NCBI RefSeq assembly: GCF_014193425.1
Contig: NZ_JACHZG010000001.1
Coordinates: forward strand, 3,286,001-3,350,000
Reading direction: 5' to 3'
From: Microlunatus antarcticus
GTDB lineage: Bacteria > Actinomycetota > Actinomycetes > Propionibacteriales > Propionibacteriaceae
Length of the DNA: 64,000 bases
How positions within the stretch are numbered: the stretch's first letter is position 1; each line of letters starts with the position of its first letter. The notes beneath the pieces were generated by a model, which was not told the DNA's origin, did not search any database, and saw only the letters and a list, made by a program, of their open reading frames with translations. The translations under genes and the position numbers were made by a program. Shown here piece after piece: positions 1-64,000 of this stretch.

Positions 1-2
1 AC

Positions 3-1424
3 CAGCCCACCTTCATCCAGCTGCGCACGATCATCGCCTGGCCCTCGCCCACCAAGCAGAACACCGAGGGCGCCCACGGCAGCGCGCTCGGCAAGGACGA
101 GGTGGCGGCCCTCAAGGAGGTGCTCGGCTTCGACCCGGCGAAGAGCTTCGACGTCGACCCCGAGGTCCTGGCCCACACCCGCGGGCTGCGCGACCGCGGT
201 GAGGCCGCCCAGGCCGAGTGGCAGAAGGGCTTCGACACCTGGGCCGCCACCCGCTCCGACGAGAAGGCGCTCTACGACCGGATGGTCGACGACGAGCTGA
301 CCCCGGGCTGGGAGGAGGCGCTCCCGACCTGGGACGCCGACCCCAAGGGCGTCGCCACCCGCGCCGCCTCCGGCAGCGTGCTCACCGCGCTCGCTCCCCG
401 CCTGCCCGAGCTCTGGGGCGGATCAGCCGACCTGGCCGGCTCGAACAACACCACCCCCAAGGGCCAGCCGAGCTTCCTGCCGACCGACCGGCAGACCGAG
501 GAGTTCCAGGGGAGCCCGTACGGCCGGGTGCTGCACTTCGGCATCCGCGAGCACGCGATGGGCGCCATCCTCAACGGCATCAAGGTCCACGGCGGCACGC
601 GTCCCTACGGCGGCACCTTCCTCACCTTCTCCGACTACATGCGCGGTGCGGTGCGGCTGTCGGCCCTGATGCGGGTGCCCGTCACCTACGTCTGGACCCA
701 CGACTCCATCGGCCTGGGCGAGGACGGCCCGACCCACCAGCCGATCGAGCACGTCTCCTCCCTCCGGCTCATCCCGGGGCTCGACGTCGTCCGCCCGGCC
801 GACGCGAACGAGACGGCGGCCTCCTGGGCGGCGATCCTGCACAACTCCGACCGGCCGGCCGCGCTGATCCTCAGCCGGCAGAACCTGCCGATCGTGCCGC
901 GCGGGGCCGACGGCTACGCCACCACCGAGGGCGTGGCCAAGGGCGCGTACGTGCTCAAGGAGTTCGGCGACGCCGACGCGGACAAGACCGTGATCATCGT
1001 CGCCACCGGTTCCGAGGTCCCGCTCGCGGTCGCCGCGGCCGAGGTGCTGGCCGGCGAGGGCGTCAAGACCCGCGTGGTCTCGATGCCGTGCCGCGAGTGG
1101 TTCGACGAGCAGGACGACGCCTACCGCGAGTCGGTCATCCCGGCCGCCGTCAAGGCGCGGGTCAGCGTCGAGGCCGGGGTCTCCGGCAGCTGGCGCGACA
1201 TCGTCGGCGACGCCGGCCGGATCGTCAGCATCAACCACTACGGCGCGAGCGCCGACGGTGCGCTGCTGTTCAAGGAGTTCGGGTTCACCCCCGAGACCGT
1301 GGCCGCAGCGGCGCGCGAGAGCCTCGCCCACGCCGACGAGGCGGGAGCCCCGCTGCACGCGGCGGCCTCCGGCCCCAAGAACACCGGCGACCACGAGCCC
1401 GACGCCGGCGCCACGATCAGCTGA
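3..1424 (+). CDS. tkt: transketolase, C-terminal part (cut by window start)
   Basis: Thiamine-diphosphate enzyme of the non-oxidative pentose phosphate pathway, moving two-carbon units between ketose and aldose phosphates in the cytoplasm. The reading frame is open from base 3, so the first part, with the ThDP pyrophosphate-binding domain, lies outside the window; 473 residues are visible. The pyrimidine-binding domain is clear: the FGIREHAMG stretch near base 540 carries the catalytic glutamate, followed by SDYMR and the [16 protein letters not shown] loop. The C-terminal domain ends in a short Asp/Gly-rich tail. tal starts 40 bp downstream, as in actinobacterial tkt-tal operons. Identity is firm; the true start is unseen. 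Confidence 0.97.
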
Positions 1425-1464
1425 GCACCATCACACCCACCCATCTCGCGAACGAAGGACGACC

Positions 1465-2619
1465 ATGAGCGATCGACTGAAGGGCCTCGCCGACGAAGGC
1501 GTGTCCATCTGGCTGGACGACCTGTCCCGCGAACGCCTGAACACGGGCAACCTCGAGGGCCTGATCAAGAACTCGTCGGTCAGCGGTGTCACCACCAACC
1601 CGACGATCTTCGCCTCGGCGCTCTCCAACGGGGCGGCGTACAACGACCAGGTGCGTGAGCTCGCCGCCCGGGACACCGCCGTGGCGGACGCCATCAAGGC
1701 GCTGACCTCGGACGACGTGCGCCACGCGTGCGACCTGTTCAAGGGCGTGTACGAGGCGACGAACGGGGTCGACGGACGCGTGTCCATCGAGGTCGAGCCC
1801 GGTCTGGCCATGGACACCGAGGGCACCACCGCCCAGGCGTCCGACCTGTGGAAGATCGTCGACCGGCCCAACGTGCTGATCAAGATCCCCGCGACGAAGC
1901 CGGGCCTGCCGGCCATCACCTCGGCCATCGGCGAGGGGATCAGCGTGAACGTGACGCTCATCTTCTCGCTCGAGCGCTACCGCGCGGTGATGGACGCCTA
2001 CCTGACCGGTCTGGAGCAGGCCGCGGCCAACGGCCACGACCTCAGCCGCATCCAGTCGGTCGCGTCGTTCTTCATCTCGCGCGTCGACTCCGAGGTCGAC
2101 AAGCGGCTCGACGCCATCGGCAGCGACGAGGCCAAGGCGCTCAAGGGCAAGGCGGCCATCGCCAACGGCCGGCTGGCCTACGCCGCGTACGAGGAGGTCT
2201 TCGCCTCGGAGCGCTTCGCCGCGCTGCAGGAGAAGGGCGCCAACCGGCAGCGGCCGCTGTGGGCCTCGACCGGGGTCAAGAGCCCGGACCTGCCCGACAC
2301 GGTCTACGTGTCCGAGCTCGTGGTGGCCAACACCGTCAACACCATGCCGGAGAAGACCATGCAGGCCTTCGCCGACCACGGTGAGCTCACCGGCGACCGC
2401 GTGAGCGGGACCGAGGAGGAGGCGTCGGAGACCTTCGCGCAGCTGGAGGCCGTCGGGGTCGACCTCGACGACGTCTGGGACGTGCTCGAGAAAGAGGGCG
2501 TCGACAAGTTCGACAAGTCCTGGGCCGAGCTCGTCGAGACGGTGCAGACCGCCCTCGACGACGCCAAGAAGGGCAAGACGCCGGGCGAGTCGACGGACGT
2601 CGACGACCCCAACAGCTGA
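1465..2619 (+). CDS. tal: transaldolase
   Basis: Transaldolase (384 residues) transfers a dihydroxyacetone unit from sedoheptulose 7-phosphate to glyceraldehyde 3-phosphate. The ATG at 1465 is preceded by GAAGGA and directly follows tkt. The N-terminal [10 protein letters not shown] motif and the Schiff-base lysine in VLIKIPAT (about K140) are present, with [17 protein letters not shown] and the [13 protein letters not shown] segment typical of the longer actinobacterial (TalB-like, about 370 residue) class. A strong hairpin follows within 12 bp of the stop. In most actinobacteria zwf and opcA come next; here pgl does. Confidence 0.97.
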
Positions 2620-2630
2620 GAGCTGACCCT

Positions 2631-2665
2631 GACGCCGGACGGACCCTCGTGGTCCGTCCGGCGTC
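2631..2665 (+). terminator. perfect 15-bp stem hairpin after tal
   Basis: Arms GACGCCGGACGGACC (2631-2645) and GGTCCGTCCGGCGTC (2651-2665) pair perfectly around a 5-nt loop. It sits 11 bp after the tal stop. No long U-tract follows, which is usual for GC-rich actinobacterial terminators. It argues that pgl is at least partly transcribed on its own and that the possible GTG at 2666, flush against the stem, is not the pgl start. Confidence 0.8.
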
Positions 2666-2713
2666 GTGTCTCCGCACCGCGCGGAGGCTGCTGCCGAAGG
2701 AGCGTGCCGCACC

Positions 2714-3463
2714 GTGCCCACCCCCGCTGAGATCGTCGTCCACGACGGCCCCGACGCCGTCGCCGAGGCGCTGGCCGCCCGGCTGACGAGCACCCTCGCC
2801 GACCTCCAGGCGCGGGGGCGCACGCCCCAGGTGTGCCTCACCGGCGGCGGCATCGCGACGAAGGCGTACGCCCGCCTCGCCGCCGACGGGCCCGGCGACG
2901 TGGACTGGTCGCGGGTCTCCCTGTGGTGGGGCGACGAACGCTTCGTCCCGGCCGGCGACCCCGACCGCAACGCCGACGGCACGCTCGACGTGCTGCGCGG
3001 TCCCCTGCGCCTCGACGAGCGCTTCGTGCACGTCATGCCCTCCTCCGACGGCGACCTCGACCTCGACGAGGCGGCCGCGGCGTACGCGGCCGAGCTCGGG
3101 AACACGGTCTTCGACGTCTGCCTGCTCGGCATGGGCCCGGACGGGCACGTGGCCTCGTTGTTCCCGGGTCACCCGTCGCTGCGGACGCCGGGTTCGGTCA
3201 TCGCCGTCCGGGACTCGCCCAAGCCGCCTCCGGACCGGATCAGCGTGACCATGGACGTCATCGACCGGTCGCGCCAGGTGTGGTTCTGCGTGAGCGGGGC
3301 CGAGAAGGCCGAGGCGGTGGCGAAGGGGGTGCTGGGCACCGGTCCCGACCCCGTGCCGGCCGCGCTGGCCTCCGGGACCGAGGCGACGATCTGGCTCGTG
3401 GACACGGCTGCGGCCGCCGACCTGCCCGCCGACGTCGAGACCGTCGCGGGCTCGTCCCGCTAG
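2714..3463 (+). CDS. pgl: 6-phosphogluconolactonase
   Basis: Hydrolyses 6-phosphogluconolactone to 6-phosphogluconate in the oxidative pentose phosphate branch; cytoplasmic. Family marks are the LTGGG loop, WWGDERFV, and LGMGPDGHVASLFPGH (NagB/RpiA-like fold). I chose the GTG at 2714 (249 residues), with GAAGGAG about ten bases upstream; another GTG at 2666 is in frame but abuts the preceding terminator stem. The enzyme's upstream partner glucose-6-phosphate dehydrogenase (zwf) and its OpcA partner are not adjacent, unlike the usual actinobacterial tal-zwf-opcA-pgl order. Confidence 0.94.
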   Translation: MPTPAEIVVHDGPDAVAEALAARLTSTLADLQARGRTPQVCLTGGGIATKAYARLAADGPGDVDWSRVSLWWGDERFVPAGDPDRNADGTLDVLRGPLRLDERFVHVMPSSDGDLDLDEAAAAYAAELGNTVFDVCLLGMGPDGHVASLFPGHPSLRTPGSVIAVRDSPKPPPDRISVTMDVIDRSRQVWFCVSGAEKAEAVAKGVLGTGPDPVPAALASGTEATIWLVDTAAAADLPADVETVAGSSR

Positions 3464-3475
3464 TCGCGGCGGGAG

Positions 3476-4165
3476 TCAGGCGCGCGGGCGCCGGTTCCTC
3501 GGGCGCAGGCGCCCGTCGAGCGCCTTCAGCGCGACCGCGAGCACCAGCGCCAGGACGACGACCAGGCTCGTGACGCCGATCGCCCGCGGGTAGCCGAGGT
3601 CCGCCGCGTCCATAAAGGGGTACGGGTACCACCCCGTGATCGCCCCGCGGACGAAGGTGCCGACGATCCAGGCGACCGGCCAGACGAAGGCCCACGCGAC
3701 AGCGCCCCAGGTGATCCGGGGCCGCGGCCCGACCAGCAGCCACACGCCGATCGTCGCGACGGGCGACACGATGTGCAAGGCGGCGTTCGTCCACAGGGCG
3801 AGCCCGTCGAGGTGCACGAGCCGCGCGAGCAGGGTGTTGTAGACGATCCCCGTGATGGCGATCGCGAGCAAGGAGTCCAGCCGCAGGACCCGCCAGGCCC
3901 GTCCGTCCCGCGTGGGCGCCAGGGCGAGGGTGATCGAGGCGACCAGCACGAGGACGTTGCTCTGGATGGTGAAGTAGCTGACCAGCCGGGCGAGCCGGAT
4001 CGCGACGCCGGTGTCGGCCGCGGTCTCCCCCGTGTTCACGTCCGTCCCGCCCGCGAGGATCAGCCCGAGCTGGACGACGAGCGCGACCCGCACGACCAGC
4101 GCGACCGCCCCGTGCAGGTAGCGCGCGAGGACGTCGGGCCGAGCCGGGATGGTCGCGTCGGTCAC
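3476..4165 (-). CDS. Pr6Pr-type integral membrane protein
   Basis: A 229-residue membrane protein with about six hydrophobic helices. The FTIQSNVLV segment, the LHIVSPVATIGVWLL stretch and the YPFMDAADLGY loop are the signature of the Pr6Pr (FAR-17a/AIG1-like) family, for which no firm biochemical role is known in bacteria. The GTG start (4165-4163) overlaps the TGA of the preceding gene by four bases (GTGA), so it is probably translationally coupled to it and, through that gene, to rbpA. The C-terminus is Arg-rich and cytosolic. Convergent with pgl, 12 bp away. Confidence 0.8.
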   Translation of the reverse strand: MTDATIPARPDVLARYLHGAVALVVRVALVVQLGLILAGGTDVNTGETAADTGVAIRLARLVSYFTIQSNVLVLVASITLALAPTRDGRAWRVLRLDSLLAIAITGIVYNTLLARLVHLDGLALWTNAALHIVSPVATIGVWLLVGPRPRITWGAVAWAFVWPVAWIVGTFVRGAITGWYPYPFMDAADLGYPRAIGVTSLVVVLALVLAVALKALDGRLRPRNRRPRA

Positions 4166-4575
4166 CGCAGCTCCACGCCGTCGAGCAGCTCGCGCATCGT
4201 GCGCTGCGGGTCGGCGGACCCGAGGACGTTCTCCCCCCGCCGGAGCAGGCAGCAGACGGTCCGGGCGTGGTCGCCGCCAACGGTCCGGGTGGAGGCGACC
4301 CGGGCCTGCTCCCAGAGACAGGCGGTCTCGAGGACGTACGGCTGCAGGAGCTCCCAGGTGGTCCGGTCGGTCGTGCCGAGGAGGCCCGAGTTCATCGGGA
4401 TGCCGGCCAGCCAGGCGAGCACCTCGTCGATGCGGTGGGCGTCGCGTACGGGGGCACCCACCGTTGCCCCGGCGAAGACCCCGAGGAACGTCGCGACCGC
4501 CAGGTCCACGGCGTCCGACGCGTACAGGCCCTCGAAGCCGGCGTACCGCGGAGGTGGCCGCGGCGGGACGGTCAG
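4162..4575 (-). CDS. hypothetical protein, probable CTG start coupled to rbpA
   Basis: A 137-residue protein I do not recognise. It begins in the last base pairs of rbpA: the only candidate initiator near the rbpA stop is a CTG (4575-4573) that forms a CTGA overlap with the rbpA TGA, and the next start in frame is a GTG (V in DAVDLAV) 22 codons inside. No ATG, GTG or TTG exists in frame in the preceding 20 bases. Its end overlaps the downstream Pr6Pr gene by GTGA. The sequence has an Ala/Val/Gly-rich helix (VATFLGVFAGATVGAPV) and a Cys-Cys pair near the C-terminus, with no obvious catalytic motif. Real-gene status rests on the tight overlaps and codon bias. Confidence 0.6.
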   Translation of the reverse strand: MTVPPRPPPRYAGFEGLYASDAVDLAVATFLGVFAGATVGAPVRDAHRIDEVLAWLAGIPMNSGLLGTTDRTTWELLQPYVLETACLWEQARVASTRTVGGDHARTVCCLLRRGENVLGSADPQRTMRELLDGVELR

Positions 4576-4931
4576 TAGATGACCTCGCCGCGCGCACGCC
4601 GGTCGCGCAGCGTCTGGAGCGCCTCGCTCAGGATCGTGGCGGCCTCGTGGTCGCTCCGCCGTTCCTTCACGTACGCAAGGTGCGTCTTGTACGGCTCGTT
4701 CTTCGGCGGGGGCGGGGGGTTCTTCGAGTCCAGGTTGGACGGCATCCCGCAGCGCGGGCAGTCCCACACCGACGGGACGGCGGCGTCGGCGGCGAAGGCC
4801 GGCCGCGTCTCGTGCCCGGACGAGCAGTAGTAGGAGACGTAGAGCCTCGCCGCGGTGTCCCCGCGCTCGGCCTCGCCCATCGGTCCTGCGCCGACCCGGC
4901 TACCCCGGATCGCACTCCCGCTACCAGCCAC
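4572..4931 (-). CDS. rbpA: RNA polymerase-binding protein RbpA
   Basis: RbpA binds the primary sigma factor and the RNA polymerase beta subunit and stabilises open complexes; found only in actinobacteria. The 119-residue protein has the zinc-binding core C36-x3-H40 and C58-x2-C61, the DCPRCGMPSNLD turn, and the C-terminal sigma-interaction region with KTHLAYVKERRS. The N-terminal tail is longer and more Gly-rich than in Mycobacterium. GTG start (4931) has GGGGGATC upstream. It leads a three-gene run with two 4-bp overlaps. Divergent intergenic space to secG is about 115 bp. Confidence 0.93.
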   Translation of the reverse strand: MAGSGSAIRGSRVGAGPMGEAERGDTAARLYVSYYCSSGHETRPAFAADAAVPSVWDCPRCGMPSNLDSKNPPPPPKNEPYKTHLAYVKERRSDHEAATILSEALQTLRDRRARGEVIY

Positions 4932-5047
4932 CGTCTGATCCCCCGATCATTGCTTGTGGGGCGAGCACATCACGCCCGTCGCCCGTGCACATCCTCGGAC
5001 GTGCGAATGTGAGACGTCCGGTCGGCGCGCCGACGGAGGTCGTGGTC

Positions 5048-5293
5048 CTACGAGCCGAGCTTGTAGAGCAGCCCCAGCGCCACGATGCAGGCCAGCCAGA
5101 TCACCGCGATGATGATCGTCAGCCGGTCGAGGTTGCGCTCGGCGACCGACGAGCCGCCCATCGACGACGAGATCCCGCCGCCGAAGAGGTCGGACAGGCC
5201 ACCGCCGCGGCCCTTGTGGAGCAGCACGAACAGCGCCAGCGTCACGCTGGTCACGACCAGCACGATCGTGAAGATCAGGATCGGGGTGGTCAT
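5048..5293 (-). CDS. secG: preprotein translocase subunit SecG
   Basis: Small SecYEG accessory subunit in the cytoplasmic membrane. The 81-residue product has two transmembrane helices separated by the typical LLHKGRGGGLSDLFGGG loop, followed by the NLDRLTIIIAVIWL second helix. I chose the ATG at 5293; a GTG at 5314 in the same frame would add seven residues. In actinobacteria secG normally follows tpiA, and it does here, after a 230-bp gap with a strong palindrome. Confidence 0.93.
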   Translation of the reverse strand: MTTPILIFTIVLVVTSVTLALFVLLHKGRGGGLSDLFGGGISSSMGGSSVAERNLDRLTIIIAVIWLACIVALGLLYKLGS

Positions 5294-5419
5294 CAGGGGC
5301 ACGAGCACAGGCACGCGCCAACTTTAACCCAGGCCCACGACGGGACCGTACGTCCGAGCGTCGGCACCCGTCGTGGCGGGAGGTCGGCCGGCCGACCCGC
5401 TCTGCACGAGAAACTGGCA

Positions 5420-5447
5420 CTGGCCACACCAGATCTGGTGTGGCCAG
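5420..5447. terminator. perfect 28-bp palindrome between tpiA and secG
   Basis: The two 14-base halves (CTGGCCACACCAGA and TCTGGTGTGGCCAG) are exact reverse complements with no spacer. It lies about 75 bp after the tpiA stop and about 125 bp before the secG start. Folded as RNA it would give a strong hairpin, so a terminator or attenuator of the tpiA transcript is the simplest reading; as DNA it could also be a dyad operator. A second short palindrome TTCACGTGAA sits at 5457-5466. Confidence 0.55.
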
Positions 5448-5523
5448 CGTCGGATTTTCACGTGAACGTGAAGAACCTGTGACTCGTGGGGCAGGAACTG
5501 CGACGGCGGGTGCCGCGAGTGGG

Positions 5524-6309
5524 TCAGGCGGGCAGGTCGTAGAACCGCGCGATGGCGGAGAACTCGTCCACCTTGAGGCTGGACCCGCCGACCAGGCAGC
5601 CGTCCACGTCGGGCTGGGCCATGGTGGCCGCGACGTTGTCGGCCTTGACCGAACCGCCGTAGAGCACGCGAACCGTGTCGGCGACGGCGTCGGAGTAGAG
5701 CTCGGCCACGACGCCGCGGACCGCGCTGCACACCTCCTGCGCGTTCTCCGGGCTCGCGACCTCGCCGGTCCCGATCGCCCACACGGGCTCGTACGCAATG
5801 ACGACGGAGGCGGCCTGCTCGGCCGTGATGTCGGCGAGGGCCGCGTGGACCTGGGCCTCGACGTAGGCGACGTGGTCGCCGGACTGCCGCACGTCCCGGC
5901 CCTCCCCGACGCAGATGATCGGCGCGATGCCGGCCGCGATCGCCTTGCGGGCCTTGATGTTGACCAGCGCGTCGTCCTCGTGGTGGTAGAAGCGGCGCTC
6001 CGAGTGCCCGACGGTGACGTAGCGGCAGCCGAGCTTGGCCAGCATCGCCGCCGAGATCTCGCCGGTGTACTGACCCGCGTCGTTCGCCGAGACGTCCTGC
6101 GCGCCGTAGACCAGCTTGAGCCGGTCGCCGTCGATCAGCGTCTGCACCGAGCGGAGGTCGGTGAAGGGCGGCAGCACGACGACCTCGCAGCGCGCCGGGT
6201 CGTACTTCTTGTCCTCCAGCGTCCAGGCCAGCTTCTGCACCAGGCCCACCGCCTCGACGTGGTTGAGGTTCATCTTCCAGTTGCCGGCCATCAGCGGCGT
6301 GCGGGGCAC
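5524..6309 (-). CDS. tpiA: triosephosphate isomerase
   Basis: Interconverts dihydroxyacetone phosphate and glyceraldehyde 3-phosphate. The 261-residue TIM barrel shows AGNWKMN (catalytic Lys), VGHSERR (catalytic His), [11 protein letters not shown] (catalytic Glu) and the phosphate-binding YGGSVKADN and GGSSLK segments. I place the start at the GTG 6309-6307, with AAGGA six bases upstream; an ATG seven codons later would be too close to the barrel. It follows pgk by 57 bp on the same strand, in the usual gap-pgk-tpiA-secG order. Confidence 0.97.
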
Positions 6310-6365
6310 AGGTGGTCCTTCGTCTGCTCGGGAGTGGTGCGGGGGGACGTACGGGTGGTGCCGGC

Positions 6366-7553
6366 TCAGCCCAGGACGGCCAGGCCGGGCAGCGTCTTGC
6401 CCTCGAGGTACTCGAGGCTGGCGCCGCCGCCGGTGGAGATGTGGCCGAAGTCGTCGTCGGCGAAGCCGAGGTCGCGCACCGCCGCGGCGGAGTCTCCCCC
6501 GCCGACCACCGACAGCCCGTCGACCTCGGTGAGGGCCTGGGCCACGGCCCGGGTCCCGTTCGCGAACGCCGCCCACTCGGCGACGCCCATCGGACCGTTC
6601 CAGAAGACGGTCTTCGCGCCGCGGACGACGTCGGCGAACGCCTTCGCGGACTCCGGACCGATGTCGAGGCCGAGCTGGTCGGCCGGCATCGCGTCGGCGG
6701 CGACCACGGTCGGCGTGGCGTCCGCCTTGAACTCGGGCGCCACGACGATGTCGGTCGGCAGCACGATCCGCTTGCCGGTCGCCTCCGCCTGCTCGAGGTA
6801 GCCGCGGACGGTGTCGATCTGGTCGCGCTCGAGGAGGCTGGTGCCGACCTCGTGGCCCTGGGCCGCGAGGAAGGTGAAGAGCATGCCGCCGCCGACCACG
6901 ACGGTGTCGGCGGTGCCGAGCAGGTTGGCGATCACGGCGAGCTTGTCCGACACCTTGGCGCCGCCGAGGACGACGACGTACGGGCGCTCGGGCGACTCGG
7001 TGAGACGCTTCAGCACCTCGACCTCGGCCAGCACGAGCCCGCCGGCCGCGTTCGGGAGCAGCGAGGCCACGTCGTACACGCTGGCCTGCTTGCGGTGCAC
7101 GACGCCGAAGCCGTCGGAGACGAAGACGTCGCCGAACGCGGCGTACCTCTGGGCCAGCTCGACGCGCTCGGCGTCGACCTTGGACTCCTCGGCGGGCTCG
7201 TAGCGGACGTTCTCGAGCATCCCGATCTCGCCGTCGGCCAGACCGGCGACCATCGCCTCGGCGGAGGGACCGACCACGTCCTGCGCCAGCACGACGTCGG
7301 TGCCGAGCAGCTCACCGAGGCGCTTCGCCGCCGGGGCGAGCGAGTACTTCGGGTTCACCTGGCCCTTGGGCCGGGCCAGGTGGGCCATCACGACGACCCG
7401 CGCCCCGGCCTCGCGCAGCTGGGTGAGGGTCGGCACGGACGCCCGGATGCGGCCGTCGTCGGTGATCGTCTCCCCGTCGAGGGGGACGTTCAGGTCGCAG
7501 CGGACGAGGACGCGCTTGCCGCGCAGGTCCCCCAGGTCGGCGACGGACTTCAT
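6366..7553 (-). CDS. pgk: phosphoglycerate kinase
   Basis: Makes ATP from 1,3-bisphosphoglycerate in lower glycolysis; cytoplasmic. The 395-residue length is standard. Visible marks are [11 protein letters not shown] near the N-terminus, [21 protein letters not shown] in the hinge region and the nucleotide loop [11 protein letters not shown] near the C-terminus. The ATG start is preceded by AAGGAGAG. It is separated from gap by 91 bp holding a strong hairpin, and from tpiA by 57 bp. Confidence 0.97.
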
Positions 7554-7594
7554 CTGGGCTCTCCTTGGGTCGTGCTTCGGGTGCCGGACGTGGC

Positions 7595-7630
7595 GTGAGC
7601 CCGCCGGAGGAGGACCTCCGACGGGCTCAC
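7595..7630 (-). terminator. hairpin between gap and pgk
   Basis: Arms GTGAGCCCGCCGGAGG (7595-7610) and CCTCCGACGGGCTCAC (7615-7630) pair over 16 positions with one mismatch around a 4-nt loop. It lies 15 bp after the gap stop. It may cap the abundant gap message while letting some reads go on into pgk. Confidence 0.75.
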
Positions 7631-7644
7631 AGGACGAGCCTGGC

Positions 7645-8784
<1,140 letters not shown>

Positions 8785-8801
8785 TTACACGGCCGACGAC
8801 C

Positions 8802-9782
8802 TCAGTCGTCGAGCATGTCCGAGGTCAGCGACGCCTCGGTGCTCGGGATGCCGAGCTCGACGGCCTTCTTGTCGGCCGTGGCCAGCAGGCGCCGGATCCG
8901 GCCGGCGACCGCGTCCTTGGTGAGCTGCGGGGTGTGGAGCTGCCCCAGCTCCTCCAGGCTCGCCTGCTGGTGCTCGACGCGCAGGCTGCCCGCGATCCGC
9001 AGGTGCTCGGGGACGTCGTCGCCGAGGATCTCCAGGGCCCGCTCGACCCGGGCCCCGGCCGCGACCGCCGCGCGGGCGGAGCGGCGCAGGTTGGCGTCGT
9101 CGAAGTTGGCCAGCCGGTTGGCCGAGGCGCGCACCTCGCGGCGCATCCGACGCTCCTCCCAGGCCATCAGGGAGTCGTGGGCGCCGAGGTGGGTGAGCAG
9201 GGCGGCGATCGCGTCGCCGTCGCGGACGACCACGCGGTCGATGTTGCGGACCTCGCGGGCCTTGGCCGGGATGCCGAGCCGGCGCGCGGCCCCGACGAGG
9301 GCCAGCGCGGCCTCGGGCCCGGGGCAGGTGACCTCGAGGGCCATGGAACGGCCCGGCTCGGTCAGCGAGCCGTGGGCCAGGAACGCGCCGCGCCACGCCG
9401 CGATGCAGTCGCACAGACCCCCGCTGACCACCTGGGCGGGGAGGCCGCGCGCGGGACGCCCGCGGGAGTCGACCAGGCCGGTCTGACGGGCAAGCGCGTC
9501 GCCGTCCTTGACGACGCGGACCACGTAGCGCGTGCCGCGGCGCAGGCCGTTGCCGTTCACCACGACGAGGTCGCTGCTGTGGCCGAAGACGTCGGCGATG
9601 TCGGTACGCAGCCGGCGGGCGGCGGCACCGGTGTCGAGCTCGGCCTCGATCACGATCTTGCCGCTGACGACGTGGAGGCCGTTGGCGAAGCGGAGGGTGG
9701 TCGCCACCTCGGACTTGCGATCGCAGGGCTTCGTGACCTTGAAGGTCGCGAGCTCAGCCTTCACCTGCGCCGTCATCGCCAT
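8802..9782 (-). CDS. whiA: WhiA, DNA-binding developmental regulator
   Basis: WhiA is a sporulation/cell-division regulator in Streptomyces and is conserved in most Gram-positives. The 326-residue protein has an N-terminal domain related to LAGLIDADG endonucleases ([30 protein letters not shown]) and a C-terminal helix-turn-helix ([15 protein letters not shown]). I chose the ATG at 9782 (MAMTAQVK), matching the conserved family start; the frame stays open 23 codons upstream. It follows yvcK, as in the usual rapZ-yvcK-whiA cluster. Confidence 0.95.
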
Positions 9783-9935
9783 GCTGGGAATGATGCCACG
9801 CGTGTCACGGACCCCCAGAAGTTCCGGGAGGGGTGAGAATGCGCGGCGCACCGCCTGGTACGGGCGGGTTCCGGGAGCGCCAGCGAGTGGAGCTCGGGCG
9901 GGGGGTGTGGGGGGTCGCCCCCCTCAGGACAGGGC

Positions 9936-10931
9936 TCAGACGCCCATGATCTCGGCGTACGCCGACGCCAGCCGGAGCGGGTCGTGGCGCGGGGAACCGT
10001 CTCGCGCGGCCAGGTCCGCGACCGCCAGGTCGGCGCCGAGCGAGTCGGCCCAGGCCACCAGATGCGGGTCGTCGGAGGCGAACGCGCTGTCGGCCAGCAC
10101 GACGTCCAGGCGCAGCTTGGGGGCGTGGTCGGCGAGCAGCTCGATGTGCTTGGCCGCCGAGAACCCGGCGGTCTCCTCGGCCGGCTCGAGGTTCAGCACG
10201 AGGATCCGCTTGGCGGTCGTCGCCTGGATGGCCTCCGCGAGCTGCGGGACCAGGAGGTGCGGGATGACCGAGGTGAACCACGAGCCCGGGCCGAGCACGA
10301 CCCAGTCCGCGTCCAGCACGGCCTCGACCGACTCGGGACTGGCGGGCGGGTCCTGCGGGATCAGGCGGACCGAGCAGACCTCCCCCGTCGTCTTGGCGAC
10401 GCGGGCCTGGCCGCGTACGGACGAGACCTCGTCGGGCCGGTCGGGCGAGACCCCGATGACCTCGGCCTCGATGTCCAGCGGCACCGACGCCATGGGCAGG
10501 ACCCGGCCCGTGCAGCCGAGAAGACGGGCCACCATGTCCAGCCCCGCCACGGGGTCGCCGAGGCGTTCCCACAGACCGGCGATGAGGAGGTTGCCGATCG
10601 CGTGGTCGCCGAGCGGGCCGGGCGAGACGAACCGGTACTGCAGGACGTCGGCCCACGTACGGCCGGACTCGTCGTCCCCGCAGAGCGCGGCCAGGGCCAT
10701 CCGCAGGTCGCCGGGCGGGAGGCAGCCGAGCTCGTCGCGGAGCCGGCCGGACGAGCCGCCGTCGTCGGCGACCGTCACGACGGCCGTGAGCCGGTCGGTC
10801 ACCCGGCGCAGGGCCGAGAGCGAGGCGGACAGGCCGTGCCCGCCGCCGAACGCCACCACGGCCGGGCGCACGTCCACCATCGGCCGCCCCTGCAGGCGGA
10901 TGGGCGACCGCGGCTCGCCGGAGGGCCTCAT
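9936..10931 (-). CDS. yvcK: YvcK/CofD-like gluconeogenesis factor
   Basis: YvcK family proteins bind UDP-sugars and are needed for growth on gluconeogenic carbon and for wall shape; the fold resembles CofD (2-phospho-L-lactate transferase). Marks are AFGGGHGLSASLSALR, VTVADDGGSSGRLR, GDHAIGNLLIAGL and VLGPGSWFTSVIPHLL. The ATG (10931-10929) overlaps the rapZ stop (ATGA), so the two are translationally coupled; a second ATG (MVDVRP) lies 17 codons inside. 331 residues. Confidence 0.94.
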   Translation of the reverse strand: MRPSGEPRSPIRLQGRPMVDVRPAVVAFGGGHGLSASLSALRRVTDRLTAVVTVADDGGSSGRLRDELGCLPPGDLRMALAALCGDDESGRTWADVLQYRFVSPGPLGDHAIGNLLIAGLWERLGDPVAGLDMVARLLGCTGRVLPMASVPLDIEAEVIGVSPDRPDEVSSVRGQARVAKTTGEVCSVRLIPQDPPASPESVEAVLDADWVVLGPGSWFTSVIPHLLVPQLAEAIQATTAKRILVLNLEPAEETAGFSAAKHIELLADHAPKLRLDVVLADSAFASDDPHLVAWADSLGADLAVADLAARDGSPRHDPLRLASAYAEIMGV

Positions 10932-11893
10932 TCGCGCCCGAGGTCCCGGTGCAGGACGGTGGTCGGCAGCCCGTCGGCGCGGAGCCGACGCGCGAGCTCC
11001 TCCGACATCGCCGTGCTGCGGTGCTTGCCGCCGGTGCACCCGATGCCGATGGTCGCGAAGCGCTTGCCCTCCTGCAGGTAGCCCGACGCCACCGTCCTCA
11101 GCACGTCCTCCACCGACGCGAGGAACGGGGAGGCGCCGGCCTGGCTGAGCACGTACGCGCTGACCGGGGCGCTGAGGCCGGTCTGCGGGCGCAGCTCGGG
11201 CACCCAGTGCGGGTTGGGCAGGAAGCGCACGTCGAAGATCATGTCGGCATCCAGCGGGACGCCGTTCTTGAAGCCGAACGACAGGATCGTGACCCGCAGC
11301 GCGTGGTCCGGGCCGCCGTACGCGTGGCTGATCCGGGAGCCGAGCTGGTGCACGTTCAGCGAGGAGGTGTCGATGACGAGGTCGGCCGCCGCCCGCAGCG
11401 TGGCCAGGAGGTCGCGTTCCCGGTGGATCCCGTCCAGGAGCCGGCCGTTGCCCTGCAGCGGGTGTGGGCGCCGGACCGACTCCTGACGCCGCACGATCAC
11501 CTCGTCCGACGCCTCGAGGTAGACGATCTCGGGCAGGGTCCCACCCTGCTTGAGCTCGGAGAACATCGTCGGCAGCTGCTCGAAGAACGACCGCGTCCGT
11601 ACGTCGAGCACCACGGCCAGCTGACGGATCCCCGTCCGCCGCGCCTCGGCGCAGACCTCCGGCAGCACGCTCGGCGGCAGGTTGTCGACGACGTACCAGC
11701 CGAGGTCCTCGAGGTTGTCCGCCGCGGTCGACCGTCCGGCCCCGGACATCCCGCTCACGACGACGACCCGCAGCGGCGCGAGGGCGGTCGCCGAGGCGTC
11801 CGCCCCCTCGACCTCGGCGACGGGCTCAGCGGGCTCAGCAGGGACGACGGGCTCGGCGGGCGGCGTGGGGGCGGTCGCCGTCTCGGTGCTCAC
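10928..11893 (-). CDS. rapZ: RapZ-family nucleotide-binding protein
   Basis: P-loop protein of the YvcJ/RapZ family; in enterics RapZ controls GlmS through small RNAs, but the actinobacterial target is unknown. The Walker A is GMSGAGRSTAA, with Arg where Lys is usual, as in many family members. The C-terminal domain has IGIGCTGGKHRSTAM. I chose the GTG at 11893 with GGCGGG just upstream; a TTG at 11920 would add nine residues. The first 35 residues are a Pro/Glu/Ala-rich tail. 321 residues. Confidence 0.92.
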   Translation of the reverse strand: MSTETATAPTPPAEPVVPAEPAEPVAEVEGADASATALAPLRVVVVSGMSGAGRSTAADNLEDLGWYVVDNLPPSVLPEVCAEARRTGIRQLAVVLDVRTRSFFEQLPTMFSELKQGGTLPEIVYLEASDEVIVRRQESVRRPHPLQGNGRLLDGIHRERDLLATLRAAADLVIDTSSLNVHQLGSRISHAYGGPDHALRVTILSFGFKNGVPLDADMIFDVRFLPNPHWVPELRPQTGLSAPVSAYVLSQAGASPFLASVEDVLRTVASGYLQEGKRFATIGIGCTGGKHRSTAMSEELARRLRADGLPTTVLHRDLGRE

Positions 11894-12241
11894 CCCGCCA
11901 TTATCCGCGGTCGACCTCAACCCCGCAGGACCCGCACCCGCCCGTCGCCGCGAAGGCGACCCGCAGGTTGCCGCGGAGGCACTTCACGACTCGCGCTGCG
12001 CAGAGCCGCGGGCGCGGCCCGACCGCACGGGTCAGGTGGTGCCGGGCAAAGCTGCAACCGCCGGGAGGTGGTCGAGAGGCGGTCGGTCGGACGGCGGCGC
12101 CGCGCGTGGATGGGTCTGGCGGGAGCCCGGGCGCGTCGACAGACGAAAGACGCAGCGAAGACGGCCGCGTCCGGGCGGATGGTTGCGCGGCGCCGCCGTC
12201 CGACCGGTCGCCGGCGCACGACCCAGCCCCCGACGGAAGCG
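11894..12241. other. 348-bp non-coding gap between uvrC and rapZ with a long inverted repeat
   Basis: No convincing gene: reading frames across it give Arg-rich shadow proteins. The main structure is an inverted repeat with arms at 12078-12105 and 12185-12212, identical over a 22-base core (CGGTCGGACGGCGGCGCCGCGC on one side) and separated by about 79 bp. Folded, it would be a long stem with a large loop that contains GACGAAAGACGCAGCGAAGA. A terminator or small structured RNA downstream of uvrC is possible. Confidence 0.45.
12078..12212. repeat. inverted repeat, 28-bp arms, 79-bp spacer
   Basis: Arm 1 is 12078-12105 and arm 2 is 12185-12212. They match as reverse complements at 26 of 28 positions, with the two mismatches four bases in from the outer end. 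It lies downstream of uvrC on the minus strand and upstream of rapZ. Confidence 0.75.
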
Positions 12242-14245
12242 TCAGCGCTCCGCCAGCACCTCACCCGTGCTCATGTCGATCGCCTCGCCCGCCGGCTTGG
12301 CGTCCAGCGCGATCTTGACCGCTAGCGCGGTCTTGGTCCCGAACCCCGGCACCGCGGCGATCTCCTCGACCGTGGCGGCGCGCAGCTTGCGCAGCGAGCC
12401 GAAGTGGTTGAGGAGCGTGCGGCGCCGCACCTCCCCCAGGCCGGAGACCTGGTCCAGGACCGACTCGACCATGGACTTGCTCCGCCGGCCGCGGTGGTGG
12501 GTGATGGCGAAGCGGTGCGCCTCGTCGCGGACGCGCTGCAGGAGGTAGAGCCCCTCGCTCGTGCGCGGGAGGATGACCGGCACTCCCGAGTCGGGCAGCC
12601 AGACCTCCTCGAGCCGTTTGGCCAGGCCGCACAGGGCCACGTCGTCGACCCCGAGCTCGTCCATCGCCTGCGCGGCGGCGGCGACCTGCGGCGGGCCGCC
12701 GTCGACGACGACCAGCTGCGGCACGTACGCGAACCGTCGCGGCGCGCCCGTCTCCGGGTCGATGAGCAGCGGACCCTCGCCGGTCGCCCCGTCGGTCGCG
12801 GCGGTCGCCGCCTTGCGGTCGTCGATCATCCGGCGGAACCGCCGGGTGATGACCTCGTGCATGGACGCGACGTCGTTCTGGCCCTCGACGCCACGGATCA
12901 CGAAGCGGCGGTACTCGCTCTTGCGCGGCAGGCCGTCCTCGAAGACGACCATCGAGGCGACGACCTCTGTCCCCTGCAGGTTCGAGATGTCGAAGCACTC
13001 GATCCGCAGCGGGATGTTCGGCAGCTCGAGGGCCTCCTGGATCTCCTCCAGCGCCCGGTTGCGGGTGGACAGGTCGCTCGCGCGCGTCGTCTTGTGGCGG
13101 ATGAGTGCCTCGTCCGCGTTCTTGGCCACCGTCTCCATGAGCGTCCGCTTGTCCCCGCGCTGCGGCACCCGGATGCCGACGTGCGACCCGCGCCGCTCGG
13201 TCAGCAGCTCGGTGAGCGAGTCGAGCGAGGTCGGCAGCTCGGGCACGAGGATCTCGCGCGGCACGGCGTCGCGCGGGTCGGGCTCGTTGTCGGCCTCGGC
13301 GTACAGCTGGAGCAGGAACTGCTCGACCAGCTCGGGCGTCCCGCCCTCGTCGAAGCGGTCGGCGACCCAGCCGCGCTCGCCGCGGATGCGGCCGCCGCGG
13401 ACGTGGAAGATCTGCACCGCGACCTCCAGCGGGTCCTCGGCCAGCGCGATGACGTCTGCGTCGGTGCCGTCGGTGAACACGACGGCGTTGCGCTCGAGCG
13501 CCCGCTGCATGGCCTGCGCGTCGTCGCGGAGCCGGGCGGCGCGCTCGAAGTCCATCTCGTCGCTCGCCGCGCGCATCTTGCGCTCGATCGAGCGGATCAT
13601 CGGCGTCGCCTGGCCGCCCATGAACTGGCAGAAGTCGTCGACGATCTCCCGGTGCTCCTCCGGGCTCACCTTCCCCACGCAGGGCGCCGAGCACTTGTCG
13701 ATGTAGCCGAGCAGGCAGGGCCGACCGAGGAGCTGGTGGTTGCGGAACACCCCCGACCGGCACGAGCGCATCGGGAAGACGTGCAGCAGCTGGTCGACGG
13801 TCTCGCGGATCGCCCAGGCGTGCGAGTACGGGCCGAAGTAGCGGTTGCCCTTGCGCTTGGCGCCACGCCCCACGGTCACCCGCGGGAACTCCTCGCTCAG
13901 CGTCACCGCGAGCCAGGGGTACGACTTGTCGTCGCGGTACTTCACGTTGAAGCGGGGGTCGTACTCCTTGATCCAGGAGTACTCCAGCTGGAGGGACTCG
14001 ACCTCGGTCTGGACGACGGTCCACTCGACCTTGGTCGCGGTCGTCACCATCTGCCGCGTGCGCTCGTGCAGCCCGCGCGGGTCGGCGAAGTAGGAGTTCA
14101 GCCGCTGGCGCAGGCTCTTGGCCTTGCCCACGTAGATGACCCGGCCGTTCTCGTCGGAGAAGCGGTAGACCCCGGGCTGCTCGGGGATGGACCCCGGTGC
14201 CGGCCGGTAGGACAACGGCGCCCGCCGCGTACGAGAAGGTGGCAC
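12242..14245 (-). CDS. uvrC: excinuclease ABC subunit C
   Basis: Makes both incisions in nucleotide excision repair. In order: GIY-YIG nuclease ([20 protein letters not shown], near residues 24-43), Cys-rich loop around [31 protein letters not shown] motif ([15 protein letters not shown]), the RNase H-like nuclease domain ([19 protein letters not shown]) and the C-terminal HhH pair ([20 protein letters not shown]). 667 residues from the GTG at 14245, which is seven bases after a TAACCT -10 box, so the mRNA is probably leaderless. Divergent from the S55 peptidase gene. Confidence 0.96.
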
Positions 14246-14252
14246 GCGCCCC

Positions 14253-14258
14253 AGGTTA
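14253..14258 (-). promoter_or_regulatory. -10 box of a leaderless uvrC promoter
   Basis: On the minus strand TAACCT lies seven bases before the uvrC GTG. A -10 hexamer at this distance puts the transcript start on or next to the start codon. No purine-rich ribosome site other than GGGG is present. Confidence 0.5.
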
Positions 14259-14531
14259 GGTGCGCCCACCGACAGTTCCGGCGTCTCCCCGACCGCCCCG
14301 ACCAAGGGCGAGCACCCCGCTCGAGTGCAGGACGTGACGACCTGGATGAGCCCGGTCCGGATCCGTCGTGCGGTTCCGCGGGCGGCCCCCGGCGCTCGCC
14401 GTGGCTGCTGAGATTCTTTCGACATGCGTCTCAGGCTGCGTTCAGTCTCGGTAGGGTCTCGGTGTCGACCTGCGCAGAGCCGCTCGGGTGCTCCGCGGGA
14501 TGAGTGTCGACCGGACGGAAGGAACGACCCC

Positions 14532-16400
14532 ATGGCCGATACGAGACGGCACCGGCGACGTCTGGTCCCCGCGGCGGGCGCGGGAGTGCTGCTGGCCCTG
14601 GTGGCCGGGTCGATGACCGCACCCGCCCAGGCCGCACCCCAGGTCAGCGCGAGAGCGGTCGAGTGCCCGACGGCGTACCCGCTCGCGTCGGTGGCTCCCG
14701 GGCTGCGCGGCGAGGGCCAGACGGTCGTGACCGGGACGACACCCCAGCCGTTCGTCGTCGACGTCCTCGGTGTGCTCGAGGACGGCCTCGGAGCGGGGCG
14801 CGACATGATCATCGTCAAGGTCTCCGACGTCGCCGGCGGGCACGTCGTCGACCAGGGCAGCGGCATCTGGGCCGGGATGTCCGGCTCCCCGGTCTACGTG
14901 GACGGCAAGCTGCTCGGGTCCGTCTCCTACGGCTTCACCACCGCCCCCTCCCCCATCGGCGGGCTCACCCCGGCCGCTGACATGCTCGACCTGCTCGACC
15001 TGAAGGCGACCAGCACCGCTCGGTCGAAGCAGGCGTCACCCGCCAGCCCGAAGGCCACGCTGTCGACGGCCGCGAAGACGAAGCTGGCTGCCGCGGCCGG
15101 GGTCGCCACCCCCAAGGGGACGCTGCAGCAGCTGGTGAGCCCGCTCGCGGTCAGCGGCATCGGCACCGCCCGGCTCGACAAGCTGCAGGCGGCCACCGAC
15201 GCCGCCGGGTGGTCGGTCAAGGCCTACGCCGCCGGCCGCCGGAGCGCACCCACGGCGGCAGCGCCGACCTCCCGGCCGCAAGCGGGAGGCAACTTCGCCG
15301 CCACCCTGTCCTACGGGGACCTGACCGCCGCCGCGATCGGGACCACGACCTACGTCTGCGGCGACCAGGCCATCGCGTTCGGCCACCCGTTCAACCTGTC
15401 CGGACCGGCCTCGTACGGCGCGAACGACGCGACCTCGATCGCCATCGTCACCGACAACACGCTCGGCTCGTTCAAGATGGCGAACGTCGGGCCGAGCTTC
15501 GGCACCGTCGACCAGGACCGCACGGCCGGCATCCGCGCCGACCTGACCGCGGTGCCCAGCGGCAGTGTGGTGTCCACCCGGGTGAAGAACCTGAACTCCG
15601 GGAAGGTCCGGGACGGCTCGACCACGGTGGTCGACCGTGGCTCGCTGCCCGGCCTGCTGCCCGACATCGTCTTCTCGAGCCAGGACGCCGTCTTCGACGA
15701 GTGGGGGGACGGTGCCGGCTCGAGCAGCTGGACCATCTCCGGCACCCGGGCCGGCGGCAAGACGTTCGCCGTGACCCGGACGAACCGCTGGGCCTCGCGC
15801 GACGACGTGACCATCGACCCGGCCTTCGACGTCGCCTCCGCAGCCGATGCGCTGCTCAACAACGACTTCGAGGACGTCCGCATCGACAAGGTCGCCTTCG
15901 CGAACGAGCTGTCGACGAAGTTCGACCAGCTGCACATCACCCGGATGCGGGTCTCGGTCAACGGCGGCCCCTACGTCAAGGGCGACCTCGTCCAGGCCAA
16001 GGTCGGGGACAAGCTCACCGTCCGGGTCGACATGAGCCCGTTCCGGAGCACGACGTCGTCCTACGTCAAGCTGCGGATGACCGTGCCGAAGTCGGCCAAG
16101 GGTCAGGTCGGGACGGTGTCGGCCACCGGCGGTGTCGACCTCGCCCAGGCGGGCGACGACGACGCCAGCCTGGAGTGCCTGCTCATCGGTCAGGGATGCG
16201 CGTCCGACACCGAGGGCTCGCTGGACGGCGTCATCTCGCAGCTGACCTCGGCTCCGCGCAACGACGCGGTGACCGCCCAGCTGGTGCTCGAGCCGCAGGA
16301 CGACGAGTCCGACGACTCGGCGCCCCCGGCCGCTGCGGCCACCAAGCTGCAGAAGCTCACGGTGACGGGTCAGAAGGACATCGAGATCGCCGTCCGCTAG
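14532..16400 (+). CDS. secreted S55 (SpoIVB-like) serine peptidase
   Basis: A 622-residue exported protein. The N-terminus has RRHRRRL, a hydrophobic segment and a Sec cleavage site AQA-AP near residue 35. The S55 signature [20 protein letters not shown] (about residues 113-132) carries the likely catalytic serine, followed by the [13 protein letters not shown] helix; a later [12 protein letters not shown] segment and [12 protein letters not shown] belong to the same domain type. The C-terminal 250 residues form an unassigned beta-rich region. SpoIVB itself works in endospore signalling, but this layout, with GMSGSP early, is found in non-sporulating bacteria, where the substrate is unknown. 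ATG with GGAAGGA upstream. Divergent from uvrC. Confidence 0.82.
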
Positions 16401-16410
16401 CTCCGGCTCC

Positions 16411-16440
16411 GACCTCGGGGGACCACCGTCCCCCGAGGTC
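16411..16440 (+). terminator. 12-bp stem hairpin after the S55 peptidase gene
   Basis: Arms GACCTCGGGGGA (16411-16422) and TCCCCCGAGGTC (16429-16440) are perfect complements around a 6-nt loop, 10 bp after the stop. It may also serve the convergent Rieske gene. Confidence 0.75.
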
Positions 16441-16494
16441 CTCCCGAGGCGCGCAGGTCCGCTGCCGGTCAGCCGGTCGACCTCGCTCGCCGAC

Positions 16495-17052
16495 CTATCC
16501 GGTGACGTAGACCTTCGAGCCGGACACGGTGGTCGCGGACTCGGCCAGGGGCTTGCTGGCCGGCGGCTGCTTGACCGAGCCGTCCTCGATCGAGAACTCG
16601 CTCTTGTGGCAGGGGCAGATGATGACGCCGCCCGACACGGATCCGACCTTGCAGCCCTGGTGGGTGCAGATCTTGCTGAAGGCCTTGTACGTGCCCTTGG
16701 TCGGCTGCGTGATCACGTAGTCGGCGTCGTCGAGGATCACGCCGCCACCCACGGGGACGTCGGCGGTCGCCACGCTCGGGCCGCTGGGCGCCTTGCTGGA
16801 GGCCGCCTCCGAGGGCGACTCGCTCGCGCTCGCCGAGCTGCTCGCGCTGGGTGACGCGGCGCTGGTGCTGGGCGCAGCCGAGGTGGGGACCGGGTCGCCG
16901 GCCTGCCCCTCCGCGCCGCAGGCAGCCAGCGTGAGCACCGCCCCGCCGGAAAGGGTGACGAGGCCCGCGGTCCGCAGGACGGCGCGCCGGGAGGGCCCGC
17001 CCGGGCTCGCGGGGTCGGTCGGGGAGGCTGTGCGGTCGGTCGTCGAGGTCAT
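16495..17052 (-). CDS. Rieske [2Fe-2S] lipoprotein with Tat-like signal
   Basis: A 185-residue exported iron-sulfur protein. SRRAVLRTAG followed by a hydrophobic stretch and the lipobox LAAC (C45) suggests Tat export and lipid anchoring. A Ser/Ala/Pro-rich linker of about 40 residues leads to the Rieske domain, where CTHQGC and CPCHKSEF supply the two Cys and two His ligands and the disulfide pair. It is too short to be a full QcrA with three membrane helices, so it is probably a stand-alone electron carrier. Stand-alone Rieske genes are common beside uvrA/uvrC in actinobacteria. ATG start at 17052. Confidence 0.88.
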   Translation of the reverse strand: MTSTTDRTASPTDPASPGGPSRRAVLRTAGLVTLSGGAVLTLAACGAEGQAGDPVPTSAAPSTSAASPSASSSASASESPSEAASSKAPSGPSVATADVPVGGGVILDDADYVITQPTKGTYKAFSKICTHQGCKVGSVSGGVIICPCHKSEFSIEDGSVKQPPASKPLAESATTVSGSKVYVTG

Positions 17053-17205
17053 CGGTGCTCCAGGGGGCGCGAGGGCGTGGTGGCGGACACCCGCATCAAC
17101 GAGGCACGTCGTCCGAGGGTTCACCCGTCCGCACGTTCATGGCTGACGCACAGGCGCGCGGCCGGTGCCCCCGCACGGCCCGCTGCCGGCTCGCCACGCG
17201 TCGTG

Positions 17206-17997
17206 TCAGCGCGAGGCCGCGGCGACCCGTCGGGCGACGTCGTCGAGGGCCGTGGCGACCAGCTCGTGCACGCCGTGGCCGCGGACGTACGTCCGGACCT
17301 GCTCGTTCAGCCCGCCCGGGGTCGCGTGGTCGCTCGCCAGCAGGGCAAGCTCGCGGTCGGGCTCCTCGGCCAGGGCGTCACTCAGCCCGCGGATCAGGAC
17401 CCGGACGTACGCGCTCGCGTCCGGGCCCGGGACGCCGCGGCCGACCAACCAGGCCTCGACGGTCGCCAGCAGGTCCAGCTGGGTCGCGGCGAAGGCCGAG
17501 GCCGCGCTGAAGGAGTCGAAGGCGGTCTCGTCGTCGAGCGCGACGACCTCGCCCAGCTCGCGGAACATCGCCAGCTCAGCCGGCTGGGCCGGGTAGACGG
17601 GCACGAGGCCCTGACGCGCCGCGACTGAGGGCAGCGGAATCGCGCGGGCGACCTCAGAAGCGGGAGCCACGGCAGCGAGCAGGGCGTCGACGGACACACC
17701 GGCGACGACGCTCACGACCAGCTGGTCGGCCGCGAAGGTGAGGCCCTCGAGCACCGCGACGCCGATGTCGGGCCGGGTCGCGAGCACCACGCACGCCGAC
17801 GCGTCCACGACGGCCTGGTTGTCGGCCGCGACCCGGACGTTCCCGAAGCGGGCCGCGAGCGCCGCACCGACCGAGGCGCTGCGCGGCGACACGACGATCT
17901 GCGGGGCCGGGTCGAGGGCGCTGAGCCCCTCGACCATCGCCCGCGTGATCGCCCCCGTGCCGATGAACCCGTACGCCGCCGTGCGCGCGGGACCCAC
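17206..17997 (-). CDS. ProC-like NAD(P)-binding reductase
   Basis: A 263-residue protein with the layout of pyrroline-5-carboxylate reductase: N-terminal GFIGTGAITRAM Rossmann motif, VVSVVAGVSVDALL, VARAIPLPSVA and a C-terminal helical dimer domain with ATPGGLNEQ in the place of the canonical SPGGTT loop. The altered loop and the lack of a proline-gene neighbour make it uncertain that it makes proline; a paralogous imine reductase is possible. The GTG start lies two bases after the uvrA stop, so the two are probably co-transcribed. Confidence 0.75.
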   Translation of the reverse strand: MGPARTAAYGFIGTGAITRAMVEGLSALDPAPQIVVSPRSASVGAALAARFGNVRVAADNQAVVDASACVVLATRPDIGVAVLEGLTFAADQLVVSVVAGVSVDALLAAVAPASEVARAIPLPSVAARQGLVPVYPAQPAELAMFRELGEVVALDDETAFDSFSAASAFAATQLDLLATVEAWLVGRGVPGPDASAYVRVLIRGLSDALAEEPDRELALLASDHATPGGLNEQVRTYVRGHGVHELVATALDDVARRVAAASR

Positions 17998-17999
17998 CG

Positions 18000-21092
<3,093 letters not shown>

Positions 21093-21208
21093 TGACAGAT
21101 TCGAACGGCGCCGGACGGGCCCGGTATTCCCCGGTCAGCCGCGTCCGGACGGCCTCCGCGACCGAACGCGCGGAGGGCCACGATCGCGGGCGCCGGCGGG
21201 TCAGCCCC

Positions 21209-21214
21209 TAGGTT
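21209..21214 (+). promoter_or_regulatory. -10 box of a leaderless promoter
   Basis: TAGGTT lies six bases before the GTG at 21221, with no ribosome-binding site between. This fits a leaderless transcript of the maleylpyruvate isomerase-like gene. Confidence 0.45.
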
Positions 21215-21220
21215 GAGCGC

Positions 21221-21976
21221 GTGAGCGAACCCTCCCCCGACGACCAGCTCGCCGGGCTGCGCGCCCTGCTGACCACCGCGACGCAGCACCTCCTCGGGAG
21301 CACGATCGCGGTCACCGACGCGCAGTGGGCCGCGCCCAGCCGGCTGCCCGGCTGGAGCCGGGCGCACGTCGCCTCGCACGTGGCGCGGCAGGCGGACGGC
21401 TTCACCCGGCTCGTCTCGGGTGCACGGAGCGGCGTCCCGCAGGCGATGTACGCCTCCCCCGAGGCCCGGGCGGCCGAGATCGACGACGGCGCCGGGCGTA
21501 CGGGGCTCGAGCTGCAGACCGACCTCGACGCCAGCGCCGGGCGGCTGGCCGAGGCGTTCGACAGCCTCGACCGGGTCGACCCCGCCGCCCGGAGCACCGA
21601 GGGCACGCCGACGGGGTGGTCGGCCGCGGTGCACCTGCGCGGCGGGCTGGTCGTGCCCGCGCGGCTGCTGCCCCTCGGTCGGCTCTTCGAGGTCGAGATC
21701 CACCACGTCGACCTGGGCGTCGGCCACGAGATGGACCGGATCGAGCCCGAGGTCGCCGAGTGGCTCATCGAGTGGGTCGCCTTTCGCGCCCGGGCGCGCG
21801 ACGAGTTCCCCCGGGTCGAGCTGCACACCGACTCCGGCTTCACGACCACGGTCGGTCAGGTCGGTCCCGGTCTCGTCGTGCACGGCCCGGCACCGGCCCT
21901 CGTCGGCTGGCTCACCAATCGCGTGGAGCCGGACGCGGTGCCCGGCACCCGCGGCCTCCGCCTGCCCAGCCTCTGA
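21221..21976 (+). CDS. maleylpyruvate isomerase / mycothiol-dependent (DinB-like) protein
   Basis: A 251-residue four-helix-bundle protein. LPGWSRAHVASHVARQADG is the N-terminal metal-binding motif of mycothiol-dependent maleylpyruvate isomerase, and RLFEVEIHHVDLGVGHEM supplies the later His ligands. The C-terminal SCP2-like domain carries VGQVGPGLVVHGPAPALVGWL. Family members use mycothiol, the actinobacterial thiol, in isomerisation or detoxification; the substrate here is unknown because no gentisate genes are nearby. It lies between uvrA and an MBL gene, a common actinobacterial arrangement. Confidence 0.85.
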   Translation: MSEPSPDDQLAGLRALLTTATQHLLGSTIAVTDAQWAAPSRLPGWSRAHVASHVARQADGFTRLVSGARSGVPQAMYASPEARAAEIDDGAGRTGLELQTDLDASAGRLAEAFDSLDRVDPAARSTEGTPTGWSAAVHLRGGLVVPARLLPLGRLFEVEIHHVDLGVGHEMDRIEPEVAEWLIEWVAFRARARDEFPRVELHTDSGFTTTVGQVGPGLVVHGPAPALVGWLTNRVEPDAVPGTRGLRLPSL

Positions 21977-22022
21977 CGGTCCGCCACCGACCGACGATGG
22001 ACCGACGCGCGAGACTGTCGGC

Positions 22023-22682
22023 GTGCCCGAGACCTTTCACGTCACCCGCGGCGGCGCGCCGCTGACCCTCGCCCTGTCCCCCACCGTCACCGCCACCAAG
22101 GTGTCGGTCGGGCCCGGCGACAACAACGCCTACCTGCTCGACGGCGGGGCCGGCCTGCTCCTCGTCGACGCGGCGGACGACGCGGCGACGCTGCTCGACC
22201 TGCTCGGGGAGCGGCCGCTGGCGACGATCGTGACGACCCACCGCCACCGCGACCACTGGGCGGCCCTGGCGGCGCTGGCGGGACGTTCCGAGCGTCTCGT
22301 CGCCGGCCGACCGGACGCCGAGGCGATCGCCGAGGGGGCGGGGGTGCCGACGCCGGACGGCGTCTGGGACGGCGACGCCGTCGCGCTCGGGACGGAGCAG
22401 CTGGAGGTCGTCGGCCTGGTCGGCCACACCCCCGGCTCGATCGTGCTGGCCTACCGCGGGCCGGAGGGCCCGACGCACCTCTTCACCGGCGACAGCCTCT
22501 TCCCGGGCGGCCCGGGCAAGACCTGGAGCCCAGCCGACTTCGACTCGCTGATCGACGACCTGGAGGCCAAGGTCTTCAACCGGTTCGCCGACGACACGGT
22601 CGTGCACCCCGGCCACGGCGACGCCACCACCATCGGCACCGAGCGGCCGCACCTGGGCGAGTGGCGCGCCCGCGGTTGGTGA
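22023..22682 (+). CDS. MBL-fold metal-dependent hydrolase
   Basis: A 219-residue metallo-beta-lactamase-fold protein. THRHRDHW (HxHxDH motif), VGHTPGSI, FTGDSLFPGG and HPGHGD give the complete two-metal centre of the glyoxalase II-like branch. It is probably a small cytosolic hydrolase acting on a thioester or similar; the adjacent mycothiol-type gene suggests S-lactoyl or other mycothiol thioesters as candidates, but this is inference. Start at the GTG 22023; no strong ribosome site. It ends 130 bp before the convergent MocR gene. Confidence 0.85.
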   Translation: MPETFHVTRGGAPLTLALSPTVTATKVSVGPGDNNAYLLDGGAGLLLVDAADDAATLLDLLGERPLATIVTTHRHRDHWAALAALAGRSERLVAGRPDAEAIAEGAGVPTPDGVWDGDAVALGTEQLEVVGLVGHTPGSIVLAYRGPEGPTHLFTGDSLFPGGPGKTWSPADFDSLIDDLEAKVFNRFADDTVVHPGHGDATTIGTERPHLGEWRARGW

Positions 22683-22712
22683 CGGCCGCGGGCCCTGCTC
22701 TCGTGCGCGATT

Positions 22713-22783
22713 CGACGACCGAGATGACGACGTGCGCCTCCACCGAGCGTGAAGAGCAGCGGCCCGGCTCATCTCGGTCGTCG
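22713..22783. terminator. inverted repeat between convergent genes
   Basis: Arms CGACGACCGAGATGA (22713-22727) and TCATCTCGGTCGTCG (22769-22783) match perfectly with a 41-bp spacer. It lies between the MBL gene and the convergent MocR gene and may work as a two-way terminator, though the spacer is long. Confidence 0.45.
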
Positions 22784-22811
22784 GATCGAGCGGAGTCGAG
22801 ACTCCCAGGGC

Positions 22812-24131
22812 TCAGGCGGTGACCGGACCCCCGGAACGTCCCCGCGTCGCGTCGCGGAGGGCTCGGACGAGGTCGTCGACGCGGTCGGGCTCGAGGTGGC
22901 TGACCGTGATCCGCACGGCGGACCCCGCCCCCTGCCGGAACCGCCTTCCCGGCGCGACCGCCCAGCCCGCGGCGAGCAGGTCGGCCACGACGCGGGTCTC
23001 GTCGGGCACCGGCAGCCAGACGTTCAGCCCGGTCGCGCCGGTGGCCGCCAGGCCCGCGCCCGCCAGCGCGCGGAGCAGGGCCTCCCGGCGGGTGTCGTAC
23101 GCCCGCGCCGCCGCGGCCACGACCTCGTCGACCCCCGGGTCGGACCACAGCGTGACCGCGACGCCCTGCAGCAACGTGCTGACCCAGCCCGACCCGATCC
23201 GCAGCTGGCCCTCGACCCGGGCGACGGTCGCCTCGTCGCCGGCCACCACGGCCAGGCGCAGGTCGGGCCCGTACGGCTTGGACAGCGAGCGCACGAACGC
23301 CCAGGCCTGCGTCGCCCCGGCCAGACCGGCGAGCGGAACTCCGGCCAGCTCCGCCGCGTGGTCGTCCTCGACGACCAGCACCTCGGGGTGACGGGCCAGG
23401 ACGCGACGCAGCGCGGCGGCCCGCTCGGCGGTGACGTACGCGCCCGTCGGGTTCTGCGCGCGGGAGGTGACGACGACCGCGCGGGCCCCGTTCCGCAGGG
23501 CGGCGGCCAGCGCCGGCGCCTGGGGACCCTCCTGGTCCACCGCGACCGGGAGCGCTCGGAGGCCGACCGAGGCGAGCAGGTCCAGCAGGTTGGGCCAGCC
23601 CGGGTCCTCGACCGCGACCGCGTCGCCCGGGGCCAGCCGGGCGGCGAGGACCCGGCGGATGGCGTCCAGGCCGCCACCGGCCAGCGTGAGGTGGTCGGTC
23701 GGCACGCCGTCGGCCGCCAGCCGGGTGCGCGCCAGGTCGGCGAGGGCGGGCAGCACCAGCACGTCGGGCGCGGCCGCCCGGTCCCAGCGCAGCCGCGCCG
23801 GGTCCAGCCGGGGTAGCAGGGCCGCGCTCGGCTGACCGGACGCGAGGTCGACGACGCCCTCCGGGACCGCCGACCCCCCGCTGCGCTCCCCCAGCGCCGG
23901 CCGTGCGCGCACCCGGGTGCCGTTGCGGCCGTGGGTCTCGATCAGCCCGCGCTGCTGCGCGGTGCGGTAGGCGCTGGCGACCGTCCCGGGTGCCACCCCG
24001 AGCTGGTCGGCCAGCGCCCGTACGGTCGGGACCAGGTCGCCGGCGACGAGCTCGCCGTCGCGGACGGCCGCCTCCACCGAGGCGAGGATCTCGCTTGCTG
24101 TGCTTCCGGCCAGCCGGTAACGTTCTGTCAC
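22812..24131 (-). CDS. MocR-type (GntR/aminotransferase) transcriptional regulator
   Basis: A 439-residue fusion of an N-terminal winged HTH (VPTVRALADQLGVAPGTVASAYRTAQQRGLIETHGRNGTRV) and a fold-type I aminotransferase domain. The PLP lysine is in RSLSKPYGPDLRL, and NPTGAYVT and VVEDDHAAEL are the usual cofactor contacts. MocR proteins often sense PLP (PdxR) or other amino compounds and control the divergent gene. Here that gene encodes a pyridoxamine 5'-phosphate oxidase-like protein, which favours a PLP-linked role. GTG start at 24131. Confidence 0.87.
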   Translation of the reverse strand: MTERYRLAGSTASEILASVEAAVRDGELVAGDLVPTVRALADQLGVAPGTVASAYRTAQQRGLIETHGRNGTRVRARPALGERSGGSAVPEGVVDLASGQPSAALLPRLDPARLRWDRAAAPDVLVLPALADLARTRLAADGVPTDHLTLAGGGLDAIRRVLAARLAPGDAVAVEDPGWPNLLDLLASVGLRALPVAVDQEGPQAPALAAALRNGARAVVVTSRAQNPTGAYVTAERAAALRRVLARHPEVLVVEDDHAAELAGVPLAGLAGATQAWAFVRSLSKPYGPDLRLAVVAGDEATVARVEGQLRIGSGWVSTLLQGVAVTLWSDPGVDEVVAAAARAYDTRREALLRALAGAGLAATGATGLNVWLPVPDETRVVADLLAAGWAVAPGRRFRQGAGSAVRITVSHLEPDRVDDLVRALRDATRGRSGGPVTA

Positions 24132-24160
24132 AATCAGCCGATTGTACTAGATCAATCAGC
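24131..24160. promoter_or_regulatory. direct repeats in the MocR/PNPOx divergent promoter
   Basis: CAATCAGC occurs at 24131-24138 and again at 24153-24160, 22 bp apart, about two helical turns. On the minus strand TACAAT (24146-24141) could be the -10 box of the MocR gene. Paired direct repeats in the divergent gap are the known binding pattern of MocR regulators. This gap is locally AT-rich. Confidence 0.5.
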
Positions 24161-24173
24161 GGACGTGAGACCG

Positions 24174-24839
24174 ATGACCACGAGCACCTATCCCCCGACG
24201 AGCAGGACCACCCCGACACGGCTGCGGGAGCGGGTCGCGTACGACCGTGAGGCCGTGCACGCCGCGCTCGACGAGGCGGTCCTCTGCCACGTCGCGTTCG
24301 TCGCCGACGGCGCTCCCGTCGTGCTCCCCCAGCTCCACGTGCGGGTCGGCGAGGCCCTCTACCTCCACGGCTCGACCGGGGCGCGGGCGATGCGGCAGTC
24401 GCTCGAGGACGGCCTCGACGTCTGCGTGACCGTCACCCACCTCGACGGGCTGGTGCTGGCCCGCTCGGCCTTCCACCACTCCGCCAACTACCGCTGCGTG
24501 GTCGTGCACGGCCGGGCGGTGCTCCTCACGGACCCGGCGGAGAAGGACGACGCCCTCCGGCACCTGGTCGACGCGATCGCCCCCGGCCGCTCGGACCACG
24601 TCCGCGGGCCCAGCCGCCGCGAGCTGGCGGCCACCGCCGTGCTGCGCCTCGACCTGACGGAGGTCTCGTACAAGAGCCGTTCCGGCCCGCCCGGCGACGA
24701 CGAGGAGGACCTCGCCTCGCCCTGGTGGGCCGGCGTGCTGCCGCTGCGCAGCGCCGTGCCCGGGACGCCCGAGCCGGCGCCCGACCTGACGCCTGGCATC
24801 GAGGTCCCCGCCCACGTCAGCGCGTGGTCCCGCGGGTAG
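24174..24839 (+). CDS. pyridoxamine 5'-phosphate oxidase family (flavin split-barrel) protein
   Basis: A 221-residue protein with the FMN-binding split barrel of the PNPOx-like family: CHVAFVADGAPVVLPQL, LYLHGSTGARAMR, DVCVTVTHLDGLVLARSAFHHSANYRCVVVHG and the C-terminal RLDLTEVSYKSRSGP. This subgroup is often annotated as FMN- or heme-binding, and its enzymatic role is rarely shown. It stands divergent to a MocR regulator with a 42-bp shared promoter. The ATG at 24174 was chosen; a GTG three codons upstream is possible. Confidence 0.82.
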   Translation: MTTSTYPPTSRTTPTRLRERVAYDREAVHAALDEAVLCHVAFVADGAPVVLPQLHVRVGEALYLHGSTGARAMRQSLEDGLDVCVTVTHLDGLVLARSAFHHSANYRCVVVHGRAVLLTDPAEKDDALRHLVDAIAPGRSDHVRGPSRRELAATAVLRLDLTEVSYKSRSGPPGDDEEDLASPWWAGVLPLRSAVPGTPEPAPDLTPGIEVPAHVSAWSRG

Positions 24840-24852
24840 ACGGACCGCTCGC

Positions 24853-24858
24853 TAGCGT
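24853..24858 (+). promoter_or_regulatory. -10 box of a leaderless promoter
   Basis: TAGCGT lies six bases before the GTG at 24865, with no Shine-Dalgarno sequence between, so the membrane-protein operon probably begins with a leaderless message. Confidence 0.45.
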
Positions 24859-24864
24859 GTCCGC

Positions 24865-25374
24865 GTGCACGAGCTCATCGCCTGGTCCGGCTTCGTCGGT
24901 GCCTGGCTCCTCGTCGCGGGGCCGCTCTACCAGGCCGCCGTCGAGCTCGACGAGCAGGGCGAACGGCGCGGCGGGGTCACCCGGGCGGCCCGGCAGACGG
25001 CTCCGCAGCCGCCGCTGTCGCCCTGGTGGTGGCTGCTGCCGCCCGTCGCGTACCTCCTCCAGCGCCGCCGCCAGCGGGCCTACCGCCGGCAGGTGCTCGA
25101 CGCCCTGACCGCCGAGGAGGTCGAGGGCTTCGTCGAGTTCACGAGCGTGGCGACCGGCTGGGCGATGGTCGCGGCGGGTGCCTTCTTCATCGCGGTCAAG
25201 GAGACGTACGAGCTGGCCGAGGTCTACGTGTGGCCGGTCGGCGTCTTCGCCCTGCTGCTGGTCGTCATGCTCGCCGCCTGCGCCGCCAACACGGTCGTCC
25301 GCGTCCGGCGTGCGCACGCGCTGGTCGAGGCCAAGGCCGCCGCCCCGTCGGACCGGGCAGCGGACCCGGCATGA
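24865..25374 (+). CDS. hypothetical membrane protein
   Basis: A 169-residue protein with an N-terminal hydrophobic helix (FVGAWLLVAGPLYQAAVELD), a Pro/Trp-rich loop (PPLSPWWWLLPPVAYLL), a basic stretch (RRRQRAYRR) and two more helices near residues 95-150. The TAEEVEGFVEF segment between is acidic. I do not recognise a family. It is first in a three-gene run joined by 4-bp overlaps (ATGA, then GTGA), ending with an MFS transporter. Confidence 0.75.
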   Translation: MHELIAWSGFVGAWLLVAGPLYQAAVELDEQGERRGGVTRAARQTAPQPPLSPWWWLLPPVAYLLQRRRQRAYRRQVLDALTAEEVEGFVEFTSVATGWAMVAAGAFFIAVKETYELAEVYVWPVGVFALLLVVMLAACAANTVVRVRRAHALVEAKAAAPSDRAADPA

Positions 25375-25661
25375 CCGACGAGCCGGAGGACGGGCCCGAG
25401 GTCGGCCCGGAGGAGCTGCACGGGCTGGTCGAGCGGGTGCCGCTGGGGTGGACGCCGGTCGCGTACGCGGGCCGCACCTGGGGCCTGACCCGCGCCGACC
25501 ACGCCGGCGGCGGTACGACGACCCTCTACGCCGAGGAGCTGGGCGGGGCCGACGCGGTCAGCGCGAACGTCTGGCGCACGAGCGGCGGGGACGTGCTGCG
25601 CCCGTGCGAGATGCCGGCGCAGGTCGTCCTCGACTTCCTGCGCGGCTGGACGCGGGAGTGA
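25371..25661 (+). CDS. small hypothetical acidic protein
   Basis: A 96-residue soluble protein overlapping its neighbours on both sides (ATGA at the start, GTGA at the end), so translation is coupled. The N-terminal 20 residues are Glu/Asp/Pro-rich; the rest looks like a compact alpha/beta domain (VPLGWTPVAYAGRTWGLTR, TTTLYAEELGGADAVSANVW). I know no function for it. Confidence 0.75.
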   Translation: MTDEPEDGPEVGPEELHGLVERVPLGWTPVAYAGRTWGLTRADHAGGGTTTLYAEELGGADAVSANVWRTSGGDVLRPCEMPAQVVLDFLRGWTRE

Positions 25662-26836
25662 CGCCCCGGTCCTGGCTCGGCGTGGCCCCGGCGATGCTCG
25701 TGGTCGCGTGGGGCGGCAACCACTTCTCGCCGCTGCTGCTGCTCTACCGGCAGGTCGAGCGCTACTCGGCGGTGCAGGTCGACCTCTTCTTCGCCTTCTA
25801 CGTCCTCGGGCTGGTCCCGGGCTTCCTGCTCACCGGCCCCGTCGCCGACCGCCTCGGCCGCCGCCCCCTGGTGGTCGCGGCCCTTGTGCTGAGCGTCCTC
25901 GGCAGCGTGGTCCTCGCGCTCGGCAGCGCGAGCCCCGCGGCGCTCTGCGCCGGACGGTTCGTCAGCGGCGTGAGCGTGGCGGCGGCGATGGTCGCCGGGA
26001 CCACGTGGGTCAAGGAGCTGTCGGTCGCCGCCGCCCCGAGCACCCGGGCCCGCCGGGCCGCGCTGACGCTGACCCTCGGCTTCGGGCTGGGGGCCGCCGT
26101 CGCCGGCGCGCTGGCGCAGTGGGGACCCGCGCCGACGCTGCTCCCGTACGGGGTGCAGATCGTGCTCTGCCTGGTGACGGCGGTCCCCCTGCTGCGCAGC
26201 CCGGAGACGCGTCGCCGCGGAACCGTCCCGCCCCGTCCGCTGCGTGAGGAGCTCTACCTGCCGCCGGCGAGCCGAGCCCGCTTCCTGCGGGTCGTGGTCC
26301 CGATGGCGCCCTGGGTCTTCGGCGCGCCGGCGCTGGCGTTCGTGGTGGGGCCCGCGCTCGTCGCCGGCCGCACGGGCGGCTACACGGTCGCCTTCGCCGC
26401 GCTGGCCGCGGTCGTCACCCTGTCGCTCGGGGCGGGCGTGCAGCCGCTCGTCCCCCGGCTCGGCCGTCTCGTCCGCGGACGTCAGGCCGTCGTCGGGCTC
26501 GGCCTCACGACCGTCGGCGCCCTGCTGCTCGCGCTCGACGTCCGGACGGGGTCGGTGGCGCTCGCGCTGGTCGCCGCCGCGCTGCTCGGCACGGCGTACG
26601 GGATCTGCATCCTCACCGGGCTCGTCGAGACGCAGGCCCTCGCCGACCCGGAACGGGTCGCCGGGCTGACCGGGATCTACTACTCCCTCATCTACGTCGG
26701 CTTCGTGCTGCCGGTCGTGCTCTCCGAGCTGGCGCACCTCGCCGACGAGGGCGTGCTGCTCGTGGTCGTCGCGGGCCTCTGCGCCGCCTGCGCGGTGCTC
26801 GTGGAACGCGGCCTGCGGACCACCCGCTCCGGCTGA
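25658..26836 (+). CDS. major facilitator superfamily transporter
   Basis: A 392-residue inner-membrane transporter with about twelve helices. The loop between helices 2 and 3 has the MFS motif GPVADRLGRRPLVV, and helix 5 carries GLGAAVAGALAQWGP. The substrate cannot be read from sequence; the closest style is drug/sugar MFS exporters. The GTG start overlaps the preceding TGA. A small hairpin at 26863-26879 follows. Confidence 0.85.
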   Translation: MTPRSWLGVAPAMLVVAWGGNHFSPLLLLYRQVERYSAVQVDLFFAFYVLGLVPGFLLTGPVADRLGRRPLVVAALVLSVLGSVVLALGSASPAALCAGRFVSGVSVAAAMVAGTTWVKELSVAAAPSTRARRAALTLTLGFGLGAAVAGALAQWGPAPTLLPYGVQIVLCLVTAVPLLRSPETRRRGTVPPRPLREELYLPPASRARFLRVVVPMAPWVFGAPALAFVVGPALVAGRTGGYTVAFAALAAVVTLSLGAGVQPLVPRLGRLVRGRQAVVGLGLTTVGALLLALDVRTGSVALALVAAALLGTAYGICILTGLVETQALADPERVAGLTGIYYSLIYVGFVLPVVLSELAHLADEGVLLVVVAGLCAACAVLVERGLRTTRSG

Positions 26837-26862
26837 ACGAGCCACCACCCGCGCCGGAGGGG

Positions 26863-26879
26863 GGCCACGGTCTGTGGCC
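26863..26879 (+). terminator. short hairpin after the MFS gene
   Basis: GGCCAC and GTGGCC pair around a 5-nt loop, 26 bp after the stop. The stem is only six pairs, so it is a weak candidate terminator. Confidence 0.4.
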
Positions 26880-27030
26880 ACGGGCAGACTTTGTCCGCAC
26901 CTGAGATTGAGATCACAAGCAACTGAATCGACTCTGGCTTGGCGCTCGGGCGGCCGCCTCCGGTACTGTACGGAACGGCTGGGGGGGTCATAAGAGTTCC
27001 ATCGGCCGGGGGGCTGAAGGGACGAGGTCC

Positions 27031-27050
27031 GGCACCGCATACGCGGTGCC
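27031..27050 (+). promoter_or_regulatory. hairpin in the leader of the exopolysaccharide glycosyltransferase gene
   Basis: GGCACCGC and GCGGTGCC form a perfect 8-bp stem with a 4-nt loop, ending 15 bp before the ATG at 27066. The ribosome site GACGGAAGG lies just after it. The leader upstream (26880-27030) is less GC-rich than its surroundings, with GTAC-T-GTAC near 26966. It could be an attenuator or RNA-stability element; no known riboswitch was recognised. Confidence 0.4.
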
Positions 27051-27065
27051 CAGACGGAAGGCTCT

Positions 27066-28112
27066 ATGAGCGCGTTGTCCGTGCCTCTGCGCCGCCTAGC
27101 GGACGACACGCACGAGTCGTCGACCCTCACCGGTCCGGCTTCCGCCCCCGCCGACATGCTGGACGAGATCCCCCGCGGTGCGAAGGTCCTCTGGGTCACC
27201 TCCACCGGCGGTCACCTCGCCGAGCTGAACCTCATCGCCGACCGCATCCAGCCGTCCGCCGGCTCGCGCTGGGTCACCTTCGAGACCGCGCAGAGCGTGG
27301 ACGCGCTCCGCGACCGTCCGCACCTCTTCGTCGACTACGTGTCGCCCCGTGACGTCCGCGCTGCGGTGCGAGCGGCACGCAAGGTGCTCCCCCTGCTGCG
27401 TCGCGAGCGCTTCGACGCCTGCGTGAGCACCGGGGCCGGGGTCGCCGCGACGATCCTGCCGCTCGCCGCCTGGAACGGCATCCCGACCTTCTACGTCGAG
27501 AGCCTCGCCCGCCCGCACGGTCCCTCGACGACCGGCCGCATCCTCGCCCACGTCCCCCGGGTCCGCACCGCCACGCAGTACACCTCCTGGGCGGGTGCCC
27601 GGTGGTCGTACGCCGGCAGCATCCTCCAGGACTGGACCGTCGAGCAGAGCCCGACCACGGAGGGACCGCTCAAGGTCCTGGTCACCCTCGGCACCATCGC
27701 GCCCTACCGCTTCGACCGCGCGGTCGACGCCGTGCTGTCGATGCTGCGCCCCGAGGACGAGGTCGTCTGGCAGCTCGGCTCCACGACGCGCACCGACCTG
27801 CCCGGCGAGGTCTACGAGCAGGTGAGCGTCGAGCGCCTCAACCAGCTCTCCGAGGCCGCCGACGTCGTCGTCGCCCACAGCGGGGTCGGCTCGGTCCTGC
27901 AGCAGTTCAGCCTGGGCAAGAGCCCGGTCCTGGCCGTCCGACGCTCCGCGCACCACGAGCACGTCGACGACCACCAGTCCGGCCTGGCCGAGACGCTGGA
28001 GTCCCACGGCCTCGCCGGGGTCCTCGACCTCGAGCACCCGTCCCGCCAGCTGCTCGTGGAGGCGGCCTCCCGCACGATCGTGCCGCCGCCGGCCTTCTGC
28101 CCGACGCCGTAG
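27066..28112 (+). CDS. Alg14-Alg13 fused glycosyltransferase (exopolysaccharide)
   Basis: A 348-residue protein that joins, in one chain, an N-terminal Alg14-like half (VLWVTSTGGHLAELNLI, near residue 42; CVSTGAGVAATILPLAAWNGIPTFYVESLAR) and a C-terminal Alg13/GT28-like half (VLVTLGTIAPYRFDRAV; VVVAHSGVGSVLQQFSLGKSPVLAVRR). In streptococci the same job is split between two proteins (CpsF/CpsG types) that add the second sugar to an undecaprenyl-linked sugar. It opens the polysaccharide locus. ATG with GGAAGG upstream. The first 35 residues are not conserved-looking. Confidence 0.85.
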   Translation: MSALSVPLRRLADDTHESSTLTGPASAPADMLDEIPRGAKVLWVTSTGGHLAELNLIADRIQPSAGSRWVTFETAQSVDALRDRPHLFVDYVSPRDVRAAVRAARKVLPLLRRERFDACVSTGAGVAATILPLAAWNGIPTFYVESLARPHGPSTTGRILAHVPRVRTATQYTSWAGARWSYAGSILQDWTVEQSPTTEGPLKVLVTLGTIAPYRFDRAVDAVLSMLRPEDEVVWQLGSTTRTDLPGEVYEQVSVERLNQLSEAADVVVAHSGVGSVLQQFSLGKSPVLAVRRSAHHEHVDDHQSGLAETLESHGLAGVLDLEHPSRQLLVEAASRTIVPPPAFCPTP

Positions 28113-28149
28113 ACCCGAATCCCGTAGCACGGGCGACCGACCAGGCCGC

Positions 28150-28776
28150 CTAGCTCTTTCCGACGAGCACCTCGCCGACGCGGTCCACCGCGTCGGCGAT
28201 GTCGTCGTAGGCCCGGACGTACGCCGCCCGGTCACGCCCGTACGGGTCCGCGACGTCGTCGTCACGGGGGTCGGCGACGTAGTGCCGCCGGGCACCCGCC
28301 AGGGGCACGGCCTGCCGCAGCCGCTCCGTGACGGTTCCGGGGGCGAGAGCCTCGGGGCCCACCTCGGAGAGCAGCCGCGCGAGCTCACGCAGCGTGAAGG
28401 TGCGCCGCACGACGGCCGGGGCCAGGCCGGCGGCCTTCCCCCGCTGCCGCTGGGTCATCGTGACGACGAGATCCGCGGCGCGGAGGTGCTCCGGCCGCAG
28501 CTGGCGGGCGTGGAAGTCCCCGCTGCCCGCCGGGGAACGCTGCCGGAGCAGGGACTCCATGGCCGGCTCGACCGGCGCGCCCACGACCGCCCGCGTCCCG
28601 GCCGAGGCCACCTCGACGTCGGCGCCCAGCACCTGCCGGAGCAGCACCGCCGCGACGGGCGAGCGGCAGATGTTCCCTTCACAGACGCAGAGCACGACGA
28701 ACGGCCGGGTCGCGGCCGCCGTCGTGCTCTGCGGTGTCGTGCTGGTGAGGGTCCTGCTGGTGGGGCTCGAGATCAC
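28150..28776 (-). CDS. low-molecular-weight protein tyrosine phosphatase
   Basis: A 208-residue LMW-PTP that should dephosphorylate the BY-kinase encoded next to it, so setting polysaccharide chain length or export. The active loop is C32-EGNIC-R38-S (CX5R), and the general-acid Asp lies in DPYGRD near the C-terminus. It is longer than the usual 150 residues, with a Ser/Thr-rich N-terminal tail of 25 residues and a middle insertion. The GTG start (28776-28774) overlaps the kinase stop (GTGA), showing translational coupling. Confidence 0.9.
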   Translation of the reverse strand: MISSPTSRTLTSTTPQSTTAAATRPFVVLCVCEGNICRSPVAAVLLRQVLGADVEVASAGTRAVVGAPVEPAMESLLRQRSPAGSGDFHARQLRPEHLRAADLVVTMTQRQRGKAAGLAPAVVRRTFTLRELARLLSEVGPEALAPGTVTERLRQAVPLAGARRHYVADPRDDDVADPYGRDRAAYVRAYDDIADAVDRVGEVLVGKS

Positions 28777-30218
28777 CCGCGGGCGGGCTCGATCTCCTGG
28801 TCCTGGTCGCGCGGCAGCTTGCCCTCGGCGCGACGCGGCGGCTTCGGGGCGACCGTGGCCTGGTCCGAGCGCTGCATGTAGGTGTAGCCGTACTCGTACG
28901 GGCCGAAGTTGTGCGCGGCGACCTTGTTGAGGACGACGCCGGACACGTGCACCCCGGCGGTGCTGAGGGACTCGAGCGCCCCGCGCAGCTGCGAGCGGTG
29001 CAGGCGGTCTGCGCCGACCACGACGAGCGTGGTGCCGGCCAGGCGGCCCAGGATCGCGCCGTCGGTCACCGGCAGCAGCGGCGGGCTGTCGAGGATGACC
29101 ATGTCGAAGCGCTCGGTGAGCTGGTCGAGCAGGTCGGCCATCGCGCCCGAGCCGAGGAGCTCGCTCGGGTTGGGCGGGACCTGGCCGGACGGGAGCACGC
29201 GGAGCGAGCTGTCCCCCCACGGCTGCAGGACGTCGTCCAGCGCGGCCTCGCCGATGAGCACGGTGGTGAGGCCCACCGAGCCCTCGATGCCGACGTAGCG
29301 GGCGATGCTCGGGCGACGCAGGTCGGCGTCGACGAGCACGACGTTCAGGCCGGCGTCGGACAGCGAGGCGGCCAGGTTGAGCGCCGCGGTCGACTTGCCT
29401 TCGCCCGGGATCGACGAGGTGACGACGACCGAGCGCGACTGCTCGGCGGCCTCGACGAACTGGAGGTTCGTGCGCAGGCGGCGGACGGCCTCGGCGCGGA
29501 CGCTCAGCGGGTCGTCGCGGATGACGACGGGGTGCGCCTCGGCGTCGGAGTCGAAGGGCACGACGCCCAGCACCGGCACCGTGGTGACCTGCTCGAGGTC
29601 GGCCTCGTTGCGCACCTTGGTGTCGAGCAGGCGGCGGGCGATGGCGACGGCGATGCCGAGCAGGAGGCCGAGGATCAGGCCGGCGGCGAGGTTGCGCAGG
29701 ATGTTCGGCGACGACGCGTCGGTCGGGACCTGGGCCGGCGCGAGGATCGTCGCCTTCACCGACTGGGACCCGTCCTGGCGGCGCGGCGACAGGTCGCTGG
29801 TCACCGAGGCGAGCTGCTGGCCGACCGCGTTCGCGATGGCCGCGGACCGTGCGGCGTCCGTGTCGGTCACCGTCACCTGGATGATCACCGTGTCGGTCGG
29901 GGCGAAGGCCGAGACCTTCGACGCCAGCTGCGACGGCGTGAGCTGCAGGCCGAGGTTCTGGATGACCGGCGCGAGCACGAGCGGCGAGGTCGCGACCTGG
30001 GCGTACGAGGTCAGCTGCGCCTCGGCGAAGGTCGAGCCCTGCGCGAGGTCGCTGCCCGACTGGGCACCCTGCACGCCGAAGAACAGGCGGGTCGAGGCCG
30101 TGTACTGGGGCGTCAGGGCGAACGTGATGCCCGCCGTCACGGCGAGGGTGGCGAGCGTGATGACCAGGATGCTGATCCAGCGTCGCTGCAGGACTTTGAG
30201 ATAGCCGCGCAGATCCAT
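28773..30218 (-). CDS. Wzz/BY-kinase: polysaccharide co-polymerase with tyrosine autokinase domain
   Basis: A 481-residue membrane protein joining a chain-length (Wzz) domain and a bacterial tyrosine kinase. Helix 1 (WISILVITLATLAVTAGITF) and helix 2 (LRNLAAGLILGLLLGIAVAIA) bracket the extracytoplasmic part. The cytosolic kinase has Walker A SSIPGEGKST (near residue 266), Walker A' VVLVDADLRRP and Walker B FDMVILDSPP. The C-terminal tyrosine cluster YEYGYTYM is the autophosphorylation site. ATG at 30218, with GAAAGG upstream. The gene for its phosphatase overlaps its 3' end. Confidence 0.93.
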   Translation of the reverse strand: MDLRGYLKVLQRRWISILVITLATLAVTAGITFALTPQYTASTRLFFGVQGAQSGSDLAQGSTFAEAQLTSYAQVATSPLVLAPVIQNLGLQLTPSQLASKVSAFAPTDTVIIQVTVTDTDAARSAAIANAVGQQLASVTSDLSPRRQDGSQSVKATILAPAQVPTDASSPNILRNLAAGLILGLLLGIAVAIARRLLDTKVRNEADLEQVTTVPVLGVVPFDSDAEAHPVVIRDDPLSVRAEAVRRLRTNLQFVEAAEQSRSVVVTSSIPGEGKSTAALNLAASLSDAGLNVVLVDADLRRPSIARYVGIEGSVGLTTVLIGEAALDDVLQPWGDSSLRVLPSGQVPPNPSELLGSGAMADLLDQLTERFDMVILDSPPLLPVTDGAILGRLAGTTLVVVGADRLHRSQLRGALESLSTAGVHVSGVVLNKVAAHNFGPYEYGYTYMQRSDQATVAPKPPRRAEGKLPRDQDQEIEPARG

Positions 30219-30586
30219 TAAGCAAAGCCTTTCGATGGGCACCCCAGGGGTGGCGTCGGGCGAAAGTCTGTCACAGCCCGACCCCCCGGAGGCCCGGTCG
30301 AGAGGTGTGCGGCGCCGTCGACGTATACACCCCGCCCGCTGCCCCGCGTCAGCAGGGCCGTCTCCGGCGGGCCACGCGTGACCGAACTCTCAAATTTACC
30401 GGTGTCGGCCAGCCGTGGTTAAATCCTGCCGAGAGTGGTGACCGGCACGAGCACGCCGGACTCGTCGACGAGACGCCACGTCGGTCCCGCCGGGAGGCAT
30501 GGGCGACCCGCCCCGGCGGACGTCGCTCGTCCCGACCGGCCGCGCCGTGCCCCGCAAGACCGTCGCTCGAGAGGCTGACCCACAAG
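30219..30586. promoter_or_regulatory. 368-bp divergent promoter region of the polysaccharide locus
   Basis: Lies between the BY-kinase (leftward) and a glycosyltransferase (rightward). It contains a GTATAC palindrome at 30323-30328 (context GACGTATACACC), an AT-rich patch around 30390-30425 (CAAATTTACCGG and GGTTAAATCC) that is the best promoter candidate, and no convincing gene. The last 160 bp before the ATG at 30587 could encode an N-terminal extension of the glycosyltransferase, but codon choice does not support it. Confidence 0.4.
30323..30328. promoter_or_regulatory. GTATAC palindrome resembling the GntR sites at 56-58 kb
   Basis: The context ACGTATACACC is shared with the site at 58526 in front of the GntR gene (ACGTATACACC). 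It could be bound by the same FadR-type regulator, or it could be chance; a six-base palindrome alone is weak evidence. Confidence 0.25.
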
Positions 30587-31765
30587 ATGAGCGTGCCCGA
30601 CCCCCAGGCACCCCCCACGCACGTCGACCGGCTGATCGTCCACCAGTTCGACCCCGCCCGTTCCTCGCCCGGCGGCATCGACACCTGCCTGCGCGGGATG
30701 TGCCGCTACCTCCCCGAGTCCGCCGAGGTGGCGGTCGTCGGCGTCGACACGGGCATCGGTCACCCCGGCCGCGTCCTGGGCCGGTGGGAGCGTCACGACC
30801 TCGGCGACGGCCGACCCTTCTGGTTCCTGCCCGTCGTCGCGCTCGACCCCGCGGAGGGCGCACGTCGCGTCCCCCACTCCGTCCGGCTGATGGCCGGCCT
30901 CGCGCGCTACCGCAGCCGCCTGCCGCGGGCGGAGATCGTGCAGGTGCACGGCCTCAACTCCGCGCTCGCCCTCAAGCTGCTGGTGCGCCGGCCGCAGGCG
31001 TACTTCATCCACACCCAGGAGCAGGGTCTGACGGGCAGCACGTCCGACTCGTTCTGGCGCTTCACCGGTGACGCCCACGGCGTGCTCGAGCGCCGTACGG
31101 TCGGCGCCGCGGCGGACGTCGTCGTGTTCAACCAGGAGTACTCCGGCGTCGTTCGCGGGTGGAACCCCCGCGCCCGGTTCTCCCCCACCTGGTTCGACCC
31201 CGCGCTGATCACCGACCGGCCCGAGGCCGAGCGCGACCCTCACCAGGTGATCTGGGTCGGGCGCCTCGAGGTGCCGAAGGACCCGGCGCTCGCGGTCGAG
31301 GCCTTCGCGACCCTCGTCGACACCGATCCCGAGCAGCCGTGGAAGCTCGACCTGCTCGGGCAGGGCACGATGCTCGAGCAGGTCCGGGCCCAGGTCGACG
31401 CGCTCCACCCCAGCATCGCCGGTCGGATCAGCGTGCCCGGCCGCGTCGCCCCCCGTGAGGTGGCCGACCGCATGGGCGCCGCGGGTGTGTTCCTCATGAC
31501 CTCCCACCCGGGCTACGAGGGCTACCCCCGCGTGCTCGTCGAGGCGATGGCCTCGGGCCTGCCGTCGGTCGTGACGGAGGGCTCCGACACCGGCGGCCTC
31601 GTGGTCGACGGCCGCACCGGCTTCGTCTGCAGCCGCGACCCGCAGGAGCTCGCCGCCCGCGTCCGCGAGGCGGCCCACCTCGACCGCACCCAGGTGCGCG
31701 CGGCGGTCGCCGACCTCAGCGCCCCGGTGCTGATCAAGCGCATCTACGACGTCACGGCCGCCTGA
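30587..31765 (+). CDS. family 4 glycosyltransferase
   Basis: A 392-residue GT-B glycosyltransferase. The N-terminal nucleotide-free lobe has FDPARSSPGGIDTCLRG; the C-terminal donor lobe has VIWVGRLEVPKDPALAVEAF, LLGQGTML and the EX7E-like segment SHPGYEGYPRVLVEAMASGLPSVVTE. It should add a sugar to the lipid-linked repeat unit in the cytoplasm. Start ATG at 30587. An epimerase gene follows after 65 bp and then another GT. Confidence 0.9.
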   Translation: MSVPDPQAPPTHVDRLIVHQFDPARSSPGGIDTCLRGMCRYLPESAEVAVVGVDTGIGHPGRVLGRWERHDLGDGRPFWFLPVVALDPAEGARRVPHSVRLMAGLARYRSRLPRAEIVQVHGLNSALALKLLVRRPQAYFIHTQEQGLTGSTSDSFWRFTGDAHGVLERRTVGAAADVVVFNQEYSGVVRGWNPRARFSPTWFDPALITDRPEAERDPHQVIWVGRLEVPKDPALAVEAFATLVDTDPEQPWKLDLLGQGTMLEQVRAQVDALHPSIAGRISVPGRVAPREVADRMGAAGVFLMTSHPGYEGYPRVLVEAMASGLPSVVTEGSDTGGLVVDGRTGFVCSRDPQELAARVREAAHLDRTQVRAAVADLSAPVLIKRIYDVTAA

Positions 31766-31830
31766 CCCGTGCCCGCGGCCCCGCCCTTCTCCACCCCCGT
31801 ACCCCCGACGTTCGACGTGAGGAACCCCCG

Positions 31831-32787
31831 ATGAGAGCACTCGTGACCGGCGTGGCCGGGTTCGTGGGCAGCACCCTGGCCAAGCAGCTCCTGAGCGAAG
31901 GTCACGAGGTCGTCGGCATCGACGTGCTCACCGACTACTACGAGGTGTCGATCAAGCGCGGCAACCTCGCCTCCATCCCGGAGACCGGCTTCACCTTCGT
32001 CCAGGCCGACCTCAACACGGTCGATCTGGGTGCGCTGCTCGTCGACGTCGACTGGATCTTCCACCAGGCCGGCCAGCCGGGCGTCCGGATGTCGTGGGGC
32101 AAGGACTTCGCCATCTACGTCCGGCAGAACATCGAGGCCACGCAGCGCCTGCTCGAGGCGGCCAAGGACGCCCCGCGGCTCAAGCGGATGGTCTACGCGT
32201 CGTCGTCGTCGATCTACGGCAACGCCGAGCGCTACCCGACGTCGGAGGACGACCGCCCGCAGCCGGTGAGCCCGTACGGGGTCACCAAGCTCGCGGCCGA
32301 GCACCTGTGCTCGCTGTACGCGTCGAACTTCGGCGTGCCGACGGTCTCCCTGCGCTACTTCACCGTCTACGGCCCGGGCCAGCGCACGGACATGGCCTTC
32401 ACGCGCTTCGTCCGCGCCGCCGTGCTCGACGAGCTCATCTCGATCTACGGCACCGGCGAGCAGATCCGCGACTTCACCTACGTCGAGGACGTCGTCGCGG
32501 CGAACATCGCGGCCGCCTCGACCGACGGCGTGACGCCCGGCACCGTGCTGAACGTCGCCGGCGGCTCCAACGTCTCGGTGCTCGACACCCTGCGGATCAT
32601 CTCCGACCTCAACGGCAAGCCGCTGCGCGTCGAGCACACCGAGTCGGTCAAGGGCGACGTCTTCCGCACCGGCGGCGACACCGCCAAGATCGCGCGCGTG
32701 CTCGGCTGGCAGCCGACCGTCACCATCGAGGAGGGCCTCGCACGCCACCTCGACTGGGCGAAGAAGACGTTCGGCCCCCAGGCATGA
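31831..32787 (+). CDS. NAD-dependent nucleotide-sugar epimerase/dehydratase
   Basis: A 318-residue extended SDR protein. GVAGFVGSTLAKQLL is the NAD-binding loop, SSSSIYG holds the catalytic Ser/Thr site and YGVTK the catalytic Tyr and Lys. The DYYEVSIKRGNL stretch after the second strand resembles UDP-glucuronate 4-epimerases and UDP-glucose 4-epimerase relatives, so it probably supplies an activated hexose or uronic acid for the polysaccharide. Its stop overlaps the next ATG by four bases. Confidence 0.88.
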   Translation: MRALVTGVAGFVGSTLAKQLLSEGHEVVGIDVLTDYYEVSIKRGNLASIPETGFTFVQADLNTVDLGALLVDVDWIFHQAGQPGVRMSWGKDFAIYVRQNIEATQRLLEAAKDAPRLKRMVYASSSSIYGNAERYPTSEDDRPQPVSPYGVTKLAAEHLCSLYASNFGVPTVSLRYFTVYGPGQRTDMAFTRFVRAAVLDELISIYGTGEQIRDFTYVEDVVAANIAAASTDGVTPGTVLNVAGGSNVSVLDTLRIISDLNGKPLRVEHTESVKGDVFRTGGDTAKIARVLGWQPTVTIEEGLARHLDWAKKTFGPQA

Positions 32788-33899
32788 CGGCCACCTCGGG
32801 AACCCCCGCGACGCAGGACGGCCTGCGCGTCGGGATCCTGCTGCCGAGCCTCAGCGGGGGCGGCGCCGAGTTCGTCGCGGTGCAGTGGGCCGAGCACCTG
32901 GCCCGCCAGGGTCACCACCCGACGCTGCTCACCACGCACGAGCCCGACGCGACGCACCCGGACGTGCCGGTCGTCGCGCTGACGGCGAGCTCGTTCCCGG
33001 CCCGCGTGCGCGCGCTGCGCAGCCACGTGTCCGGCGCGGGCTACGACGTTCTCATGGGCCTCATGCCGCACTGGAACCTGCTCGTCCTGCTCGCCACCCG
33101 CGGCCTCGCGAACGCGCCGCGGACCGTCATCAGCGGGCGGAACGTGGAGGCGCCGCTGCGCCGGATCCACGGCCTGTCGTACAAGGTCGAGCTCGGGCTC
33201 GCGCACCAGCTCTACCGCCGCGCGGACGCGTACGTCGCGATCTCGCACCCGGTCGCCGCCGAGGCCGCAGGCGTCTACAACCTGGACCCGGACCGCGTCT
33301 GGGTCGTGCCCAACCCGGCGACGGGTAAGGACCCCGGCCACGCCGCCGCGGCACGTGTCGCCGCCGGACCGACCGACGGCACCAGCGTCACGCTGACCAT
33401 CCCGGCGCGGCTCGTCCCGCAGAAGCGGCCCGTGCTTGCGGTCGAGACCGCGGCCCTGCTGCGGGAGCGCGACGGGATCGACGCCAAGGTCGACTTCTTC
33501 GGCAAGGGCCCGCTCGAGGCCGAGGTGCGCAGCGCCGCGGAGCGCCTGGGCGTGCCCGTCACGTTCCGCGGATGGGTGACGAGCTGGTTCGACGAGGCCG
33601 AGCCGGACGCGGTCGTGCTCCTGACCTCCGCCGCCGAGGGCTTCGCGAACGTGCTCGTCGAGGGCGCGGCCGCCGGCATCCCCAGCGTCGCCTCCTCGCG
33701 CGCGCTCGGCAGCGCCGACGCGATCGTCCCGCACGTGACGGGTGAGTTCGCGATCGGCTCCGAGCCGGCGGACTACGCCGACGCCGTGCTGCGCGCCCGT
33801 ACGCTCGCGCCCGTCTCGGCCCCGGCCTGGCTCGAACGCTTCTCCCCCGCCGAGAGCGGCGCGGCGCTCGAGCACGTGCTGCGTCACATCACGCGCTAG
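32784..33899 (+). CDS. family 4 glycosyltransferase
   Basis: A 371-residue GT-B enzyme. The N-lobe begins with GILLPSLSGGGAEFVAVQWAEHL, typical of GT4 family members from capsule loci; the donor lobe has LTIPARLVPQKRP, DFFGKGPLE, and TSAAEGFANVLVEGAAAGIPSVAS with the EX7E pair. ATGA overlap with the upstream epimerase gene means coupled translation. No gene follows on this strand for 2.3 kb; a repeat-rich gap starts right after the stop. Confidence 0.9.
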   Translation: MTATSGTPATQDGLRVGILLPSLSGGGAEFVAVQWAEHLARQGHHPTLLTTHEPDATHPDVPVVALTASSFPARVRALRSHVSGAGYDVLMGLMPHWNLLVLLATRGLANAPRTVISGRNVEAPLRRIHGLSYKVELGLAHQLYRRADAYVAISHPVAAEAAGVYNLDPDRVWVVPNPATGKDPGHAAAARVAAGPTDGTSVTLTIPARLVPQKRPVLAVETAALLRERDGIDAKVDFFGKGPLEAEVRSAAERLGVPVTFRGWVTSWFDEAEPDAVVLLTSAAEGFANVLVEGAAAGIPSVASSRALGSADAIVPHVTGEFAIGSEPADYADAVLRARTLAPVSAPAWLERFSPAESGAALEHVLRHITR

Positions 33900-34011
33900 G
33901 TCGTTCGTCGGCTCTCTGAGTCTTCAGACGAGGACGCAGCAACGGGGAGTGGGGCTGCTTCGCGGGTGCGCGCCTGGGCGTCAGCTTGTGACGCCAGCGG
34001 TTACGGATCTG

Positions 34012-34073
34012 CTCCAGCGGTAGGCGTTCCCGGTCCGCAGGGTCCGGGGGGCGGGATCAGGTACCGCTCGCGG
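34012..34073 (+). repeat. 62-bp repeat, copy 1
   Basis: Begins CTCCAGCGGTAGGCGTTCCC and ends GGTACCGCTCGCGG. Its second copy is at 34379-34440; the two share the start, the GCGGGATC core and the GGTACCGCTCG end. Confidence 0.75.
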
Positions 34074-34309
34074 AGGCTTTCAGGAGAAGAGCGCAGCAAC
34101 GGGGAGCGGGTGCCTCGCGGGGACGCGCTCCCGCTCGTCAGGGCGACTTGTGGCACTTGAGGTCACGCGGACGAGCTCAACCTGCGACGTCTGGCGTCAG
34201 AGGTACGACCGCCAGTGGTCAACCTTCGCGAGAGTGCGCTCCCGCACGTCGCGGCGGCCGGTCGAGGTGCATGAGCGCACACTCGCGTGCGGGCTCGAGC
34301 TGATCGTCG

Positions 34310-34367
34310 CGAGTGGCGCCAACGGGCACGCGTACGCGGCGTGTCGCGCGTCGAGTGGCGCCACCGG
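34310..34367 (-). repeat. 58-bp repeat unit, inverted copy
   Basis: On the minus strand this is the same 58-bp unit found three times at 45.16-45.58 kb; it differs from the copy at 45336-45393 at four positions. Both ends carry TGGCGCCACTCG-type sequence, and the centre is ACGCCGCGTACGCGTGCCC. Confidence 0.85.
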
Positions 34368-34378
34368 TTACATGCACT

Positions 34379-34440
34379 CTCCAGCGGTACGCCTTCCCGG
34401 TCGAAAGGCGTCAGAAAGCGGGATCCGGTACCGCTCGAGG
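34379..34440 (+). repeat. 62-bp repeat, copy 2
   Basis: Begins CTCCAGCGGTACGCCTTCCC and ends GGTACCGCTCGAGG; second copy of the element at 34012-34073, 367 bp away in the same direction. Confidence 0.75.
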
Positions 34441-34458
34441 CGACGGGCGACTCGCGGT

Positions 34459-34541
34459 GCGCGTACTCGCTCGTTGCTGCGCCTTTGCTTGTCCTCTTGC
34501 CTGGCGCGTACTCGCTCGTTCCTGCGCCTTTGCTTGTCCTC
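34459..34541 (+). repeat. tandem duplication, 45-bp period
   Basis: The 38-bp sequence starting GCGCGTACTCGCTCGTT occurs at 34459-34496 and 34504-34541 with a single mismatch. It abuts the 3' end of the leftward glycosyltransferase gene and its end overlaps nothing coding. Confidence 0.85.
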
Positions 34542-34548
34542 CAGCGAC

Positions 34549-35589
34549 TCAGCCGCGCTCCACCAGGCTGCGCGCAATGCCGTACAGGCGCTCGCCGTAG
34601 GCCTGGGGGGAGAAGCGTTCGGCGACGTCCGCCTGCGCGGCGGCGCCGAGGCGTTCCCGCAGGGCCGGGTCGCCGACCGCCGCGTTGACCGCGTCCGCGA
34701 GGGCGTCCGCGTCGTCAGCCGCCGGAACCAGCCCGGTCACGTCGGGCCGGACGTGGTCGAGCACGCCGGGGGCCCCGGGAACGATCACGGTCTGACCGAG
34801 GCCCATGGCGCCGAGGTAGGTCTTCTGCCCGCCGCTGCGGAGGGCGTCGGGCACGAGCGGCACGACGGCGACCGGCGCGCCGACCGCGAGCCGCAGGAAC
34901 TCCTCCCCCGACACGGGGCCGGCCGTCACGTTCGACGGGAGCCGGTCCGGCACCGGCAGGCGGGTGGCGATGCGCACCGGGGCGCGGACGGCCTCGGCGG
35001 CCGCCAGCAGCGGCCGGTAGTCGCGCAGGGAGTCGCCGCCCGCGAAGACGAGCACCTCGGCGTCGTCACGCTGCTCCCCGGCTGCGTCCTCGTACGAGGC
35101 CCGCGCCGCCTGGAGCGCCCCCAGGTTGCTGGCCCAGTAGGGCGTGACGTGGACGTTCGCGGGGTCGATCCCCCAGAAGCCCGGGAACGAGCGCCCCTCC
35201 TCGCTGGACAGGACGCAGCAGTGGATGTTCGGCGCCCGCAGGCGGCCGATCGCGAAGCGGGTGGTGCGCCGTCCGTGACGGGCCGGCCGGTCGACGGCCA
35301 CCGGACGCTGCGTACGGAAGAGGCGGTCGAGCGCCCGGCTCCCGGGCTCCCAGGTGCAGTCGGCCAGCACGACGGGGCGGTCGGGGTAGCGCGTCGCGAA
35401 CGTCCGGGCGGCGATCAGCTGGTCGTAGCGCGTGCCCAGCGAGACCGACCCGCTCAGCACGACGGCGTCCGCGTCCGCGGCGCGCTCGAGCCAGGCCGAG
35501 AGCCGGCCGCGCAGCGAACGCCCGCCGGAGGCCATCCGGTGGTGGACGACGTCGTCGCCCGGCACCGTGGAGGTGCTGAGGATCTGCAT
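34549..35589 (-). CDS. glycosyltransferase
   Basis: A 346-residue GT-B-like protein on the opposite strand to its neighbours. Donor-lobe features are EVLVFAGGDSLRDYRPLLAA, ATRLPVP and KTYLGAMGLGQTVIVPG followed by the family-like DVTGLVPAADDADALADAV segment. The N-lobe is unusual, with VLSGSVSLGTRYDQLIAA and a Cys-Cys pair (IHCCVLSSEEG). I chose the ATG at 35589 (MQILSTSTV). It could transfer a branch sugar; its opposite orientation suggests separate control or later insertion. Confidence 0.75.
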   Translation of the reverse strand: MQILSTSTVPGDDVVHHRMASGGRSLRGRLSAWLERAADADAVVLSGSVSLGTRYDQLIAARTFATRYPDRPVVLADCTWEPGSRALDRLFRTQRPVAVDRPARHGRRTTRFAIGRLRAPNIHCCVLSSEEGRSFPGFWGIDPANVHVTPYWASNLGALQAARASYEDAAGEQRDDAEVLVFAGGDSLRDYRPLLAAAEAVRAPVRIATRLPVPDRLPSNVTAGPVSGEEFLRLAVGAPVAVVPLVPDALRSGGQKTYLGAMGLGQTVIVPGAPGVLDHVRPDVTGLVPAADDADALADAVNAAVGDPALRERLGAAAQADVAERFSPQAYGERLYGIARSLVERG

Positions 35590-36175
35590 GGGGGTCCCGT
35601 CCGACGTTCGACGACCGTCTCGGGCCCGGCGCGCGGCCCGTGTGCCGGCCCTGGCGCGCCGACGATACCGGTTCCCCTCCGGATCGCCACGCCCCATCCG
35701 AGCGGTCAGCCCCCGGGCCGGAGCCCGGTGGTGTCGTTCGTCGCGCAACGTCACGGCCGGACGTTCCACTCAGGAAGTCGTCGGACCTGAACGCCTTTCC
35801 CTCAGACCAAAGACGCGATTGGCGAGACGTGCACGGGGCGACGTTGTCAGGCAAGGTCCGGACCCTAAGAACTCACGGGTAGACCTTGCTGAATCGAACT
35901 GAGACATTCCTAGACAAACCGCCTTGACAACGTGGTCAAACGGCCCAAACCCGGGCCGGCGTTAAGCGATCTTCAGACATGAGCGCCGCGGTCATTCCTG
36001 AGCCGATACCTCATTCCTGAAACCGTCGGATTCCGCCGGAAAGCCAGGATCGAGGCTGCCTACGATCTGCGGGACGGCAAGGAAAGCTCCCCGACCGGGG
36101 GGCCGGACAAGCCCTCGGGGGCACGTCATCAGGTCGAGAGCCGACACCACGGCTCGGTCGTCGAAAGGCCCCCCC
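35590..36175. promoter_or_regulatory. 586-bp intergenic region before the large secreted protein
   Basis: No gene. The stretch 35760-36030 is clearly less GC-rich than the rest of the window. It holds TTGACAACGTGGTCAA (35924-35939), an inverted repeat whose left arm is also a consensus -35 TTGACA; a TCATTCCTGA direct repeat (near 35993 and 36011); and a GC-rich, stem-forming stretch at 36080-36160. It looks like a long regulated leader. I compared it by eye with c-di-GMP and c-di-AMP riboswitch cores and could not match either. Confidence 0.4.
35924..35939. promoter_or_regulatory. inverted repeat overlapping a TTGACA box
   Basis: TTGAC and GTCAA arms around a 6-bp centre. TTGACA is a perfect sigma-70-type -35 hexamer, rare in this GC-rich window. 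It lies about 240 bp upstream of the large secreted-protein gene and may be promoter and operator at once; the matching -10 is not obvious. Confidence 0.35.
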
Positions 36176-39100
36176 ATGCGCACCCTCTCTGTTGGCCTGC
36201 CCAGAATCAGCACCGCCGCCCGGATCGCCGGCACGAGCACCGTCGCCGCCTTCGCGGTGGTCGCAGGTCTGCTCGTCCCGGTCCAGGCCCAGGCGGCCGA
36301 CGCGGGGGTCCTGCCCGGCCGCTACGAGAACACCGCCTCCTCGATCACCTACACGGGTGCCTGGAGCACCGCGACCTCGTCGTCCGACTCGGGCGGCTCG
36401 TACGCGAACCTCAACGCCGACGGCTCGGCCACCTTCACCTTCACCGGCACGGGCGTCACCTGGAGCACGCGGACCAACAACTTCTCCGGTCTCGCCGACG
36501 TCTACCTCGACGGCGTGAAGAAGACGACCGTCGACCTCTACTCCGCGACCAGCAAGGTCAAGCAGGCCGTGTACTCCGCCGCGGGCCTCACCGACGGGAC
36601 CCACACGCTCAAGATCGTGCGGACCGGGACCAAGAACGACAGCTCCACCGGCCGGAACGTCACCCTCGACTACCTGGACGTCGTCGACGCCACGGCGCCG
36701 ACGGTCCCGGCCGGCGTCGCCGCGGCCAAGGAGGGCACGGGCGCCCGCATCACCTGGACCGCGAGCCCCGAGTCCGACGTCGCCGGCTACAACGTCTACC
36801 GCGCCACCGGCTCCGGCAGCTGGACCGAGATCTCGAGCGACCCGGTCATCGCCGCCAGCTACCTCGACAGCGGCCTCACAATCGGCACGACCTACGGCTA
36901 CCAGGTCACCGCCGTCGACCGCGCGGGCAACGAGTCGGCCCGCAGCACCGCCGCCACCTACACCCCGGCCGCCGCACCCACGCCGACCCCGACGCCCACG
37001 CCGACCCCGACCCCGACGGCCACCCCCACGCCGACCCCGACGCCCACCCCCACCCCGACCGCGTCGCCCACCCAGACCGCGACCCCCACCGCGTCCCCCA
37101 CGCCGGCCAACACCGTCGGCCAGGGCACGTACGAGAACGACGACCCGGCCGTCACGCTGAACGGCACCTGGAGCAAGGTCGCGTCGAACCAGGACTCGGG
37201 CGGCTCGACCAGCACCCTGAGCACCGCCGGCTACGCCGAGCTGTCCTTCAACACGTCGGGCATCCGCTGGATCACCCGCCTGAACAGCTACTCCGGCATC
37301 GCCGACGTCTACCTCGACGGGGTCAAGAAGGTGAGCGTCGACCTCTACTCGTCGACCACGAAGACCAAGCAGGTCGCGTACGAGGTCACGGGGCTCAGCG
37401 AGACCCCGCACACGATCCGGATCGTGCGCAGCGGCGCGAAGAACCCGAGCTCGAGCAGCCTGAACATCGCCCTCGACGCCTTTGTCGCCCCCGACGTCCA
37501 CGCCCCCGACGCCCCGACCGGCGTGGTCGCCCCCGCCACGGGCACCAAGGTCTCGCTGGGCTGGGACGCCAACCCCGAGCCCGACGTCGCCGGCTACAAC
37601 GTCTTCCGCGCCACCGGGACGGGGCCGTTCACCAAGATCTCGACCGGGCTGGTGACCGGCACCGGCTACGTCGACGACGGCCTCGCGCCGGGCACGACCT
37701 ACAGCTACCAGGTCAGCGCGGTCGACACCTCGGCCCTCGAGTCCGACCGCAGCGCCGCTGCGACCGTCACCACCGCGATCAACGCCGTCGGCCAGGGCAC
37801 GTACGAGAACGACGACCCGGCCGTCACGCTCAACGGCACCTGGACCAAGGTCGCGTCCAACCAGGACTCCGGCGGCTCCACCAGCAGCCTCAGCGGCGCC
37901 GGCTACGCCGAGCTCTCCTTCACCACCTCCGGCATCCGCTGGATGACCCGGACGAACACCTACTCCGGCAACGCCGACGTCTACCTCGACGGCGTGAAGA
38001 AGGCCAGCGTCGACCTCTACTCCTCCGCCACCAAGACCCAGCAGGTCGCGTACGAGGTCTCTGGGCTGACCGAGACCCCGCACACGCTCCGCATCGTCCG
38101 GACGGGCACCAAGAACGCGAGCTCGACCAGCGCGGCGATCATGCTCGACGCCTTCGTCGCCCCCGACATCCACGCCCCGGGCGCCCCCGCCGGCCTCACC
38201 GCGAGCCTGTCCGGTGCCGACGTCAACCTGGCCTGGACCGCCAACCCCGAGCCCGACGTCGCGGCCTACCGCGTCTTCCGGCTCGGCGGCGTCACCACGA
38301 CCCGGACCCAGGTCGGCACCACCACCGCCGACGTCACGAGCTTCACCGACCTCGCCCGCCGCCCCGGCGTCACCTACACCTACGACGTCGTCGCGGTCGA
38401 CACCTCCGGCAACGCCTCCGACGCCTCGGCCACCACCTCGGTGACGCTGCCCATCGAGGCCCAGCCGGCCGGGGTCTACGAGAACGACGCCGACGCGGTC
38501 ACGCTCAACGGCCCCTGGTCGGTCGTCACGTCCGGCATGGACTCGGGCGGCTCGTACTCGACGCTCAACGCCGCCGGATACGCCGAGATCTCCTTCACGA
38601 CCTCCGGCATCCGGTGGGTCTCGCGGACGAACAGCTACTCCGGCATCGCCGACGTCTACCTCGACGGGGTCAAGAAGGCGAGCATCGACCTCTACTCCGC
38701 GACCACGAAGTACCAGCAGGTCGTCTTCGAGGCGAGCGGGCTGACCGAGACCCCGCACACGCTGCGGGTCGTGCGGACCGGCACCAAGAACGCGAGCTCC
38801 TCCAGCACCTCGATCATGCTCGACGCCTTCGTCGCCCCCGACATCTACCCGCCCTCCGCCCCGACGGCCCCCGTGGCCGCCCCGGGCCGCGGGACGGCCC
38901 AGCTCGGCTGGACCGCCTCCCCGGAGAGCGACGTCGTCGGCTACCGCGTCTACCGCGCGCTCGCCGACGGGCCCATGGCCGCCGTGACCACGGCGCCGGT
39001 GGCGGCCACGAGCTGGACCGACGACAGCCTGCAGCCGGGGGCGACCTACCACTACCAGGTCACCTCGCTCGACGCGATGGGCAACGAGTCCCCCCGCTCG

Positions 39101-40744
39101 ACCGTCGCCGACGTCACGATCACGATGAAGGCGGTGCCGGCCGGGACGTACGAGGACGACGACACCGACGACATCCTGATGAAGGGCGCCTGGAGCCGCA
39201 CGGCCTCCACCGGCGCGGGCACCGACAGCGGCAGCTCGTTCGCGACCCTGGGCTCCGACGGCTACGCCGAGATGTCCTTCGCCACCAGCGGCATCCGCTG
39301 GCTCGCCCGGACCAACACCTCCTCGGGCCAGGCCGACGTCTACATCGACGGCGTCAAGCAGACCACCGTCGACCTCTACTCCGCCGCGACGAAGTTCGCG
39401 CAGAACGTCTTCGAGGTCACCGGGCTCCCTGAGACCGGCCACACCATCCGGATCGTGCGGACCGGCAACAAGAGCGCCGACTCCCAGGGCCGCAACATCA
39501 CGCTCGACGCGTTCGTCGCCCCGGACATCTACGCCCCCGCGGTGCCGACGGCGCTCAAGGCGACGGGGACCCGTACGGGCGCCAAGCTGACCTGGACCAA
39601 GAGCCCGGACGGCGACGTGGCCTCCTACCGGGTCTTCCGGCGGGCCGCGGGCTCCACCACCGAGGTGCTCGTCGGGACCACCTCGGCCGACACCACCTCG
39701 TTCAGCAACGTGGGCCTGGCCGAGGGCGGCAGCTTCACCTGGACCGTCGTCGCCCGCGACACCTGGGGCAACGACTCCGGTGCGTCGCTGCCGGCCTCGT
39801 TCACCAACGGCGGCGACCCGTACGCCGCCTTCCCGCAGCGCTACAGCACCTGCCCGACCGCGACGGTGACCGTCTCCACCCGGGCGCAGCTGCTCTCGGC
39901 GATCTCCTCGGCCACCGCCGGAACGGTCATCCGGCTCAACCCGGGCACGTACGGCGCCAACTACGACATCGGCTCGACCGGCACCCCGGACAAGCCGGTC
40001 TGGATCTGCGGTCCCCGTGCGGCGGTCATCGACAACGCCGACGTCACCAAGGGCTACGGCTTCCGCGTCAACGGGGCGTCCAACCTGGTGCTCGCCGGGA
40101 TGACCGTCCGCAACGTCCAGAAGGGCGTCGCCGTCCTCTACTCCAAGGCCGTCACGGTCGCCGACCTCCGCGTCGAGAACATCGGCGACGAGGCCATCCA
40201 CCTCAAGAACCAGACCACCGACTCCACCGTCATCGGCAACTCCATCTCCACCACCGGCCTGAACTCGGCCGGCTACGGCGAGGGCGTCTACATCGGCACG
40301 GCGCAGGGCAACTGGTGCCTCTACAACAACTGCGCCCCCGACACCAGCGACCGCAACCTCGTCGCCTTCAACGACATCCGCGCCACCACGGCGGAGCCCA
40401 TGGAGGCGAAGGCCGGCACCACCGACGGCACGATGTGGAAGAACACCCTCGACGGGGCGGCCATCACCTCGGCCGACACCGACTCCCTCGTCCAGGTCAT
40501 GGGCAACAGCTGGGTCGTCGCCGGCAACACCGGCAGCCACAGCCCGCAGGACGCCATCCAGATCTGGAACACCGACACCGACTGGGGCCTCAACAACGTC
40601 GTCTACAACAACGGCGTCACCGACACCCTGCCGGGCTACGGCGTCCGGATGCCCGCCAACGAGGCCGCGGGCAACGTCGTCAGCTGCAACAACACGGCCG
40701 CCTCCGCCGCTCTGGGGGTGACCAACAAGCCCTGCCAGAACTGA
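36176..40744 (+). CDS. large secreted protein: five beta-sandwich/FN3 pairs plus right-handed beta-helix
   Basis: A 1,522-residue exported protein with a signal peptide (cleavage near AQA-AD, residue 42). From about residue 48 it has five copies of a galactose-binding-like beta-sandwich module (hallmarks YEND, SGGS, GIRW, ADVYLDGVKK, VDLYS, HTLRIVRTGTKN), each followed by a fibronectin type III domain (DVAGYNVFR, TYSYQVSAVD). Copies start near residues 48, 316, 539, 763 and 986; a Pro-Thr linker of about 50 residues (263-312) splits pair 1 from the rest. Residues 1227-1522 form a right-handed parallel beta-helix (VRNVQKGVAVLYSKAV, GDEAIHLKN), typical of polysaccharide lyases and epimerases. 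Lying inside a polysaccharide locus, it may bind, trim or remodel the product. No sortase or LPXTG motif. Confidence 0.85.
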   Translation: MRTLSVGLPRISTAARIAGTSTVAAFAVVAGLLVPVQAQAADAGVLPGRYENTASSITYTGAWSTATSSSDSGGSYANLNADGSATFTFTGTGVTWSTRTNNFSGLADVYLDGVKKTTVDLYSATSKVKQAVYSAAGLTDGTHTLKIVRTGTKNDSSTGRNVTLDYLDVVDATAPTVPAGVAAAKEGTGARITWTASPESDVAGYNVYRATGSGSWTEISSDPVIAASYLDSGLTIGTTYGYQVTAVDRAGNESARSTAATYTPAAAPTPTPTPTPTPTPTATPTPTPTPTPTPTASPTQTATPTASPTPANTVGQGTYENDDPAVTLNGTWSKVASNQDSGGSTSTLSTAGYAELSFNTSGIRWITRLNSYSGIADVYLDGVKKVSVDLYSSTTKTKQVAYEVTGLSETPHTIRIVRSGAKNPSSSSLNIALDAFVAPDVHAPDAPTGVVAPATGTKVSLGWDANPEPDVAGYNVFRATGTGPFTKISTGLVTGTGYVDDGLAPGTTYSYQVSAVDTSALESDRSAAATVTTAINAVGQGTYENDDPAVTLNGTWTKVASNQDSGGSTSSLSGAGYAELSFTTSGIRWMTRTNTYSGNADVYLDGVKKASVDLYSSATKTQQVAYEVSGLTETPHTLRIVRTGTKNASSTSAAIMLDAFVAPDIHAPGAPAGLTASLSGADVNLAWTANPEPDVAAYRVFRLGGVTTTRTQVGTTTADVTSFTDLARRPGVTYTYDVVAVDTSGNASDASATTSVTLPIEAQPAGVYENDADAVTLNGPWSVVTSGMDSGGSYSTLNAAGYAEISFTTSGIRWVSRTNSYSGIADVYLDGVKKASIDLYSATTKYQQVVFEASGLTETPHTLRVVRTGTKNASSSSTSIMLDAFVAPDIYPPSAPTAPVAAPGRGTAQLGWTASPESDVVGYRVYRALADGPMAAVTTAPVAATSWTDDSLQPGATYHYQVTSLDAMGNESPRSTVADVTITMKAVPAGTYEDDDTDDILMKGAWSRTASTGAGTDSGSSFATLGSDGYAEMSFATSGIRWLARTNTSSGQADVYIDGVKQTTVDLYSAATKFAQNVFEVTGLPETGHTIRIVRTGNKSADSQGRNITLDAFVAPDIYAPAVPTALKATGTRTGAKLTWTKSPDGDVASYRVFRRAAGSTTEVLVGTTSADTTSFSNVGLAEGGSFTWTVVARDTWGNDSGASLPASFTNGGDPYAAFPQRYSTCPTATVTVSTRAQLLSAISSATAGTVIRLNPGTYGANYDIGSTGTPDKPVWICGPRAAVIDNADVTKGYGFRVNGASNLVLAGMTVRNVQKGVAVLYSKAVTVADLRVENIGDEAIHLKNQTTDSTVIGNSISTTGLNSAGYGEGVYIGTAQGNWCLYNNCAPDTSDRNLVAFNDIRATTAEPMEAKAGTTDGTMWKNTLDGAAITSADTDSLVQVMGNSWVVAGNTGSHSPQDAIQIWNTDTDWGLNNVVYNNGVTDTLPGYGVRMPANEAAGNVVSCNNTAASAALGVTNKPCQN
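36964..37110 (+). repeat. simple repeat coding a Pro-Thr linker
   Basis: Roughly 20 near-copies of CCGACSCCSACS (S = C or G) encode PT/TP repeats ending in PTASPTP. This is a low-complexity linker between the first and second module pair, and a spot where replication slippage can change the length. Confidence 0.9.
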
Positions 40745-40756
40745 CCCCGGACCGCA

Positions 40757-40784
40757 CCGGGCGTCCCGTCGGGGGACCGCCCGG
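40757..40784 (+). terminator. hairpin after the large secreted-protein gene
   Basis: CCGGGCG and CGCCCGG arms with further TCCC/GGGGA pairing form a stem with one bulge, 13 bp after the stop. A TAGTGT box at 40836-40841 beyond it could start the next transcript. Confidence 0.55.
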
Positions 40785-40880
40785 ACCAGGTCCGACCTCG
40801 GTACGGACGCCGGCACCGGCGCAGGCTCCCTGCGCTAGTGTCGGCGTCCTTCCCTGCCCCCTCGTCCCCCCAGGAGCGAC

Positions 40881-41390
40881 GTGCCCAGTCTTGTCTCGCG
40901 GCTCCCGCGGTGGTGGCGGTGGCGGGCGCTCAGCCGGGTCAAGGGCCCCGTCCAGGCCGCCCGGGACCTCGGCGTCACGATCGGCGAGGGCTGCCGGATC
41001 TACTCCCTGCAGATCAGCTCGGAGTGGGAGCTGCTGACCATCGGCGACCGCGTCACCGTGAGCAGCGACGTCACGTTCATCACCCACGACGGGGTCGGCT
41101 GGCTCTTCCCCGACGAGCAGGGGCGCCGGCACTACTGGCTGGCCCGGATCGAGATCGGCGACGACGTGTTCGTCGGCGCGGGCACGACGATCATGCCCGG
41201 CGTCCGGATCGGGAACCGCTGCGTCGTCGCCGCCGGCTCGGTCGTCACCCGCTCGGTGCCGGACGGCTCGGTCGTCGGGGGCAACCCGGCCAAGCTGATC
41301 GGCACGTACGACGCCCTGGGCGCGAAGGTCGCGCAGTGGCCGACGACCCGCGAGGTGGCCCCGGGCTTCAAGCCCGAGCTGAGGCGCTGA
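40881..41390 (+). CDS. left-handed beta-helix acyltransferase
   Basis: A 169-residue hexapeptide-repeat acyltransferase of the maa/nodL/wbbJ type. The repeats run through IGEGCRIYSLQI, IGDRVTVSSDVTFI, IGDDVFVGAGTTIMPGVRIGNRCVVAAGSVVTRSVPDGSVVGGNPAKLIG, and THDG supplies the probable catalytic His. It should O-acetylate a sugar of the polysaccharide using acetyl-CoA. GTG start with CAGGAGCGAC upstream. Confidence 0.88.
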   Translation: MPSLVSRLPRWWRWRALSRVKGPVQAARDLGVTIGEGCRIYSLQISSEWELLTIGDRVTVSSDVTFITHDGVGWLFPDEQGRRHYWLARIEIGDDVFVGAGTTIMPGVRIGNRCVVAAGSVVTRSVPDGSVVGGNPAKLIGTYDALGAKVAQWPTTREVAPGFKPELRR

Positions 41391-41557
41391 CGCCGCGCGG
41401 CAGCGGTGATCCTGCCCACAGCCGCCCGGGACGTCCGCGTGAGCCGGACGACGGCGGGCGGCAACCCCACGGATCGGATTGACAGCGGCTGGGACGCCAG
41501 CGAGGCTGGGCGCGCAGCGCGGAGTCGCGACGTCCCCGACCGGGCGCCTGGCGGCAC

Positions 41558-41588
41558 CTCGTCAGGCCTGGGGGCGGTCCCTGACGAG
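41558..41588 (+). promoter_or_regulatory. hairpin in the leader of the polymerase gene
   Basis: CTCGTCAGG and CCTGACGAG pair perfectly around a 13-nt loop and end 16 bp before the GAAGG ribosome site. The rest of the 228-bp gap (41391-41618) shows nothing else I can name. Confidence 0.4.
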
Positions 41589-41618
41589 CGCACCTGTCAC
41601 CGATCGAAGGCCTGATGC

Positions 41619-43049
41619 ATGTCGACTGTCCGTCCTGCGGCTGAGCCGTCCCAGGCCCTCCTGCTGGTCCCCGTGGTCCTGGTCGTCCTCGCGCTGGGCG
41701 GCATCGCCGCCGCGTCGCCCGTCGGCACGGTCGTGCTGGTCGGCCTCGCCGTCCTCGTCGTCGCGGCCTGCCTGCCCCTGTGGATCCTGCCCAGCGTGGC
41801 CCTGTGGCTCTTCGCGCTCCTGCCGGTCGGCTACCTGGTCGGCGTGCCCAACTTCGTCGGCCGCTTCTACTCCCCCGCCGTGGTCGTGCTGCTCATCTGG
41901 CTCGTCCGGCTGTCGTTCACGCGGGGGCGTCCCTCCTTCTTCCGCTCGCTGCGCTGGCTCGTCCCCGTCTTCGCGGTGCTGCTCGGGCTGTCCTACATCG
42001 GGCTGAGCCCGTCGCGCAGCGTCAACTGGCTGATCGTCGTCGCGATCGCCGTGGCCCTGCCGGCCGCGCTCGCCCCGGCCATCGACCGGCGCACGTCGAC
42101 GACGCTGCTGCAGGCGTGGTTCGTGCTCGGGATCGGCCTGTCGCTCGTCGCGGTCATCGAGTCGCTGCTGCAGACGAACCCGCTGTCGCCGTACTACAGC
42201 TTCGACCAGCACTGGGCCCTCTACCGGGTCAGCACGACGCTCGGCCACCCGCTGATGAACGGCACCTTCTTCTCCGTCACCGCCTGCCTCGCCGCGTTCA
42301 CCATGACGCGCGTCGGCGCCCCCCGCGGCACCGCGTTCATCTGCTTCGCCGCCTGCGCCCTCGCCGCCGGCCTCACCGGCTCCCGCAGCGGTGTGTACGC
42401 CCTCGTCGCCGGCCTCGCGGTCGGGCTGCTCGTCACCCTCGTCTCGGGCCGCACGAGCATCGCCAACAAGCTCCTCGGGATCGTGCTCGGCGTCGTCGCC
42501 CTGGTCGTCCTCCCCGCGCTCCCGACCATCGCCGGTCGGGCGGGCAGCGCCGAGGGCGCGGCCTCCAGCCTCTACCGCGACTACGTCGTCCGCCTCGCGG
42601 GCCGCCTCTTCCTGGAGCGGCCGATCGTGGGCTACGGGCCGGGGAACTCCGCCATCGCCACCGCGCAGTCCGGCGCCGTGCTCCCGCTCGAGAACTCGGT
42701 GCTCGGCACCCTGGTCAGCGGCGGCGTGATCGGCACGGCCGCGCTGCTCGTCCTGGTGGCCGTCGTCGTCGTCCGCGTCGTGCGGACCGGCCGGGCGGAC
42801 GGCATCGCCGCCATCGCCGCGTACGTCGTCGCCGGTGCCGCCTTCCCCCTCTGGGAGAGCAACCCCGCCGCTCTGATCGCCGTGGGCCTGGTCGTCATCG
42901 CCACGCGGACGAGCGCCGACGCCCCCGTGCCGGGGACGGTCGACGACGCGGTGGACGCGGTGGACGCGGTGGACAACGGGATCGTGCGACCACGCCGCGG
43001 CGCGCGCGCCCAGGTCGCTGCCCGCGCAGCCGTCGCGGGCGTGCGCTGA
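41619..43049 (+). CDS. O-antigen ligase / Wzy-like polymerase
   Basis: A 476-residue membrane protein with about eleven helices of the O-antigen ligase (PF04932) type. The large extracytoplasmic loop before the SLYRDYVVRLAGRLFLERPIVGYGPGNSA segment carries the conserved GYGPG motif; the earlier GHPLMNGTFF helix also fits. It probably polymerises repeat units on the outer face of the membrane. The last 50 residues are cytosolic and include a three-fold AVD/DAVD repeat coded by a tandem GTGGACGCG sequence. ATG with GAAGG nine bases upstream. Confidence 0.85.
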   Translation: MSTVRPAAEPSQALLLVPVVLVVLALGGIAAASPVGTVVLVGLAVLVVAACLPLWILPSVALWLFALLPVGYLVGVPNFVGRFYSPAVVVLLIWLVRLSFTRGRPSFFRSLRWLVPVFAVLLGLSYIGLSPSRSVNWLIVVAIAVALPAALAPAIDRRTSTTLLQAWFVLGIGLSLVAVIESLLQTNPLSPYYSFDQHWALYRVSTTLGHPLMNGTFFSVTACLAAFTMTRVGAPRGTAFICFAACALAAGLTGSRSGVYALVAGLAVGLLVTLVSGRTSIANKLLGIVLGVVALVVLPALPTIAGRAGSAEGAASSLYRDYVVRLAGRLFLERPIVGYGPGNSAIATAQSGAVLPLENSVLGTLVSGGVIGTAALLVLVAVVVVRVVRTGRADGIAAIAAYVVAGAAFPLWESNPAALIAVGLVVIATRTSADAPVPGTVDDAVDAVDAVDNGIVRPRRGARAQVAARAAVAGVR

Positions 43050-43052
43050 CCC

Positions 43053-43634
43053 ATGATCTCCACGCGGTCCGACTACGAGCGCTACCTGCGCGACGACCTC
43101 ACGGCGGCCGGCCTGTCCCGCTGGACCTTCGTCCAGCGGTTCCGCCGGCCCGAGGTCCACTACCTGCGGGTGCTCCGCCGGGTGGAGCTCCTGCTGGCGC
43201 AGCCCGGACCGGTCGCCCGCGTGCGACGTTCCTGGTACCGCGCACAGCTCATGCGCCTCTCGACCCGGCTCGGCCTGACCATCCCGCCGAACGTCTTCGG
43301 ACCGGGGCTGGGGATCGCCCACTACGGCAGCATCGTCGTGCACTCGAAGGCCAAGGTCGGCGCCTGGTGCCGGATCAACTCCGCGACGAACATCGGGCTG
43401 AGCCCGAGCGGGGTCCCGACCATCGGCGACTACTGCTACATCGCGCCGGGCGCGGTGATCTACGGCGGCATCACGATCGGTGACCGCGTCGTCATCGGCG
43501 CGAACGCCGTCGTCGGGCGCGACGTGCCCGACGAGGTGACGGTCGCGGGAGCCCCCGCGCGCGTCGTCTCGCAGAAGGGTTCCGCGGCGATGATGCCCGA
43601 CTTCGTCCCCGTGCCCCGCCCCGCCCAGCCATGA
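43053..43634 (+). CDS. serine O-acetyltransferase-like hexapeptide protein
   Basis: A 193-residue protein with a helical N-terminal part (DLTAAGLSRWTFVQRFRRPEVHYL) and a left-handed beta-helix typical of CysE-like enzymes: FGPGLGIAHYGSIVVHSKAKVGAWC, then IGDYCYIAPGAVIYGGITIGDRVVIGANAVVGRDVPDEVTVAGAPARVV. In a polysaccharide locus it more probably acetylates a sugar than serine. It starts 3 bp after the polymerase stop and overlaps the flippase gene by ATGA. Confidence 0.88.
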   Translation: MISTRSDYERYLRDDLTAAGLSRWTFVQRFRRPEVHYLRVLRRVELLLAQPGPVARVRRSWYRAQLMRLSTRLGLTIPPNVFGPGLGIAHYGSIVVHSKAKVGAWCRINSATNIGLSPSGVPTIGDYCYIAPGAVIYGGITIGDRVVIGANAVVGRDVPDEVTVAGAPARVVSQKGSAAMMPDFVPVPRPAQP

Positions 43635-45040
43635 CCCAGGACGCGCCCGCCCCCCAGGGCGCACCTCCGCCTCAGGACCCGTCCCCGCCCCAGGAGACGC
43701 CGAAGGGCACGGGGACGCCGAAGGTGCGGTCACGCTCCGACATCCTCACCACGGGGGTCGCGGCCCTCGTCCTCTTCCCCGGCTTCGCCTTCTCCTTCGT
43801 CCTGTCCTGGCTCGTCGGGACCTCGCGCAGCGACGAGCTCCTGCTCGCGGCGTCGGTCTCGCTGACGCTGACCAACGTCGTCGGCAACGCGATCGAGGCC
43901 AACAGCGTCGCGGAGATGGGCCGCCTCATCGGGCGCGGCACGCCCCCGGGCAAGGCGGTGCTGCGCTCGTACGCGCGCCGGATCTTCCTCTTCGCCCTCG
44001 CCACCTGCGTGGCCGTCGGACTGCCGCTCACGGTCGTCTACGCGTTCCGACGGACCGACCCGTACGAGTTCGCCGCGCTGGCCGGCGTGATGCTGCTGAT
44101 GGCGCTCGTCGGGGGCGTGTCCAGCGCGTTCTCCGGGCTCAACATCGCCCACGGCCGGGTCGCCCTCCCCATCAGCCTGCAGTCGCTGCGCACCGTCGTG
44201 CCGATCGTCCTGGTGCTGGCCTGGCCGACCGCTCCGCTCTTCGTCTACGCGGCCGGCTTCGTCCTCGGCGAGCTCGTCCGGCTCACGATCCTCTACCGCA
44301 CGTCGCGCCGGCTGCCCTCGAGCACCGAGGCCGCCGACATCCCGACCCGCGGCCTCGTGTGGCAGTCGGCCTCCGCGCTGACCGCGCAGTCCGGCCCCGT
44401 GACGGACCGCATCTTCCTGGCCCGCAGCCCCGTCGGGTCGCTGTCGTCGTACGAGATGGCCGACAAGCTGTTCTTCGCCGCGGCCCAGGTCGTCAACCTC
44501 GGCCTCGTCGTCCGCCGCCTGTCGCGCTGGGCGCGGCTCCCCAGCTACGAGTACGCGGCCGGGCGGGCCATGTTCCGCAAGGACTTCGGGATCCTCCTCG
44601 CCGTGAACGTGGCCGTCGGCCTCGTCGGGTCGGGCGTCTGCCTGCTGGCCAGCACGTTCGACTTCCTCCCGTCCCCGTGGCTCCAGGGCCTCCGGTGGGG
44701 CGCGATCCTGTTCCTGTCGATGCCGTTCAGCCTCTGCATCTCCTGCGGTGGCCGGATGCTCATCATCGCCCGCCGGCAGCGGCTGCTGGTGTGGTTCGCG
44801 GCCACGTTCGCGGTGCTCAACGCGCTTGCGGACTGGCTGTTCTTCGTGCTGTTCGGCCCGATCGGCATCCCGATCGCCACGGCGCTCGTCCGCCTCGTCT
44901 CCGCGGTCCTCTACCTGATCGTCGTGACCCGCCTGCTGCCCTCGATCATCGGCTCCGACCTCCCGCCCGCGGACCCGGTCGAGAACGAGGCCGCCACCGC
45001 GTACGTCGACGCCGAGTCCACCAGCGGCGACCGCGCCTGA
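43631..45040 (+). CDS. MurJ/Wzx-like lipid-linked oligosaccharide flippase
   Basis: A 469-residue MOP-superfamily membrane protein with about twelve to fourteen helices. Hallmarks are ANSVAEMGRLIG in the early part, the middle QSGPVTDRIFLARSPVGSLSSYEMADKL segment and the C-terminal FGPIGIPIATALVRLVSAVLYLIV helix. It should flip undecaprenyl-linked repeat units to the outer leaflet. The first 35 residues are a Pro/Gln-rich cytosolic tail. Coupled to the preceding gene by a 4-bp overlap; region B repeats begin just after its stop. Confidence 0.85.
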   Translation: MTQDAPAPQGAPPPQDPSPPQETPKGTGTPKVRSRSDILTTGVAALVLFPGFAFSFVLSWLVGTSRSDELLLAASVSLTLTNVVGNAIEANSVAEMGRLIGRGTPPGKAVLRSYARRIFLFALATCVAVGLPLTVVYAFRRTDPYEFAALAGVMLLMALVGGVSSAFSGLNIAHGRVALPISLQSLRTVVPIVLVLAWPTAPLFVYAAGFVLGELVRLTILYRTSRRLPSSTEAADIPTRGLVWQSASALTAQSGPVTDRIFLARSPVGSLSSYEMADKLFFAAAQVVNLGLVVRRLSRWARLPSYEYAAGRAMFRKDFGILLAVNVAVGLVGSGVCLLASTFDFLPSPWLQGLRWGAILFLSMPFSLCISCGGRMLIIARRQRLLVWFAATFAVLNALADWLFFVLFGPIGIPIATALVRLVSAVLYLIVVTRLLPSIIGSDLPPADPVENEAATAYVDAESTSGDRA

Positions 45041-45158
45041 GGGGTTCTATGCGCCTGGGGCGCCTGGAGTCCAGCTGACCTGCGAGCGAAGGTTTCAGAC
45101 CAAGGCGCAGCAACGACGGAGCAGGCTGCCCCGTAGCTTGGCCCGTCGGCCGGCGGGA

Positions 45159-45216
45159 CCGTTGGCGCCACTCGACACGCGTCACGCTGCGTACGCGTCT
45201 CCGGTGGCGCCACTCG
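45159..45216 (+). repeat. 58-bp repeat unit, copy B1
   Basis: Starts CCGTTGGCGCCACTCGAC and ends GGTGGCGCCACTCG; the most divergent of the copies (for example GCGTCACGCTGCG in the centre). Confidence 0.85.
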
Positions 45217-45335
45217 TCGCTGAGTGTGCGCTCGCGCACCTGGATGCGCCGCCCTGACGTGCGGGAGCGCACTCTCGCAGGGCACCCACTTCCCTGTTGC
45301 TGCGCTGTCGCCCTAACCCCCCTCGAGATGCGTCA

Positions 45336-45393
45336 CCACTGGCGCCACTCGACCCGCGACACGCCGCGTACGCGTGCCCGGTGGCGCCACTCG
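45336..45393 (+). repeat. 58-bp repeat unit, copy B2
   Basis: Starts CCACTGGCGCCACTCGAC, centre CGACACGCCGCGTACGCGTG, ends GGTGGCGCCACTCG. Closest to the inverted copy at 34310-34367 (54 of 58 positions identical). Confidence 0.85.
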
Positions 45394-45520
45394 TCAGGTC
45401 GGTCGCCAGGTGCGCAGTTCCGCACCTCGACACGCCGCCCTGAGGTGCGGGAGCGCGCACCTGCGGGGCACGTGCTCCCCCGTTGCTGCGCTTTTCGCCC
45501 TGACCCCTCGCCCCGCGTCA

Positions 45521-45578
45521 CCGCTGGCGCCACTCGACCCGCGCCACGCCGAGTACGCGTGCCCGATGGCGCCACTCG
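45521..45578 (+). repeat. 58-bp repeat unit, copy B3
   Basis: Starts CCGCTGGCGCCACTCGAC and ends GATGGCGCCACTCG; centre CGCCACGCCGAGTACGCGTG. Confidence 0.85.
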
Positions 45579-45614
45579 CGCAGAACGCGCACGCGAGACC
45601 CAAGCGAAACGACA

Positions 45615-45647
45615 CGTGCCCCAGACCCACGAGGGGTCTGGGGCACG
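45615..45647 (-). terminator. 14-bp stem terminator of the glycosylphosphotransferase gene
   Basis: CGTGCCCCAGACCC and GGGTCTGGGGCACG are perfect complements around a 5-nt loop. On the minus strand the hairpin starts 26 bp after the stop codon and is followed by TGTCGTTTCG. Confidence 0.8.
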
Positions 45648-45673
45648 AGGCGTGCGGGCCGGCGGGCCGAGGC

Positions 45674-47188
45674 TCAGTACGCGCCGCTCTTGCCGAGGAC
45701 GGCGGCGACGGTGCGCCAGACGATGACCAGGTCCTGGATGAGGGACCAGTTCTCGACGTAGTAGAGGTCGAGGCGGACCGACTCCTCCCACGACAGGTCG
45801 GAACGTCCGCTGACCTGCCACAGGCCGGTGATGCCCGGCTTGACCAGCAGGCGGCGGTGGACCATGTCGGAGTACGTCATGACCTCGTCGCGCAGCGGCG
45901 GGCGGGGGCCGACGATGCTCATCTGCCCGGTCAGCACGTTGAACAGCTGCGGCAGCTCGTCGAGGCTGAAGCGCCGGAGGACCTTGCCCAGCGAGGTGAC
46001 TCGGGGGTCGTCGCGCATCTTGAACAGCGGGCCGGCGCCCTGGTTGAGGTCGAGCAGGTTGAGCCGGACCTTGTCGGCGTCCTGCCGCATCGAGCGGAAC
46101 TTGAGCATGCCGAACGGCTCGCCGTTCAGGCCGATGCGCTCGGAGCGGTAGAAGACCTTGCCCGGGCTGGTCAGCTTGACCAGCAGCGCGATGACGATCA
46201 TGACCGGGGACAGCAGCAGGATGGCGACGGCCGCCCCGAGAGCGTCGACGGCGTGCTTGCCGAACTTGCCCGCCCCGCGGTACTGCGGCTTGTCCACGTG
46301 GAGCAGCGGGAGGCCGGCGACCGGGCGGACCTGCAGCCGGGGGCCGGCCACGTCGACGACGCCGGGCGCCACGACCAGGTCGGTGCCCGCGGCCTCGAGC
46401 TGCCAGGCCAGGGCCCGCATGCCCTCGTTGCCGAAGAACTCGGTGTTGCTGACGGCGACCATGTCGGCCTGGGTGGCCTCGACGGCGTCGATCACGGTGG
46501 ACTCGTCGCCGAGCACCGGGACGTGGTGACCCTCGATGTCGAGGACCCGGCCCGCGTGGCCCCAGCCGGGCTCGCAGACCCCGACCACGCGGAAGCCCGC
46601 GTTCGGGTCACGCTCGAAGACCTTGGCCATCGCGACGGCCGCACGGTGCGAGCCGACGACGAGGACGCTGGAGAGGTAGCGGCGCTGGGCCCGCTGCTTG
46701 TGCAACCAGGTGCGCCACAGCTTGCGCTGCAGCAGGAGCAGCGAGAGTCCGACCGGCAGGGCGACGAAGAGGTAGCCGCGGGCGACGTCGAGCTTGAGCA
46801 GGTACGCGAGGATCGCGACCGTGCCGAAGAGCGCGAACGAAGCGTGGGCGATGCGGCGGTACTCCTCCGGGCCCGAGCCGACGATGCGGCTCTCCCGGGT
46901 GTGGAACGCGGTGAGGGCCAGCGCCCAGAGCACGACCAGGACGGCGGAGACGATCGAGTAGCTGACCATCGAGCTCGGCAGCAGGACGGCGTCGCCGGTC
47001 GTGCCGAAGCGGGCGAGCTGGGCGGCGACGACCGCGGCGATGACGACGACGAGGTCCCCGACGGTGAGCCGGGCACGGTAGGCCTCGATCCAGCGCGCCG
47101 CGGGCGGTGCGGTGCTGAATCCGGTGCGGGCGAGGATGTGGTGAGGCGCTTGCGGCCTTGGATCGATCTGAGTCACGTCAGTCAGCAC
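45674..47188 (-). CDS. polyprenyl glycosylphosphotransferase (initiating sugar transferase)
   Basis: Starts the polysaccharide by moving a sugar-1-phosphate onto undecaprenyl phosphate. About 504 residues, WbaP/CpsE-like: four N-terminal helices (VGDLVVVIAAVVAAQLARF onwards), a CoA-binding-like Rossmann domain (SSVLVVGSHRAAVAMAKVF), a fifth helix (AVAILLLSPVMIVIALLVKL) and the catalytic bacterial sugar transferase domain with KFRSM, DELPQLFNVLTGQMSIVGPRP and KPGITGLWQVSGRSDLSWEE. The start is uncertain: GTG at 47188 or 47176, near GGGGAG; the frame is open to 47347. Divergent from the SGNH gene. Confidence 0.92.
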   Translation of the reverse strand: MLTDVTQIDPRPQAPHHILARTGFSTAPPAARWIEAYRARLTVGDLVVVIAAVVAAQLARFGTTGDAVLLPSSMVSYSIVSAVLVVLWALALTAFHTRESRIVGSGPEEYRRIAHASFALFGTVAILAYLLKLDVARGYLFVALPVGLSLLLLQRKLWRTWLHKQRAQRRYLSSVLVVGSHRAAVAMAKVFERDPNAGFRVVGVCEPGWGHAGRVLDIEGHHVPVLGDESTVIDAVEATQADMVAVSNTEFFGNEGMRALAWQLEAAGTDLVVAPGVVDVAGPRLQVRPVAGLPLLHVDKPQYRGAGKFGKHAVDALGAAVAILLLSPVMIVIALLVKLTSPGKVFYRSERIGLNGEPFGMLKFRSMRQDADKVRLNLLDLNQGAGPLFKMRDDPRVTSLGKVLRRFSLDELPQLFNVLTGQMSIVGPRPPLRDEVMTYSDMVHRRLLVKPGITGLWQVSGRSDLSWEESVRLDLYYVENWSLIQDLVIVWRTVAAVLGKSGAY

Positions 47189-47489
47189 TTCTCCCCGAGG
47201 TGGTGCCCACGAGTCATCCCTAACTCGTGCTGGGTCCTCGGACGCACGCACGCGGTGACTCTCGGGCTCCGGGGTGGCCCGCACCGGCGACAACGAGATC
47301 ATCGCCAGCAACGCCCTCACCCTAAGGGAACCTGAGTCTGAGGCCAAACGTTCCTGCGGTGACGGCTCTCATAGTGCCGAACGCTGCACGAAAAGGGGAC
47401 GGGCGGTAACCTTCCGCTCGTTCATGCAGGTCTCAGGAACAACCGGAAGGTGTCGTCGTCGCGATGCTCGAGCGCGTCGTCGTGATCCC
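47189..47489. promoter_or_regulatory. 301-bp divergent region, glycosylphosphotransferase / SGNH
   Basis: On the minus strand TAGGGT (near 47325) is a possible -10 for the glycosylphosphotransferase. On the plus strand a nine-codon reading frame (47464-47493, MLERVVVIP) with GGAAGG upstream ends in a GTGA overlap with the SGNH start. No other gene seen. Confidence 0.35.
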
Positions 47490-48248
47490 GTGAGCCGACG
47501 TTCCCGCGCCAGGACCCGCCTCGGCCTGGCCGTCGTCGCCACCCTCGCCGTCCTGGGGCTCGTCTCCGGCTGCAGCACCCCGGCCGCGCCGCCCGCCCCC
47601 GAGCCGACCTGCACCCTTCCCGACCCGCGCCCGACGCTGGTCCCCGGCAGCCTCGTCCTGCCCAAGAACCCCGACGTCCTGGTCCTCGGCGACTCCTACA
47701 CCGAGGGGTACGGCGCCGAGCCGGAGACGAAGGGCTGGGCCTACCTCGTGGGCAAGCCGCTCGGGTGGAAGGTCACGGTCAACGGCGTCGGCGGGACGGG
47801 CTACGTCAACCCGGGCCCGCGCAACGAGGGCACGTACCTCCAACGGCTGGCCGGCGTCCAGGGCGGCACGTTCGACCTCGTGGTGCTGCAGGGCGGGTCG
47901 AACGACCGCGACACCCCCTACCTCGCGCTCACCGACGCCGTCTCGCGCACGGTCGACGCGGTCCGGGCGAAGTTCCCCGGGACCGCGGTCCTCCTGATGG
48001 GCCCGGCGACCCCGTACGGGAAGCCCGACGGACCGCGGCTGGTCGCCCAGTGCGTGCTCGCCGGCTACGGGACGCAGCAGCACCTCCCGTTCGTCGACCC
48101 GCTCGCCGAGAGCTGGTTCGTCGACGGCGACGGGTCCCGCTACGCCAACCCGGTCAACGGGCACCCGAGCAACGCCGGCTACCGCGTGATCGCGGGCCGC
48201 TTCGAGACCGACGTCCGGGTGCTCCTCGGGACGACGAAGCGTTCCTGA
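47490..48248 (+). CDS. SGNH/GDSL-type hydrolase lipoprotein
   Basis: A 252-residue exported lipoprotein: basic N-terminus (SRRSRARTRLG), hydrophobic helix, lipobox LVSGC. The SGNH fold shows block I VLVLGDSYTEGYG (nucleophile Ser), block III LQGGSNDRD and block V NGHPSNAGY with the catalytic His. The residue three before that His is Val, not the usual Asp, so the triad may use another acid. It may remove acyl groups from the surface glycan made by this locus. Start at the GTG 47490 is likely but not certain. Its 3' end overlaps the convergent gene by 70 bp. Confidence 0.8.
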   Translation: MSRRSRARTRLGLAVVATLAVLGLVSGCSTPAAPPAPEPTCTLPDPRPTLVPGSLVLPKNPDVLVLGDSYTEGYGAEPETKGWAYLVGKPLGWKVTVNGVGGTGYVNPGPRNEGTYLQRLAGVQGGTFDLVVLQGGSNDRDTPYLALTDAVSRTVDAVRAKFPGTAVLLMGPATPYGKPDGPRLVAQCVLAGYGTQQHLPFVDPLAESWFVDGDGSRYANPVNGHPSNAGYRVIAGRFETDVRVLLGTTKRS

Positions 48249-49327
48249 CGCCGCGGGCGGCGGGCCGCCTCCTCGAAGACCGGGCGCAGCCGCTCGGTGG
48301 AGCGTCCGTCCTCCCACGAGCAGAACGTCCGCCGGAACGCGCGGTAGCGGGCCCGATGGGCGGCGTGCCCCTCGTCGAGCGTGCGCAGGGCGTGGAGCAG
48401 CTCCTCCGGCCGGCTGAGGACGGGCCCCGGCGCGACCGGCTCCAGGTCGAAGTAGAAGCCACGCAGCGAGTCGCGGTACGCCTCCAGGTCGTACGCGTAG
48501 AAGACCATCGGCTTCCCCGTCGCGGCGAAGTCGAACATCGTGGACGAGTAGTCCGTGACCATGACGTCGGCGGCCAGGAACAGCTCGGCCACGTCCGGGT
48601 GGTACGACACGTCGACCACGCCCTCGACGGCCGGTGCGTCGCGCAGGTGCGTCACCTTGTAGTGCAGCCGGGGCAGCAGGACGAAGCCCGGGCCGAGCGA
48701 CGCGGCCAGCTCGTCCAGGGGGACGGCGAACTCCAGCCCGCCGACGGGCGGCTCGAAGTGGTCGCGGTCGCGCCAGGTCGGGGTGTAGAGGACGGCCGTG
48801 ACGCCGTCGGGGATGCCCAGCGCCTTGCGGACCCGGGCCCGGGTCCGCGGGGCGGACGCGGACGTCAGGACGTCGTTGCGCGGGTAGCCGGTCTCCAGCA
48901 CGCTGCCGGTCCAGCCGAAGGCGGCCCGGAGCCGGGGCGTGCTGACGGCGTTGGGCGAGACGAGGTGGTCCCAGCGGGCCACGTCGCGGTCGAGCTCGGC
49001 GAGCCGCCCCTCCGGCGCCCACAGCACGTCGTGGTGGATCCGCTTGAGCGGCGTCCCGTGCCAGGTCTGGAGGTAGGTCGCCCCGGGAGCCTTGGTCCAC
49101 TCCGCCTCGAGGTGGGTGTTCGCCACGACCAGGTCGGCCGACTCCAGCGCGGCCACGGCAGCCGGGCCCTCGATCGGCACGGTCGCGACGTCGGCCGGGA
49201 AGCCGTGCAGGTGGGCGGGGTCGGCCAGCCACAGGTGCTCGCCCGGGTACTGGTCGCGGTAGGTCTCGTAGAGGACCCGGGGGCTGTCGCTGTAGCGACC
49301 GTCGAACGAGTTGTAGACCACCTTCAT
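48179..49327 (-). CDS. CDP-glycerol:glycerophosphotransferase family protein
   Basis: A 382-residue protein of the TagB/TagF type that adds or polymerises glycerol phosphate (or a similar polyol phosphate) in teichoic acid-like polymers. Marks are YLQTWHGTPLKRIHHD, TVLYTPTWRDRDHFEP (seen as AVLYTPTWRDRD), YHPDVAELFLAADVMVTDYSSTMFDFAATGKPMVF. ATG with GGAGGA seven bases upstream. Its presence suggests that the polysaccharide carries polyol-phosphate groups or that a separate teichoic-type polymer is made. The last 25 residues are Arg-rich and overlap the end of the SGNH gene on the other strand. Confidence 0.87.
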   Translation of the reverse strand: MKVVYNSFDGRYSDSPRVLYETYRDQYPGEHLWLADPAHLHGFPADVATVPIEGPAAVAALESADLVVANTHLEAEWTKAPGATYLQTWHGTPLKRIHHDVLWAPEGRLAELDRDVARWDHLVSPNAVSTPRLRAAFGWTGSVLETGYPRNDVLTSASAPRTRARVRKALGIPDGVTAVLYTPTWRDRDHFEPPVGGLEFAVPLDELAASLGPGFVLLPRLHYKVTHLRDAPAVEGVVDVSYHPDVAELFLAADVMVTDYSSTMFDFAATGKPMVFYAYDLEAYRDSLRGFYFDLEPVAPGPVLSRPEELLHALRTLDEGHAAHRARYRAFRRTFCSWEDGRSTERLRPVFEEAARRPRRQERFVVPRSTRTSVSKRPAITR

Positions 49328-49432
49328 GCGCGGTTCCTCCGTCAGGGTGTCGTCGACGCGCACGGCGCGCGGGCACACCCGGACGTGAGCCAGGCCTTCG
49401 GCTGGTGGCTGCTCGCTGATCCTCCGTGTGTG

Positions 49433-49482
49433 TCGCACCGGTGCGATGTGTCGATCTCTCGGACGGGCTTCTTCCCCGTCCG
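49433..49482. promoter_or_regulatory. palindrome and hairpin in the 320-bp gap 49328-49647
   Basis: TCGCACCGGTGCGA (49433-49446) is a perfect 14-bp palindrome and may be an operator. CGGACGGG/CCCGTCCG (49460-49467 and 49475-49482) is an 8-bp stem hairpin. The remainder of the gap up to 49587 shows nothing else clear. Confidence 0.4.
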
Positions 49483-49587
49483 ACCCTCCAGCAAACGACC
49501 CCGCCCCAAACGCCGACGCTGGACGAGAACGCGCTCGGTGCACCGACGCACCTCAGTCCGCGCCGCGACTGTCCCCCCTGGATGTGC

Positions 49588-49616
49588 TTGACGTCACTCT
49601 GGGCGCGGTTTAGTTT
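49588..49616 (+). promoter_or_regulatory. sigma-70-type promoter of the ROK/sugar operon
   Basis: TTGACG (49588-49593) and TAGTTT (49611-49616) are separated by 17 bp. The -10 runs straight into the ROK operator, so repressor binding would block the polymerase. Confidence 0.65.
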
Positions 49617-49634
49617 GTTGGACCAACAGACAAA
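49610..49634. promoter_or_regulatory. ROK-type operator
   Basis: The core TGTTGGACCAACA (49616-49628) is a perfect palindrome with a central A, extended by TTAGTT on the left and GACAAA on the right. It resembles the known XylR/ROK boxes (TTAGTTTGTT...AACAAACTAA). It lies 14 bp before the ROK start codon, so the operon is probably autorepressed. Confidence 0.7.
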
Positions 49635-49647
49635 GGAGCCTGTGGTG

Positions 49648-50921
49648 ATGGTCCGTGATCGCTCGCTGCTCGCGGACGCCGGCACGTCCGCGGGTCTGCT
49701 CGCGGTCCGGCGCCACAACCTCGCCCTGGTGATGTCGCACCTCCGCGCGGCCGGGGCCCGTTCGCGGGCGACCATCGCGGCCGAGACCGGCCTGAACAAG
49801 GCCACCGTGTCGAGCCTGGTCGCCGAGCTCGTCGAGCGGGGGCTCGTGGCCGAGGGCGAGACCGAGCGCGGTGCGGTCGGGCGCCCCTCGCAGCACGTCG
49901 ACCTCCGCGGCGGCACCTTCTTCACGGTCGGCGCCGAGGTGAACCTCGGCTACCTCTCCGTCGTGGCGCTGGACGTCCGGAGCGAGGTCGTCGCCGAGCG
50001 CTGGGTCCCGCTCGAGGCCGGCCCGCTCGACGCCGACGTCGCGCTCCCCCGCCTCGCCACGCTCGTCCTCGAGATCGTCGCCTCGCTCACCGCGGCCGGT
50101 GGCGAGCTCGTCGGGGTCACCGTGGCCGTCCCCGGCCTGGTGGAGCGCTCGACGGGCCGCGTCCTGCGGGCCCCCAACCTGGGCTGGGCGCAGACGCCGG
50201 TCGTCGAGCAGATGCGTGCGCTTCTCGACGACCCCGCCTGCCCGCTGCTCCTCGACAACGAGGCGAACCTGGCCGCCCGGGCCGAGGTCGACGCCCCCGG
50301 CCGGGCCGACGTCGCCGACCTCGTGCTGCTCACCGGGGTGGTCGGCGTCGGTGCCGGTGTGGTCGCCGCCGGCCGGCTGCTGCGCGGCGTACGCGGTTTC
50401 GCCGGCGAGGTCGGCCACCTGCAGGTCGACCCCGGCGGTCGCCGGTGCGGCTGCGGCCGACGGGGGTGCTGGGAGACCGTCGCCGGGCTGGACGCACTGC
50501 TGTCGGGGGCCGCGGACGCCGACGACCCCGTCCGCGACCCGACGCTGGACCTCGTGGCGCGCCTCGCCACGCTGATCGCCCGCGCCGAGGCCGGCGACCG
50601 CCGGACGCTGGACGCGCTGGACCGCACCGCGGACTGGCTCGGCACCGGGGCCGGGTTCCTGGTCAACCTGTTCGACCCCGGGCTGCTCGTGCTCGGCGGC
50701 TACTTCGCCCTCCTCGGGCCCTGGCTGGCCGAACCGCTGCGGAGGTCGCTGCCCGACCGGGTCTTCGCGCCCCAGCCGGCCGGCTGCCGGGTCGAGTCCT
50801 CGGCGCTCGGCTTCACCGCGGCCGCCCGCGGCGGCGCGCTCGAGGCGCTGACCTGGATCTTCGACGACCCCACCGCCGTGACCTCGCCCCGCGCCGGGGC
50901 CGTCCCCGCAGGAGCGCCCGC

Positions 50922-50925
<4 letters not shown>
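49648..50925 (+). CDS. ROK-family transcriptional repressor
   Basis: A 425-residue repressor: N-terminal winged HTH (RSRATIAAETGLNKATVSSLVAELVERGLVAEG) and C-terminal ROK domain with LDNEANLAA, GEVGHLQVDPGGRRCGCGRRGCWETVAG (sugar-contact His and the CxCx4C zinc site). The kinase-type phosphate loop (DxGxT) at the domain start is replaced by TVGAEVN, so it should be a sensor, not a kinase. The ATG at 49648 has AGGAG nine bases upstream; two GTGs just before are alternatives. Overlaps the ATPase gene (ATGA). It probably releases the operator when the imported sugar is present. Confidence 0.9.
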
Positions 50926-52477
<1,552 letters not shown>

Positions 52478-52481
<4 letters not shown>

Positions 52482-53539
52482 GCGAGCCCGAGACCGCGGT
52501 CGTCGGCCGCGCCACCCCGTCGCCGGGGGCGCAGCACGAACCGTCCCGCACGCCCGACCTCGACGCCGACGGCGGGGGGCTGGCGCACCTGCTGCGGACC
52601 GCGGCCGGCCGGAACCTCGGCCTCGTCGTCGCCCTGCTGATCCTCTGCGTCGCCGGGGTGGTGACCGGGGGCGACCGCTTCGCCGACGGCGCGAACGTCC
52701 TGACCATCCTGCGGCTGGCCGCCGTGATCGGCGTGGTGAGCGTGGGGCTCACGTTCGTCATCACCGGCGGCGGCATCGACCTGTCGGTCGGGGCGATCGT
52801 CGCGCTCAGCTCGGTCTGGTGCACGACGCTGGCCACCCAGACGATCGCGAACGAGACCACCTGGCTGGTCATGGTGTTCGCCGCCCTGGCCGTCGGCGCG
52901 GGCTGCGGCCTGGTGAACGGGGTGCTCGTCGCGTACGGGCGGATCGTCCCCTTCATCGCGACCCTGGCCATGCTGGCCGGCGCCCGCGGGCTGGCCGAGA
53001 TCATCTCCAACCGGCGTACGCAGATCGTGAACGTCCCCGCGTTCGTCGGCGTCCTCGACGCCGACGTGCTGGGAATCCCGGTGCTGGTCATCCTCTTCGC
53101 GGCGGTCGCCGCCATCGGGTGGGTCGTGCTCAACCGCACGACGTTCGGCCGCCGCACCGTCGCCGTCGGCGGCAACCCCGAGGCCGCGCGGCTCGCCGGC
53201 ATCCGGGTCCAGCGGCACACGATGTACCTCTACGTGCTGCTCGGCGTGTGCTGCGGCATCGCCGCCCTGATGCTGGTCGCCCGCACCACGACCGGCAGCT
53301 CGACCCACGGCACGCTCTACGAGCTCGACGCCATCGCCGCCGTCGTCATCGGCGGGACGCTGCTGTCGGGCGGTCGCGGCACCATCGTCGGCACGGTGCT
53401 GGGGGTGCTGATCTTCACCACGCTGTCGAACGTCTTCACGCTCAACAACCTCTCGATCTCCGCGCAGTCGGTGGTCAAGGGCCTGATCATCGTCGCCGCC
53501 GTCCTGCTCCAGCAGCGCCTCGCCGCCCGCAAGACCTGA
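52478..53539 (+). CDS. sugar ABC transporter permease (RbsC type)
   Basis: A 353-residue membrane protein with eight to ten helices. The CUT2 permease marks are FVITGGGIDLSVGAIVALSSV, NGVLVAYGRIVPFIATLAML, ELDAIAAVVIGGTLLSGGRGTIVGTVLGVL. A 45-residue hydrophilic N-terminal tail precedes the first helix. Overlaps the ATPase gene by ATGA; 44 bp before the binding-protein gene. Confidence 0.93.
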
Positions 53540-53583
53540 CCCACCCCGAGACCCGACCCGTTCACCGTCGAAAGGAAGTCGCC

Positions 53584-54657
53584 ATGTCCGTCCGTCCCTC
53601 CCGAGGTCTGCACCGCAGCCTCCTCGGCACCGCCACCGTCCTCAGCTGCACCGCGCTGCTCGCCGTGGCCGGCTGCACGAGCAACACCCCCGAGCCCACG
53701 ACCAGCGCGCCCGCGGCCAGCGCCCCCGCACCGGGCGCCGGCTCCGGGAACGACGCCCCGGGCGAGAAGGTCGTCATCGGCTTCTCCGCCCCGGCCGCCG
53801 ACCACGGCTGGATGGCGGCCATCACCGACAACGCGAAGAAGGCCGCGGCGGAGAACCCCGACGTCGAGCTGAAGGTCGCGGCCGGCACCAACGACGTCAA
53901 CCAGCAGATCAGCCAGGTCGAGACCTTCATCAACGACAAGGTCGGCGCGATCGTCATCCTGCCCTTCGACGGCGCGGCGCTGACCGCCGTGGCCAAGAAG
54001 GCCACGGAGGCCGGGATCCCCGTGATCAACGTGGACCGCGAGTTCAGCGACCCGAACGCCGCCCGCGTCACCGTCCTCGGCGACAACTACGGCATGGGCG
54101 TCTCGGCCGGGCAGTACCTCTGCACCCAGCTGCAGGGCAAGACCGACGCCGTGGTCGCCGAGATCGCCGGCATCGACTCGCTGCCGCTGACGCAGGACCG
54201 GAGCAAGGGCTTCAAGGACGCGCTCGAGAAGTGCGGTCAGAACGTCGACAACCGCGTCGCCGCCGACTTCACCGTCGAGGGCGGGGAGAAGGCGACCGCC
54301 AACCTGCTGCAGGCGGCCCCCAAGATCGACGCCATCTGGAACCACGACGACGACCAGGGCGTCGGCGTCCTGGCGGCGATCAAGAACGCCAACCGCAGCG
54401 AGTTCGTCATGATCGGCGGCGCCGGCTCGGCCAACGCCATGCGCGACATCAAGAGCGGCACCGGCGTGCTCAAGGCGACGGTCGTCTACCCGTCCACGCA
54501 GGGCGCCGACGGCATCAAGCTCGCCCGCCTGCTCGTGCAGAAGAAGGGCCTCGGCGACCTGCCCGAGGTCGAGGTCCCGCGCGTCGTCCAGCTCTACGCC
54601 CCGGTCGTCACGTCGGAGAACGTCGACCAGTACGCCGGGACCGCGTTCGAGTCCTGA
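53584..54657 (+). CDS. sugar-binding lipoprotein of the ABC transporter
   Basis: A 357-residue type I periplasmic-binding-fold lipoprotein (lipobox LAVAGC near residue 30), with a Pro/Ala/Ser linker and the ribose-binding-like sequence KVVIGFSAPAADHGWMAAI, FINDKVGAIVILPFDGAAL, GIPVINVDREF, IDAIWNHDDDQGVGVLAAI. Substrate cannot be told from sequence; five-carbon or inositol-type sugars are typical. ATG with GAAAGGAAG upstream. A hairpin just after the stop may raise its expression above that of the downstream gene. Confidence 0.92.
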   Translation: MSVRPSRGLHRSLLGTATVLSCTALLAVAGCTSNTPEPTTSAPAASAPAPGAGSGNDAPGEKVVIGFSAPAADHGWMAAITDNAKKAAAENPDVELKVAAGTNDVNQQISQVETFINDKVGAIVILPFDGAALTAVAKKATEAGIPVINVDREFSDPNAARVTVLGDNYGMGVSAGQYLCTQLQGKTDAVVAEIAGIDSLPLTQDRSKGFKDALEKCGQNVDNRVAADFTVEGGEKATANLLQAAPKIDAIWNHDDDQGVGVLAAIKNANRSEFVMIGGAGSANAMRDIKSGTGVLKATVVYPSTQGADGIKLARLLVQKKGLGDLPEVEVPRVVQLYAPVVTSENVDQYAGTAFES

Positions 54658-54670
54658 GTCGAGCCCGGAG

Positions 54671-54696
54671 CCGTCGGGGCCACCCGGCCCCGGCGG
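54671..54696 (+). terminator. attenuating hairpin after the binding-protein gene
   Basis: CCGTCGGGGCC and GGCCCCGGCGG form an 11-bp stem (one G-U pair) with a 4-nt loop, 14 bp after the stop. Such hairpins after binding-protein genes protect the upstream message and cut read-through. Confidence 0.6.
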
Positions 54697-54732
54697 CCCC
54701 ACCCCTGACCACCCGTGGAGGAGCAAGCACCG

Positions 54733-55740
54733 ATGACCCGACCGATCACCCTGTTCACCGGCCAGTGGGCCGACCTGCCGTTCGAGGAGGTGTGCCGGCT
54801 GGCCTCGTCGTGGGGCTACGACGGGCTGGAGATCGCCTGCTGGGGCGACCACTTCGACCCCTGGGCCGCCGTCGAGGACGCCGCGTACGTCCCGGCCAAG
54901 CTGGAGACCCTCAAGCGCCACGGCCTGCAGGTCTTCGCGATCAGCAACCACCTCAAGGGCCAGGCGGTCTGCGACGACCCGATCGACGCCCGGCACCGCG
55001 ACATCCTGCCGGACCGGATCTGGGGCGACGGCGACGCCGAGGGCGTCCGGCAGCGGGCGGCCGAGGAGATGAAGATGACCGCCCGGGCCGCGCGCAAGCT
55101 GGGCGTGGACGTGGTCGTCGGCTTCACCGGCTCGTCGATCTGGAAGTACGTGGCCATGTTCCCGCCCGCGTCGCAGTCCCTGGTCGACGCCGGGTACGAG
55201 GACTTCGCGAACCGCTGGAACCCGATCCTCGACGTCTTCGACGAGGAGGGCGTCAAGTTCGGGCACGAGGTGCACCCGAGCGAGATCGCGTACGACTACT
55301 GGACGACGACGCGCGCCCTGGAGGCGGTCGGGCACCGCGAGGCCTTCGGCCTCAACTGGGACCCGAGCCACTTCGTGTGGCAGGACCTCGACCCGGTCGG
55401 CTTCCTCTGGGACTTCCAGGACCGGATCGTCCACGTCGACTGCAAGGACGCCAAGCTCCAGGTCGGCAACGGGCGGAACGGTCGGATGGGGTCGCACCTG
55501 GCCTGGGCCGACCCGCGCCGCGGCTGGGACTTCGTCTCCACCGGGCACGGCGACGTCCCGTGGGAGCGCTGCTTCCGGATGCTCAACACGATCGGCTACA
55601 CCGGCCCGATCTCGGTCGAGTGGGAGGACGCCGGCATGGACCGGCTCGTCGGGGCCCCCGAGGCGCTGGAGTTCGTGAAGCGGCTCGCCTTCGACGCCCC
55701 CGACGCCGCCTTCGACGCGGCGTTCAGCAACCAGGGCTGA
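54733..55740 (+). CDS. TIM-barrel sugar phosphate isomerase/epimerase
   Basis: A 335-residue member of the xylose isomerase-like (AP endonuclease 2) family. Metal-ligand segments are [38 protein letters not shown] and [12 protein letters not shown]. Members isomerise or epimerise keto sugars and inositol derivatives, which fits the uptake operon; the exact sugar is unknown. ATG with GGAGGAG nine bases upstream. It probably starts catabolism of the imported sugar, though no kinase or dehydrogenase gene lies next to it. Confidence 0.87.
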
Positions 55741-55748
55741 GACCACCC

Positions 55749-55819
55749 GACTCCCGCGCCCCGGCGGCCACGCTGCGCCCGTTCCTGCGAGCGCGACCAC
55801 GCCGCCGGGGCGCAGAGTC
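55749..55819 (+). terminator. long hairpin after the isomerase gene
   Basis: GCGCCCCGGCGG (55756-55767) pairs with CCGCCGGGGCGC (55802-55813), extended by GACTC/GAGTC at the base. The loop is 34 nt. It likely ends the sugar operon and separates it from the acVLRF1 gene. Confidence 0.6.
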
Positions 55820-55853
55820 GTCGGGCCGGCCGCTCCTGACGGAGGATCGACCG

Positions 55854-56513
55854 GTGACCAGCACCCGACCCCCCGGCGACGGCGGGGCGGACCGCGTCGT
55901 CCTGGTCGTAGCCGAGCGGCTCGCCGGCTGGGTGACGCGCTTCGAGGCCCGCCACGGCCCGGTCACGACGTCGGGGACGGCCGCCGAGCTCACGCTGACC
56001 GCGGCGGACGGGGCGGTCGCGGTCGTCGAGGTCCCGTTCCCGCCGCTGCCGTCGGCCGCGGACCTGCCGTCGGTCGTCGAGCACGCCCTCGTCGACCGCA
56101 CGGTCGGGGCCGTCCTGGTCCGCCGGGGCGGGTACGCGGTCGGCTGGTTCGAGGGCTCCCGGCTGATCGGGTCGAAGGTCGGCAGCACCTACGTCCAGGG
56201 GACCACCAAGGCCGGCGGCTGGTCGCAGCAGCGCTACGCCCGACGCCGGGCCAACCAGACGCAGCAGGCGTACGCCGAGGCCGCCGACGTCGCGGCGACC
56301 CTGCTGCGCCCCCACCTGGGCGAGCTGACGGCCGTGGTCGGCGGCGGCGACCGGGCGGGTGTGCTCGCCGTCCTGGCCGACCCCCGGCTCGCCGGGCTCG
56401 GCCCGCTGCTCCAGCCGCGGGTGCTCCCGACCGTGGACCCCCGGCTGCGGGTGCTGCAGGCGTTCGGCGACCAGCTCCGCGAGGTCCGGATCACCCTCAG
56501 CGCGGACGCCTGA
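55854..56513 (+). CDS. acVLRF1-family release factor / peptidyl-tRNA hydrolase
   Basis: A 219-residue protein of the actinobacterial Vms1-like release factor 1 family, which has an eRF1-type fold and is thought to free nascent chains from stalled ribosomes. The diagnostic catalytic loop KAGGWSQQRYARRRANQ is complete, after GSKVGSTYVQGTT. The first 85 residues hold the N-terminal domain (VVLVVAERLAGWVTRFEARHG). GTG start with GGAGG eleven bases upstream. Chance neighbour of the sugar operon; it has its own ribosome site and a terminator in front. Confidence 0.88.
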   Translation: MTSTRPPGDGGADRVVLVVAERLAGWVTRFEARHGPVTTSGTAAELTLTAADGAVAVVEVPFPPLPSAADLPSVVEHALVDRTVGAVLVRRGGYAVGWFEGSRLIGSKVGSTYVQGTTKAGGWSQQRYARRRANQTQQAYAEAADVAATLLRPHLGELTAVVGGGDRAGVLAVLADPRLAGLGPLLQPRVLPTVDPRLRVLQAFGDQLREVRITLSADA

Positions 56514-56555
56514 CCCCCTGGTCCAGCACCGCAGGCCCGGTCCCGGTGAACTCTC

Positions 56556-56561
56556 GTATAC
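56556..56561. promoter_or_regulatory. GTATAC site 1 (OCD promoter region)
   Basis: Context CTCGTATACATC, 188 bp before the ornithine cyclodeaminase-like gene. One of four GTATAC palindromes around the GntR gene and its neighbours. Confidence 0.5.
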
Positions 56562-56664
56562 ATCTTCCCGAGCGGGACGGGGACCTGTCGTCGGTCGGCC
56601 TGCTCGGGTGTCGACCGCTTTTCGTCCTGCGGTGACCGTAGGTAACCCCACCGTCACGAAAGTT

Positions 56665-56670
56665 GTATAC
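56665..56670. promoter_or_regulatory. GTATAC site 2 (OCD promoter region)
   Basis: Context AGTTGTATACACAG, 78 bp before the OCD start codon. TATACA inside it could double as a -10 hexamer. FadR-type GntR operators are short palindromes of this kind. Confidence 0.6.
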
Positions 56671-56748
56671 ACAGAGAGCGCACGTACGCCCCTGTCCGTG
56701 TGTCCCGACCGTCGTGGAGACCCCCTTGTCGACCCCCCTCCCCACCCG

Positions 56749-57774
56749 ATGACCCTGTTCCTGAGCCGGGAGGACCTCACCGGTCTCCTGAGCACCGCCG
56801 AGGTCGTCCGCGCCGTCGAGGAGATCCATCTCGACCTGGGTCTCGGCACCATGACCCAGGGCCCGCCCGCGCTGCTGGCCAGCGGGGTCGGCGACGCCGT
56901 GCTCCTGCCGATGGCCGCGCTGTCCGACCGGCTCGGCCTCGCCGTGGTCAAGCTGATGTGCGACATCCCGGAGAACCGGGAGCGCGGGCTCCCCCCGCAG
57001 CGCTCGACGCTGCTGGTCAGCTCGACGGTCACGGGCGAGTGCGTCGCCGTCCTCGACGGCGCGGTCCTCACCCGGCAGCGCACCGCCGCCGCGTCCGCCG
57101 TGGCCACCGCCCACCTGGCCCGGGCGGACAGCCGGACGCTCGGCCTGGTGGGCGCCGGCGCGCTCGCCGTCGAGCACGTCCGGGCCCTCACCGAGGTCCG
57201 CGCCTTCGAGCGCGTCGTCGTCTGGACCCGGTCGGAGCAGACCCTCGTCGACTTCGCGCTGGCGTGCGACGAGCTCGGCCTCGACCTCCCGCTCACCCGG
57301 GCGACGAGCGCTTACGACGTCGTGGCCCAGTCCGACGTCGTCTGCACCCTGACCCCGTCGCGCACCCCGGTCGTCGAGGGACGCTGGTTCCGCGCGGGTC
57401 AGCACATCAACGCGGTGGGGGCGCCGCCGCGCCCGACCCACCGTGAGATCGACGCCGAGGGGATCGCCCGGTCCGAGCTCTTCGTCGACAGCGCGAGCAC
57501 GTCGATGGCCAAGTCGGGCGAGATCCTCCTCGCCATCGCCGAGGGCGCCCTCCCCCCGCACCCCGGGCTCCGGGAGCTCGGGGCGGTGGTGGCCGGCCGC
57601 GACCCCGGGCGGGTCGACCCGGACGCGATCACCCTGTTCAACTCGGTGGGGATCGGCGCGCAGGACCTGGCCGTCGCGGCGCTGGCGATCGACCGCGCCC
57701 GGCTCACCGGCGTCGGCACCGACCTGCCCATGACCGCGCCGCAGCTCCAGGACGCCGGCCAGCAGCCCGGCTGA
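56749..57774 (+). CDS. ornithine cyclodeaminase / mu-crystallin family protein
   Basis: A 341-residue NAD(P)-binding protein. LGLVGAGALAVEHVRALTEV is the Rossmann loop; the substrate lysine lies in AVVKLMCDIPENRERGLPPQRSTL; SDVVCTLTPSRTPVVEG and HINAVGAPPRPTHREID are standard OCD segments. The family includes ornithine cyclodeaminase, alanine dehydrogenase, ketimine reductases and opine or ectoine enzymes. Beside a peptide-type transporter with a shared operator, it probably acts on an imported amino or imino acid. The ATG at 56749 lacks a clear ribosome site. Convergent with gntR. Confidence 0.85.
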   Translation: MTLFLSREDLTGLLSTAEVVRAVEEIHLDLGLGTMTQGPPALLASGVGDAVLLPMAALSDRLGLAVVKLMCDIPENRERGLPPQRSTLLVSSTVTGECVAVLDGAVLTRQRTAAASAVATAHLARADSRTLGLVGAGALAVEHVRALTEVRAFERVVVWTRSEQTLVDFALACDELGLDLPLTRATSAYDVVAQSDVVCTLTPSRTPVVEGRWFRAGQHINAVGAPPRPTHREIDAEGIARSELFVDSASTSMAKSGEILLAIAEGALPPHPGLRELGAVVAGRDPGRVDPDAITLFNSVGIGAQDLAVAALAIDRARLTGVGTDLPMTAPQLQDAGQQPG

Positions 57775-57819
57775 CCGGCGCGGAGGTCGGCCGGGCGGGG
57801 CGGGCCGGGCTGAGCCCGC

Positions 57820-58509
57820 TCAGGCGACGGCGTCCCCGGCGGCGCGGGCACCGGAGGTCCAGAGGCCGCTCAGGGCCTCCTGGGTGGCGTCTCTACCGGA
57901 CTCGACGTGGGCGTACATGAGCGCCTCGGTGAGCCGGACGTTGCCGGCCCGGACCGCGTCCAGCAGCGCCTGGTGCTCCTCGCTCTGCCCCCGCAGGTCC
58001 CGGCCCGACGTCAGGTAGAACATCCAGGCCATCCGCCCGGCGAGCAGCCGCATGAGGCCCTCGAACAGGGGGTTCCTCGAGGCGGCCGCGAACGCGAGGT
58101 GGAGCTCGGCGTTGGACAGCGCGAGCTCGATCGGGTGGTCCTCGGCGAGGTGCCGCTCGGACCGGCTCATGGCGCTGGTGAGCGCGGACATCACGGCCGG
58201 GTCAGGGGTCTCGCGCATCCGCCGCGCTGCCGCGGCCGCGGCCGCCACCTCGACCCCGAGCCGGGCGTCGAACAGGTCGTCGATCAGCTTCGGCGTCCAG
58301 GTCGTCACCACGCTGCGGCGGCGGGGTGCGGTCTCCACGAAGCCCTCGAGCTGCAGCAGGGGCAGCACCTCGCGCACCGGGACGCGCGACACCGACAGGT
58401 CCTGCGCCAGCCGGGTCTCGCTCAGCACCTGGCCCTGCGCGTACTCGCCGAGCATGATCTTGCGGCGCAGCAGCTGGTGGACCTGGAGGGGCTTGGGCTC
58501 GTCGACCAC
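57820..58509 (-). CDS. FadR-type GntR transcriptional regulator
   Basis: A 229-residue regulator: N-terminal winged HTH (LSETRLAQDLSVSRVPVREVLPLLQLEGFVET, residues 28-59) and an all-helical FCD ligand domain (DARLGVEVAAAAAAARRM, NAELHLAFAAASRNPLFEGLMRL, HQALLDAVRAGN) with the Asp/His metal-binding residues of the family. GTG start at 58509. GTATAC sites lie 17 bp and 93 bp upstream of its start, the latter at the NMT1-like gene, so it probably controls itself, the transporter operon and the OCD gene. Confidence 0.9.
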   Translation of the reverse strand: MVDEPKPLQVHQLLRRKIMLGEYAQGQVLSETRLAQDLSVSRVPVREVLPLLQLEGFVETAPRRRSVVTTWTPKLIDDLFDARLGVEVAAAAAAARRMRETPDPAVMSALTSAMSRSERHLAEDHPIELALSNAELHLAFAAASRNPLFEGLMRLLAGRMAWMFYLTSGRDLRGQSEEHQALLDAVRAGNVRLTEALMYAHVESGRDATQEALSGLWTSGARAAGDAVA

Positions 58510-58525
58510 GGCCCCATGCTAGGAC

Positions 58526-58531
58526 GTATAC
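58526..58531. promoter_or_regulatory. GTATAC site 3 (gntR promoter)
   Basis: Context AGGACGTATACACCGCC, 17 bp upstream of the gntR GTG. Placement suits autoregulation. Confidence 0.6.
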
Positions 58532-58601
58532 ACCGCCAGCGGGGTGAGTTGGCTCTTACCGATGTGTAATGCCGGTGGAACGCGGCCGAAACACCTGTTT
58601 T

Positions 58602-58607
58602 GTATAC
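58602..58607 (+). promoter_or_regulatory. GTATAC site 4: operator overlapping a leaderless -10 box
   Basis: Context TTTTGTATACATTTCTC. The hexamer TATACA (58603-58608) lies six bases before the ATG at 58615, so it can be both -10 box and operator, and the message would be leaderless. No -35 consensus is visible. Confidence 0.6.
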
Positions 58608-58614
58608 ATTTCTC

Positions 58615-59523
58615 ATGCTCTCCCTGTCGGTCTCCGCCACGTCGCACGGTCAGAACTACCTGCCCCTGTACTACGCCGAGGCCGCCGGGCTCTTCGCCGC
58701 CCGCGGCCTGGAGGTCCGCGTGTGGGACCGCGACCCCTGGACCGAGGTCCTCGACGACCTGGCGTCCGGCGAGGCCGACGTCGTGCTCGGCGGGCTGTGG
58801 GTGCCGGCGATGTACGCCGGGCGCGGGCGCGAGCTGGTGACCGTCGGCCAGATCAACGCCCGGTTCTCCAAGACCGTGATCACCCGCGAGCCGGTCGCCG
58901 ACTTCGACTGGAGCTGGATCACCGGCAGGACGGTCCTCGTCCCCGGGGCCGGCGGCACCGCCCCGTACGAGTTCACCGCCGGCCTGATCCGCGCCGCGGG
59001 TGTCGACCCGGCGAGCGCCCGGTTCGTCCGCGACCTGTCCGGCCCGATGCTCACCGAGCTGTTCCTCGGCGGGCACGGCGACGCGATGGTCGTCGACGCC
59101 TTCAGCGCGGCGAAGCTGAGCACGGCCGGACTGGTCCACCAGACCTACCGCCTCGCCGGACCGGGCGGCGTGATGCCCAACAGCGTCTTCTACACCGACC
59201 CGGAGCGGCTGGACCCGCTGCTCGCGCCGCTGACCGCCTTCCTGGCCGCGCTGCAGGAGGCGATGGACGCGATCAACGCCGGCGCCGCCACCGCCGGGCT
59301 GCTGGCCGAGCACTGGCCGGGAGCGACCGAGGCGGCGCGGGCCGCCGCCACCGCCGAGCTGGTCGAGAACGGGACCTGGGAGTCCGTGGTCGTCGACGAG
59401 GCCGCGTGCAACCGGTGGATGGACATCCTCCGGGAGGGCGGACTGGTCTCGACCGCCGCCGACTACTCCTCGCTCGTCGACACCCGGGCGGTCGACACCG
59501 CTCTCGCCGAGCCGGTCCGATGA
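58615..59523 (+). CDS. NMT1/THI5-like protein without signal peptide
   Basis: A 302-residue type II periplasmic-binding fold: YLPLYYAEAAGLFAARGLEVRVW, LASGEADVVLGGLWVPAMY, VLVPGAGGTAPYEFTAGLIRAAG, LSGPMLTELFLGGHGDAMVVDAF. There is no signal sequence or lipobox: the protein begins MLSLSVSATSHGQNYLPL, straight into the first strand of the fold. The ATG sits on the likely transcript start, so an upstream signal is not simply missed. It is either a cytosolic enzyme with this fold (as THI5, DszB or the MqnA/MqnD enzymes are) or a ligand sensor. First gene of the dpp-like operon; stop overlaps the next ATG. Confidence 0.78.
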   Translation: MLSLSVSATSHGQNYLPLYYAEAAGLFAARGLEVRVWDRDPWTEVLDDLASGEADVVLGGLWVPAMYAGRGRELVTVGQINARFSKTVITREPVADFDWSWITGRTVLVPGAGGTAPYEFTAGLIRAAGVDPASARFVRDLSGPMLTELFLGGHGDAMVVDAFSAAKLSTAGLVHQTYRLAGPGGVMPNSVFYTDPERLDPLLAPLTAFLAALQEAMDAINAGAATAGLLAEHWPGATEAARAAATAELVENGTWESVVVDEAACNRWMDILREGGLVSTAADYSSLVDTRAVDTALAEPVR

Positions 59524-60620
59524 CGACCACCTCGGCCCTCGAGGTCACGCTCGCGCCGGACACGGCGCCCGCGGTCCGGGGCCGCGGCCGCACGCGGGTC
59601 CTGTCGATCCTGCGCTCGGTCGGTGGCAGCCTCGGCGTGATCCTCGCGGTCGTCACGCTGACGTTCCTCGTGACCCACGTCGTCGCGCCGGACCCCACGA
59701 ACCTGTTCCTGGGCTCGGCCGGCTTCGCCAGCGCCGCGGACGAGGCCGTGGCGCGCGAGCAGGTCCGCGCGGACCTCGGTCTGGACAAGCCGCTGCCCGA
59801 GCAGTACGCCCTCTTCCTCGCCCAGCTGGCCCAGGGCGACCTCGGGAAGTCCTTCCAGACCGGACGCCCGGTGCTGACCGACCTGACGGACCGCTTCGCC
59901 GCCACGGCCGAGCTCGCCTCGTACGCCCTCCTCTTCGGGGTCGTCGTGGGCGTCGTCATGGGGGTGTTCTCGGCGGCCCGCCCCGGGCGGGCGTTCGACC
60001 GGGTCTCGCGCACGGTCTCGATCGCCTGGATCGCGACCCCCCAGTTCTGGGTCGGCCTGATGCTCGTGTGGCTCTTCACCGTCCAGTTCCAGGTGCTGCC
60101 CGGACCGATCGGGCGACTACCGATCGGCGTACGACCACCACCGGACATCACCGGTTTCTACGTCCTCGACGGGGTGCTCACGGGCCGGTTCGACACCGCC
60201 GGGAAGGCCGCCGCGCAGCTGGTGCTCCCGGTCGTCACCCTGGCGATCGGTCTCGCGGCCCCGATCGCCAAGGTCGTCCGGACGGCGATGGTGGAGTCGC
60301 TGGGCTCGGACTACATCCGGACGGCGCGCGCCCTGGGCTTCGGCACGACGCGCATCCGCTTCGTCTACGCGCTCAAGAACGGGCTGCTCCCGGTCGTCAC
60401 CATCCTGGCCGGCATCGTCGCCTTCACCCTCTGCGGCTCGATCCTCGTCGAGGGGATCTTCGGCTGGCCCGGGGTCGGCAACTACTCCCTGCAGGCCATC
60501 CGGACCTCCGACTTCCCGGTCATCCAGGCCTTCGTCCTCTACGCCTCGGCGATCTACGTCCTCATCTACGAGGTCCTGAACATCGTCTACGGCTTCGTCG
60601 ACCCGAGGTCCCGCGCATGA
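59520..60620 (+). CDS. Dpp/Opp-type ABC transporter permease (DppB-like)
   Basis: A 366-residue membrane protein with six helices. ADLGLDKPLPEQYALFLAQLAQGDLGKSF is the first-loop signature of DppB proteins, and SLGSDYIRTARALGFGTTRIRFVYALKNGLLPVVT the EAA loop that contacts the ATPases; NYSLQAIRTSDFPVIQAFVLYAS lies near the end. ATGA overlap with the NMT1-like gene. It imports a di/oligopeptide or other peptide-like compound together with the next four genes. Confidence 0.93.
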   Translation: MTTTSALEVTLAPDTAPAVRGRGRTRVLSILRSVGGSLGVILAVVTLTFLVTHVVAPDPTNLFLGSAGFASAADEAVAREQVRADLGLDKPLPEQYALFLAQLAQGDLGKSFQTGRPVLTDLTDRFAATAELASYALLFGVVVGVVMGVFSAARPGRAFDRVSRTVSIAWIATPQFWVGLMLVWLFTVQFQVLPGPIGRLPIGVRPPPDITGFYVLDGVLTGRFDTAGKAAAQLVLPVVTLAIGLAAPIAKVVRTAMVESLGSDYIRTARALGFGTTRIRFVYALKNGLLPVVTILAGIVAFTLCGSILVEGIFGWPGVGNYSLQAIRTSDFPVIQAFVLYASAIYVLIYEVLNIVYGFVDPRSRA

Positions 60621-61546
60621 GCGCCGCGACGCAGGCGAAGACCTCCCCGACGGACGCCACCCTGTCGGACGCCGCCCAGCCGGACGCCGCTCAGCCGGAA
60701 GCCACCGGGGCGGGCTCCCGGATCCGCGAGCTCTGGGCCGGTCAGGACGCCGTCAAGGTCGGCGCCGTCATCATCGTCGTGCTCTGCGCCGCCGCCCTGG
60801 TGTCGCTGGTGTGGACGCCGTACCCGCCGCTCGCCAAGGCGGTCGGCCCCTTCAACGCCCCGCCGAGCGCCGACCACTGGTTCGGGACCGACGCCACCGG
60901 CTCGGACGTGTTCTCCCGGGCGCTGGCCGCCACCCGGACCGACCTGGGCGTCACCGCCCTCGTGGTCAGCATCTCCCTGGTCGTCGGCACCCTCTGGGGC
61001 GGGATCAGCGGGTTCGTCGGCGGCTGGTTCGACGCCGTGTCGATGCGGCTGCTGCAGGTCATGAACGCCTTCCCCGCCCTGCTGCTCGCCATGCTGGTCA
61101 TCACCGCGCTGGGCGGCAGCCTGCGCGACCTCATCCTCGTGGTGGTCCTGATCCCGCTGCCCGACTACATGCGCCTGGCCCGGGCCGAGGTGCTGACCAA
61201 GAAGAACTGGCAGTTCGCGGAGGCCGCGGCCATGATCGGGCGCCGGCCCGCCGGGGTGCTGTTCCGGCACCTGCTGCCCAACTCCACCCGCCCGCTGATC
61301 GCGTACGCCGGCATCAACGCCTCCTGGGTCATCGCGACCATCGGGTCGCTGGGCTACCTCGGTCTCGGGATCGAGCCCGGCTCCGCCGAGTGGGGCTCGA
61401 TGATCGCCGGCGGCCAGTCCGGGGTCGTCGACGGGCAGTGGTGGACCTCGTTCTTCCCCGGGGTCGGGATCTTCCTCGTCGCCGCCGCCTTCCACCTGCT
61501 CGGTGACGGCCTCACCGACCACGACCTCGTCCGACGCGGGAGCTGA
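60617..61546 (+). CDS. Dpp/Opp-type ABC transporter permease (DppC-like)
   Basis: A 309-residue partner permease. After a 40-residue Ala/Pro/Asp-rich N-terminal tail come the DppC marks HWFGTDATGSDVFSRALAATRTDLGV and the EAA loop DYMRLARAEVLTKKNWQFAEAAAMIGRRPAGVLFRHLLPNS, then EPGSAEWGSMIAGGQ. Overlaps its upstream neighbour by ATGA. Confidence 0.93.
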   Translation: MSAATQAKTSPTDATLSDAAQPDAAQPEATGAGSRIRELWAGQDAVKVGAVIIVVLCAAALVSLVWTPYPPLAKAVGPFNAPPSADHWFGTDATGSDVFSRALAATRTDLGVTALVVSISLVVGTLWGGISGFVGGWFDAVSMRLLQVMNAFPALLLAMLVITALGGSLRDLILVVVLIPLPDYMRLARAEVLTKKNWQFAEAAAMIGRRPAGVLFRHLLPNSTRPLIAYAGINASWVIATIGSLGYLGLGIEPGSAEWGSMIAGGQSGVVDGQWWTSFFPGVGIFLVAAAFHLLGDGLTDHDLVRRGS

Positions 61547-61547
61547 G

Positions 61548-62414
61548 ATGGAGCAGACCGGTTCCACGACGCTGGAGGTGGTGCCCGAGCTCGACCACGA
61601 GCCGGACCCCACCGACGTGATCGTCGCCTTCGAGAACTACTCCGGCGGGTTCCGGGGGCGGCACGGCGGCCGGGTCACCCCGATCCTCAAGGGCGTCGAC
61701 GTGGCCTTCCGCCGCGGCGCCCTCACCGCGGTGGTGGGTGAGACCGGCAGCGGGAAGACGATGCTCGCCCTGAGCATCGTCGGGCTGACCCCCGCCACGT
61801 TCGAGCGCACGGGCGGCTCGATCCACCTGAACGGGACCGACCTCGGCGGGTACGACGAGGCCGCCTTCCGCGGTGTCCGCGGCCGCACGGTGGCCATGGT
61901 CTTCCAGGACTCGCGCAGCGCGCTCAACCCGGTCTTCACCGTCGGCCGACAGCTCGTGGACGTCGTGCGGCTGCACCAGGGTCTCGGCAAGGCGGCGGCC
62001 CGGACGCGGGCGGTCGAGCTGCTCGAGCAGATGCGGGTCCCCGAGCCGGAGCGGCGCCTGCGGCAGTACCCGCACGAGCTGTCCGGCGGCACCGCCCAGC
62101 GCGTCCAGCTCGCCATCGCCCTGGCCTGCGAGCCGGAGCTGCTCCTGCTGGACGAGCCGACGACCGGCCTCGACCTGACCGTCCAGGCCGAGGTCCTGGA
62201 GCTCATCGTCGAGATGATCAAGGGCGGCCGGCTGTCCGCGCTGCTGATCACCCACGACATGGGGGTCGTGGCCCAGACCTGCGACGACGTCGTCGTGCTC
62301 CGGCACGGCGAGATCTGCGAGTCCGGACGGACCTCCTCGGTGCTCACGAACCCCACCCACCCCTACACCGCCGAGCTGGTCGCCGCCAGCCAGACGCTCG
62401 GAGGCACCCGATGA
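61548..62414 (+). CDS. Dpp/Opp-type ABC transporter ATPase (DppD-like)
   Basis: A 288-residue ATPase: Walker A GETGSGKTM, Q-loop VFQDSRSALNPVF, signature ELSGGTAQRVQLAIAL (Thr-Ala in place of the commoner Met-Arg) and Walker [18 protein letters not shown], then the NPTHPYTAELVAAS tail. It lacks the long C-terminal Cys-rich oligopeptide domain that its partner has. Start ATG one base after the DppC-like stop. Confidence 0.92.
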   Translation: MEQTGSTTLEVVPELDHEPDPTDVIVAFENYSGGFRGRHGGRVTPILKGVDVAFRRGALTAVVGETGSGKTMLALSIVGLTPATFERTGGSIHLNGTDLGGYDEAAFRGVRGRTVAMVFQDSRSALNPVFTVGRQLVDVVRLHQGLGKAAARTRAVELLEQMRVPEPERRLRQYPHELSGGTAQRVQLAIALACEPELLLLDEPTTGLDLTVQAEVLELIVEMIKGGRLSALLITHDMGVVAQTCDDVVVLRHGEICESGRTSSVLTNPTHPYTAELVAASQTLGGTR

Positions 62415-63406
62415 CCCGCTCAGCCCTGGTGGTCAACGGGATGGTCAAGCGGTTCGCCGTGCGCGACCGCGGCGTACGGGCCCAGCTCACCGCGGTCGAC
62501 GGTGTCGACCTCACGCTGGCTCCCGGGGAGACGGTCGCCGTCGTCGGGGAGTCCGGCTCCGGCAAGTCCACCCTCGCGCGGTGCATCGCGCGCCTCGTCG
62601 AGCCGGACGCGGGCCGCGTGATGCTGGACGAGGTGGACCTCACGGGCCTGCGCCGCCGGTCGCTGTGGCAGGCGTACCAGCGGCTGCAGATGGTGTTCCA
62701 GGACCCGATGACGTCGCTGAACCCGCAGATGACGGTCGGGGAGACCATCGACGAGCCGCTGCGGCTGCACAGCCGCCGGTCGCGCCAGGAACGTCGCGCG
62801 CGGGTCGAGGAGCTCCTCGCCGACGTCCGGCTCGACGCCGCGCTGCTCGGGCGCTACCCCCGCCAGCTCAGCGGTGGCCAGCGCCAGCGGGTCGCGATCG
62901 CCCGCGCGCTGGCGGTGGACCCGACCTACCTGCTGCTCGACGAGCCCACCTCGGCCCTCGACGTGTCCGTGCGCGGCCAGGTGCTCGACCTGCTCTCGCG
63001 GCTCCGCGAAGAACGCGGCCTGGGCTACCTGCTCATCTCCCACGACCTGTCCTCGGTCCGGCGCATGGCCGACCGCGTCCTCGTCATGTACCTCGGCTCG
63101 GTCGTCGAGACCGGCCGGACCGAGGACGTCTTCACCAACCCGCAGCACCCGTACACCCGGGCCCTGCTCTCCGCGGCGATGTCGACCCAGTACGGCACGA
63201 CCACCGAGCGGATCCGGCTCCGGGGCGAGATCCCCAGCCCGGTCCACCTCCCGGCCGGCTGCCGCCTCGCGTCCCGCTGCCCCGAGGTCCAGCCGTCGTG
63301 CCACACCGCCCGGCCGCCGCTGCTCACCGTCTCCGGGGGGCCGCACCTCGTGGCCTGCCCCGTGGTGCTGTCCGGCCACCCGGAGGTGCTCAGCAGCATC
63401 GCCTGA
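62411..63406 (+). CDS. Dpp/Opp-type ABC transporter ATPase (DppF-like)
   Basis: A 331-residue ATPase with Walker A GESGSGKST, Q-loop VFQDPMTSLNPQM, signature QLSGGQRQRVAIARAL, Walker B LLLDEPTSALDVSV, and the full C-terminal oligopeptide domain NPQHPYTRALLSA ... IPSPVHLPAGCRLASRCPEVQPSC, whose cysteines can bind an iron-sulfur cluster in some relatives. Coupled to the DppD-like gene by an ATGA overlap. Confidence 0.94.
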   Translation: MTRSALVVNGMVKRFAVRDRGVRAQLTAVDGVDLTLAPGETVAVVGESGSGKSTLARCIARLVEPDAGRVMLDEVDLTGLRRRSLWQAYQRLQMVFQDPMTSLNPQMTVGETIDEPLRLHSRRSRQERRARVEELLADVRLDAALLGRYPRQLSGGQRQRVAIARALAVDPTYLLLDEPTSALDVSVRGQVLDLLSRLREERGLGYLLISHDLSSVRRMADRVLVMYLGSVVETGRTEDVFTNPQHPYTRALLSAAMSTQYGTTTERIRLRGEIPSPVHLPAGCRLASRCPEVQPSCHTARPPLLTVSGGPHLVACPVVLSGHPEVLSSIA

Positions 63407-63486
63407 CGCAGGCTGCCCACCGATCCGGACCACCGAAGACGCTCTCCCTCCCTCGTGCCGACGCCCGGCACAGAACAGGAACACCC

Positions 63487-64000
63487 ATGCCCGGAAGCAC
63501 CCAGACCCGACGCGCCGTCGCCGCGCTGGTCGGCCTCACCACCTTCACCGTGCTCACCGGCTGCGGGTCGGCCGGCTCGCAGAGCGACACCGAGGCCCCC
63601 GCCGCGACCACGGCCATCACCACGGCCTGGCCCGCCGACGTCACCTCGCTCGACCCGGCCAACCTCTCGACCGGCCAGGACCGCGCGCTGACCCGGAACA
63701 TCTACCAGCCGCTGCTGTCGCCGAAGTTCGCGGAGCAGGCCGACGGATCCCTCAAGTTCCAGGGGGCCGAGGTGGTCCCGCTGCTCGCCGAGTCCTGGAC
63801 GACCAAGGACTCCTCGATCACGTTCAAGCTGCGCCAGGGGGTCAAGTTCCACGGCACCGACGACGAGGTCACCGCCTCGGACGTCAAGTTCAGCCTGTCG
63901 CGCATCTGGAAGACCCCGGGCGTCGGTGACTTCAAGGCCAACGGCCTGCAGTCCCCCGACCAGATCAAGGTCGTCGACCCGTCCACGGTGACCATCGACT
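63487..64000 (+). CDS. extracellular solute-binding lipoprotein, family 5 (cut by window end)
   Basis: The first 171 residues of a DppA/OppA-like binding lipoprotein: lipobox LTGC near residue 26, then the type II binding fold with ADVTSLDPANLSTGQDRALTRNIYQPLL and LAESWTTKDSSITFKLRQGVKFHGTDDEVTASDVKFSLSRIW, the family 5 signature. Family members are about 500-550 residues, so most of the protein is outside the window. ATG with CAGGAA upstream, 80 bp after the ATPase gene. It would be the extracytoplasmic receptor for the transporter encoded before it. Confidence 0.93.
   Translation, partial: MPGSTQTRRAVAALVGLTTFTVLTGCGSAGSQSDTEAPAATTAITTAWPADVTSLDPANLSTGQDRALTRNIYQPLLSPKFAEQADGSLKFQGAEVVPLLAESWTTKDSSITFKLRQGVKFHGTDDEVTASDVKFSLSRIWKTPGVGDFKANGLQSPDQIKVVDPSTVTID

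Follow-up and report, generated by a model that had tools for sequence, protein, structure and literature searches.

Four copies of the palindrome GTATAC lie in the promoter gaps around a gntR gene of Microlunatus antarcticus, and they are very probably binding sites of the local GntR regulator. Judging from the DNA, we think it highly likely that they are operators of this FCD-type protein, encoded between them, which would repress the OCD gene, its own gene and the NMT1-opp operon until a ligand releases it. The regulation would be an ordinary local FCD-GntR switch of an already known type, a view that is well supported, and the pathway under its control is perhaps one for a ureide or a cyclic amide. 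The sites and genes are listed in Table 1, with coordinates in the window (the whole stretch of 64,000 nucleotides that was analyzed).

Table 1. Candidate operators and genes of the gntR locus, in window coordinates
Feature	Position	Strand	Remarks
Site 1, GTATAC (CGTATACA)	56556..56561		Candidate distal OCD operator, 109 bp from site 2; weaker flanks
Site 2, TGTATACA	56664..56671 (GTATAC at 56665)		Strong candidate operator, ~80 bp 5' of OCD start codon
OCD/mu-crystallin family enzyme, 341 aa	56749..57774	+	PF02423, E 7.8e-60
gntR, GntR wHTH + FCD regulator, 229 aa, GTG start	57820..58509	-	PF00392 and PF07729 above cut-off
Site 3, GTATAC (CGTATACA on + strand)	58526..58531		~20 bp 5' of gntR start codon; weaker flanks
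Site 4, TGTATACA	58601..58608 (GTATAC at 58602)		Strong candidate operator, ends 6 bp before NMT1-like ATG
NMT1/THI5-like protein, 302 aa, first gene of transporter operon	58615..59523	+	PF09084, E 2.4e-8
oppB-type permease	59520..60620	+	PF00528, PF19300; 52% identity to G758 homologue
oppC-type permease	60617..61546	+	PF00528; 48% identity to G758 homologue
oppD-type ATPase	61548..62414	+	PF00005; 51% identity to G758 homologue
oppF-type ATPase	62411..63406	+	PF00005, PF08352; 56% identity to G758 homologue
Opp/Nik-type solute-binding protein (SBP), lipoprotein on reading	63487..64000, continuing beyond window end (L013 488-2185)	+	Nik/Opp SBP model matches, all below cut-offs

The original prediction had given all four positions exactly, and had placed the sites always in promoter gaps: a pair before OCD, a single site before gntR and another at the NMT1-like gene. 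With the start codons used here (ATG 56749 for OCD, GTG 58509 for gntR and ATG 58615 for the NMT1-like gene), all four are intergenic. A mechanical ORF list opens the NMT1 frame at TTG 58600; with that start, the site at 58602 would fall just within the frame, but the ATG at 58615 is preferred here. GTATAC occurs five times in the window, the fifth copy being at 30323, and 100 shuffles of the window gave a mean of 0.66 copies and a maximum of 2. The whole genome (4,369,610 bases) contains 15 copies. An equal frequency of GTATAC in nearby coding DNA, which had been named as an outcome that would speak against the prediction, was not found, as only 11 copies lie outside the locus quartet genome-wide. 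For the 2,052-base span of the quartet, the background rate predicts 0.005 copies; the Poisson probability of at least four is 3e-11, or about 2e-7 once corrected for how many such spans the genome holds. A restriction-site or repeat origin was considered and dropped, because the sites stand singly in promoter gaps.

Sites 2 and 4 are 8-base palindromes, and at sites 1 and 3 continuous symmetry is limited to the six core bases. TGTATACA occurs only twice in the genome, at window positions 56664 and 58601. A genome scan with an extended motif had been proposed as a check; run with TTGTATACA at up to one mismatch, it returned 10 forward and 8 reverse matches, and both perfect ones were at the locus. 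We then compared 24 sites (the four described here, 17 beside homologues of the regulator, two in locus L051 and one in L068). In 45 of the 48 half-sites, a G or T stood immediately before the core, giving a K-GTATAC-M pattern that agrees with the TKGT/ACMA boxes of the FadR subfamily (PMC4494728, available text). The copies at 56665 and 58602 fit this pattern on both sides, and those at 56556 and 58526 on one side, like many background copies. None of the other 11 genomic copies, read from their flanks, had G or T on both halves; the C|A flanks of sites 1 and 3 occur in 6 of the 11 as written and in 7 if one on the other strand is included. Two of the 11 share flanks as reverse complements, and these two look like 23S rRNA. 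By their flanks, 56556 and 58526 appear to have weaker claims to be operators than 56665 and 58602.

GTATAC recurs beside homologues of the regulator. Matches to the regulator were present in 3 of 245 genomes of the order (E 1e-30) and in 11 of 394 genomes of the class (E 1e-29), our own included each time. The comparison set consisted of 18 other loci with GntR homologues of 37–53% identity, taken with about 1.5 kb on each side, and 14 of these loci contained the hexamer. Together the loci, 64,722 bases in all, held 17 copies, 16 times the 1.05 predicted from first-order composition, which ranked GTATAC first of 64 palindromic hexamers; the next had a ratio of 4.5, from one copy. Many of the loci are close relatives, and when they were collapsed at 60% identity, 7 of 10 groups had a site; if each group's first locus alone was counted, 6 of 10 did (binomial P ~7e-6). 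Eight of the 17 copies lie inside called ORFs; these ORFs were read with the longest possible start and span 85% of the loci. The hexamer was absent from the fetched flanks of L022, L035, L036 and L043, but L035 has two copies further upstream, before its gene run; L036 has none within 19 kb. Our genome encodes 14 FCD regulators, and because only one of the 13 others has a copy in its fetched flanks, GTATAC does not generally accompany FCD regulators there. KGTATACM and this defined group of homologues form a testable regulator-operator pair, which could be used to annotate the regulator in other genomes.

The closest parallel in gene content is in genome G758, where a same-strand run reads cupin-oppB-oppC-oppD-oppF-SBP-AtzD/TrzD-type amidohydrolase-allantoicase-gntR-OCD. 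It shares seven of the eight genes of our locus: the SBP (38% identity; the G758 protein matches PF00496), GntR (51%), OCD (42%) and the four opp genes. Upstream of the first gene of the run are two copies of GTATAC, at distances of about 140 and 55 bp. Regulator relatives at E 1e-48 occur in 2 of 35 genomes of the G758 family, both already known. In G813 (GntR 53%), gntR is divergent from an SBP-opp run whose opp proteins are only about 33–44% identical to ours, and two copies stand 74 bp apart, compared with 76 bp between sites 3 and 4; the second is inside the longest reading of the SBP frame. In G636 (GntR 38–40%), TGTATACA occurs once in 5.7 Mb, with an SBP gene on one side and an M24-gntR-dehydrogenase run on the other, and a second GTATAC precedes the called start of that run by 16 bp (M24 and dehydrogenase were named by reading; the M24 protein has weak NCBIfam matches). 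The sole plasmid record with a regulator match at E 1e-20, from Arthrobacter sp. StoSoilB13, carries TTGTATACCAA, flanked by a permease gene and by an amidohydrolase-gntR pair (names by reading translations). Some relatives of the opp genes accompany other GntR genes and have no GTATAC at the promoter. Such opp operons are found in two Rhodococcus plasmid records (oppB 53%), each with a divergent GntR gene; in each of these stretches of 20.9 kb, the single GTATAC (20469) is within a CDS. The proposal that the sites link OCD, gntR, the NMT1-like gene and the transporter as operators of the local regulator is thus supported by the copies beside homologues and by the G758 run for opp, SBP, OCD and gntR; full flanks are present at only two of the four sites, and the inclusion of the NMT1-like gene rests on its position in our genome.

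The regulator has an N-terminal GntR wHTH domain (PF00392, 48.5 bits, cut-off 27) and a C-terminal FCD domain (PF07729, 70.2 bits, cut-off 24.3). Its single-sequence AlphaFold model was too poor for use (mean pLDDT 51, with values mostly under 50 in the C-terminal domain). In an alignment of 13 rows (12 distinct proteins), E31, S41, R42, R46, H137, H179 and H201 are invariant. The first four align with E34, S44, R45 and R49 of Atu1419, an FCD GntR repressor of Agrobacterium fabrum that was crystallized on ATGTATACAT (PDB 6Z74, 6ZA0, 6ZA3, 6ZA7 and 6ZAB); the available text reports that Arg45 reads a guanine, and that altering this guanine and its partner abolished binding (PMC7797058). H179 and H201 align with H192 and H214 of Atu1419 in a weak second segment (5.7 bits), and an N-x3-H stretch (N133, H137) resembles, by reading, its third metal histidine. 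In sequence, the regulator has the putative three-histidine metal site of the FCD subfamily. The sites, likewise, have the sequence of palindromic operators of the NyGTNxACNy / TKGT-ACMA type.

The likeness to Atu1419 extends to the TGTATACA core palindrome, to the presence of two sites in a divergent region that contains the regulator's own gene, and to palindromes that overlap −10 boxes in that system (PMC7797058, available text). Overall similarity is weak, however (phmmer E 4.7e-6), and other solved GntR proteins, 7xp0 and 9isw, score better (1e-7). V43 and V28 replace the base-contacting T46 and the phosphate-contacting R31, and the gene content differs, so the regulator does not qualify as an Atu1419 orthologue. 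Atu1419 regulates hydroxycinnamate degradation with methylene-tetrahydrofolate as effector, and a tetramer was seen looping its two sites, 190 bp apart (PMC7797058, available text). The original prediction had likened the sites to the short palindromes of FadR-type regulators. The regulator is a GntR + FCD protein, but the 2-nt spacing between GT and AC is nearer to Atu1419, described as a member of the VanR group, than to classical FadR (PMC7797058, PMC4494728, as far as their available texts go); in the FadR group, the effector domain begins with one extra helix (PMC7797058, same text). The FadR-subfamily motif described by Suvorova et al. (2015) shares with our sites the TKGT/ACMA boxes and the occurrence of double sites in regulator-containing divergons, but in most members a 3-nt gap separates GT from AC (PMC4494728, available text). 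HypR of Streptomyces coelicolor is also an actinobacterial GntR-like repressor, of an amino-acid-derivative pathway, that binds over its own −10 region; it differs in its less symmetric motif, CTNTGC(A/C)ATGTCAC, and its substrate, hydroxyproline (PMC6608401, available text).

In the mechanism that we infer, a dimer of the regulator would contact both halves of KGTATACM. Binding at the strong sites, before OCD and over the likely −10 region of NMT1-opp, would give repression, and the weaker sites, at distances of 109 and 76 bp, would contribute cooperativity and, in the case of gntR, autoregulation. The ligand would be of carboxylate type, either the imported compound or a derivative, and would bind in the FCD pocket at a bound metal; the ligand-bound regulator would then release the DNA, and OCD and the NMT1-oppBCDF-SBP operon would be switched on together. 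Carboxylic acids are among the effectors of the FadR subfamily (PMC4494728, available text). The start and stop codons from the NMT1-like gene through oppF overlap or nearly touch, so these genes likely form one operon. Consensus scanning of 56400-58800 revealed no sigma-70-like promoter or terminator, and an Rfam scan of the same interval gave no match. Only 6 bases separate site 4 from the NMT1-like ATG, and no Shine-Dalgarno-like stretch was seen there, so the simplest reading is a leaderless transcript, in which case this operator would occupy the position of the −10 element.

The regulator might instead bind the sites and, with its ligand, activate NMT1-opp, OCD or both. FCD regulators can do so, as CitO, which binds citrate through a metal, does for the citrate genes (PMC4746285, available text), and the OCD sites, about 80 and 190 bp upstream of that gene's start in a region where no consensus promoter was found, would suit such a role. 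Site 4, however, is too close to the NMT1 ATG for classical activation there, and Atu1419 and HypR, with sites covering −10 regions, both repress (PMC7797058 and PMC6608401, available texts); we consider activation unlikely. It seems no more probable that the two TGTATACA sites alone are operators and that 56556 and 58526 are chance copies. Their flanks are like those of other genomic GTATAC, but the background rate makes two further copies within 2 kb very unlikely, and G813, G758 and G636 also carry site pairs. We give very little credence to the idea that GTATAC is bound by another regulator, or is a plain −10 element, with gntR nearby by coincidence: TATACA resembles a −10 hexamer and site 4 is at a −10 position, but a general −10 element would be common in the genome, and recurrence of the hexamer tracks the GntR homologue across gene contexts, with a flank constraint that agrees with the GntR consensus. 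With an operator over the likely −10 region, repression with release by a pathway ligand is the most likely mode of action.

The NMT1-like protein has no counterpart in the G758 run. Homologues were found in 3 of 146 relatives at E 1e-20 and, at E 1e-40, in 1 of 396 genomes of the phylum, our own included in both, and one named contig had a match; this rarity suggests a recently gained island. No signal peptide was seen on reading the sequence, a PDB profile search gave nothing at E up to 0.1, and an AlphaFold model from two sequences was too poor for use (mean pLDDT 38). The OCD protein reached no NCBIfam cut-off. Relatives of the NMT1-like protein in G134, G117 and L020 are near other GntR genes. 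In L020, the NMT1-like gene is divergent from a gntR that is followed by a gene for a hydantoinase/carbamoylase-family amidase; the locus has no GTATAC, and TGGnCnGACCA palindromes precede both divergent genes, so NMT1-opp genes are also met with another GntR operator. In G134, the NMT1-like gene adjoins OCD, accompanied by genes for an MFS transporter, malate synthase and a racemase, and G117 has a similar NMT1-OCD arrangement by reading of translations. These two stretches, 19.9 kb each, contain no GTATAC, and no ABC transporter was noticed among their listed ORFs.

Among the open-licence papers searched, we found none that bring together OCD, allantoicase and GntR, or NMT1, OCD and ABC transporter catabolism. 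A possible but doubtful reading is that the regulon serves an undescribed route for uptake and breakdown of a ureide or cyclic amide. The NMT1/THI5-like protein, lacking a signal peptide, would then act in the cytoplasm as an enzyme or sensor and not as a binding protein for transport, and the regulator would loop its paired operators as Atu1419 does. This reading is suggested by the amidase of L020, by the NMT1-OCD neighborhoods of G134 and G117, and by the allantoicase and ring-opening amidohydrolase of G758, which pass TIGR02961 and TIGR02714, respectively. By tying the OCD enzyme and the opp-type transporter to these two enzymes, the G758 run provides a substrate lead for a transporter that would otherwise be labeled peptide-type.

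The NMT1/THI5-like proteins carry no signal peptide by reading, and the neighbors of their genes differ between genomes. The gene in the window adjoins the opp transporter genes, whereas its counterparts in two other genomes have an OCD family gene, an MFS transporter, a malate synthase, and a racemase as neighbors (assigned by domain search in G134 and by reading in G117). These properties argue for a role as an enzyme or sensor, and not as a transport binding protein. On two Rhodococcus plasmid records, genes annotated as amidohydrolase, flavin reductase, LLM oxidoreductase, acetamidase/formamidase, and amidase lie alongside relatives of oppB, once more suggesting amide or ureide substrates.

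At L020, a locus from a Solirubrobacterales MAG, the gene that diverges from the start of the NMT1-opp genes codes for a different FCD GntR protein. The layout is the same as in the window, but the operator is different, consisting of TGGnCnGACCA palindromes.

GTATAC also occurs elsewhere in the M. antarcticus genome (contig C1). The copy near a second FCD regulator sits within GTATACAGA-N8-TCTGTAGAC. Another is enclosed by a longer inverted repeat, CATAAG...CTTATG, which is perhaps the operator of the TetR-like regulator.

Upstream of the OCD gene, GTATAC site 1 begins 43 bp past the peptidyl-tRNA hydrolase stop, and the 3' end of a possible short frame overlaps the OCD start codon (ATGA; by reading).

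Coordinates of the features discussed (window positions unless a locus or contig is named)
Feature	Position	Remark
GTATAC	L003 1514 = C1:786513	~300 bp upstream of FCD domain of second regulator
FCD domain, second FCD regulator	C1:785842-786204	minus strand
GTATAC	L005 3721 = C1:2050720	between amidase-like and TetR-like genes (both by reading)
NMT1/THI5-like proteins	58615-59523; L018 7625-8506; L019 8431-9315	
oppB relatives (53%) with the annotated genes, Rhodococcus plasmids	L069 6402-20318; L070 6402-20318	
TGGnCnGACCA palindromes	L020 1484-1494; 1688-1698	upstream of both divergent genes
acVLRF1-family peptidyl-tRNA hydrolase gene	55854-56513	directly upstream of OCD
Possible 12-codon frame, GTG ... 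TGA	56714-56752	by reading
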